Of a stretch of DNA of 35,091 bases, positions 1-35,091 are shown piece by piece. The first letter of the stretch is position 1. Each line of letters starts with the position of its first letter. The notes beneath the pieces are model-generated. The model was not told the DNA's origin, did no database searches, and saw only the letters and a list, made by a program, of their open reading frames with translations. This DNA comes from Deltaproteobacteria bacterium (GTDB lineage: Bacteria; Desulfobacterota; Dissulfuribacteria; Dissulfuribacterales; QOAL01): contig JALWYS010000196.1 in NCBI GenBank assembly GCA_027003115.1, forward strand, positions 1-35,091. Reading direction: 5' to 3'. The position numbers and the translations under genes are program-made.

Positions 1-2
1 AT

Positions 3-383
3 CTAATCCAGGAAGGGCAGAAGAGGGGGGTTCTTTTTGTTGCGCCTGTTGGTAACAGAAAGGATGCAGAAAGACTCCCGTTTCCCGCAAGGCTCAAGGA
101 GGTTCTGGCAGTGGGAGGAGTGGATGATAAGGGAAAGATGTTTCCAAATTCAAGGCTCTGTAAAAGGGCAGACCTCCTTGCCCCGTGTGAAAATATCTTT
201 ACCACTATCTCTGCAGGTAGGTACAATTTCCTGAGCGGAACCTCCATGGCATCTGCCATAGTAGCAGGAATACTTGCGCTTGATATCGCTCCGCCTTCCA
301 AGGCGCCCGAGAAACCAGTAGGGATGTGTGGCTGGTTAAGGCACTCCCTTAAGAAAAGGGTGTGTAAGGCAAAAAAAGAGTAA
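3..383 (+). CDS. Subtilisin-like serine protease (S8), C-terminal part, 5' truncated by window edge
   Basis: The reading frame is open from the first bases, so the gene begins upstream of the window. The translation shows FVAPVGN near its start, matching the oxyanion-hole Asn region of subtilases, and later SGTSMASAIVAG, the signature around the catalytic Ser. The Asp and His of the triad must lie upstream. After the Ser motif only about 40 residues remain, ending in a basic tail (KKRVCKAKKE), with no obvious C-terminal accessory domain. The enzyme is a serine endopeptidase; location and substrate cannot be judged without the N-terminus. The stop lies only 2 bases from the convergent M20 peptidase stop, with no terminator hairpin seen between them. 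The frame extends upstream of the internal ATG at 111, which would exclude the oxyanion motif. Confidence 0.85.
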   Translation, partial: LIQEGQKRGVLFVAPVGNRKDAERLPFPARLKEVLAVGGVDDKGKMFPNSRLCKRADLLAPCENIFTTISAGRYNFLSGTSMASAIVAGILALDIAPPSKAPEKPVGMCGWLRHSLKKRVCKAKKE

Positions 384-385
384 GC

Positions 386-1567
386 TTAGGGGTTGGTATG
401 GCCCGGACTCTGATCAATCCGGCTCCAGGTGCGAAGCGTCTCCATCATCAGAAGACAGCTTTTTCCCATGTCCTGTAGCCTGATGAACTCTTCGGTGGTG
501 TGAACCTTCTGCATGCCTATACCAACAATCAGCGTGGCAAGCCCCTTTTTGTTGAGGATATTTGCATCACTTCCTCCGCCTGTCATCTCTATTTTGAGGG
601 TTCTGCCCATGTTTTTGGCTGCCTGCACCAGGGTGGTGACAAGAGGATGGTCTTCTGGCACGTGCATAAGCGGGTAATCGTCTTCCACAGTGGCAGAAAC
701 GTAAGGGTAGGTGTCTGAGGGAGATTTTTTGAACTCCTTGGCTGCCTGGTAGAAGCAGCCCATTATCCTGTCCTGGATTTCATGGAGCCGCTTTTCTCTA
801 TGGCTTCGAACCTCGCCGTCAACCTGGACGAGATCGGGTACGATATTGGTTGCAGTGCCTCCTTGTATTAGCCCTATGTTGCAGGTGGTCTCCTCATCCA
901 TTCTTCCCTGTGGGGCAGAGGCAATGGCATTTGCTGCAACCTTTATGGCACTTATCCCCTTTTCAGGATTGAGCCCTGCATGGGCGGCAAGGCCATGAAT
1001 CTTTATGTTGAACCTGATGGCGGCAGGCGCCCTGTTTATTACAGAATCCGGATCCTCAGTGTCCAGGGCAAGCCCTGCCCTTGCCTCTACAAGGCTTTCG
1101 TCAAGGGCCTTTGCCCCAAGGAGTCCGATCTCTTCACATGTGGTGAGTATAAGCTCAAAGGGGCCGTGGGTAATTTCCTGTTCCTTCATGCTCAGGATGG
1201 ACTCGAGCATGATGGCAATGGCTGCCTTGTCGTCTCCCCCAAGGACGGTTGTGCCGTCACTTCTGAAAATGCCGTTTTCAAAGATGGGCTTTACGTTTCT
1301 TCCTGGCTCTACCGTGTCCATGTGGGCATTAAAGAAAAGCGGCGCTGTATCAAGACTTCCAGGAATTTTTATAATGAGGTTTCCTGTGTCTGAGCCCGTA
1401 TCCACCTGGGAGTTGTCTTCAACTATGCGGGCCTCTGGGGCATTTTGGGAAAACCAGGCCCTTACGAAGTCGGCAACCTGCCCCTCGTGTCTTGAAGGGC
1501 TGTCGATCCTTACAAGGTCCATGAACAGATTTGTGAGCCGTTTGCTGTTTATTTTCATATTATCCAT
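386..1567 (-). CDS. M20-family metallopeptidase, peptidase T-like
   Basis: Zinc-dependent exopeptidase of the M20 clan, most like the PepT-like group that trims small peptides in the cytoplasm. Ligand and catalytic motifs appear in order: FFNAHMDTVEPG (first metal His and the Asp after it), GGDDKAAIA (bridging Asp), TTCEEIGLLGA (catalytic Glu pair), ALDTEDPD (metal Asp) and, near the C-terminus, KVHTTEEFI (last metal His). The glycine-rich TGGGSDANI precedes that His, as in the family. The frame stays open about 30 residues further upstream, but that part lies inside lon and is unlike the family. I place the start at the ATG at 1567, overlapping lon by 8 bp; the ATG at 1558 is also possible. 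It is the last gene of the long minus-strand run, so translational coupling to lon is likely. About 393 aa, normal for the family. Confidence 0.88.
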   Translation of the reverse strand: MDNMKINSKRLTNLFMDLVRIDSPSRHEGQVADFVRAWFSQNAPEARIVEDNSQVDTGSDTGNLIIKIPGSLDTAPLFFNAHMDTVEPGRNVKPIFENGIFRSDGTTVLGGDDKAAIAIMLESILSMKEQEITHGPFELILTTCEEIGLLGAKALDESLVEARAGLALDTEDPDSVINRAPAAIRFNIKIHGLAAHAGLNPEKGISAIKVAANAIASAPQGRMDEETTCNIGLIQGGTATNIVPDLVQVDGEVRSHREKRLHEIQDRIMGCFYQAAKEFKKSPSDTYPYVSATVEDDYPLMHVPEDHPLVTTLVQAAKNMGRTLKIEMTGGGSDANILNKKGLATLIVGIGMQKVHTTEEFIRLQDMGKSCLLMMETLRTWSRIDQSPGHTNP

Positions 1568-3965
1568 TTTGCTTTTTGCCTTTTTTCTTGGGTCTGCTTT
1601 CGGGCAGCAGGGCGATATCCAGGACCTCGTCCATGGTTCCAACAGGCCTGAAATCAAGCTTTCTCCTTATCTGCTCTGGTATCTCCTGAAGGTCGTTGAT
1701 GTTGGCCTCTGGAATGATCACCGTGGGTATCTCCTTTCTGAGGGCGGCAATGGATTTTTCCTTTAGCCCTCCAATGGGAAGCACTCTGCCAGTAAGGGTT
1801 ATCTCGCCAGTCATGGCGACGTCCTTGTTGACAGGTCTTTTGGTGAGGGCAGAGACCAGGGCAGTGGTCAGGGTGATGCCTGCCGATGGGCCATCCTTTG
1901 GTATGGCCCCTGATGGGACGTGGATATGGATGTCCCTTTCCTCGAACTCTTCAGGTTTTATGCCAAGTTCCTTTGCCCGGGATTTTATCCAGCTAAGTGC
2001 TGCCTGGGCAGATTCCTTCATGACCTCGCCGAGTAGGCCTGTGAGAGTAAGGTTGCCCTTGCCAGCCATTATCTGGCATTCTATCCGCATCACCTCTCCT
2101 CCGTGGGCGGTCCAGGCAAGGCCTGTGGCAACCCCGATCTGACTGTCTTCCCTGATGAAGTCGGAAAGCACCTTGGGAGGGCCAAGGAACTTATGAAGGT
2201 TGCCTGCGGTTACCCTGAAAGGTCCGGGCTCGCCGTCTGCCACCTTGCATGCCACCTTCCTGCAAACGGCCGCTATCTGCCTTTCAAGCTCCCTAAGCCC
2301 TGCCTCTTCCGTGTAGTCTGAGATGATGGAGGAAAGGGCATTGTCTGATATCTCAAGCTGCCCCTCCTTTAGGCCACACTCTTTCATCTGTCTTTCTATG
2401 AGATACCTTCTTGCTATCTCCTTCTTCTCTTCAGGGGTGTATCCGGAAAGCCTGAGGACCTCCAGCCTGTCCAAAAGGGCCGAGGGTATGGTATCTATGA
2501 CGTTTGCAGTAAGGATAAAGAGCACCTTTGAAAGGTCAAAGGGCATCTCTATGTAGTGGTCTGAAAAGGCGCTGTTTTGTTCCGGGTCCAGGACTTCGAG
2601 CAAGGCAGCTGCCGGATCCCCTCGGAAATCAGTGCCTATCTTGTCCACCTCGTCCATCATGAAAACGGGATTTTTTGTGCCTGCACGCCTGATTTCCTGG
2701 ATTATCCTTCCTGGCATGGCCCCAACATAGGTGCGCCTGTGACCCCTTATCTCCGCCTCGTCACGAACGCCTCCAAGGGAAAGCCTGACAAATTTTCTCC
2801 CAAGGGCCCTTGCTATGGATTTTCCCAGGGACGTCTTGCCCACCCCGGGAGGCCCCACAAAACAGAGAATAGGGCCCTTGACCTTGCGGTTGAGTTTTCG
2901 TACTGCAATGAACTCTATGATCCTTTCCTTTACCTTTTCCAGGTCGTAGTGGTCCTCATCCAGGATCTTTCTTGCCCTTTTGATGTCAAGTTTGTCCCTG
3001 GTGGTATCGGACCATGGTAGCTCGCAGAGCCAGTCCAGATATGTGCGGACAAGGGCGGCCTCGGAGGAATCAGGATGCATGAACTCAAGGCGCTTTAGCT
3101 GCTTGATGGCCTCTTTTTCAGTAGCCTCTGGCATGTCCGCCTCTTCTATCTTGGCCTTGTACTCCTCGATCTCCTTCTGCCTCTCGTCTATCTCTCCAAG
3201 CTCCCTCTGTATGGCCCTTAACTGCTCGCGCAGGAAGATGTCCCTCTGTGTCCTGCTCATCTCCTCCCTGGCCTCTGACTGGATCTTTGCCTGGACGGTT
3301 GAGACCTCTATCTCCCGAGCCAGAAACTCAGAGACCTTTTTTAGCCTCTCTATTGGGTGAAAAAGCTGGAGTATCTCCTGGGCCTCTCCGCCTGTGAGCT
3401 TGAGATTTGATGCCACAACGTCTGCAAGCTTTCCAGGGTCGTTTACCGTGCTGAGGATTATGCCCAGCTCAGGGCTGAAAATGTTCTTTATGTTAAAGAG
3501 TTTTTCTGCCTGCTCACGGACATGTCTCATGAGGGCCTCTGTCTCTACAGAGATTTCTACCTCTTCGTCCTCTATGGGCTCCACCTTCACCTTGAAGAAG
3601 GGCTGGTCCTTCACCACCTCAAGGGTCCTGCCCTTTAAAAGGGCCTGAGTGAGTATTTTTAGCCTGCCGTCTGGAAGCTGAAGCGTTCTCATGATGGCGG
3701 CAATCACCCCTGTGGAGTAAAGGTCTTCAGAGGAGGGCTTGTCCAAGCGGGCATCTTTTTGGGCAACCAGAAATATGAGCCTGTCATTGGTAAGCGCCTC
3801 GTTTACGGCGGCAATGGATGATTCCCTGCCCACAAACAGGGGCACCACCATGGATGGGAAGACAATAACGTCCCTTAGGGCCATGAGGGGCAAACATTCG
3901 GGGATCTCGTAGCTTTCAGGTATGTCGAGATCAAAAAGATCGGTAACAGTGGCATCAAATTTCAT
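1560..3965 (-). CDS. lon: ATP-dependent protease Lon
   Basis: Cytoplasmic AAA+ protease that degrades misfolded and regulatory proteins. The order is complete: N-terminal substrate domain (LPLMALRDVIVFPSMVVPLF), a long coiled-coil linker (REQLRAIQRELGE), AAA+ module with Walker A GPPGVGKTSLGKS and Walker B FMMDEVDKIG, and a C-terminal protease domain. The catalytic dyad is visible as Ser694 in KDGPSAGITL and Lys737 in GLKEKSIAAL, with the same 43-residue spacing as E. coli Lon. Length 801 aa is typical. Its ATG overlaps the stop of the upstream ABC ATPase gene as ATGA (4 bp), so it is translationally coupled. No heat-shock promoter is visible directly upstream; expression probably depends on the operon. 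Confidence 0.97.
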   Translation of the reverse strand: MKFDATVTDLFDLDIPESYEIPECLPLMALRDVIVFPSMVVPLFVGRESSIAAVNEALTNDRLIFLVAQKDARLDKPSSEDLYSTGVIAAIMRTLQLPDGRLKILTQALLKGRTLEVVKDQPFFKVKVEPIEDEEVEISVETEALMRHVREQAEKLFNIKNIFSPELGIILSTVNDPGKLADVVASNLKLTGGEAQEILQLFHPIERLKKVSEFLAREIEVSTVQAKIQSEAREEMSRTQRDIFLREQLRAIQRELGEIDERQKEIEEYKAKIEEADMPEATEKEAIKQLKRLEFMHPDSSEAALVRTYLDWLCELPWSDTTRDKLDIKRARKILDEDHYDLEKVKERIIEFIAVRKLNRKVKGPILCFVGPPGVGKTSLGKSIARALGRKFVRLSLGGVRDEAEIRGHRRTYVGAMPGRIIQEIRRAGTKNPVFMMDEVDKIGTDFRGDPAAALLEVLDPEQNSAFSDHYIEMPFDLSKVLFILTANVIDTIPSALLDRLEVLRLSGYTPEEKKEIARRYLIERQMKECGLKEGQLEISDNALSSIISDYTEEAGLRELERQIAAVCRKVACKVADGEPGPFRVTAGNLHKFLGPPKVLSDFIREDSQIGVATGLAWTAHGGEVMRIECQIMAGKGNLTLTGLLGEVMKESAQAALSWIKSRAKELGIKPEEFEERDIHIHVPSGAIPKDGPSAGITLTTALVSALTKRPVNKDVAMTGEITLTGRVLPIGGLKEKSIAALRKEIPTVIIPEANINDLQEIPEQIRRKLDFRPVGTMDEVLDIALLPESRPKKKGKKQNG

Positions 3966-5005
3966 TTTTGGTTTTGCTCCTTTTTACTTAAATGAAAAAG
4001 GTGACAGTTGATGATATGGTCTTTGGAAACCTCAACTGGAACGGGCTCCTGGCGGCTGCAGAGGCCAAGCCTTTCCGGGCAGCGGGAATAAAACGGGCAT
4101 CCAGCCCCTTTTTCATCATCAAAGGTAGGTAAGGCCTTTGCGTCCTGGGTCTCGGCCCCCTTTTTCTCACATTCAGGCTCTTCCTCAGGCTTGGGTACTG
4201 GGATAGATTTCATCAGAAACCTGGTATAAGGGTGGTGAGGACTGGAATTTTCACCTCTGCCAGAAAGCATGAAGGCCCTCCTTGGCATTATCTCGCAGAT
4301 GGTTCCCCGATACATAACCACAATCCTGTGGCTGACAAATTCAACAATGGGAAGGTCATGTGATATGAAAAGGCAGCTTATCCTGTTTGATTCCTGAAGG
4401 TCCAGGATGAGGTTTATTATCTGGGCCTGAATGGAAACGTCAAGGGCAGAGGTGGGCTCATCCAGTACAACCAGGTCCGGCCTTGTGGCAAGGGCCCTTG
4501 CGATTCCGATTCTTTGTCTCTGGCCACCGCTGAACTCGTGGGGGTAACGCTCTTCAATTCCAGGGTTGCTGAATCCCGCCATCTTTAGAAGGCGCCTTAC
4601 CTCGTTCCTCAGCTGCTCCTTTGGGCATATTTTGTGTATTTTAAGGGGCTGACTGATTATCTTGAAAATGGTCTTTTTGGGATTTAGAGACGAAAAAGGG
4701 TCCTGAAAGACCATCTGTGCCCTTTTCCGAAAGCTTCTAAGTTCCCTTCCCTTAAGTGCTGAAAGATCAACGCCTTCGAAACGAATCCGTCCACTTGTGG
4801 GCCTTTCAAGGCCTAGGACGAGCCTTGCCAGGGTGGATTTTCCGCAGCCGCTTTCACCAACTAGTCCAAGGATTTCTTCCCTTTTAATTTCCAGGTTTAC
4901 CTTGTTGAGCGCCCGTATGAGGGAGGTTTTCCCTGAGAAAAACCCTTTTTTGACCTGGTAGAGTTTTGAGACGTCCTCAAGGGAACAGATGGCTGCCTTG
5001 TCCAT
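3962..5005 (-). CDS. Oligopeptide/dipeptide-type ABC transporter ATP-binding protein (OppF/DppF-like)
   Basis: Nucleotide-binding subunit of a peptide-import ABC transporter at the inner face of the membrane. Visible motifs are Walker A GESGCGKSTLARL, Q-loop region MVFQDPFSSLNP, signature FSGGQRQRIGIARAL, Walker B DLVVLDEPTSALD and the switch His in FISHDLPIVEF. After residue about 250 there is the C-terminal extension typical of Opp/Dpp ATPases, with cysteines in GCPFYSRCPERLGLC and a later NCHLF; this extension argues against other ABC classes. Length 347 aa fits. The gene stands alone: no permease, binding protein or OppD partner is in the window, so the rest of the transporter must be elsewhere. 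It begins 1 bp after the gpmI stop and overlaps lon by 4 bp. Confidence 0.9.
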   Translation of the reverse strand: MDKAAICSLEDVSKLYQVKKGFFSGKTSLIRALNKVNLEIKREEILGLVGESGCGKSTLARLVLGLERPTSGRIRFEGVDLSALKGRELRSFRKRAQMVFQDPFSSLNPKKTIFKIISQPLKIHKICPKEQLRNEVRRLLKMAGFSNPGIEERYPHEFSGGQRQRIGIARALATRPDLVVLDEPTSALDVSIQAQIINLILDLQESNRISCLFISHDLPIVEFVSHRIVVMYRGTICEIMPRRAFMLSGRGENSSPHHPYTRFLMKSIPVPKPEEEPECEKKGAETQDAKALPTFDDEKGAGCPFYSRCPERLGLCSRQEPVPVEVSKDHIINCHLFHLSKKEQNQK

Positions 5006-5006
5006 A

Positions 5007-6569
5007 TCAGAAAAGGGCTTTTCCTGTCATCTCTTTTGGCTGGTCAATGCCCATGATCTTCAAAATGGTTGGTGCAACATCTCCAAGGATGCCTTTTTTA
5101 AGGCTTGCATCAATAAAGTTGTCATCCACCAGGTAGAATGGGACAGGGTTTGTGGTGTGTGCCGTTGCAGGGCTGCCATCTGGCAGCTTCATAACCTCAG
5201 CGTTTCCGTGATCCGCCGTAATTATCACAGAGCCGCCTCTTTCCCTGAAGGCCTGGGTGACCTTTCCCACGCATTCATCAACCACCTCACATGCCTTTAT
5301 GGCAGCCTCCAAAACCCCTGTGTGGCCTACCATGTCCCCATTGGCGAAGTTTACCACAATGAGGTCGTAGATCTCCTTTTTTATGTTTTCAACCAGGGTA
5401 TCGGCTATTTTGGGGGCACTCATCTCAGGCTTGAGATCGTAGGTTGGCACATCCCTTGGGGAAGGAATGAGAATCCTGTCTTCATTGGGAAAGGGTTCCT
5501 CCTCCCCGCCATTAAAAAAATAGGTGATATGGGCGTATTTTTCCGTCTCAGCTATCCTTAGCTGCCTGAGACCTTTTTTACTAACAACCTCACCCAAGAT
5601 ATTTTTCAGTCTGACTGGGGGAAATGCCACAGGAAGGTCAAAGTTCTTGTCATACATGGTCATGGTTGCATAGGCAAGGAGCCTGGGTCTATCGCTTACG
5701 TCAAAGAAGGAAAAGTCCTTTTCCGTAAATGCCCTTGTAAGCTCCCTTGCCCTGTCAGCCCTGAAATTGAAGTGGAAAATGGCATCACCATCCCTAACAG
5801 GGCCTTTCCCTTTTGAAAAGGGGCACCTTTCGTTTTCAATGAGTATGGGTTTTATGAACTCATCCGTCTCGCCGCGCCCGTAGGCGTTTTTTACGGCAGC
5901 AACAGGGTCCTTTTCAATGCGGCCTTTTCCGCGCACAAGCATCTCATATGCAGCCTCCACCCTTTCCCATCGGGTGTCCCTGTCCATGGCGTAGAAGCGG
6001 CCGCAGATGGAGGCGATGGTGCCTGCACCATGGCGCTCCATCTCCTTCTTAAGCCTTTCTATGTGTGTGACACCGCTTGTCGGCGGCGTGTCCCTTCCAT
6101 CCATGAAGGCATGGATGCAGAGTCTGTCCCCGATTTTGTACCTGGCTGCCATCTCTATCAGGGCAAAAAGGTGTTCCATCTGGCTGTGAACACCACCATC
6201 TGAAACAAGTCCCATGAGGTGAAGCCTTGCCCCTTCACTTTCCCTCACCTTTGTCATGATCTCTTTTAGCACAGGGTTTTCAAAAAAGGAGCCATCCTCT
6301 ATTGCCATGTTTATGCGTGTAAGCTCCTGATAGACTATCCTTCCGGCCCCAAGATTAAGATGGCCAACCTCTGAGTTGCCCATCTGCCCTGGTGGAAGGC
6401 CGACAGCCTCTCCGGAGGCCTTTAAGAGGGTGAAGGGATATTTTTTATAGTAGCTGTCAAGATTCGGGGTCCTGGCAAGGCGTACTGCGTTTCCGTCAAG
6501 CTCCTCCCGCCAGCCCCATCCGTCCATTATCACCAGCATAACCCGTTTTATCTGGTTTGCTTCACTCAT
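5007..6569 (-). CDS. gpmI: 2,3-bisphosphoglycerate-independent phosphoglycerate mutase
   Basis: Interconverts 3- and 2-phosphoglycerate in glycolysis and gluconeogenesis, using two Mn ions and a phosphoserine intermediate. Asp16 in VIMDGWGWREE and Ser66 in GQMGNSEVGHLNLGAGR are the metal Asp and the phosphorylated Ser of this alkaline-phosphatase-superfamily enzyme. Further family segments are HAFMDGRDTPP, GRFYAMDRDTRW, FNFRADRARE and VIITADHGNAE. The frame opens seven codons earlier, but the ATG at 6569 has a strong Shine-Dalgarno (GGGAGG, about 9 bases upstream), giving 520 aa. It overlaps the nadD-rsfS stop by 8 bp. A glycolytic enzyme inside a proline/NAD/proteolysis run indicates a general housekeeping operon rather than one pathway. 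Confidence 0.96.
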   Translation of the reverse strand: MSEANQIKRVMLVIMDGWGWREELDGNAVRLARTPNLDSYYKKYPFTLLKASGEAVGLPPGQMGNSEVGHLNLGAGRIVYQELTRINMAIEDGSFFENPVLKEIMTKVRESEGARLHLMGLVSDGGVHSQMEHLFALIEMAARYKIGDRLCIHAFMDGRDTPPTSGVTHIERLKKEMERHGAGTIASICGRFYAMDRDTRWERVEAAYEMLVRGKGRIEKDPVAAVKNAYGRGETDEFIKPILIENERCPFSKGKGPVRDGDAIFHFNFRADRARELTRAFTEKDFSFFDVSDRPRLLAYATMTMYDKNFDLPVAFPPVRLKNILGEVVSKKGLRQLRIAETEKYAHITYFFNGGEEEPFPNEDRILIPSPRDVPTYDLKPEMSAPKIADTLVENIKKEIYDLIVVNFANGDMVGHTGVLEAAIKACEVVDECVGKVTQAFRERGGSVIITADHGNAEVMKLPDGSPATAHTTNPVPFYLVDDNFIDASLKKGILGDVAPTILKIMGIDQPKEMTGKALF

Positions 6570-7653
6570 GTTCTTTTTCCTCCCTGGCAAGGCCAGACTC
6601 CGTCATTACAAGCCGGGGCGCTTCCACCCAAAGTCCTTCAAGGTCATAAAAGGCCCGTACAGGTTCATAGAAAAGGTTCACCACCACGTCGTCATAGTCC
6701 ATGAGAATCCACTTACCCTCTTCTTCTCCCTCTATGCTTCTGCATTTGATTTTTTTCCGGCCAAGCTCCCTTTTCATGCGGTTTGCAATACCCTGTACGT
6801 GCCTAGTTGAGCGTCCGTGGGCAATGATAAAAAAGTCGGCAACAGGAGATGAACCCCTCATGTCAAGGACAACAATCCTTTCTCCTTTGTTGTCGAGTAT
6901 TTCGTTGTATATTTTTGCAGCTATCTCCATACTTTCTCTAGGGCGTGTACTTTCTTGCGCCTCTTTTAGTGATTCTTTCGTACTAATGTAAAGGTTGTTT
7001 TTCATAATGTAGTTTCTTACGCTTTCAGGGACAAGAAACCGGATGGATTTTCCTTCCCTTACTTTTTCTCTTATCTTGGTTGATGAAATTTCCAAGCCCG
7101 TGGTATCAAGTGCTAGAGTGACGTGAGCCCTGTCTTTGGGGAAATGGAAAGAAGGCCCAGTCTCAATCTCCATGTCCGGATAGATCTCTGAGAATTTTTT
7201 CCTGACATCCTCAATGGTTACAGGAGGACGTTTTATTATTACAAGGTTTGTAAGTTTTGGAATCTGCTGCCAATCTTTCCAGGAATCAAGCTCCAGTGCT
7301 GCATCCGTTCCAATCACAAAATAAAAGGCATATCTTCTTCCATAAAGCTGGTTGATCTGTCTCAGAAGGTCCACGGAAAAGGAGACACCTTTTCTTTCTG
7401 CCTCCAGGGTGCTTGCACGAAAATGTTCCACCCCCGCTATGGCAAGTTGCACCATGTTCAGCCTGTGTTCAAAGGGAGTAAGCTCCTTTTCAAGCTTGTG
7501 AGGAGGCAGGTAGGCTGGCACAAACCAGATCTCATCCAGGTCAAGGGCTTCAAACACCTCTTCGGCAGCCCGCAGGTGCCCAAGATGAATAGGATCAAGG
7601 GTTCCACCAAATATCCCTATTTTTTTCTTAACTTCTGACTTGTCCGTCTCCAA
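6562..7653 (-). CDS. nadD: NadD-RsfS fusion: nicotinate-nucleotide adenylyltransferase joined to ribosomal silencing factor
   Basis: A single 363-aa frame carries two normally separate proteins. Residues about 11-225 are NadD, which adenylates nicotinate mononucleotide in NAD synthesis: nucleotidyltransferase motif [14 protein letters not shown] and C-terminal [10 protein letters not shown] motif are both present. Residues about 240-350 are RsfS (Iojap/DUF143), which binds ribosomal protein uL14 and blocks subunit joining in starvation; the core [20 protein letters not shown] and [14 protein letters not shown] are clear. A Ser/Glu/Lys-rich linker of about 20 residues joins them, with no stop or frameshift between. 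The best start is a TTG at 7653, because no ATG or GTG precedes the NadD motif; this overlaps proA by 26 bp. nadD and rsfS are often neighbours, which makes fusion plausible. Both domains keep their key motifs. Confidence 0.93.
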
Positions 7654-8887
7654 AGGCTATGAATTTAGTGGTAGTCAGTTCCTCCAGACCCATTGGTCCA
7701 TAGGCGTGAAGCTTTGATGTGCTTATTCCTATTTCCGCTCCCAGCCCAAGCTGGCCTCCGTCGTTGAACCTGGTTGATGCGTTTACCAGGACCAGGGAGG
7801 CGTCCACCTCGTTTAAGAACCTCTTGGCCCGGGCATAATCCCTGGTGATGATGGCCTCGGTGTGGTTTGAGCCGTAGCGGTCAATGTAATCCATGGCCTC
7901 ATCCATGGAAGAGACCACCTTGACCGCAAGGATGAGATCGAGAAATTCTGTGCCCCAGTCCTCTTCTTTGGCCGGGACGGCGTAGGGCAGAAGTTCGCAT
8001 GTGCGCTTACATCCCCGTATCTCAACGCCTGCTTCCTTGAACCTTTCTCCCATCTTTGGAAGAAAGGATGGGGCCACATCCTCGTGAACCAGCATTCCCT
8101 CCATTGCGTTACACACACCGGGGCGCTGAACCTTGGAGTTGAAGCAGACCTCAATGGCCATGTCTTCATCACAACCCTTGTCCACATAGCAGTGGCAGAC
8201 TCCCTTGTAGTGCTTGAGAACCGGGATCTTAGAGTTTTCAACAACAAATCTTATAAGACCTTCTCCACCCCTTGGAATGATGAGATCAATCTCTTCTTCC
8301 CGGGAAAGGAGTTCTGTCACTGCAGACCTGTCTGTTGTTGGGATTACCTGTACCGCCTCCTTGGGCACCTGGTTTTCATCAAGGGCCTCTTGAAGTATTC
8401 GTGCAAGGGCAAGATTGGAGTGTATGGCGTCGGAGCCGCCCTTTAAGATCACGGCGTTTCCTGCCTTAAGACAAAGGGCCGCAGCATCAATGGTTACATT
8501 TGGCCTTGACTCGTAGATCATGCCGATAACCCCAAGGGGAATTCTCACCCTTCCAACCAGGAGGTTGTTTGGCCGCTTCCACATCTTTGTAACCTCGCCA
8601 ACAGGGTCGGGAAGGGCAGCCATCTCCTTAAGCCCCTGAACCATGGAATCTATCACCTTGTCAGATAGCTCAAGCCTGTCCAAAAAGGCGCTGCTAAGGC
8701 CCTTGGCACGGCCGTTTTCAAGGTCCTTTCTGTTTTCTTCCTGAAGCCTTGCCTTTGAGCTTTGGAGTTTTTCCGCGGTTGAAAGAAGTACCTTGTTCTT
8801 GACATCTGTGGACAAGACCGCAATTTTCCTGGCAGCCCTCCTGGCCTTTCCGGCCATATCCTCAATTACAGCCTTTACGTCACTCAT
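7628..8887 (-). CDS. proA: Gamma-glutamyl phosphate reductase
   Basis: Reduces gamma-glutamyl phosphate to glutamate semialdehyde with NADPH, the second step of proline synthesis, in the cytoplasm. It is an aldehyde-dehydrogenase-fold protein of 419 aa, the usual length. Family segments visible are [58 protein letters not shown], the catalytic Cys259 in [10 protein letters not shown], and [19 protein letters not shown]. The ATG at 8887 is preceded by GAGAGGA at a proper distance. proB, its usual partner, is absent here. A transcription terminator hairpin at 8907-8939 ends about 20 bases before this start, so a promoter of its own has little room. Confidence 0.97.
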
Positions 8888-8906
8888 TTTCAGTCCTCTC
8901 GTTCAC

Positions 8907-8939
8907 AAAAATAAAAAGGGGAAACAAAGCGTTTCCCCT
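8907..8939 (-). terminator. Rho-independent terminator after the Hsp20 pair
   Basis: A perfect 9-bp stem, AGGGGAAAC against GTTTCCCCT, with a 5-base loop. Read on the minus strand it is followed by TTTTATTTTT. It lies 46 bp beyond the stop of the downstream Hsp20 gene and only about 20 bp before the proA start codon. Confidence 0.85.
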
Positions 8940-8985
8940 GATTTTAATATGGTAGCCTGGCTTATGCCAGTCTAAAGAAAGCTTA

Positions 8986-9393
8986 TTATTCCACTTTTAC
9001 TTCAATCTTTTTGGGCTTTACCTCTTCGCTCTTTGGCAGGAATATCTTCAGCACCCCTGCGTTCATGGTTGCCTCTATCTTTGAGACATCAACGTCAGGG
9101 CCAAGTGTAAATGCCCTTTCGTAGGCCTTACCGTTAAATTCTACGTATAGCGGGGTGATGTCCTTGGGGACAATATCTCCTATCTCACCCTTAATGGTGA
9201 GCACGTTTTTATCCACCTGCACATCCAGGTTTTCCTTTGGAACCCCTGGCATGTCTGCAAAAAGGACCACACCGTCTTCAAGCTCGTATATATCAACTGG
9301 CGGGGTGACCACAACAGGCCTGAGCTTCTGCTGCTCCTGAGGAGTCCTGTCTTCGGTCTTTACTGCCATTTCCTGTCCTTTAACTTCTGCCAT
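8986..9393 (-). CDS. Small heat-shock protein, Hsp20/alpha-crystallin family (downstream copy)
   Basis: ATP-independent holdase that binds unfolding proteins in the cytoplasm. The alpha-crystallin domain runs from about residue 35 to the end, with VVLFADMPGVPKENLDVQV, VLTIKGE and the closing strand AGVLKIFLPK; the tail KKIEVKVE holds the I-x-V anchor used in oligomer assembly. The frame can start at a GTG two codons earlier, but AGGAGG sits 7 bases before the ATG at 9393, giving 135 aa. It follows a longer Hsp20 gene by 22 bp and shares the same tail, so the two are probably co-transcribed paralogues forming mixed oligomers. The terminator at 8907-8939 closes the pair. Confidence 0.93.
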   Translation of the reverse strand: MAEVKGQEMAVKTEDRTPQEQQKLRPVVVTPPVDIYELEDGVVLFADMPGVPKENLDVQVDKNVLTIKGEIGDIVPKDITPLYVEFNGKAYERAFTLGPDVDVSKIEATMNAGVLKIFLPKSEEVKPKKIEVKVE

Positions 9394-9415
9394 TTTCACA
9401 CCTCCTGACTTCAGA

Positions 9416-9880
9416 TTAGTCTACCTTTACTTCGATCTTCTTGGTCTTTTCCTCTTCCTTCTTTTTGATGGATATGTTCAAGATTCCGTTTTTGTACTTG
9501 GCCTCAATACTTGCAGTATCAAGACCTTCAGGAAGGGCTATGACGCGTCTGAATTTTCCGCTGAATCTTTCTTTCCTGTAATAACCTGTGACCTTGGCGT
9601 CCTCGCCAAGCTCTTTTGCAGTATCCCGTCCAGCAGAGATGGTAAGCATATTCTTTTCAACGGTGAGATCTATATCCTTTGGGTCAAGGCCAGGTGCAAA
9701 GAGGTATATCAACACCTGATCGGAGGTCTCACCAATGTTGACTGCTGGCATTGGAACCCGTTTGGCAGAAATACCTGCAGGGGAAAAATAGTTTTCATTA
9801 AAAATTTTCTCCATTTCCCGGTTCAGCCTGTCAAAATCCTGCCATATGGGGTCACTTAGGGAAAACCATGGTCTAAGCAT
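9416..9880 (-). CDS. Small heat-shock protein, Hsp20/alpha-crystallin family (upstream copy)
   Basis: Holdase chaperone of the class A bacterial Hsp20 type. The N-terminus (WFSLSDPIWQDFDRLNREMEKIF) is the usual amphipathic arm. The alpha-crystallin core carries VLIYLFAPGLDPKDIDLTVEK, the loop YRKERFSGKFRRVIALPEGLD and GILNISIKKKEE, then the I-x-V tail KKIEVKVD. Several starts are possible (TTG 9913, ATG 9886, ATG 9880); AGGAGG lies 8 bases before the ATG at 9880, which I prefer (154 aa). It is first of a two-gene operon with the shorter Hsp20. I could not find a convincing CIRCE or sigma-32 type promoter upstream; a 14-bp inverted repeat (TCAAG-N4-CTTGA, 9971-9984) lies about 90 bp before it. 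Confidence 0.94.
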   Translation of the reverse strand: MLRPWFSLSDPIWQDFDRLNREMEKIFNENYFSPAGISAKRVPMPAVNIGETSDQVLIYLFAPGLDPKDIDLTVEKNMLTISAGRDTAKELGEDAKVTGYYRKERFSGKFRRVIALPEGLDTASIEAKYKNGILNISIKKKEEEKTKKIEVKVD

Positions 9881-10010
9881 TGTCATATCCTCCTTGATTT
9901 TCGATTTAGTCAATATTTTTAGGTAACTACAACTTGACTCACTTTTACGGTAAGCATGAAGATGGGCCAGTCAAGACTGCTTGATGAAAAAAGGATTTAT
10001 TTTTCAAGGC

Positions 10011-10045
10011 ACAAAAAAGGCCCTGCACTGTTCATGCAGGGCCTT
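10011..10045 (-). terminator. Rho-independent terminator after inositol-3-phosphate synthase
   Basis: A perfect 11-bp stem, AAGGCCCTGCA against TGCAGGGCCTT, with a 7-base loop. On the minus strand it runs straight into TTTTTTG. It lies 32 bp beyond the stop of the inositol-3-phosphate synthase gene. Confidence 0.9.
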
Positions 10046-10076
10046 AAAACCTGGCTGCCTGTTAGGCAAACGGGTA

Positions 10077-11180
10077 TTACCTCTCCCTTTTTCCAGCTAT
10101 GAATTCCTCAGTGTTTTTGCACGCAACGTCGTCTGTAAACTGTTGCGGCGGGTGTTTCATGAAATAAGCAGACGGGGAAATAAGGGGGCCGCCAATGCCC
10201 CTTTCTAGGGCAAGCTTACAGCATCGTATGGAATCGATGGCAACGCCTGCAGAGTTGGGTGAGTCTTCCACAGAAAGCCTCAGCTCCAAGTGCATTGGAA
10301 CGTCTCCAAAGAGCTTTCCTTCCATGCGTATGAAGGCCACCTTGTTGTCCTTTTGCCAGGGTACATAGTCACTTGGGCCTATGTGGATGTTGTCTGCAGA
10401 AAGGGGCTCAGCAAGTACTGCCTGCACGGCCTCGGTCTTTGAGAGCTTTTTGGAGCGAAGTCTATGGCGGTTAAGCATGTTCAGGAAATCTGTGTTTCCT
10501 CCTGTATTTAGCTGGTAGGTACGTTCAAGCTTAACACCGCGCCTTTTAAAGAGATTGGCAAGGGTTCTGTGGGTGATGGTGGCCCCGAGCTGAGATTTAA
10601 TATCGTCTCCCACAATGGGGATATTTTTTTCCTGGAAGCGTTGGGCCCACCTTGGGTCACTGGCTATGAAAACAGGCATGTTGTTAATGAAACCAACACC
10701 TGCCTCCAGGGCGCATTCTGCATAAAAGCGCACGGCCTCTTCCGAACCTACAGGCAGATAGTTAAGTAACACCTCGGTGCCAGAGTTCTTCAAGGCCGCA
10801 ACAACCTCTTCTTTGGAAGGCTCTGGCTCATCTGCCAGCACAAAGGTCTTGTCTTCAGGATAGTCCTTCATGTGTTCGGAGAAGCCGTCCAGGACCTTTC
10901 CCATTTGTACTTTTACACCAGTAGGTGGGATATCCTTGCAAAATATGGTGGTGCAATTGGGTGGAGAAAAGATGGCATCGGCCACATCCTGTCCCACCTT
11001 TCTTTTGTCTATGTCAAAGGCTGCAACAACTTCTATGTCACTGGGCTTGTAGCCTCCAATCTCCCAATGCATAAGACCGATTGCATCTTCAGCCGATTTA
11101 TCTGCATAATAGTTTATGCCTTGCCATAGTGAAGAAAAACAATTACCTACCCCAGCCACGGCAATTCTGATCTTGGACAT
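10077..11180 (-). CDS. Inositol-3-phosphate synthase (myo-inositol-1-phosphate synthase)
   Basis: Converts glucose 6-phosphate to 1L-myo-inositol 1-phosphate with bound NAD, the entry step to inositol lipids, inositol thiols or inositol-phosphodiester osmolytes. The N-terminal Rossmann motif is VAGVGNCFSSLWQG. The family hallmarks GDDIKSQLGATITHRT, LNTGGNTDFLNM and SVEDSPNSAGVAIDSIRC are all present. At 367 aa it is the short actinobacterial/archaeal kind rather than the roughly 500-aa eukaryotic kind. The ATG at 11180 has GGGAGGAG upstream. A small zinc-ribbon gene lies 49 bp upstream and is likely co-transcribed. No inositol monophosphatase or phosphotransferase is in the window, so the end product is unknown. 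Confidence 0.95.
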   Translation of the reverse strand: MSKIRIAVAGVGNCFSSLWQGINYYADKSAEDAIGLMHWEIGGYKPSDIEVVAAFDIDKRKVGQDVADAIFSPPNCTTIFCKDIPPTGVKVQMGKVLDGFSEHMKDYPEDKTFVLADEPEPSKEEVVAALKNSGTEVLLNYLPVGSEEAVRFYAECALEAGVGFINNMPVFIASDPRWAQRFQEKNIPIVGDDIKSQLGATITHRTLANLFKRRGVKLERTYQLNTGGNTDFLNMLNRHRLRSKKLSKTEAVQAVLAEPLSADNIHIGPSDYVPWQKDNKVAFIRMEGKLFGDVPMHLELRLSVEDSPNSAGVAIDSIRCCKLALERGIGGPLISPSAYFMKHPPQQFTDDVACKNTEEFIAGKRER

Positions 11181-11229
11181 CTGTTAGTGCTCCTCCCTAA
11201 CCAAATAAAATCTGGAAAGATTTCCTCGA

Positions 11230-11439
11230 TTACTCTTCCGTCTCCTCAATATTGATTTCAGCTTCGAAGAAGCTGGCGCCGCAATCGTAACATTTCACAT
11301 CAATGATTTTGTTGTCTATAATGGAAACGTATATTTCATCACTGCCACAGCTGCATTTTTCCTGAACAGCATCTCTGACTAACTGTTCAATTTGCGGCTG
11401 CACATCTACAGGAATATCAGGATCAAAGGTGATTTTCAC
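11230..11439 (-). CDS. Small zinc-ribbon protein, function unknown
   Basis: A 69-aa acidic protein. After an N-terminal helix-like stretch (IPVDVQPQIEQLVRDAVQ) come two cysteine pairs, Cys29-x-Cys31 and Cys50-x2-Cys53 (KCSCGSDE and KCYDCGASF), a probable four-Cys zinc ribbon, and an acidic tail EINIEETEE. It starts with GTG at 11439, supported by GGAGG six bases upstream. It precedes inositol-3-phosphate synthase by 49 bp in the same direction. I do not recognise a named family; a metal-binding accessory or regulatory role is only inference. Confidence 0.72.
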   Translation of the reverse strand: MKITFDPDIPVDVQPQIEQLVRDAVQEKCSCGSDEIYVSIIDNKIIDVKCYDCGASFFEAEINIEETEE

Positions 11440-11499
11440 GTGTATCCTCCAAAGCCTAACGGCCCTTTTTTCGTAAAAATAAAAAAACGCTAACTACAC

Positions 11500-11528
11500 A
11501 CTGTACCAATTTATTTTTTACTTTGCAA
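11500..11528 (-). promoter_or_regulatory. Possible sigma-70 promoter for the zinc-ribbon/inositol-3-phosphate synthase unit
   Basis: On the minus strand, TTGCAA (11523-11528) and TACAGT (11500-11505) are separated by 17 bases. Each matches four of six consensus positions. The leader would be about 55 bases. The surrounding AT-rich stretch means this is weak evidence. Confidence 0.35.
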
Positions 11529-11611
11529 AGCATTTTGCCCCTTTTTTAAATAGAAAGAATTGATAACAGTGCAGGATTGTTAGAAAATTATACGCACCTG
11601 TTAAAAGCCGC

Positions 11612-11639
11612 AAAAAAGGCGGCCCGGTTGCAAGCCGCC
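11612..11639 (-). terminator. Rho-independent terminator after the parvulin gene
   Basis: A GC-only 6-bp stem, GGCGGC against GCCGCC, encloses a 10-base loop. On the minus strand it is followed directly by TTTTTTG. It lies 44 bp beyond the parvulin stop codon. Confidence 0.85.
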
Positions 11640-11682
11640 CATTTGTAAACGGATTTTTTTATATCCTAACTATTAAAATCAG

Positions 11683-12609
11683 CTATTTTGCCCCCTTATG
11701 GACAGGGTCATTTGGCATAGAGCCTTTGCTTTCAAGAAGCGCCTCGTTAGTCTTTACAGGGTATTTTTTCTTAAGTTTGGAGACTAGCTCATCCCTAAGT
11801 TTGATCTGTTTCTGGCGAAGCAGTTTCTGTCTTATCTCTTGTTTCACTTCATCGAACGGACGCTGCCTCGCGGGTTTCTTGTCTTCCACTTTTATTATAT
11901 GGTATCCAAAGGTTGTTTTCACTGGCTTGCTTATCTCACCTTTTTTAAGGGCGAATGCAGCCTTTTCAAATTCAGGAACCATTCTTCCCTTGCTGAAGTA
12001 GCCAAGGTCTCCGCCTCTAGTCTTTGAACCTGGGTCATCAGAATATTTCTGCGCAAGCTTGGTAAAGCTTTCACCCTTCATGAGCCTTACTCTGATATCC
12101 ATGGCCTTTTTCTTGGCCTCGGCCAACTTTGTCTTGTCTGCGCCTGCTGGAACCTTTATCAGAATATGCCTAGCCCTTACCTGTTCAGGCTGCATGAATT
12201 CAGATTTGTGTTTTTCATAGTACTCTTTTATCTCCTTATCAGTAACCCTTGCCTTGTCGGAGATGTTTTCCGTCATGTATTCCTGGGCAAGAAGGGCATT
12301 TGTCATGTCCTCGATTCTCTTTTTGACGTTTGGTTTTTCCTGAAGGTTCTCTTTCCTGGCTTCTAGGGCCATGAGGGTCAACTGTACCCACCTGTCCAGG
12401 AGTTGCTTCTTTAGCTGAGGATTCCTCTGAACAGCCATTTGGAGTTGTGGAGGTAGGGATTTTATCTGATCGTTGAATTCCTGTAATGTAAGCTTGTACT
12501 TCCCCACCTGGGCAAGCACCTTTTCCTTGCCGTTATCCTTTGCAAAACAGTTTGAGAAACAAAGGATTAGGGTACACACCACCAACAAGACAACACTTTT
12601 CTTCTTCAT
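11683..12609 (-). CDS. Exported peptidylprolyl cis-trans isomerase, SurA/PrsA-like parvulin
   Basis: Periplasmic foldase with proline isomerase activity. Residues 1 to about 23 form a signal peptide (MKKKSVVLLVVCTLILCFSN, cleavage near CFA-KDN). An N-terminal SurA-like helical region follows (QEFNDQIKSLPPQLQMAV). The parvulin domain spans about residues 145-245: VRARHILIKV, SDDPGSKTRGGDLGYFSKG, MVPEFEKAAFALKKGEIS and FGYHIIKVED. The C-terminus is lysine-rich. Length 308 aa with one parvulin domain is closer to PrsA/PpiC-type proteins than to two-domain SurA. The ATG at 12609 has AAGGAG nine bases upstream. It follows the beta-helix gene by 22 bp and is probably the last gene of that operon. 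Clients are likely outer-membrane or secreted proteins, by family. Confidence 0.92.
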   Translation of the reverse strand: MKKKSVVLLVVCTLILCFSNCFAKDNGKEKVLAQVGKYKLTLQEFNDQIKSLPPQLQMAVQRNPQLKKQLLDRWVQLTLMALEARKENLQEKPNVKKRIEDMTNALLAQEYMTENISDKARVTDKEIKEYYEKHKSEFMQPEQVRARHILIKVPAGADKTKLAEAKKKAMDIRVRLMKGESFTKLAQKYSDDPGSKTRGGDLGYFSKGRMVPEFEKAAFALKKGEISKPVKTTFGYHIIKVEDKKPARQRPFDEVKQEIRQKLLRQKQIKLRDELVSKLKKKYPVKTNEALLESKGSMPNDPVHKGAK

Positions 12610-12631
12610 TAATTTATTCTCCTTTTTGTTT

Positions 12632-13435
12632 TTAACGAATGATGGTTTTGGAGGGATAAAAACCGGGTTTGACCGTTGAATTTGGAGTGACCATGGAATG
12701 GGGACCCAGTAGCACTCCTGGATTGGTTACACTGTTGCAACCAGTTTGTACAAAGTCACCAAGAATGGCCCCAATTTTTCTCCTCCCAGTATCTATCTTT
12801 TCATTTTGTGGCCCAGCTATTTTTACGCTGCCAGGTGCAAATTTCAAATTAGCAAGTTTTGTGCCTGCGCCAAGATTTACACTGTTTCCAAGTATACTAT
12901 CGCCAATGTAGGCAAAATGTCCTGCCTTTGAGTCTTCCAGGAAGATGGAATGTTTTACCTCTGTGGCATGGCCAACAACGGCCTTTGGCCCAATCAGACA
13001 GTCTTCCCTTATATATGCTGCCTGGCGGACCTGGGCATTGTCAAGAATCATGCTTGGCCCTTTTATCATGGCACCAGGCTCAACAAGGACTCCCTTGCCA
13101 AACTGCACCCTGTAATCGGTAAATGTTACACCTGCACAGATGAGCGTAGCCTCTTGCACCGGCTCTCCCTCTATCCAGACCTGGAGCTTTCCCTTTGTCT
13201 CGTCATTACAAAGAGTTTCAAATCCTTCAGTCATCCAGCCTCCAGGGAGAAGTACAATGGGTTCTGGCAAGGGTATTCCAGGGACTATCTCATCAGGCAG
13301 GTTTGGGCGCAGGTTGGTCCTAATGAAATCCTTCAATATATCAAGTATACGCCATGGAACCTCATTGGGTTCGAAAAGCCCGCTAAACTCTTCCGGAACA
13401 TTCTCAAAAAAATTTTCCCATGAAAACTCAGCCAT
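12632..13435 (-). CDS. Left-handed beta-helix (hexapeptide-repeat) protein, GlmU C-terminal-like
   Basis: 267 aa. From about residue 85 onward the sequence has hexapeptide repeats of a left-handed beta-helix, as in sugar-phosphate acyltransferases: LVEPGAMIKGPSMILDNAQV, IREDCLIGPKAVVG, AYIGDSILGNSVNLGAGTKL, then GRRKIGAILGDFVQTG and LLGPHSMVTPNSTVKPG. The pattern NLGAGTKLANLK followed by KIGAILGDF resembles the GlmU acetyltransferase half. The N-terminal uridylyltransferase domain is missing; instead about 80 unrelated residues begin with FSWENFFENVPEEFSG. It may be an acetyltransferase for a sugar 1-phosphate or a paralogue that lost the partner domain; substrate unknown. AGGAG precedes the ATG at 13435. 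It is 2 bp after the small upstream gene. Confidence 0.82.
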   Translation of the reverse strand: MAEFSWENFFENVPEEFSGLFEPNEVPWRILDILKDFIRTNLRPNLPDEIVPGIPLPEPIVLLPGGWMTEGFETLCNDETKGKLQVWIEGEPVQEATLICAGVTFTDYRVQFGKGVLVEPGAMIKGPSMILDNAQVRQAAYIREDCLIGPKAVVGHATEVKHSIFLEDSKAGHFAYIGDSILGNSVNLGAGTKLANLKFAPGSVKIAGPQNEKIDTGRRKIGAILGDFVQTGCNSVTNPGVLLGPHSMVTPNSTVKPGFYPSKTIIR

Positions 13436-13437
13436 GG

Positions 13438-13713
13438 TTACTCCTGTGTTCCAAATTCATCCCTTAAAAGCCTGAGGGCTATTTCTATATCATACACATG
13501 AAGGGGAGGCGCTCCTTTTCGCCTTTCTTTTTTGTAAAGCTCGGCTGCCTGTTGGATAGCCCTCCACGGTACCCAGCCATGTTCCTCCCAAAGGGCTTTG
13601 TCATGGGTATCCCACATGCGAAATTCAACGTCGTCCCTCCCTAGTCGTACGTACATGCGCAGGTTTTTGTTATCCAGTACCGGATAGTAGTAGATACCTA
13701 GTTTATCCTTCAT
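13438..13713 (-). CDS. Small conserved-looking hypothetical protein
   Basis: 91 aa starting at the ATG at 13713 (CAGGG about nine bases upstream); the frame extends 14 codons further, but that part looks non-coding (MAHRFSCVNTREQK). The protein is rich in aromatic and charged residues (KLGIYYYPVLDNKNLRMYV, DDVEFRMWDTHDKALWEEHG, VPWRAIQQAAELYKKERRK). It is soluble, with no signal peptide, membrane segment or cysteine motif. It sits 2 bp upstream of the beta-helix gene, so the two probably work together or share expression. I do not recognise a family and assign no function. Confidence 0.7.
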   Translation of the reverse strand: MKDKLGIYYYPVLDNKNLRMYVRLGRDDVEFRMWDTHDKALWEEHGWVPWRAIQQAAELYKKERRKGAPPLHVYDIEIALRLLRDEFGTQE

Positions 13714-13837
13714 CTTTTGTTCCCTGGTATTTACACAACTAAATCTATGGGCCATAGGCTAATCCCACCAAAAGGAGTGGTCAATACACAAAGGACCTTT
13801 GGAAAAGTGGATTTTTACAAAGGAGAAAATTTTTTAG

Positions 13838-13851
13838 TGAATAGTCATTCA
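13838..13851. promoter_or_regulatory. Palindromic operator candidate TGAAT-N4-ATTCA (site 1, ferredoxin promoter)
   Basis: TGAATAGTCATTCA lies 8 bp before a TATAAT at 13860, so it covers the region where a -35 hexamer would be. The same 10 fixed bases occur at 22212 and 32725, each upstream of a gene. The symmetry resembles TetR-family operators. No regulator of that family is in the window. Confidence 0.6.
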
Positions 13852-13859
13852 GTTTGTGT

Positions 13860-13865
13860 TATAAT
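13860..13865 (+). promoter_or_regulatory. -10 element of a promoter for the ferredoxin/cytochrome locus
   Basis: A consensus TATAAT stands 142 bp before the ferredoxin start. No good TTGACA lies 16-18 bp upstream; the operator palindrome occupies that position. The immediately following inverted repeat (13865-13896) would lie at and after the start of transcription. Confidence 0.5.
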
Positions 13866-13896
13866 TCCCAAGTTATTTTTATAGGTAACTTGGGAA
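13865..13896. promoter_or_regulatory. Long perfect inverted repeat at the ferredoxin-locus promoter
   Basis: TTCCCAAGTTA is repeated inverted as TAACTTGGGAA after a 10-base spacer: 11 bp perfect arms. It starts at the end of the TATAAT box and would span roughly +1 to +25. No T-run follows on either strand, so it is not a terminator. It could be a DNA-binding site or a 5' leader structure. Confidence 0.6.
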
Positions 13897-13954
13897 GTGG
13901 CGGGATTTTTTAATGGTTTCAAATCAAAGGTTGCGCTTTTTTTGTGTTTGCGTT

Positions 13955-13969
13955 TAAAATCACACGAGG
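13955..13969 (+). promoter_or_regulatory. Possible second, proximal promoter with shared TAAAAT-CACACGAGG element
   Basis: TAAAAT (13955-13960) is followed at once by CACACGAGG. Upstream at 13931 is TTGCGC (four of six to -35) with an 18-bp spacer. Almost the same block, TAAAAT-T-CACACGAGG, occurs at 22242-22257 before the outer-membrane protein gene, suggesting a common core promoter and initial transcript. Confidence 0.4.
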
Positions 13970-14007
13970 CATGTTAAAAAATACACTCCCTAAGGAGGAC
14001 AGCAAAA

Positions 14008-14751
14008 GTGAAAGGAAACAGGTCCGATAAGCCAAATTATGTGACAGATGAGGAAAGAAGGGAATTTCTGAAGTTGGGCCTCAAGATAACCGGAGTGTTG
14101 GCTGGAGGTTCCATCCTGTCCCTGGTTCCCCTTCCTGAAGACGAGGCCAAGGCCCTTGTGGAGCTGGAAGGTTATGAAAAAACCCAGTACAAGCCCCACT
14201 ATGTCATGGTTATAAGGCAAAATCACTGTGTTGACTGCGAAAAGTGCAAAGAGGCCTGCGTTAAGACTAACCATGTGCCTGACTATGGGTACAGGACAAC
14301 CATTCTGGAAAAATTGGCCGAGGATGAGGAGGGCAAGAAGTTTCCGGTTTTCATGCCTGTTCTTTGCAACCACTGTCTCAATCCTCCTTGTGTGAGGGTT
14401 TGTCCAACCAAGGCTACAACCAAGGACCCGAAGACTGGCATAGTGGTAATGCACTATCACAAGTGCATTGGATGCAAGACCTGTATGGCCGCCTGCCCGT
14501 ACAATGCCAGGTATTTTAACGAGGAAAAACGGGCCATTGATAAATGCAACTTCTGTTGGGATACAAGGCTTTCAAAGGGCGAGAAGCTTACTGCATGTGC
14601 TGCCGCCTGTCCGGCACACGTCAGGGTCTTTGGTGATTTTTCCGATCACGACAGCGAAGTTTGGAAACTGGTCCATCAGCCGGACAAGGCGGTCTGGGTT
14701 CTGAGGCCTGAGACAGGCGCCAAACCGTGCATCTTTTACATGAATGATTAA
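14008..14751 (+). CDS. Tat-exported ferredoxin-type subunit with four [4Fe-4S] clusters (DsrO/NrfC/PsrB-like)
   Basis: Electron-transfer subunit of membrane oxidoreductases of the NrfC/PsrB/DsrO kind. The N-terminus has a twin-arginine signal (ERREFLKLGLKITGVLAGG). Sixteen cysteines fall into four groups: CVDCEKCKEAC, CNHCLNPPCVRVC, CIGCKTCMAAC and CNFC...TACAAAC, enough for four cubane clusters. The C-terminal KPCIFYMND is family-like. Length 247 aa is normal. It starts with GTG at 14008, supported by AAGGAGG nine bases upstream. Such subunits usually pair with an NrfD membrane partner; that partner is not adjacent, but an NrfD-family gene lies 13 kb away at 27743. The triheme cytochrome gene follows 17 bp downstream, so a periplasmic electron path from cytochrome to ferredoxin or the reverse is likely. 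The exact complex is unknown. Confidence 0.93.
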   Translation: MKGNRSDKPNYVTDEERREFLKLGLKITGVLAGGSILSLVPLPEDEAKALVELEGYEKTQYKPHYVMVIRQNHCVDCEKCKEACVKTNHVPDYGYRTTILEKLAEDEEGKKFPVFMPVLCNHCLNPPCVRVCPTKATTKDPKTGIVVMHYHKCIGCKTCMAACPYNARYFNEEKRAIDKCNFCWDTRLSKGEKLTACAAACPAHVRVFGDFSDHDSEVWKLVHQPDKAVWVLRPETGAKPCIFYMND

Positions 14752-14768
14752 GCATACAGGGGGCAAAA

Positions 14769-15176
14769 ATGATGGAAAAAGGTATTAAGATATTTCTTTG
14801 CATTGTGTTCTTTCTTTGCTTTGTAGCAGCAGGGGCAGCAATCGGAGAGGATGAGGAAGCTGAATATCCGACCGAGCCCATCATATTTACAAAGCCGGTG
14901 AAGGCCGTGATTTTTGATCACAAGCTCCATGTTGAAGACAATGGTCTTGATTGTGATTCCTGCCATGACGATATTTTTGAGATGGAGGCAGGTACAGCTG
15001 AACAAAACAAGGATTTTACAATGAAGGCCCTTTATAAGGGTAAATATTGCGGGCAATGCCATGATGGAGACACGGCCTTTGCATCAAACACCAGATGCAC
15101 GCTTTGCCATATCGGGGTTAAGGGTTACAATAGGATGACCGGGGTAAAGCCAAAGGGCCACGAAGGCCACGAATAA
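14769..15176 (+). CDS. Triheme c7-type cytochrome, periplasmic
   Basis: A 135-aa secreted c-type cytochrome. Residues 1 to about 25 are a signal peptide (IFLCIVFFLCFVAAGAAIG). Three heme-binding motifs are present, CDSCH (62-66), CGQCH (94-98) and CTLCH (110-114), with extra histidines (FDHKLHVEDN) that can serve as distal ligands. The spacing and the FxHxxH stretch before the first motif fit the triheme c7/c3-like family. The ATG at 14769 follows GGGGG by five bases; the next codon is also ATG. It lies 17 bp after the ferredoxin gene and is probably co-transcribed, acting as electron carrier to or from it. The C-terminus ends in a His/Lys-rich tail (KGHEGHE). Confidence 0.92.
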   Translation: MMEKGIKIFLCIVFFLCFVAAGAAIGEDEEAEYPTEPIIFTKPVKAVIFDHKLHVEDNGLDCDSCHDDIFEMEAGTAEQNKDFTMKALYKGKYCGQCHDGDTAFASNTRCTLCHIGVKGYNRMTGVKPKGHEGHE

Positions 15177-15190
15177 TTCTCCGAATAAAA

Positions 15191-15226
15191 GGGCTTAAGG
15201 GCACGGTGGTTTCTGCCCTTGGGCCC
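15191..15226 (+). other. Intercistronic hairpin between cytochrome and selenoprotein genes
   Basis: AAGGGCA pairs with TGCCCTT around a 10-base loop, and outer GGGC pairs with GCCC across a 2-by-2 internal loop. No T-run follows. It may act in mRNA processing or stability, or as a weak pause, between the cytochrome stop and the small gene at 15252. Confidence 0.5.
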
Positions 15227-15251
15227 TCTCTGAAAAGGACAAGCTCGATAC

Positions 15252-15410
15252 ATGGACAATCTTCTTTCTCTTCTTTTAATTCTGGTAATATGGATCTGCA
15301 TTAACAGATGGCTGCTCCCAAAGCTGGGGCTTCCTTCCTGAGGCGCACCTGTTGATGCCGGTCGGCAGACGAAACTCGAAAAAAGACCAAAAAGACCCAA
15401 CCCCACCTGA
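15252..15410 (+). CDS. Probable small membrane selenoprotein, UGA at codon 30 read as selenocysteine
   Basis: Read conventionally this is only 29 codons: an N-terminal membrane helix (LLSLLLILVIWICIN) then RWLLPKLGLPS and TGA at 15339. Reading the TGA as selenocysteine (U) gives LGLPS-U-GAPVDAG followed by a basic, proline-rich tail (KLEKRPKRPNPT) and a TGA stop at 15408; 52 aa in all. Just after the in-frame TGA is a hairpin, UGCC-GGUC-GGCA, whose GGUC loop begins 18 bases from the UGA, the same loop and spacing as the SECIS of E. coli fdhF. The ATG has AAAAGGA about 12 bases upstream, a little far. It lies 75 bp after the cytochrome gene in the same direction. Role unknown; a membrane-anchored redox-active selenol near the ferredoxin/cytochrome pair is inference. 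Other genes here end in TGA, so UGA is not generally reassigned. Confidence 0.68.
15339..15375 (+). promoter_or_regulatory. Bacterial SECIS-like element (UGA plus downstream hairpin)
   Basis: From the UGA at 15339 there are 18 bases to the apical loop GGTC (15360-15363), closed by TGCC (15356-15359) and GGCA (15364-15367). A lower GTT/AAC helix (15351-15353 with 15373-15375) can form across an internal loop with possible sheared G-A pairs. Bacterial SECIS elements carry a guanine at the start of the apical loop and place it about 16-37 bases from the UGA; this one matches both. Confidence 0.65.
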
Positions 15411-15424
15411 GACGGCCCAAGCTG

Positions 15425-15445
15425 TTCGATTGGGGACCAATCGAA
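15425..15445. terminator. Hairpin between convergent genes, possible terminator
   Basis: A perfect 9-bp stem, TTCGATTGG against CCAATCGAA, with a GGA loop. On the plus strand it is followed by A-rich sequence and then, 14 bases on, TTTTT. This is not a textbook terminator in either direction, but it is the only strong hairpin between the convergent selenoprotein and prenyltransferase-fold genes. Confidence 0.45.
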
Positions 15446-15475
15446 AAAATAGCCTTACTTTTTCCTTTTGAAAAA

Positions 15476-16291
15476 CTAAGGTGTTACCCTTAGTAAATCA
15501 TTATTGTTGGAGTTGAGTATCAATGAGGCAACGCCATGCCAAGTAGCATCCAGGAAGGGTGCTGCGTCTGCCTTTCTTGAAAAACCTCCGTTTTTTGTCT
15601 GGCAGCCAATTACGAACCTTGTGGCATTTTCCCTGTCCAAAGTACTTTCATTCAAAAATCCCAATGCATGTAAGGCAAAATGGGTGTTTTCAAGGTAAGA
15701 TGTTGAACCAGGAAGAAATCCAAAGCCTCCATCATAATTTTGGCACTTTTTGATCCAGTTTGCAGCCTTTCTTTGATCAATCAGGCCCCCTCCGGTCATC
15801 TTATCAATAAAGATTGCCATCCATCTTTTAAAGAGTATTCCCTTAAACGTCACCGTTTGTGCCAGCTTCTGGCTTGAAAAACCAAAGGGTGTTGTCAAGT
15901 CAAGGAGCCAGCAAATGCTCATGGCGTAATAGATATCCTCAAGGCCCTGGGGTGTGGAGTTTAGAAAATCCTTTTTGGCAATTCTTTCCGCCTTGGCACA
16001 CAGGCCGCACTTTTTCATGCACCATATAAGTTGATAGGCGCCTTTCATGCCGAGATTGGGCTTTTGGGAAACAAAATGCAACAGAAATTGAGAGTGTAGC
16101 TCCCTTTCCAGCTCAACTCCTTTTGGAAGCCCACAATAACGCTCAACACCATCCAGGATTCTTAGCCCATGATAAGTATCTTCCAATGTGGCAGGTAGTT
16201 TTGGAGTCGCCCCAAAGCCCCCATCGTCTTTTTTTCTGTCCAGGGTAAAAAAGACGGCCTTTCTTAGATTTTCAGCAAATTTCTTTTCCAT
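15476..16291 (-). CDS. Prenyltransferase/squalene-cyclase-fold protein resembling a protein prenyltransferase beta subunit
   Basis: 271 aa with repeated alpha-barrel motifs: KKDDGGFGATPKLPATLEDTYHGLRIL (residues about 20-46), KKCQNYDGGFGFLPGSTSYLENTHFALHALGFL and GCQTKNGGFSRKADAAPFLDATWHGVASL. The C-Q-x-x-x-GGF...Y/W-H-x...L pattern is that of farnesyl/geranylgeranyl transferase beta subunits and squalene cyclases. The segment matching the zinc Asp-x-Cys of the protein prenyltransferases reads FIDKMTGGG and has no Cys, so zinc catalysis is doubtful. It begins 1 bp after the GNAT stop, in one operon with the GNAT and malQ. No signal peptide is seen. It may bind an isoprenoid or act as a scaffold; function not assigned. 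Confidence 0.78.
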   Translation of the reverse strand: MEKKFAENLRKAVFFTLDRKKDDGGFGATPKLPATLEDTYHGLRILDGVERYCGLPKGVELERELHSQFLLHFVSQKPNLGMKGAYQLIWCMKKCGLCAKAERIAKKDFLNSTPQGLEDIYYAMSICWLLDLTTPFGFSSQKLAQTVTFKGILFKRWMAIFIDKMTGGGLIDQRKAANWIKKCQNYDGGFGFLPGSTSYLENTHFALHALGFLNESTLDRENATRFVIGCQTKNGGFSRKADAAPFLDATWHGVASLILNSNNNDLLRVTP

Positions 16292-16292
16292 T

Positions 16293-16796
16293 TTATTTAA
16301 ATTCTTTTATCAAGATGAGAGTTGAGCAGGTTTCGCTTACCAGGCAGAATCCGTTCTTTTTCCAGAACAGAAGGCCTTCTTTGTTATCCCTTTTTACTTC
16401 CACAAACATCCGCCTGCAAACGCCCGACTTTTTGAAATGCTGGGCAAGAGCCTTTACGACTGATGATCCGACGCCCCTGTTTCTCGAGGCCTTATTGAAA
16501 ATTGCAAGGGTGAGAAAAAGATGAACACCTGGCTGCCACTGGTAAGCCCCTACGATGCCAATGGGGATTTGCCCCTGTTTTATGATGTAGGCCCATGAAA
16601 AGAGACGGATTGAAAGGAGCAGTATCTGCAGGATTGAGCCACAGCGGGCAAATCCAAGTTTGTTAAGGACAGAAGTATCAGAATTTTTTAAAAGGCTGTA
16701 AAAGACACGCCATCTGGTGATAGTCAGAAGATCCAGTTTAATATCATTTCCGGCATCAAGCCTTTTGGGTATCTTCCATGCCTTGAATGCGGGCAT
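16293..16796 (-). CDS. GNAT-family N-acetyltransferase
   Basis: An acetyl-CoA-dependent acyltransferase of unknown substrate. The second half holds the GNAT core: PIGIVGAYQWQPGVHLFLTL, then the acetyl-CoA loop NRGVGSSVVKALAQHFKKSG, then RRMFVEVKRDNKEGLLFWKKNGF, the usual closing strands. The frame is open 11 codons before, but GGAGG stands nine bases upstream of the ATG at 16796, which I choose (167 aa). This start lies inside malQ, overlapping it by 41 bp in another frame, so the genes are translationally coupled. The N-terminal third (RWRVFYSLLKNSDTSVLNKL) has no recognised domain. Confidence 0.85.
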   Translation of the reverse strand: MPAFKAWKIPKRLDAGNDIKLDLLTITRWRVFYSLLKNSDTSVLNKLGFARCGSILQILLLSIRLFSWAYIIKQGQIPIGIVGAYQWQPGVHLFLTLAIFNKASRNRGVGSSVVKALAQHFKKSGVCRRMFVEVKRDNKEGLLFWKKNGFCLVSETCSTLILIKEFK

Positions 16797-18327
16797 AAAA
16801 TTTTGCCTCCGAATAAAGTGCAGCCGCAAGCTCTCCGGTAATAAATCTTTCAGCCAGCCGCCATCTCCAGTTGCCCTTGCTTGTGGACGGTGTATTCATG
16901 CGACAGTCGCTTCCAAAGCCCAGGGCGTCCTGCATGGGAAGTATGGCTGTCCTTGCTACTGAAGAGTATGCAAGGCGCAAGAAGTCCCAGTGGACACGGC
17001 TTCCGTCACTGTTTGCATATCTTCTTAGCCTTTCCTTGGAAAATTCAGGCACACTCGGGTCAAGGTACCAGCCCACAACTGTGTTGTTGTCATGGGTTCC
17101 AGAATAGACGTAAAAGTTGGTGTGTTCAAAGTTGTGGGGTAGGTAGAGGTTTTTTTCATCAGAGCCAAATGCAAAGATTAGGACCTTCATGCCCGCAAGG
17201 CCGAGCTCCTCCCTGAGTCTTATAACGGGCCTTGTTATTGTCCCAAGGTCTTCGGCCACGATTTCAAGGTCTTTGACTGCATTTCTCATGCGTTCAAAAA
17301 AGTATCTTCCAGGGCCTCTAACCCACTTGCCTTTGATTGCCGTAGGTTCTGAGGCAGGCACCTGCCAGTAGGCCTGAAAGCCCCTGAAGTGGTCTATTCT
17401 AAGGATGTGTAGAAGGGAGGCCATTCGTGAAAGTCTCATGTGCCACCACTGATAAAGGCGCTCGTTTGGCTTACCATTCACCTTCCACTTGTAAATGGGG
17501 TTGCCCCACCTCTGCCCTGTTTTGCTGAAGTAATCGGGAGGCACCCCTGCCACCACCGTGGGTTCAAGGGTTTTAGGGTCTAGCTCGAAACATTCCTGGT
17601 TCGCCCACACGTCAGCACTATCAGGGGCCACATAGATGGGGATGTCCCCAAAGAGCTTGACCCCTGCCTTTTCTGCCCGTTTTTTGAGCTCCGACCATTG
17701 AAGGGAAAAGAGCCACTGCACGAACTTGTGAAATTTGATCCTGTATAAAAGGCCCTTTCTGGTCTCCTCCAAGGCCTCCTTCTTTCTGCTAGCAATAGGG
17801 CCAGGCCACTTCTTCCACGGCCTTTGATTGAATTTTTCCTTAAGCGCCATGAAAAGGGCATAGTCATCAAGCCACGAACTGTTTTCCTGGCAGAAGGCTT
17901 CAAAGTCCGGATATGGGCCTGCTGTGGCAAAGTTTCCATATGCCCTTTCAAGAAGATCCCAAAGATAGGGTTCCACCCTTTGGAAATCTATCAGATACTC
18001 TGAAAATGCAGGCCTTTTTTTTAGGTCAGACTGGTCAATAAGCCCCATCTCTTTGAGTTTAAGAGGGCATATAAAGAGTGGATTTCCGGCAAAGGCAGAG
18101 CTTGCCATATAGGGAGAGTGGTCAAGCCCAGACTTTGTAGGGCCAAGAGGCAAAAACTGCCACACGCTTTGGCCTGCGGCTTGTAAAAAATCAATAAATT
18201 TGTGGGCCTCTTTACCTAGTTGGCCGATTCCAAAAGGCCCTGGCAGGGAAGATATATGGAGAAGTATGCCGCAGCGCCTTTTACGCTCAAATGGGAAGAG
18301 CACATCCTGTTTGTCCTTACAATACAT
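16756..18327 (-). CDS. malQ: 4-alpha-glucanotransferase (amylomaltase)
   Basis: GH77 enzyme that moves maltodextrin units between alpha-1,4-glucans in the cytoplasm, used in glycogen and maltodextrin metabolism. Visible family segments: GILLHISSLPGPFGIGQLGK, WQFLPLGPT, DHSPYMASSAFAGNP, KLFGDIPIYVAPDSADVWAN, the nucleophile Asp in LRIDHFRGF, the acid/base Glu in VAEDLGTITRPV and the transition-state Asp in YSGTHDNNTVVGW. The frame extends to a GTG at 18402, but that stretch is the dnaK terminator; the ATG at 18327, with AAGGA eight bases upstream, gives 523 aa, near the family norm. The start is only 16 bp past the terminator T-run, so malQ may depend on read-through from the heat-shock operon or on a promoter overlapping the hairpin. 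Confidence 0.95.
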   Translation of the reverse strand: MYCKDKQDVLFPFERKRRCGILLHISSLPGPFGIGQLGKEAHKFIDFLQAAGQSVWQFLPLGPTKSGLDHSPYMASSAFAGNPLFICPLKLKEMGLIDQSDLKKRPAFSEYLIDFQRVEPYLWDLLERAYGNFATAGPYPDFEAFCQENSSWLDDYALFMALKEKFNQRPWKKWPGPIASRKKEALEETRKGLLYRIKFHKFVQWLFSLQWSELKKRAEKAGVKLFGDIPIYVAPDSADVWANQECFELDPKTLEPTVVAGVPPDYFSKTGQRWGNPIYKWKVNGKPNERLYQWWHMRLSRMASLLHILRIDHFRGFQAYWQVPASEPTAIKGKWVRGPGRYFFERMRNAVKDLEIVAEDLGTITRPVIRLREELGLAGMKVLIFAFGSDEKNLYLPHNFEHTNFYVYSGTHDNNTVVGWYLDPSVPEFSKERLRRYANSDGSRVHWDFLRLAYSSVARTAILPMQDALGFGSDCRMNTPSTSKGNWRWRLAERFITGELAAALYSEAKFYARIQGMEDTQKA

Positions 18328-18343
18328 GTTCGGTGTCCTTGAC

Positions 18344-18379
18344 AAATAAAAAAGCCGAAGCGCCTTTAAAGCCTTCGGC
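18344..18379 (-). terminator. Rho-independent terminator after dnaK
   Basis: A 7-bp stem, GCCGAAG against CTTCGGC, with a 12-base loop. On the minus strand it is followed by TTTTTTATTT. It lies 33 bp after the dnaK stop; a shorter T-run on the other side could make it weakly bidirectional. Confidence 0.88.
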
Positions 18380-18411
18380 CTTTTTGAAGGTGAATTATCC
18401 ACCCTGTTTTT

Positions 18412-20340
18412 TTATTTTACTTCTTCAAAGTCGGCATCTACCACATCGTCTTCGCCGCCTTTTCCTTCGCCTGCGGCCTGGCCACCACCTGCTCCGCCAG
18501 CAGCTCCTGCAGCTCCGGCGGCTCCTGCACCTGCCTGTGTCTGTTGATAGAGCATCTCAGCTATCTTGTGAGATGCCTGCATGAGCTCTTCCTGGGCCCT
18601 CTTTATGGCGTTTATGTCGTCGCCTTCCATGGCCTTCTTGAGGGCCTCGATTTTCTGATTGATCTCATCCCTTGTTGCAGTGTCAACCTTGTCTCCAAGC
18701 TCCTTGAGGCTCTTTTCAGTGGTGTAGATCAGGCTGTCCGCCTGGTTTCTTGCCTCAACGAGCTCGCGTTTTTTCCTGTCTTCCTCGGCATGGAGCTTTG
18801 CCTCTTCCTCCATCCTCTTGATTTCCTCTTCGCTCAAGCCGCTTGAGGCCTGTATTCGAATGGATTGCTCTTTGCCGGTGGCAAGGTCCTTTGCCGACAC
18901 ATTCAGGATACCGTTTGCATCAATATCAAAGGTGACCTCGATCTGGGGTACACCCCTGGGTGCTGGCGGAATTCCCACCAGCTCGAAACGGCCTATGCTC
19001 TTGTTGTCTGCGGCCATCTCCCGCTCACCCTGGAGCACATGTATGGTGACCGCACTCTGGTTGTCTGCAGCCGTTGTGAATATCTGGCTCTTTCTTGCAG
19101 GAATGGTGGTGTTTTTCTCTATGAGCTTGGTCATGACCCCTCCCATGGTCTCGATACCAAGGGAAAGCGGGGTGACGTCCAGGAGAAGAACATCCTTTAC
19201 CTCGCCCTTGAGGACTGCACCCTGAATGGCTGCACCAATGGCCACAACCTCGTCCGGGTTCACACCCTTGTGCGGTTCTTTGCCAAAGATCTCCTTAACC
19301 TTTTCCTGGACCCTTGGCATGCGGGTCATACCACCAACGAGTATGACCTCGTCAATGTCTGCCTTGGTAAGACCAGCATCCCTTAGTGCCGTTTCGCATG
19401 GAGACACCAACCTTTCAATCAGGTCTTCAACTAGAGCCTCCAGCTTTGCCCTGGTTAGCTTTTTCACGAGGTGTTTCGGGCCGGATGCATCGGCTGTGAT
19501 GAAGGGGAGGTTGATCTCCGTCTCCTGGGTGGTGGAAAGCTCACACTTGGCCTTTTCAGCCGCCTCTTTAAGGCGCTGTAGGGCCATCCTGTCCTGCTTG
19601 AGATCTATTCCTGTCTCTTTCTTGAACTCGTCAGCAAGCCAGTCCACTATTCTAAGGTCAAAGTCCTCACCACCAAGGAAGGTGTCTCCATTGGTGGACT
19701 TGACCTCAAAAACCCCTTCACCGATTTCCAGAATGGAGATATCGAAGGTACCGCCACCAAGATCAAAAACGGCTACCTTTTCTTCCTTCTTTTTGTCAAG
19801 ACCGTATGCAAGGGCAGCGGCAGTGGGCTCGTTAATTATCCTAAGAACATTAAGCCCTGCAATCCTGCCAGCATCCTTGGTGGCCTGCCTCTGACTGTCG
19901 TTGAAGTAGGCAGGAACGGTGATTACCGCTTCCTTCACTTCCTCGCCAAGGTAGTCCTCGGCGGTCTGTTTCATCTTGGTAAGAATCATGGCAGATATCT
20001 CTGCCGGGCTATATTTCTTGCCCTGGACCTCTACGTACGCGTCGCCGTTTGGGCCTTCAACTATCTTGTATGGCATGATCTCCCGGGACTTTTGTACCTC
20101 GGGATCGTTGAATTTTCTTCCTATTAGCCTTTTTACTGCAAAAATGGTGTTTTCCGGGTTGGTAACCGCCTGCCTCTTTGCAAGCATTCCAACTAGGCGT
20201 TCACCTTTGTCAGTAAAGGCCACAACAGAAGGTGTAGTTCTTCCTCCTTCCGCGTTGGTCAAAACCTTTGGTTCTCCGCCCTCCATAATGGCAACGCAGG
20301 AGTTAGTGGTTCCAAGGTCTATTCCTATTACCTTTCCCAT
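18412..20340 (-). CDS. dnaK: Molecular chaperone DnaK (Hsp70)
   Basis: ATP-dependent folding chaperone of the cytoplasm. The nucleotide domain has [67 protein letters not shown] and the hinge [19 protein letters not shown]. The substrate domain carries the usual [14 protein letters not shown]. The C-terminal tail is Gly/Ala/Gln-rich and ends in [12 protein letters not shown], the usual DnaK ending. Length 642 aa is normal. It is the third gene of hrcA-grpE-dnaK; AAGGAGG precedes the ATG. dnaJ, which commonly follows, is absent and malQ lies next. Control is by the CIRCE element before hrcA. Confidence 0.98.
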
Positions 20341-20401
20341 TGTTATGAAATCCTCCTTGAGTTTCTGTTATCGCTTCAGCTTTGACATTTATTACAAAAA
20401 A

Positions 20402-21010
20402 CTAAGCATTACTTTTCCCTTGTCCACCTTCTTTTTGTCCAGCAGACTGATTTTTTTTGGATACTACAACCAGTGCTGGCCTTATAACCCTGTCATGCAA
20501 GGTGTAACCCCGCAGCAGTTCCTTGAGCACTGTGTTTTCTTCAACGTCCGGGTTTTCTTCCACACTTAAGGCTTCGTGATAGTTGGGGTCAAAACGGTGC
20601 CCCTCTGCCACGAAGGTCTTCAGTCCAAAACGTTCAAGGGTTTTGAAATATCCGGAAAGGGTAAGCTCTATGCCCTCAATCATCTTTTCCATGTCCTTGG
20701 TTTCCTTGGCCACAGCAATTGCCCTTTCAAGGTTGTCAAGAAAGGGAAGGAGCTCCTTGGCAAACTCCTCCAAGGCGAATTTCATGTGTTCGAGTTTTTC
20801 CCTTTCAACCCTTTTTTTGAAATTTTCGAGCTCGGCAGCGAGTCTTAGCATTTTGTCCTTGCATTCTGTCAGCTCTTTTTCCTTTTCTTCCAGTTTCTTT
20901 TCTAAAGAGACAACAGTTGCCTCTTTTTCTTCCCTGTTTTCCATCTCTTTCTTATCTTCCTTTTCTTCTGTTGTCTTGTTTTCGGTTCTTATATCTTTTT
21001 CCTTTTCCAT
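20402..21010 (-). CDS. grpE: Nucleotide exchange factor GrpE
   Basis: Dimeric exchange factor that releases ADP from DnaK. 202 aa. Residues 1 to about 75 are very rich in Glu and Lys and predicted as a long coiled coil (EEKEDKKEMENREEKEATV, ELTECKDKMLRLAAELENFK). The C-terminal beta domain has HRFDPNYHEALSVEENPD, VLKELLRGYTLHDRVIRPA and LVVVSKK, all characteristic. The ATG at 21010 lies 4 bp after the hrcA stop, with AGGAG ten bases upstream. It is followed by 61 bp and dnaK. Confidence 0.95.
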   Translation of the reverse strand: MEKEKDIRTENKTTEEKEDKKEMENREEKEATVVSLEKKLEEKEKELTECKDKMLRLAAELENFKKRVEREKLEHMKFALEEFAKELLPFLDNLERAIAVAKETKDMEKMIEGIELTLSGYFKTLERFGLKTFVAEGHRFDPNYHEALSVEENPDVEENTVLKELLRGYTLHDRVIRPALVVVSKKNQSAGQKEGGQGKSNA

Positions 21011-21014
21011 GGCA

Positions 21015-22058
21015 TTACATCTCCTTTGCCCTGGAACTTAGTATTGCTGCAATATATTCCACTACTGAAACAACCCTGGGGTAATTCATTCTCATGGGCC
21101 CTAGAACGCCAAGGGTTCCCACTGGATGGTCCTCCTTTTCATAGGGTGCAACCACCATACCGCACTCCTTGACGCCAGAATCCACTTCCTTGCCAATGAA
21201 TATCTGGAGTTCCTGGCCTGCCAGGCATCTGTCCAATAGCCTTAAAAGCAGGTGTTTTTCCTCTATGGCCTCTAGAAGGCTCTTTATCTTTGGAATGTGC
21301 GAGAATTCTGGCTCATCAAGCAGATTGAGCTTACCATCTATGTAAAGCCTTCCTGTATGCGGCGTACTGCTGTCAGTTGGCACGAGTTGAACAAGCAGGT
21401 TTTCACAAAGCCTTTTGTCTTCCTCCATGTCTTGGATTAGTTTTTCCCGAATTTGGCCCAGGGTATATTTTTTGAGAAGCCTGTTCATTTTTCGGGAAAA
21501 TCTCTCCAGGGTGGCCTGCGGAATCTCGCGTCTTGTTCTTATAAGCTGATTCCTCACCGTACCGCTGGCTGTTACCATTACGACCAGGATCACGCCAGGC
21601 TTTATGTTGGTGAACTCAATGAACTCCAACCTCTCGTCAAGTTCCGAGGGTGCGCTTACAACCGCAGTGTAACCAGTGAGGGATGCCAACAACTGGGCCG
21701 CCTTTTTTAGAATTTCAGAGAAATCTTCGGCATCCTGAAGGATCTCCTTTTCTATGGCAACCTGTTCACCCCAACTTAAGGGGACCTTGTCCATTAGGTT
21801 TTTCACAAAGAACTTGAGGCCCTCCTCAGTGGGAAGCCGGCCTGCAGAGGTATGAGGCTGAAAAAGAAGCCCGGCATCCTCGAGATCGGCCATGCAGTTT
21901 CTGATGGTTGCAGAACTAAGCCCAAGAGACGACCTCTTGGCAATTATCCTTGAGCCTACTGGTTCTGCAGTCTCTATGTATGAGTTAACTACCTGTTTTA
22001 ATATCTCCTTCTTCCTTTCGGATATGGAGAGTTTTTCAGCCATGTCTTTTCGAATCAT
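21015..22058 (-). CDS. hrcA: Heat-inducible transcription repressor HrcA
   Basis: Repressor of the dnaK operon that binds CIRCE; it needs GroE to stay active and is lost on heat stress. 347 aa. The N-terminal winged helix includes ILKQVVNSYIETAEPVGSR and SSATIRNCMADLEDAGLL, and the middle has the usual HTSAGRLPTEEGLKFFV. The C-terminus shows GTLGVLGPMRMNYPRVVSVV, conserved in the family. Start choice is between ATG 22058 and ATG 22043; neither has a well-placed Shine-Dalgarno. It heads hrcA-grpE-dnaK and has a CIRCE element and a sigma-70 promoter directly upstream, so it regulates itself. Confidence 0.96.
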   Translation of the reverse strand: MIRKDMAEKLSISERKKEILKQVVNSYIETAEPVGSRIIAKRSSLGLSSATIRNCMADLEDAGLLFQPHTSAGRLPTEEGLKFFVKNLMDKVPLSWGEQVAIEKEILQDAEDFSEILKKAAQLLASLTGYTAVVSAPSELDERLEFIEFTNIKPGVILVVMVTASGTVRNQLIRTRREIPQATLERFSRKMNRLLKKYTLGQIREKLIQDMEEDKRLCENLLVQLVPTDSSTPHTGRLYIDGKLNLLDEPEFSHIPKIKSLLEAIEEKHLLLRLLDRCLAGQELQIFIGKEVDSGVKECGMVVAPYEKEDHPVGTLGVLGPMRMNYPRVVSVVEYIAAILSSRAKEM

Positions 22059-22092
22059 CTCCAGCAGTGATGGTCATTTTGTTAGTGGCAGA

Positions 22093-22119
22093 TTAGCACC
22101 CTTTGGCTTTGGGTGCTAA
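22093..22119. promoter_or_regulatory. CIRCE element (HrcA operator), arm variant
   Basis: TTAGCACCC-N9-GGGTGCTAA, a perfect 9-bp inverted repeat with the standard 9-base spacer. The usual arms are TTAGCACTC and GAGTGCTAA. One position is changed in both arms together, keeping the symmetry. It lies 35 bp before hrcA, just downstream of the -10 box. Confidence 0.95.
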
Positions 22120-22120
22120 A

Positions 22121-22149
22121 AAAATAATTACGCCCCTGTTCACTGTCAA
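22121..22149 (-). promoter_or_regulatory. Sigma-70 promoter of hrcA-grpE-dnaK
   Basis: On the minus strand TTGACA (22144-22149) and TATTTT (22121-22126) are separated by 17 bp. The CIRCE element begins 1 bp after the -10 box and covers the likely start of transcription, the expected arrangement for HrcA repression. Confidence 0.75.
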
Positions 22150-22176
22150 TCTTGCCCAGGTGCCATCTTGAAAAAT

Positions 22177-22210
22177 CACGATTTTTTGCGCCAAATTAGA
22201 CAAAATCGTG
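22177..22210. promoter_or_regulatory. Inverted repeat in the outer-membrane protein promoter region
   Basis: CACGATTTT is repeated inverted as AAAATCGTG after a 16-base spacer. It ends directly before the palindrome at 22212. No T-run follows, so it is likely a protein-binding site or one part of a compound operator between the divergent hrcA and outer-membrane protein promoters. Confidence 0.5.
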
Positions 22211-22211
22211 T

Positions 22212-22225
22212 TGAATGACCATTCA
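22212..22225. promoter_or_regulatory. Palindromic operator candidate TGAAT-N4-ATTCA (site 2, outer-membrane protein promoter)
   Basis: TGAATGACCATTCA, sharing all ten fixed bases with sites 1 and 3. It lies 16 bp before TAAAAT (22242-22247), so it covers the -35 region of that box, as at the ferredoxin locus. Confidence 0.6.
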
Positions 22226-22241
22226 TTTTAGTGTAAAAAAG

Positions 22242-22257
22242 TAAAATTCACACGAGG
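22242..22257 (+). promoter_or_regulatory. -10 and start region of the outer-membrane protein gene
   Basis: TAAAAT matches the -10 consensus at five of six positions and is followed by T and CACACGAGG, nearly identical to 13955-13969. No strong -35 hexamer is present; the TGAAT palindrome occupies that place. Confidence 0.45.
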
Positions 22258-22272
22258 GAAGGGAGAACAGTC

Positions 22273-23253
22273 ATGGAAAAAAAGGCAGTCCTTTTTTGTT
22301 TTGTTGTGGTTTCGTTCTTGTTATGTGTTGCCTCTTCAGATTTGCAGGCAGGGGGAGGTCATGCCTATCCAAACGGCGCAGAAGGTTTCATGGTGGCCAT
22401 GATGCCTCCGCCAGGTATTGCCCTTATCAACTACGCATATTACGGCCATGCAGGGAAGCTCAAGGACGACAACGGGGATGATACCCACCTACTTGATGAT
22501 GCAGACATTGGCGGAGACATCATCAGGCTCATCTGGATATCCAAGTATAAGCTTTTTGGTGCAAGCTACGGCCAGCACTTCTTCTTTGGAGCCATTAACA
22601 AGGATATGGATTTTAATGCCCCTGTTGGCTCGGAGATGAAGAAACACTATTCTGATTTCAATGCACTTTATGTGATTTACTCGCCACTTCTTCTAGGCTG
22701 GCATCTTGACCAGGGGCGACTTCACGTGGCCATTTCCGCAGCAGACATATATTTCCCCTTGTATAATGAGGATAAGGGCAATATGGCCTCAGTTGGCCGA
22801 AACTTCTGGACCTTTGAACCAGTCCTTGCAGTTACCTACTTTCCACTTCCCCAGCTTGAGACATCCATAAAACTCATGTACGATTTCAATACCCATCAGG
22901 ACGACTACGAACCAGGCCCTCCGGTGCGCGTTGACAGAACACCCGGCCAGGAATTTCATTTCGATTTCAACATCTCCTGGGGGCTTACTGATTATTTTCG
23001 CTTTGGCATAAACGGGTACTTTTATCAACAAACAACCTCGGACGATTTTGACGATCTTGGGGACTTTCCTTCACCGCTCAAAAAGGCCCTTAAAGACATA
23101 GAGGATGACAAATCAAGGGCTGTTGCCCTGGGGCCAGGCTTCATGTATCAGCATAAGAATTTTATGGCCACGCTCAGGTATCAACACGAATTTGCAGTGA
23201 AAAATGGCCCTGAAAAGCAAAACGTATGGTTCAAGCTTATTTACATCTTTTAA
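22273..23253 (+). CDS. Outer-membrane beta-barrel protein, phenol-degradation meta-pathway (SphA-like) family
   Basis: 326 aa. Residues 1 to about 26 are a signal peptide ([21 protein letters not shown]). The mature part begins [20 protein letters not shown], and the rest alternates aromatic strands ([41 protein letters not shown]). It ends in VWFKLIYIF; a terminal Phe is the usual signal for outer-membrane insertion. The start GAxGFxxAxxPPPGxxLxxY is like proteins annotated as meta-pathway phenol-degradation outer-membrane proteins, thought to be channels for hydrophobic substrates; the substrate here is unknown. GGGAG precedes the ATG. It is expressed divergently from hrcA and probably with trpB2, 40 bp downstream. 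Confidence 0.85.
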
Positions 23254-23293
23254 ACCGGGAAAAAATAAGAAAAAAATAGGAGAAAAATTCAAA

Positions 23294-24664
23294 ATGTCGG
23301 ACAGTTACAAGATCTTACTTGATGAAAAGGAGCTGCCGCAGGCATGGTATAATGTGCTTCCGGACCTGCCAGAACCTTTGGCTCCTCCGCTTAATCCACA
23401 GACAGGAGAGCCAGTAACCCCAGACGACCTTAAACCCATATTTCCTGACGATCTGATAATGCAGGAGGTGAGTCAGGAAAGGTGGATCGAGATACCTCGG
23501 GAGGTTCGAGAGATTTACAAGCTCTGGAGGCCTACTCCCTTGATAAGGGCCAGAAGGCTTGAAAAGGCCTTGGGCACTCCTGCAAGGCTTTATTACAAGT
23601 ACGAAGGGGCAAGCCCTCCAGGCAGCCACAAGCCCAATACGGCCGTTGCCCAGGCCTACTACAACAAAAAGGCAGGTGTCAGCAAGCTCACCACCGAGAC
23701 AGGAGCGGGGCAGTGGGGAAGCGCCCTTTCCTTTGCATGCGGCCTTTTTGACATGCACTGCACCGTTTACATGGTGAAGGTGAGCTACAACCAGAAACCT
23801 TATCGTCGCATTCTCATGCACATTTGGGGCGGGGAGGTATATCCTTCACCCACGGATCGTACCAACGCAGGAAGGGCCATCCTTGAGAAAAACCCGGATT
23901 CCATGGGAAGTCTTGGCATTGCAATATCCGAGGCGGTTGAAGATGCTGCCACCCATGAGGATACCAACTACGCCCTGGGAAGCGTTTTGAACCATGTGCT
24001 TCTTCATCAGACGGTGATAGGTCTTGAAACCAAGAAACAGTTGGAATTGGCTGGGGACAAGGCGGATGTAATAGTAGGGTGTGTTGGCGGGGGTTCAAAC
24101 TTTGCTGGCATGATCCTTCCCTTTGTAAAGGACAAGATAGATGGGAAACAGGACATAGAGATCTTAGCCGTTGAACCAAAATCGTGCCCAACCCTTACAA
24201 AGGGTCTGTATCAGTATGATTATGGCGATACCATTGGTATGACACCACTTATGCTCATGTACACCCTTGGGCATACCTTTGAGCCTCCAGGGATCCACGC
24301 AGGTGGCCTGAGATACCATGGGGATGCGCCAATACTTTGCAACCTAGTGAAAAACGGCGTGGTAGTTCCAAGGGCCTATACCCAGAATCCGGTCTTTGAG
24401 GCTGCAGTGCAGTTTGCAAGGACAGAAGGCACCATACCTGCTCCTGAAACATCCCATGCGCTAAGAGGATGGATAGATGAAGCGCTCAAGTGCAAGGAGA
24501 CAGGAGAGGAAAAGGCAATAGTCTGCTGTTTTAGTGGTCATGGCCATTTCGACCTTTCCGCCTATGACGATTATCTAGAGGGAAGGCTTGAGGATTACGA
24601 ATATCCGGAAGACAAGATAGAAGAGGCACTAAAGGACCTTCCAAAGTTCCCCACAGGTCTTTGA
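23294..24664 (+). CDS. TrpB2-type tryptophan synthase beta-like PLP enzyme
   Basis: 456-aa PLP-dependent enzyme of the TrpB2 branch, which can make tryptophan from indole and serine without a strong need for TrpA. It has the long TrpB2 N-terminal extension ([20 protein letters not shown]). PLP binds Lys113 in [16 protein letters not shown], and the phosphate loop GGGSN is at 265-269. Other motifs are [14 protein letters not shown] and [13 protein letters not shown]. The frame is open 30 codons earlier inside the outer-membrane gene, but the ATG at 23294 with AGGAG about eleven bases upstream is the right start. There is no trpA or other trp gene near; the gene is tied to an outer-membrane protein instead. 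Role could be indole salvage or another beta-replacement. Confidence 0.93.
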
Positions 24665-24693
24665 TTGTCCTTGTAACATAACCAAATACAAGG

Positions 24694-24732
24694 GCCCCTT
24701 TGTCTTTTGTGGCAAAGGGGCTATTTTTATTT
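24694..24732 (+). terminator. Rho-independent terminator after trpB2
   Basis: A perfect 9-bp stem, GCCCCTTTG against CAAAGGGGC, with a 10-base loop, followed by TATTTTTATTT. The T-run ends one base before the aat start codon. Confidence 0.9.
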
Positions 24733-24733
24733 C

Positions 24734-25429
24734 ATGCCGGTTTTCCTGCTGGATGAATCGAGTTATGAATTTCCTCCTGTTGAGCTTTCAAGGTCGGACG
24801 GTCTTCTGGCAGTAGGTGGGGATCTGTCTGTAAAACGACTTTTGAGCGCTTACAGTTCAGGAATCTTTCCATGGTACAACGAGGGTGAGCCAATACTTTG
24901 GTGGTCTCCTGACCCCCGTCTTGTTCTTTTCCCAGAAGAATTACATGTACCCAAGCGTCTTAAAAGAGAGATGAGAAAGGGATGCTTTCGCATCACGTGT
25001 AACCGCGCCTTCAGGAAGGTTATGGAGCAATGCGGGGAGACGAGGCTGGGGCAGAATCAGGGCACCTGGATAAACAGGGAGATGATCGAGGCCTACTGCA
25101 GGCTCCATGAGCTTGGTTACGCCTTGAGTATTGAAGCGTGGAGAGATGAAAAACTGGTGGGCGGTCTCTATGGGGTGATCTTAGGAAGCGTCTTTTTTGG
25201 TGAAAGCATGTTCCATAGGGAAAAGGATGCCTCAAAGGTAGCCTTTGTGCATTTTGTGAATGACTTTAAGCAAAGGGGCCTCAGACTCATAGATTGCCAG
25301 GTGGAGACAGAGCATCTAAAGCGTTTTGGTGCAAGGCTTATTCCGAGGCCCCGGTTTCTTGAACTTCTTGCCAGGTGGCAGAAGGTGCCCCTTAAGAAAG
25401 GCCAGCCAGGGCATCCTCCAGCCTGTTAA
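24734..25429 (+). CDS. aat: Leucyl/phenylalanyl-tRNA--protein transferase
   Basis: Adds Leu or Phe from charged tRNA to N-terminal Lys or Arg of proteins, marking them for ClpS/ClpAP. 231 aa, normal length. Motifs: DGLLAVGGDLSVKRLLSAYS, GIFPWYNEGEPILWWSPDPR, NQGTWINREMIEAYCRLHELG, VGGLYGVILGSVFFGESMFH and LIDCQVETEHLKRFGA. The frame is open from a TTG inside the terminator, but the ATG at 24734 opens MPVFLLDE, the family-like N-terminus. The only Shine-Dalgarno-like bases (AAAGGGG) are in the terminator stem, 13 bases upstream, so translation may depend on that hairpin opening. Its last 38 bp overlap the convergent aminotransferase gene. Confidence 0.95.
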   Translation: MPVFLLDESSYEFPPVELSRSDGLLAVGGDLSVKRLLSAYSSGIFPWYNEGEPILWWSPDPRLVLFPEELHVPKRLKREMRKGCFRITCNRAFRKVMEQCGETRLGQNQGTWINREMIEAYCRLHELGYALSIEAWRDEKLVGGLYGVILGSVFFGESMFHREKDASKVAFVHFVNDFKQRGLRLIDCQVETEHLKRFGARLIPRPRFLELLARWQKVPLKKGQPGHPPAC

Positions 25430-26597
25430 GCCCCTCTTCTATCTGTTCCTTGCTGGTGGCGTAGGAAAACCTTATGAATCTGTCGTCCCCAAAGGCAATG
25501 CCGGGAACGCATGCAACCTTTGCCTTTTCAAGAAGGTAATCGGCAAGCTCAAGGGATCCCTTTATCTCGAAATCGCCTGCTGACTTTCCAAAGAGGGAGG
25601 ATACGTCCGGAAAGACGTAAAAGGCCCCCTGGGGCATGTTACATTTTATTCCAGAAATGTTGTTGAGTCGCTCCACAATGAAGTCCCTTCTTTCCTTAAA
25701 GGCCGTTACCATCTCCTTAACGCAGTCCTGGGGCCCTGATAGGGCGGCATGGGCCGCCTTCTGGGCAATGGAGTTGGGGTTTGAGGTGCTCTGGCTTTGT
25801 ATCTTGGTTGCCGCCTTTATCACTGGCTGCGGGCCAGCCAGATATCCAATCCTCCAGCCTGTCATTGCGTAGGTCTTTGATACACCGTTGGCAATAACCA
25901 CGTGTTCCCTGGCATCAGGAAAGACAGAGATCGGATTTTCAGGGCCCTGTCCGTCAAATCTTATCTCATCGTAGATGTCATCTGTTATAATGTAAAAGCC
26001 CTTTTCCACGGCCATTTTTGCAAGGGCCTCAAGGGTCTGTCGGCTGTATACGCTGCCTGTTGGGTTTGAGGGGCTGTTTATTATGAGCGCCCTTGTCTTG
26101 TCTGTAACAAGGTTGGAGAGCCTATCAAGGTCTATGTCGAAATTGTTTTCTGCCTCGCATTGGAGAAAGACCGGGCGGCCACCTGCAAGTTCAACCATTG
26201 CAGGGTAAGAGACCCAGTAAGGAACCGGAATGATCACCTCATGACCAGGATCAAGTATGGCCTGAAAACAGTTGTAAAGCCCCTGCTTGCCCCCGGTTGA
26301 GACAACAACTTCATCCAGTCCGTATTCAGTGGAATAATCCCTTTTGAGCTTGTCAATTATTGCCTGCCTTAGCTCGACGATTCCGGCAACAGGAGTATAT
26401 TTAGTGAAACCCTCTTTTATGGCAGCTATGGCCGCATCCTTTATGTGACCAGGGGTGTCAAAGTCGGGCTCTCCTGCTGACAGGTTAATGATGTCTGCCC
26501 CCTGGGCCTTAAGGGCCTTTGCCTTTGCATCAACGGCAAGGGTAGGGGAAGGCTTAAGGTTTATGACTCTTTCTGCAAGCGGTGTGCTCCAGCTCAT
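25392..26597 (-). CDS. Aspartate/aromatic aminotransferase, class I
   Basis: PLP-dependent transaminase of the AspAT subgroup Ib type, in amino-acid metabolism. 401 aa. PLP Lys241 lies in ANGVSKTYAMTGWRIGYLAG; other landmarks are INLSAGEPDFDTPGHI, the tripeptide region INSPSNPTGSVYS, the cofactor Asp in IITDDIYDEIRF, and the C-terminal substrate Arg in RFIRFSYATS. AGGAGG precedes the ATG at 26597. The stop lies inside the convergent aat gene, a 38-bp tail-to-tail overlap. The prolyl segment LKPSPTLAVDAKAKALKAQG is typical of the aspartate enzymes. Substrate preference (Asp, or an aromatic or prephenate partner) cannot be told from sequence alone. Confidence 0.93.
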   Translation of the reverse strand: MSWSTPLAERVINLKPSPTLAVDAKAKALKAQGADIINLSAGEPDFDTPGHIKDAAIAAIKEGFTKYTPVAGIVELRQAIIDKLKRDYSTEYGLDEVVVSTGGKQGLYNCFQAILDPGHEVIIPVPYWVSYPAMVELAGGRPVFLQCEAENNFDIDLDRLSNLVTDKTRALIINSPSNPTGSVYSRQTLEALAKMAVEKGFYIITDDIYDEIRFDGQGPENPISVFPDAREHVVIANGVSKTYAMTGWRIGYLAGPQPVIKAATKIQSQSTSNPNSIAQKAAHAALSGPQDCVKEMVTAFKERRDFIVERLNNISGIKCNMPQGAFYVFPDVSSLFGKSAGDFEIKGSLELADYLLEKAKVACVPGIAFGDDRFIRFSYATSKEQIEEGLNRLEDALAGLS

Positions 26598-26746
26598 TGG
26601 CTCCTCCTGAGGTTTGGTGACGATATATTGATCTTTTACTAAAGAGGGGCGCTTTACACAACCTCTTTTGGCTAGGATTTAAACGGATTCCATGCGTTTT
26701 TTGGCCTCCTCATATGTGAAGGCATACGATTGAACCTTACGTCAAA

Positions 26747-27529
26747 TCAGTAGTCAACCTTGACAAGATAGAGGCCCCAAGGAGGGGCGGTCGGGGGCGA
26801 GGCGGCCCTGTCCCGTGCCTTGACAATGGCGTTAGCATCCCTGGAAGAAAGGCGTCCACAGCCCACCTCTTTTAAAAGGGCGCTTATGTTGCGAACCATG
26901 TATCTGAGGAAACCGTTGGCATTTATCTCGATCTGAAACTCCCTGAATTCCAAGGGCAGGTACTCGGGGCACAGGGTCTGCCTTATCTCTATGGTGTTGA
27001 TAGTGCGTGTGGTTGAAGAAACGTTTGAACCGGCAGCCATGAAAGAAGAAAAGTCGTGTGTTCCAACAAGAAATCTGGCCGCCTCCTGCATGGAGGCAAG
27101 CCTGAGACTCTCACCGGTAATCCATGCCCTCCTGTGTATCAAGGCGAGCCTCTTTTCACTTACCACCAGCCTGTACCGGTAGGTCTTAGACCTGGCGCTT
27201 TTTCTTGCATGAAAATCAGACGGTACCTCCTTGGCTGAAAGAACTGCAATGTCTGGTGGAAGGAGGCTATTTAAGCCCTTTTCAAAGCCTTTTAACGGAA
27301 TGTTTGAGCATGTGAGAAAATTTGCCGTCTGGCAGATGGCGTGAACCCCGGCATCCGTACGGCCTGAGCCTATAAGGGTGATATTTTCTCCGGTCATCTT
27401 GGATATGGCGACTTCGAGGGTTTCCTGAATGCTCTTCTGGCCCTTTTGTCTTTGCCAGCCATGGTAATTTGAGCCGTCATAGCTTACATCCAGTCTTATG
27501 TTTCTGTTGGTTTTTTCAAGCACTGTCAT
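26747..27529 (-). CDS. truA: tRNA pseudouridine(38-40) synthase
   Basis: Converts uridines 38, 39 and 40 of the anticodon arm in many tRNAs to pseudouridine. 260 aa. The catalytic Asp59 lies in GSGRTDAGVHAICQ. Other family segments: VSYDGSNYHGWQRQ, FHARKSARSKTYRYR, FVGTHDFSSFMAAGS-like text (FLVGTHDFSSFMAAGSNV), and NGFLRYMVRNISALLKEVG. The C-terminus AAPPWGLYLVKVDY is equivalent to the family's APP-x-GL. The ATG at 27529 has only a weak Shine-Dalgarno. A 149-bp gap with no gene separates it from the aminotransferase downstream. Confidence 0.96.
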   Translation of the reverse strand: MTVLEKTNRNIRLDVSYDGSNYHGWQRQKGQKSIQETLEVAISKMTGENITLIGSGRTDAGVHAICQTANFLTCSNIPLKGFEKGLNSLLPPDIAVLSAKEVPSDFHARKSARSKTYRYRLVVSEKRLALIHRRAWITGESLRLASMQEAARFLVGTHDFSSFMAAGSNVSSTTRTINTIEIRQTLCPEYLPLEFREFQIEINANGFLRYMVRNISALLKEVGCGRLSSRDANAIVKARDRAASPPTAPPWGLYLVKVDY

Positions 27530-27623
27530 TGCGAACTAGGAAAATACTTTTTCTTAAAATTTCAATGGCTTTTTAATGGATTCTTGAGATTTTGTATCAA
27601 GATTTTCTTTTGATTTCAATATA

Positions 27624-27648
27624 TTATAAAAAGTTAAAATTTTTATAA
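27624..27648. promoter_or_regulatory. AT-only inverted repeat upstream of the NrfD-gene promoter
   Basis: TTATAAAAA is repeated inverted as TTTTTATAA after 7 bases. It lies 7 bp before the 24-bp palindrome. It may be an UP-like AT-rich element or a second operator; the low complexity makes it weak evidence. Confidence 0.35.
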
Positions 27649-27655
27649 GGAAAAG

Positions 27656-27679
27656 ACTTGACAATTTAAATTGTCAAGT
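27656..27679. promoter_or_regulatory. 24-bp perfect palindrome, operator candidate for the NrfD-like gene
   Basis: Arms ACTTGACAATTT and AAATTGTCAAGT meet with no spacer, a perfect dyad. It contains the -35 hexamer TTGACA (27658-27663) and fills most of the spacer. The AATTTAAATT core recalls MarR/OhrR-type operators, but this is resemblance only. The nearest regulator gene is the MerR at 29028. Confidence 0.7.
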
Positions 27680-27686
27680 TTATTAA
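27658..27686 (+). promoter_or_regulatory. Sigma-70 promoter of the NrfD-like gene
   Basis: TTGACA (27658-27663) and TATTAA (27681-27686) are separated by 17 bp. The palindrome covers the -35 and spacer, so its binding protein would block polymerase. The leader would be about 50 bases. Confidence 0.65.
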
Positions 27687-27742
27687 CACGATATCATTTC
27701 ATGTCTTAACAGAATCTTCACAAAGGAGGGAATGGAAAAAAA

Positions 27743-28936
27743 ATGAACGAACCAACCGTTAGCTCGCTAACTGCGGGCAAAGTCCTACCAGTTGTCAGTT
27801 CAAGGGCCTACAATGCAAGCATTGCTTTTTTCGCTTTTATGGCAGCCATTGGGATTGCCTTCGGGCTACATGCCATGTATATCGGGCATGAGGTAGCCTA
27901 CAACTGTACAAGGGAAATACCCTGGGGCCTTCTGATTGCCACCTACGTCTTTTTTGTGGTTACCTCCACAGGGCTCTGCATTGTTTCTTCCCTTGGCCAC
28001 GTATTCGGTTTTGACAGTTTTGTTCCAATAGCCAAGAGGGCGGTCTTTCTTTCCATTGCCACCATCGTCAGCGGCTTTATAGTTATCGCATTCGAGATAG
28101 AAAATCCCTGGCGCATGGCTATTTACAACATGATTTCCCCAAATCTCACCTCAAACATCTGGTGGATGGGTACACTCTACGGCATCTATCTCTTTTTCAT
28201 GGCCGTTGAGTTTGCCATGCTCCAGCTGAACAAGCACAAGCAGGCGGCCATGTTTGGTTTGCTCGGGGTTCTGTCCGGTATTGCCGCTCACAGTAACCTG
28301 GGTGCAGTCTTTGGCCTCCTTGGCTCCCGTGAGTTCTGGCATGGACCTTACATGCCCATCTATTTCATTACTTCCGCCGCCATGTCGGGCTGTGCCGCTG
28401 TATTGCTTTTCACTTACATTGCCTACAAGACAAATGGCTGGAAAATGAGCGATAAGCTCAAAAGTTCCCTCAAGGCCGTTGCCTACACTGGTGCTTTTCT
28501 CATGGCAACCCTCATCTTCTTTGACATCTGGAAAGTTCTCTCGGGAATTGCGGGTCACCCTCCAGGAAAGTACGAAGCCACCATGGCACTTATTAAGGGA
28601 CCCTACGCATTTAACTTCTGGGTAGGGGAAGTCTTAATGGGCATGGTTCTTCCTTTTGTAATAATACTTGGTACCAAGGGAAGAAGCGTACCGGCCCTCT
28701 TTGCAGCAGGCGCACTCTGTGTGGTAGGTATCTTCTTCATGCGCTACGATCTCGTTCTCGTAGGTGAAATAGTCAATCCCTTTCACGAATACGGAGTGAT
28801 CGATTTTCCCCTTTATCTAAGCTACGTGCCAAGTTTGCATGAAATAATGATAACCATTGGCGGTTTAAGTTTCTGCGCCATGGCCTTTCTAATGGGCGAG
28901 AAGATGTTTAAGGGGCATCTTGCAGAAGATCACTAA
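27743..28936 (+). CDS. NrfD/PsrC/DsrP-family membrane subunit
   Basis: Integral membrane quinone-interacting subunit of oxidoreductase complexes that pair with four-cluster ferredoxin subunits. 397 aa with about ten hydrophobic helices; the start includes GLHAMYIGHEVAYNCTREIPWGLLI and STGLCIVSSLGHVFG, typical of NrfD proteins, and later helices SNIWWMGTLYGIYLFF, SREFWHGPYMPIYF, NFWVGEVLMGMVLPF. The partner ferredoxin (14008) is 13 kb away, and no catalytic subunit is adjacent. AGGAGG stands 13 bases before the ATG; a 4-codon frame (ATG at 27732, MEKK) ends in TGA overlapping this ATG as ATGA. Transcription is likely controlled by the palindrome at 27656. It could belong to a sulfur- or quinone-linked respiratory complex. 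Confidence 0.93.
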   Translation: MNEPTVSSLTAGKVLPVVSSRAYNASIAFFAFMAAIGIAFGLHAMYIGHEVAYNCTREIPWGLLIATYVFFVVTSTGLCIVSSLGHVFGFDSFVPIAKRAVFLSIATIVSGFIVIAFEIENPWRMAIYNMISPNLTSNIWWMGTLYGIYLFFMAVEFAMLQLNKHKQAAMFGLLGVLSGIAAHSNLGAVFGLLGSREFWHGPYMPIYFITSAAMSGCAAVLLFTYIAYKTNGWKMSDKLKSSLKAVAYTGAFLMATLIFFDIWKVLSGIAGHPPGKYEATMALIKGPYAFNFWVGEVLMGMVLPFVIILGTKGRSVPALFAAGALCVVGIFFMRYDLVLVGEIVNPFHEYGVIDFPLYLSYVPSLHEIMITIGGLSFCAMAFLMGEKMFKGHLAEDH

Positions 28937-28983
28937 TTCATCAGCAATCCCAGAAAGTTAGACATAGGGACACAGACACAAAA

Positions 28984-29018
28984 GGGCCTGCCCCAGCCCA
29001 GTAAATAAGGGCAGGCCC
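28984..29018. terminator. Strong hairpin between the NrfD-like and MerR genes
   Basis: A perfect 10-bp GC-rich stem, GGGCCTGCCC against GGGCAGGCCC, with a 15-base loop, 47 bp after the NrfD-gene stop. No T-run follows on the plus strand; the minus strand has TTTTG. It may slow or end transcription of the NrfD gene, or partly insulate merR, whose ATG is 9 bp away. Confidence 0.55.
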
Positions 29019-29027
29019 CAACCCACC

Positions 29028-29435
29028 ATGCTGAGGTTCATGAGTCAAAAAAAGAGAAGGCATAAAATAGGGGCATTTCCAGACAGGCTGGTACCCGTTT
29101 ATCCAATAGGAGTTGCTGCAAAGCTTTTGGATGTCCATCCTAGAACACTGAGGCTTTACGAGGCCGAAGGGCTCCTTTCACCTCATTACAAAGGGGGACG
29201 TCGTATCTTTTCCCAAAGTGACATCCAGTGGGTTTCGTGTCTGCGTTCCATAATCCATGATGAAGGCATCAGCATACCAGGCATCAAGCGCATTCTTAAA
29301 TATGAGCCCTGCTGGAAGATCCTTGATTGCCCCAAAGAAGTTCACGAGACGTGCGAGGCAAAGGTTGATCGCACAGAACAGTCTTCCAATCCCCTGATTT
29401 GTAGCAGCTGCGGGGAAAAGCTGCCTGAGAAATAG
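29028..29435 (+). CDS. MerR-family transcriptional regulator with cysteine-rich tail
   Basis: 135 aa. The DNA-binding winged helix is clear: VYPIGVAAKLLDVHPRTLRLYEAEGLLSPHYKGGRRIFSQSDIQWV, most like HspR-type MerR proteins. The C-terminal part after about residue 90 has cysteines in PCWKILDCPKEVHETCEAK and ICSSCGEKL, which could bind zinc or another metal or sense redox state. Two starts are possible (ATG 29028 and 29040); the Shine-Dalgarno is weak for both. It lies 91 bp after the NrfD-like gene and ends convergent with the sigma-54 regulator. It is a candidate regulator of the NrfD-like gene, from position only. Confidence 0.88.
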   Translation: MLRFMSQKKRRHKIGAFPDRLVPVYPIGVAAKLLDVHPRTLRLYEAEGLLSPHYKGGRRIFSQSDIQWVSCLRSIIHDEGISIPGIKRILKYEPCWKILDCPKEVHETCEAKVDRTEQSSNPLICSSCGEKLPEK

Positions 29436-29465
29436 GATTAACCCTCTTTACCTTTTCAGGCAGCT
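29419..29465. other. Inverted repeat linking the ends of two convergent genes
   Basis: AGCTGCCTGA (29419-29428) and TCAGGCAGCT (29456-29465) are 10-bp perfect arms around a 27-base loop. One arm lies in the last codons of merR, the other in the last codons of the sigma-54 regulator. Messages of either gene that read through could form it as a terminal structure. Confidence 0.5.
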
Positions 29466-31495
29466 ATCTCTTCCTCTTTTATCTTATATTGGGCTATTTT
29501 TCTTCTTAGGGTATCCTTTGAGATACCAAGCTCCCTGCAGGTAGCCATCTTCTTGCCCTGGTTTTTTCTGAGAGCGTTAACGATGGCGATCCTTTCTATT
29601 TCCTTCAGGGACATAGGCCGGTTGAAGGGGAGTATTTCAGGAGAGGAAAGGTTTTCTCCGTCCTTGGAAAATTGCTCCGGAAGGTGCTCTGGCATTATAA
29701 GTCCGCCGTGACAAAGGATAAAGGCGTATTCTATTATGTTTTCCAGCTCCCTTATGTTTCCCGGATAGTCGTATTTCATAAGAAGATCCAGGGCCTCATC
29801 CGATATACCTGAAACATCCTTTCCTTTTTCCACGTTGAATTTCTGTATGAAGTGCTCCACCAAAAGGGGTATGTCAACAATGCGTTCTCTTAGTGGCGGC
29901 AGGACTATTTTTACAACATTGAGCCTGTAATAGAGGTCTTCCCTGAACTTTTCCTCCCTTACTAGGGTCAGAAGGTCCTTGTTTGTTGCAGCAATTATCC
30001 TCACGTCTGCCTTGACAGGCCGGTTGGAGCCAAGGGGTTCATATACCTTGCTTTGGATCACCCTTAGCAGCTTTACCTGGAGGGCAGGCGAGATATCCCC
30101 TATTTCGTCAAGGAAAAGGGTACCCTTTTCCGCTGCTGCGAAGCGTCCTTCCTTGTCTTGCTTTGCATCGGTAAAGGCTCCCTTCTTGTAACCAAAAAGC
30201 TCCGATTCTAAAAGGGTGTCAGGTAGGGCACCGCAGTTTACCGCCACGAAGGGTCCGCGTCTTCTCTTGCTGAAGTTGTGAAGCGCCCTTGCAATGAGTT
30301 CCTTGCCAGTTCCGCTTTCTCCCAAGACAAGGACATTGCTCTCGCTCATTGCAATTTCAGGCAGGATGTCAAATATTTTCTGCATCTGTGGGCTCTTGCT
30401 GATGATGTCGCCCAGAGTGTAACGACCAGTAAGGCGTTTTCTAAGCTGGTCGATCTCACGAAGGTCTCTGAAGGTCTCAACACCTCCGATTATGTTACCA
30501 TCGTGGTCGAGAAGTGGGGCCGTGCTTATGCTTATTGGCACAGATTCGCCATTTACCCGTTTTATGGTAACGCGCTTGTTTGCAACGCGTTTTCCCATCC
30601 TGATGCTCATGGCCATGGCGCACGCTTCACCGCAAAGGCTTGACTGGAAAACTTCCCTACAGGGTCGACCCAATGCATTTCCAACCGATACCCCTGTAAT
30701 TTCTTCAGCTGCACGGTTAAAAGAGTTGATCCTCCAGTGTCTGTCAACTGTGAATACACCGTCTCCAATAGAGTCCAGTATGATTTCGTGCTCAACCTGA
30801 TCCGTAATGTCTCTAAAAACCTCTATACCACCTTTAACTTCACCAGTGATATCTATAAAAGGCGAGGCGCTAATTGAGATGGGGATGGTGTGGCCTGATT
30901 TAGTCTTTACAAATACCCTTTGTCCAGTAAACGGACGCTTCTCTTTGATGGCCCTGGCAAGTATGCAGTCTGTAGAGCAAATCGCACTCTTGAATATGTC
31001 GCTACATGCCTTGCCTATAACCTCCTTCTTGCGCCAGCCGGTGATGCGTTGGGCGGCCTTGTTAAATTCAATGATTTTCCAGTCCCTATTGATGATGAAA
31101 AGTCCGTCTCCAATGTTATCCAGTATTGGTGCACCTACATAGTCTTCACCCTCGAATCGGACAGATATTGCAATCCAGTCTCTTTCTCCCTGTTCGTTAT
31201 TGCTCATAAGTGCCGTAACAATAGCTGTTTTGAACGGGCCTTTTTTGAGAAGAAAGCGATAATTGAAAAGACTTTGCCCTTTTTCTAAAATGGGGATGAG
31301 TTCCACCAGGGGAGAAAGTATTGTGCCCTTGAGCAGACTTTTAAAGGCTTGGCCTGTTACATGGTCTGGATTTATTGGAAGAATCTCGTGAAGGGGCCCG
31401 CTGACCTTTTGGATGCGCCAATCACCATCAAGAAGAAGGGTGAATTGTTTTATGTTGGTAGTTCGAATGGGCGTAATTATCTGCGTTCCGGGCAT
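29456..31495 (-). CDS. Sigma-54-dependent transcriptional activator with three PAS-like domains
   Basis: 679-aa enhancer-binding protein. Residues 1 to about 115 form a PAS-like domain; two clear PAS domains follow at about 118-230 (LDNIGDGLFIINRDWKIIEF) and 236-344 (LDSIGDGVFTVDRHWRINSF). The AAA+ module has Walker A GESGTGKE (392-399), the sigma-54 loop as GAFTDA (439-444), Walker B GTLFLDEIGDI and the R-finger region FREDLYYRLNVV. The C-terminal Fis-type helix-turn-helix is ATCRELGISKDTLRRKIAQY. Both PAS domains carry C-x8-C-x3-C with identical spacing (C164/173/177 and C279/288/292), pointing to redox or metal sensing. The GAFTDA form is a known variant. The ATG at 31495 has a weak ribosome site. 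Targets may include the nearby cytochrome gene; no -24/-12 site was located. Confidence 0.93.
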   Translation of the reverse strand: MPGTQIITPIRTTNIKQFTLLLDGDWRIQKVSGPLHEILPINPDHVTGQAFKSLLKGTILSPLVELIPILEKGQSLFNYRFLLKKGPFKTAIVTALMSNNEQGERDWIAISVRFEGEDYVGAPILDNIGDGLFIINRDWKIIEFNKAAQRITGWRKKEVIGKACSDIFKSAICSTDCILARAIKEKRPFTGQRVFVKTKSGHTIPISISASPFIDITGEVKGGIEVFRDITDQVEHEIILDSIGDGVFTVDRHWRINSFNRAAEEITGVSVGNALGRPCREVFQSSLCGEACAMAMSIRMGKRVANKRVTIKRVNGESVPISISTAPLLDHDGNIIGGVETFRDLREIDQLRKRLTGRYTLGDIISKSPQMQKIFDILPEIAMSESNVLVLGESGTGKELIARALHNFSKRRRGPFVAVNCGALPDTLLESELFGYKKGAFTDAKQDKEGRFAAAEKGTLFLDEIGDISPALQVKLLRVIQSKVYEPLGSNRPVKADVRIIAATNKDLLTLVREEKFREDLYYRLNVVKIVLPPLRERIVDIPLLVEHFIQKFNVEKGKDVSGISDEALDLLMKYDYPGNIRELENIIEYAFILCHGGLIMPEHLPEQFSKDGENLSSPEILPFNRPMSLKEIERIAIVNALRKNQGKKMATCRELGISKDTLRRKIAQYKIKEEEIAA

Positions 31496-31526
31496 AATTC
31501 TTTAACATTTAAATTTACAAGTTTCT

Positions 31527-32267
31527 TTAAATATAATTGCCAGAGGGCGAAATGCCAAGGGAAGAAAACTGGAGAAGGGACTCCAAGATGTGGGAGAGGA
31601 TGTGCTGATCCGGACAAAGGGCCCTGATTTTGACCTGGTCGAACAGAACCGACTTGATGCCTACTTGTAGGCCCTTTACACCTTGACCGTAATCAAAATC
31701 GACCCGTACAAAATATGTCCTGACTCCTGGAAGGAGGCTTGATTCGTCAATCCAGAAGTTTGAGCAAAATCCTGAAAGGCTGTCCATAGTCTGGGCCAAT
31801 ATCTCATCCTTGTCTCCAAGAAGATCCATTTCATTCTCCAAGCCCTCAAACCTCTTTTCAGCCTCCTGCTCAAGTTGACTTCCATAGATCAATCTTCTGT
31901 CATAGTTCCAGTTTATCCATTCGTAGAGTCTAAGGAGCAAGACAGCAGCCGTAAAGGCTGGATCCTCCACCCTCTGGCTGGGTGTCCCTTCAGAAAGAAT
32001 CTCAGAAAGGACTGTAAGCCAGTTTGCAACCGTATCTGGCAACCTGTCCTTAAGGGCTTCTTCATGGTCAGGAGAGCTGAGGTTTTCGATACCCTCTTCC
32101 CTGCACAATCTGGCAAAAGATTTCACAAAAAGGGATTTAAGCTGATCCCTGATGGCGAAGGTGCCAGGAACGGATTGGCTCAAGACGTCCGAAAGGGCCT
32201 CTTTCAGGGGCCTGTCCTCCGGTCTAGCGAGAAGATCAATCTTTTTTTTGAAAACGGTTATTTCCAT
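31527..32267 (-). CDS. Hypothetical protein
   Basis: 246 aa, mostly helical in look, with no signal peptide and no membrane segment. Segments: EITVFKKKIDLLARPEDRPLKEAL, LFVKSFARLCREEGIENLSSP, and YGSQLEQEAEKRFEGLENEMDLLGDKDEI, then a beta-rich end (TYFVRVDFDYGQGVKGLQVGIK). I do not recognise a family. It sits between the cytochrome c3 gene and the sigma-54 activator. Its ATG at 32267 is only 8 bp beyond the T-run of the cytochrome terminator and has no Shine-Dalgarno, so translation and transcription signals are unusual. Perhaps an accessory protein to one of the neighbours; not assignable from sequence. Confidence 0.75.
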   Translation of the reverse strand: MEITVFKKKIDLLARPEDRPLKEALSDVLSQSVPGTFAIRDQLKSLFVKSFARLCREEGIENLSSPDHEEALKDRLPDTVANWLTVLSEILSEGTPSQRVEDPAFTAAVLLLRLYEWINWNYDRRLIYGSQLEQEAEKRFEGLENEMDLLGDKDEILAQTMDSLSGFCSNFWIDESSLLPGVRTYFVRVDFDYGQGVKGLQVGIKSVLFDQVKIRALCPDQHILSHILESLLQFSSLGISPSGNYI

Positions 32268-32275
32268 GGGTCATC

Positions 32276-32309
32276 AAAAAAAAAGGCCTGCCGCAAAAGG
32301 GCAGACCTT
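32276..32309 (-). terminator. Rho-independent terminator after the cytochrome c3 gene
   Basis: AAGG and CTGCC pair with CCTT and GGCAG across one mismatch, with a 7-base loop; on the minus strand a run of TTTTTTTTT follows. The run ends 8 bp before the next gene's ATG (32267). Confidence 0.85.
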
Positions 32310-32332
32310 AAAATAATCATATCTACAAAACC

Positions 32333-32698
32333 CTATTTTTTGTGGCAGCCGCCACACTTGGTTGGAGCACCCTCTGCCTTATGTTCCTTGTGGCAGTCGC
32401 GGCAATTCTTGTGCATGGCCTTCATTACGCTGTTGAGCTTTTTGTTGGAAAAATCCTTGTTATGGCATTTGTCGCAGGTCTCGATCTTCATACCAGCCTT
32501 GTATTCGGAATGGTTGGGGCCATGGTGGCACTCACCACACTTGGCTTTTGCCTGGTGTTTGTGGTGATTAAATGTAACATCCCCCTTTTTTGCCTTGAGG
32601 GTTATTACCTCTGGTCCTTCTCCAGCCACTGCTATACCAGCAACAGCTATGCCGAAAAGCAGGGCAAACAACACTGACATCATCTTGGTAGCACGCAT
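32333..32698 (-). CDS. Class III (c3-type) tetraheme cytochrome c
   Basis: 121-aa periplasmic cytochrome. The signal peptide is residues 1 to about 26 (MMSVLFALLFGIAVAGIAVAG). Four heme motifs are present: CGECH (54-58), CDKCH (75-79), CRDCH (99-103) and CGGCH (115-119), with histidines in FNHHKHQ serving as distal ligands. Size and layout are those of c3, the low-potential electron carrier linked to hydrogenases and membrane complexes in sulfur-reducing anaerobes. AGGAGG precedes the ATG at 32698. A sigma-70 promoter (32754-32782) and the TGAAT palindrome (32725-32738) lie upstream. It is probably expressed alone, ending at the terminator at 32276. Confidence 0.95.
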   Translation of the reverse strand: MRATKMMSVLFALLFGIAVAGIAVAGEGPEVITLKAKKGDVTFNHHKHQAKAKCGECHHGPNHSEYKAGMKIETCDKCHNKDFSNKKLNSVMKAMHKNCRDCHKEHKAEGAPTKCGGCHKK

Positions 32699-32724
32699 AA
32701 CTTTCTCCTCCTTTCTTTATTTTG

Positions 32725-32738
32725 TGAATATTGATTCA
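32725..32738. promoter_or_regulatory. Palindromic operator candidate TGAAT-N4-ATTCA (site 3, cytochrome c3 leader)
   Basis: TGAATATTGATTCA, the third occurrence of the ten fixed bases in this window. Here it lies 15 bp past the -10 hexamer, within the leader just downstream of the expected start, where a bound repressor would block the polymerase. Confidence 0.58.
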
Positions 32739-32753
32739 TTTCCAGTTTCTGTT

Positions 32754-32782
32754 TTTTTAATGGAGCAAGGTGGATTTGTCAA
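32754..32782 (-). promoter_or_regulatory. Sigma-70 promoter of the cytochrome c3 gene
   Basis: On the minus strand TTGACA (32777-32782) and TAAAAA (32754-32759) are separated by 17 bp. Expected start near 32747, leader about 50 bases. Confidence 0.6.
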
Positions 32783-33112
32783 TAAATTATTCACAAGATC
32801 AAGGCGCAGACGAGTCATGGTGAATTAAAAGGCAAGCCATGGAATTGTTTATTTGTATGAACTTCATTGATATTACAGACCTGTAATACCAGGATCGCTT
32901 AGGATCGTCGGTAAATAAGAGGCTGGCCGAAAAACGTGCCTTTTGGATTTCAGCTCCAATATTTGGATGTATGGGATTTTGGTACTGTCTGTGCAGTTCC
33001 ATGGGGCGGAAACGGATCCATCGCAGGTGATTCTGCCCCAAGGCCGTATTACAAGATGGATCAGGGGCCGATTATTGACACGGCCCCTGAAGTTGGTTTG
33101 TGCTCTGCCGGA
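32783..33112. other. Stretch without a convincing gene
   Basis: 330 bp between the cytochrome c3 promoter and the secreted-protein gene. Several open frames cross it, but none has a good start, a familiar protein text or a ribosome site. The only structure noted is the hairpin at 33063-33088. Nothing else is supportable. Confidence 0.6.
33063..33088. other. GC-rich hairpin downstream of the NPQPEPPGK protein gene
   Basis: AGGGGCCG pairs perfectly with CGGCCCCT around a 10-base loop, about 25 bp after the minus-strand stop at 33113. There is no T-run, so it may protect mRNA ends or support a non-canonical terminator. Confidence 0.45.
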
Positions 33113-33733
33113 TCAATGCTTCATCTCTTTGCCAGGTGGTTCCGGCTGAGGATTGATCATTCCATGTTTGCCAGGCGGCTCGGGTTGGGGATTGATCATC
33201 CTGGATGAGCCTGGAACAGGGCCGCTGCTTCCTTTTTGAAGGCCAGTGTTTCTCTTTCCTACAGCGTTAAGCCGGGCTTTTCCGCATGTGGGTCTTAGCA
33301 TTTTTGTCCACGTCTTTTTGTCCCCGTTAAATAGGGTAAGGCTCACCTTCATATTGGTCTCTTTGGCAATGGGCTTTGCCTCGATGTAGGTTGCAGTTCC
33401 GTTTTTGGCGCACAGCCGCCTCCCTGGATCTATAATGGAAAGGCTTACTGGCGTGTCCTGGCCGACCTGGAGGGTGCTGTTGCGGTGCTGCTCTTTTGTC
33501 AGAACGCTTCCCTTGTTCTGCAGTTCAAGCCTTAATTGGCAGTTTCCGGTCAAATCAAATCTTACAACCTCTATGTCAAACGTCTTCTTCTCCACCGCCA
33601 CTGCGTGATGTAGATTGATTACTCCGCGGTTGGTAGCGCCTGCCGGCGCATTTGCCTGGGACGTAGCGGCACACATCAGAAAAAACATGACACCAATGAC
33701 CGCTGTTTCAAGTGTTCTTTGTCTGCTCTTCAT
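33113..33733 (-). CDS. Secreted protein with tandem MINPQPEPPGK C-terminal motif
   Basis: 206 aa. Signal peptide at residues 1-27 (VIGVMFFLMCAATSQANA). The body has beta-rich text (FDIEVVRFDLTGNCQLRLEL, TPVSLSIIDPGRRLCA, KVSLTLFNGDKKTW) and three cysteines, one pair possibly forming a disulfide. The C-terminus holds two copies of MINPQPEPPGK, separated by two residues, then EMKH. AGGAGG precedes the ATG. Two other small secreted genes lie upstream on the same strand. Export and extracytoplasmic function are supported; the role is unknown. Confidence 0.82.
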   Translation of the reverse strand: MKSRQRTLETAVIGVMFFLMCAATSQANAPAGATNRGVINLHHAVAVEKKTFDIEVVRFDLTGNCQLRLELQNKGSVLTKEQHRNSTLQVGQDTPVSLSIIDPGRRLCAKNGTATYIEAKPIAKETNMKVSLTLFNGDKKTWTKMLRPTCGKARLNAVGKRNTGLQKGSSGPVPGSSRMINPQPEPPGKHGMINPQPEPPGKEMKH

Positions 33734-33826
33734 TTATCCTCCTCTCGTTTGTTTTTTTCCGCCATGGCGGAAATGTAGTATGGAAATAGCCCTTTGGGCG
33801 AGTGGTTTCGCCCGGGATGATCCTGA

Positions 33827-34369
33827 CTACTTAGGACTGACCTCCGAGGCGGCCGGTTTTGTGCCGACCTTTTTCTTTAGTATTTCAGGGTGAGCAGTAA
33901 AGTCAGGAAAATAGGCAACCGCCGTGTTGTTTCTCTTGTTTTTCTCCCTTCCGCTGTAAACCGCCGTGATACGAAAGCCGACCTTGTCTTTCTTGTCAGC
34001 ACACCAGGCGTTTTCATAAATAGGAGAGGGAGACTGCCTGTAGCTTTTGCCAGGAGCCAGTGTGTGATGGCTGCTGCCTCCCATATACTCCCAGGGCCTG
34101 CCCTGTGTTTTCCAGTATTCCTTGATCTCAAAATTCCTGGCCGTTGCCTGGCCTTTGTTGGTTATGGTGTATTCCGGCCTTACGCTAAAGCAGTGGACCC
34201 CTTTGCCGCTTACGAATTTCTTGGTCACAAGCTTCAGCTTCACGGCAAGATCTGGCAGCAGAAGAGTTGCTGTGGGACGCGGCTGCCCGGCCAGTAAGGG
34301 CTGCACGCAAAGGAAACAGGCGCACATTATGAAAAGCGCTAGTAACTTGGATTTTCTTGATTTTTTCAT
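33827..34369 (-). CDS. Secreted CARDB-like (Ig-fold) protein, copy B
   Basis: 180 aa after choosing the ATG at 34369, with AAAGGAG about six bases upstream, over the longer frame. Signal peptide: KLLALFIMCACFLCVQPLLA. The mature protein begins with LLLPDLAVKLKLVTKK and continues CFSVRPEYTITNKGQATARN, then NKRNNTAVAYFP, the pattern of CARDB/Ig-like extracellular domains (polar repeat, N-K-G turn, R-N-N). It has two cysteines in the mature part (HCFS and AWCAD). It is paralogous to the gene at 34430: both have LPDL, a Cys, a TNKG/LNKG turn and an RNN/HNN motif. Likely a structural or binding protein outside the cell. Confidence 0.83.
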   Translation of the reverse strand: MKKSRKSKLLALFIMCACFLCVQPLLAGQPRPTATLLLPDLAVKLKLVTKKFVSGKGVHCFSVRPEYTITNKGQATARNFEIKEYWKTQGRPWEYMGGSSHHTLAPGKSYRQSPSPIYENAWCADKKDKVGFRITAVYSGREKNKRNNTAVAYFPDFTAHPEILKKKVGTKPAASEVSPK

Positions 34370-34429
34370 GACTTCTCCTTTATATCTTGTTTTTGCCATT
34401 TGGATTTCGAATATGTCTTTGCCAATTTA

Positions 34430-34987
34430 TTAGTGCACGATAGGGCCGTGATACCAATGGATGTCGATCCGTTTTTGGTCTAAGTTGTTGTGTTCATTCG
34501 ATTCTTTCAGGCTGTACCGGCTGTCAGCAAGCACCTGGATTATAACCACCTTGTTTTCCTTTTGGAACCTGTTCACGCAGCAGTGGATCTTCCACTGCTG
34601 ATCCGGCCCCCACTGCTTTGTTGAAACGGGATTGAGCGTTACCGGAGGTGATTCCCACGTAATCTCTTCTCCTCCGAATCCAAAAACTTTACCTCTCAGT
34701 TTTACACGGAATTTGTTCGCAGGGACCGCGCCTTTATTTAGCACTGAAAAAGACGGCTGGATTGTGTAGCAGGTGTTCCCCTGGCCATCAGTGCCTGTCT
34801 TAGAGATCGTTACATCGAGATGAGGCGTCAAGTCAGGCAGAAACGGTATCGTAATATGCTTCTGTACATGCTTTTTGGGTTCCTTGGCAGCTTGGTGACT
34901 CCCTGGTAGCGGCTGGCCTGCCCATGCGGACGCAGTCAACAGGGAAAAAATAATGGCTGTAAATAAAAGATTCATTCTAGGCTTCAT
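34430..34987 (-). CDS. Secreted CARDB-like (Ig-fold) protein, copy A
   Basis: 185 aa. Signal peptide LLFTAIIFSLLTASAWA, cleaved before GQPLPG. The mature domain has FLPDLTPHLDVTISKTG, CYTIQPSFSVLNKGAVPANK and NEHNNLDQKRIDIHW, matching CARDB-like Ig folds and the downstream paralogue. Cysteines in NTCYTI and the pair HCCVN may form disulfides. AAAGGAGG precedes the ATG. It is first of three small secreted-protein genes on the minus strand and probably leads the operon; its promoter region is in the last 104 bp of the window, where I see only an AT-rich TTATAA-like element and no clear operator. Confidence 0.84.
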   Translation of the reverse strand: MKPRMNLLFTAIIFSLLTASAWAGQPLPGSHQAAKEPKKHVQKHITIPFLPDLTPHLDVTISKTGTDGQGNTCYTIQPSFSVLNKGAVPANKFRVKLRGKVFGFGGEEITWESPPVTLNPVSTKQWGPDQQWKIHCCVNRFQKENKVVIIQVLADSRYSLKESNEHNNLDQKRIDIHWYHGPIVH

Positions 34988-35091
34988 TTCGTTTCCTCCT
35001 TTCCATCTGGCTGTACATTGTCTGGGCCAGAAGGGTCATTTTTATAGTGTTATAAGGCCGGGAGAATATTGCTAAAAAACAGCGCCTCGGG

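Follow-up and report, generated by a model that had tools for sequence, protein, structure and literature searches.

A probable small membrane selenoprotein with two in-frame UGA codons, and the apparently undescribed family to which it belongs

The gene and its surroundings

The window (the whole stretch of 35,091 nucleotides that was analysed) carries on its forward strand a gene for a DsrO-like 4Fe-4S protein (positions 14008-14751), which is conserved among the relatives of the window, and a gene for a c7-type triheme cytochrome (14769-15176), which is conserved in 13 loci. Directly downstream of the cytochrome gene, on the same strand, lies a short gene with homologues in other genomes (15252-15452), consisting of 66 codons plus a TAG and containing two in-frame UGAs that we read as selenocysteine (Sec30 and Sec53). 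The predicted product has 66 residues (MDNLLSLLLILVIWICINRWLLPKLGLPSUGAPVDAGRQTKLEKRPKRPNPTUDGPSCSIGDQSKK). Its first 29 codons (15252-15338) encode a single membrane helix that includes the stretch NRWLLPKLGLPS and follows the family consensus; AlphaFold2 places a helix at residues 3-24 and gives the tail low confidence. The first UGA (15339-15341) is followed by a SECIS-like hairpin (15349-15368), the GGUC loop of which (15360-15363) begins 18 nt past the UGA. The second UGA (15408-15410) is followed by another SECIS-like hairpin, UUCGAUUGG-GGA-CCAAUCGAA (15425-15445), with its loop 23 nt after that codon. Rfam models have no match within the window.

The original prediction had described a frame that opens with the ATG at 15252, runs for 29 codons to the first TGA and for 22 more to the second, with the GGUC hairpin 18 bases after the first TGA, and these coordinates and the hairpin were confirmed. 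It had also ended the gene at 15410; this end is too short, because the frame stays open for 13 conserved codons beyond the second TGA, up to the TAG at 15450-15452. TGA terminates 8 of the 34 long open reading frames of the window itself.

Several other parts of the window were noted. A gene for an NrfD/HmcC-like membrane protein, followed by one for a MerR/HspR-like regulator (27743-29435, forward strand), lies 12 kb from the selenoprotein gene; in four other loci (L018, L028, L030 and L046) an NrfD and MerR/HspR-like pair is immediately upstream of that gene. On the reverse strand, a gene for a prenyltransferase/squalene-cyclase-repeat-like protein with a second gene behind it (15476-16829) is convergent with the selenoprotein gene, as in about six relatives. 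Also on the reverse strand, 33113-34987 encodes three secreted-looking proteins in a row, none of them with an NCBIfam match and the first with PQPEPPGK repeats.

Conservation of the UGA and of the codons behind it

When each GTDB species was represented by one genome, a scan returned 11 close relatives, all from metagenome-assembled genomes of Deltaproteobacteria/Thermodesulfobacteriota, and all 11 have TGA at codon 30. A profile built from 12 members matched 142 of the 395 sampled genomes of the phylum, and a second profile, from 77 diverse members, matched 174 (about 44%), in 115 of 245 genera. The codon at the Sec position is TGA wherever this position is covered, in about 150 genomes; some of the matches listed stop short of the position or were not read. 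Reading out 140 sequences, 134 of them distinct, gave in each a TGA as the first stop in frame, about 29 codons into the gene, followed by 13-36 more codons and then by final stops of mixed identity (59 TGA, 44 TAA and 37 TAG). The read-out procedure sought the first in-frame TGA; the independent count of stops inside the matches by the search tool agrees with it. A drifting ordinary stop would not stay TGA throughout, so this conservation speaks for selenocysteine. The weakest matches, inspected one by one, again have TGA at this position or very close to it, except for an unrelated longer open reading frame (L210), L217, which may be a distant paralogue, and a few short matches due to chance.

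The possible paralogue (G017:C11:91505 onward) has an in-frame TGA of its own (MEDVLIIILVIAFFVALFKWVVPRLKPPTSFGCPTUATKKPHSAGRRNKK). Two adjacent family-like frames at G215:C109:8701-8993 (L208/L218) both contain a TGA; the first, with a TAG three codons further on, may be broken. One genome, G153, holds two divergent family copies (L062 and L093), both with TGA.

Members of the family are 45-70 residues long and share the consensus M-(membrane helix)-N-R/K-W-I-L-P-K/R-L-G-V-x-T-U-M-S-x-S-C-x-x-x-D-R-(basic tail). Relative to Sec, proline at -7 and glycine at -4 each occur in 133 of 134 sequences and threonine at -1 in 107 of 134, and four residues separate Sec from the next cysteine (UxxxxC) in 101 of 140. 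In 119 of 134 members the C-side of the helix carries more positive charge than the N-side; by the positive-inside rule, the helix would be oriented N-out, with the Sec at the cytoplasmic face, a topology that remains an inference. No cysteine form was found in the phylum sample, although the profile carried cysteine at the Sec column, and no cysteine homologues were found on plasmids and viral contigs. The homologues with cysteine at position 30 that had been proposed at the outset are thus missing from the phylum sample.

The codons past the first UGA are under purifying selection. Among close relatives, compared within 14 groups, pN/pS amounts to 0.14 upstream of this UGA and 0.36 downstream of it, and the downstream changes number 731 at third positions versus 374 and 331 at the others. 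In g28, a group of very close relatives, the ratio after the UGA is above 1 but is based on few changes.

Hairpins, selenocysteine machinery and the second UGA

The search for hairpins required a G in the first two loop positions and a distance of 13-40 nt from the UGA, and each gene was compared with 200 synonymous recodings of itself at local codon usage. Such a SECIS-like hairpin is present in 132 of the 134 distinct genes, with a mean energy of -7.5 kcal/mol versus -1.5 in the recodings. Ninety-three of the 134 genes reach p<=0.05 (6.7 expected) and 42 reach p<=0.01 (1.3 expected); in the other 41 the gene's own hairpin is not significant (p above 0.05). A distance of 23 nt from the UGA to the start of the loop is the commonest, as is a loop that begins with GG. 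When registers were tested without picking the best hairpin of each gene, a loop at 23 nt with a length of 3 gave a pairing of 0.63, the top of all registers tested (mean 0.32). The 39 genes that use this register show G-C, A-U, C-G and U-A at stem positions 5-7, that is, changes on both sides of the stem. In the window gene itself (L024), p is 0.005 for the first hairpin against 200 synonymous recodings and 0.002 for the second, which has its GGA loop at the commonest spacing of the family.

The gene of Escherichia coli formate dehydrogenase, fdhF, with a G at the loop start and a hairpin just after the UGA, is the type of a gene with a bacterial SECIS (bSECIS). The family shares with genes of this type the in-frame UGA, a hairpin directly downstream within the coding sequence and the G at the start of the loop. 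Formate dehydrogenase has no sequence relation to the family, the members of which have 45-70 residues, one helix and a loop usually at 23 nt. The published distance of the bSECIS loop is 16-37 nt (PMC13188914), and the loop distances in the family fall within or close to this range.

These observations also bear on an alternative in which the UGA is an ordinary stop that ends a membrane peptide of 29 residues, and the hairpin serves as a terminator or regulatory element. The first 29 codons would by themselves encode a plausible small membrane peptide, but this reading has to accommodate a stop that is TGA and never TAA or TAG in relatives as divergent as these, purifying selection on the codons behind it with their conserved UxxxxC, and a hairpin that matches a bacterial SECIS in its loop G and its spacing and lies ahead of further coding sequence. 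We regard it as scarcely credible.

The genome from which the window comes encodes selB (contig C153), tRNA-Sec (contig C12, 74.4 bits) and selD (L158, G000:C63:12617-13540), the last with an in-frame TGA of its own, making SelD itself a selenoprotein. No selA was found in the draft, which is 90% complete; because 7 of the 9 genomes of the genus do have selA, we read its absence as a gap in the draft. Co-occurrence with selB is a weak test, since selB is found in 372 of the 395 sampled genomes. Four gene-bearing genomes (G009, G012, G039 and G087) have no selB match at E<=1e-40; three of the four have congeners with selB, and G087 is 89% complete.

Given a TGA conserved in a divergent family, purifying selection after it, covarying hairpins, and selB, tRNA-Sec and a Sec-containing selD in the genome, the window gene is almost certainly a selenoprotein gene, even in the absence of expression, 75Se or proteomic data. 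The original prediction would have failed if no cysteine or Sec homologue existed, if the sequence after the UGA were not conserved or if selB and selC were missing. Sec homologues do exist, the downstream sequence is conserved and both genes are in the genome; of selA, selB, selC and selD, which it had suggested looking for, only selA was not recovered. Its proposal of a selenoprotein therefore holds as regards the decoding of UGA as Sec, on the strength of TGA conservation, selection, hairpins and machinery; the product of 52 residues with a single Sec probably does not.

This revision depends on the second UGA, a feature of the window's genus alone that all five of its members found in the 12-member profile search possess. 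The sequence around it, PTUDGPSCSIGDQSKK, is closer to the family motif TUxxxSCxIGxxxKK than is the first copy, PSUGAPVDAGRQ, which lacks the cysteine, and sister genera (L012, L019 and L026) have a single Sec motif, PSUGTQSC. The simplest interpretation would be a tandem duplication of the motif together with its SECIS in the window's genus, as inferred from sequence comparison. If instead only the first UGA encoded Sec, the UGA at 15408 would be a true stop and the product would have 52 residues, and most relatives outside the genus do have one Sec. That the second UGA recurs in five of five members of the genus, that the sequence behind it matches the family motif and has a pN/pS of 0.26, and that it has its own significant hairpin at the commonest spacing, with a C-G to A-U change in the stem in L015 and L017 (with a weaker hairpin there, p about 0.15), make the single-Sec product improbable. 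A product of 66 residues with Sec30 and Sec53 is very likely, again without expression, 75Se or proteomic data, and we hold the selenoprotein identity and the two Sec residues together, leaving function aside, with high confidence.

Possible function and place among known selenoproteins

The genes around members of the family differ between clades. In 30 of about 134 loci, from ten GTDB families, a gene for an FmdB-type zinc-ribbon protein is found no more than 1.5 kb away and in the same orientation; thioredoxin is a neighbour in 9 loci, ArsR in 9, AhpD/CMD-like proteins in 7 and CcdA in 7 (in most of them encoded on the other strand), and a TlpA/AhpC-like cluster is near the gene in 12. Chance rates were not computed for any of these, and the names FmdB, thioredoxin, ArsR, CcdA and AhpD were assigned by reading sequences, except for clusters matched by Pfam. 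Three loci (L064, L074 and L088) have the order arsR (4-bp overlap), selenoprotein gene, fmdB and trxA, followed in L064 and L074 by ccdA. As the neighbours vary between clades, no single partner is established. We infer that the thioredoxin, CcdA, ArsR, FmdB and TlpA/AhpD-like neighbours point to membrane-tethered selenol/thiol redox chemistry.

Within the window's order, the gene follows either the DsrO-like ferredoxin and c7 cytochrome genes (12-13 loci) or the NrfD and MerR/HspR-like regulator genes, an arrangement that would suit an accessory subunit of a membrane electron-transfer complex (ferredoxin, NrfD or multiheme cytochrome) in which Sec is structural or transfers electrons. Such synteny is limited to the window's order and is replaced by fmdB, trx or ccdA in other clades, and we consider this role doubtful. 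Somewhat less doubtful, if still unlikely, is a selenoprotein that binds metals or metalloids, as a sensor, chaperone or sink for arsenic, mercury or selenium, with UxxxxC chelating soft metals at the membrane. Selenols are strong binders of soft metals, and an ArsR-family regulator is encoded in 9 loci, overlapping the gene by 4 bp in three. However, most loci have no ArsR, some ArsR-fold repressors act as redox sensors, and the thioredoxin, CcdA and TlpA/AhpD-like neighbours fit redox chemistry better.

The most likely function, which we put forward tentatively and at slightly less than even confidence, is a membrane-tethered selenol/thiol redox relay or reductase. In our reading of the family as a whole, SelB and tRNA-Sec decode the UGA, aided by the hairpin, the loop of which lies mostly 15-24 nt downstream. 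In such a relay, the product would insert N-out through its one helix, leaving Sec just inside the cytoplasmic face and ahead of the basic tail. In most members Sec could pair with the cysteine of UxxxxC; a substrate would oxidize the pair to a selenenylsulfide, which thioredoxin or CcdA-type partners may then reduce again. Topology, redox cycling and partners are all inferred.

Eukaryotic SelK and SelS are small single-pass membrane selenoproteins with Sec in a cytosolic tail, and the family resembles them in this architecture, with no claim of sequence similarity. They differ in being eukaryotic, in having the SECIS in the 3' UTR and in having Sec near the C terminus. The selenoprotein families with UxxC or CxxU motifs (thioredoxin, Prx-like and DsrE-like; PMC13188914) also have Sec near cysteine in a redox setting, and thioredoxin or CcdA genes adjoin our family in some clades. 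Unlike the thioredoxin-fold selenoproteins, the family has UxxxxC, one helix and a low-confidence tail, no thioredoxin fold and no model match. FmdB zinc-ribbon proteins, for which Sec forms are themselves listed (PMC13188914), are encoded by a partner gene in 30 loci and are no homologues of the family.

Scans of 12 and 77 members against NCBIfam and Pfam gave no match beyond chance, and a profile search of the PDB gave nothing credible; weak NCBIfam/Pfam matches (ATP synthase b and Arabinose_trans) were rejected as chance matches of membrane helices. None of the 119 prokaryotic selenoprotein families and subfamilies catalogued in a 2026 review corresponds by name, size and motif (Table 1, PMC13188914). 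No description of the family was found in the literature, with Haft and Tolstoy 2025 (PMC12013261) covered only through that table and NCBIfam. These are apparently undescribed small single-pass membrane selenoproteins, apparently Sec-only within the sampled genomes of the phylum, and so probably overlooked. The deep-Sep paper used homology filtering and stated that almost all selenoproteins have cysteine homologues (PMC12013277); a Sec-only family would escape methods that rest on such homologues, and ordinary gene callers would cut off or miss Sec-only genes of 45-70 residues.

The fuller picture, of a phylum-wide family without any cysteine version that acts as a redox relay at the membrane surface between thioredoxin or CcdA and a membrane target, and of which the Sec motif and SECIS were duplicated in one genus, is one that we hold only provisionally, just short of an even chance. 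A membrane redox protein common enough to occur in about 44% of the sampled genomes of the phylum, and absent from every model and catalogue examined, appears to have been overlooked. If true, a family without a cysteine version goes against the working rule that cysteine homologues exist for nearly all selenoproteins. The family offers a testable partner for thioredoxin, CcdA and FmdB operons, and suggests that further small Sec-only proteins are still hidden.
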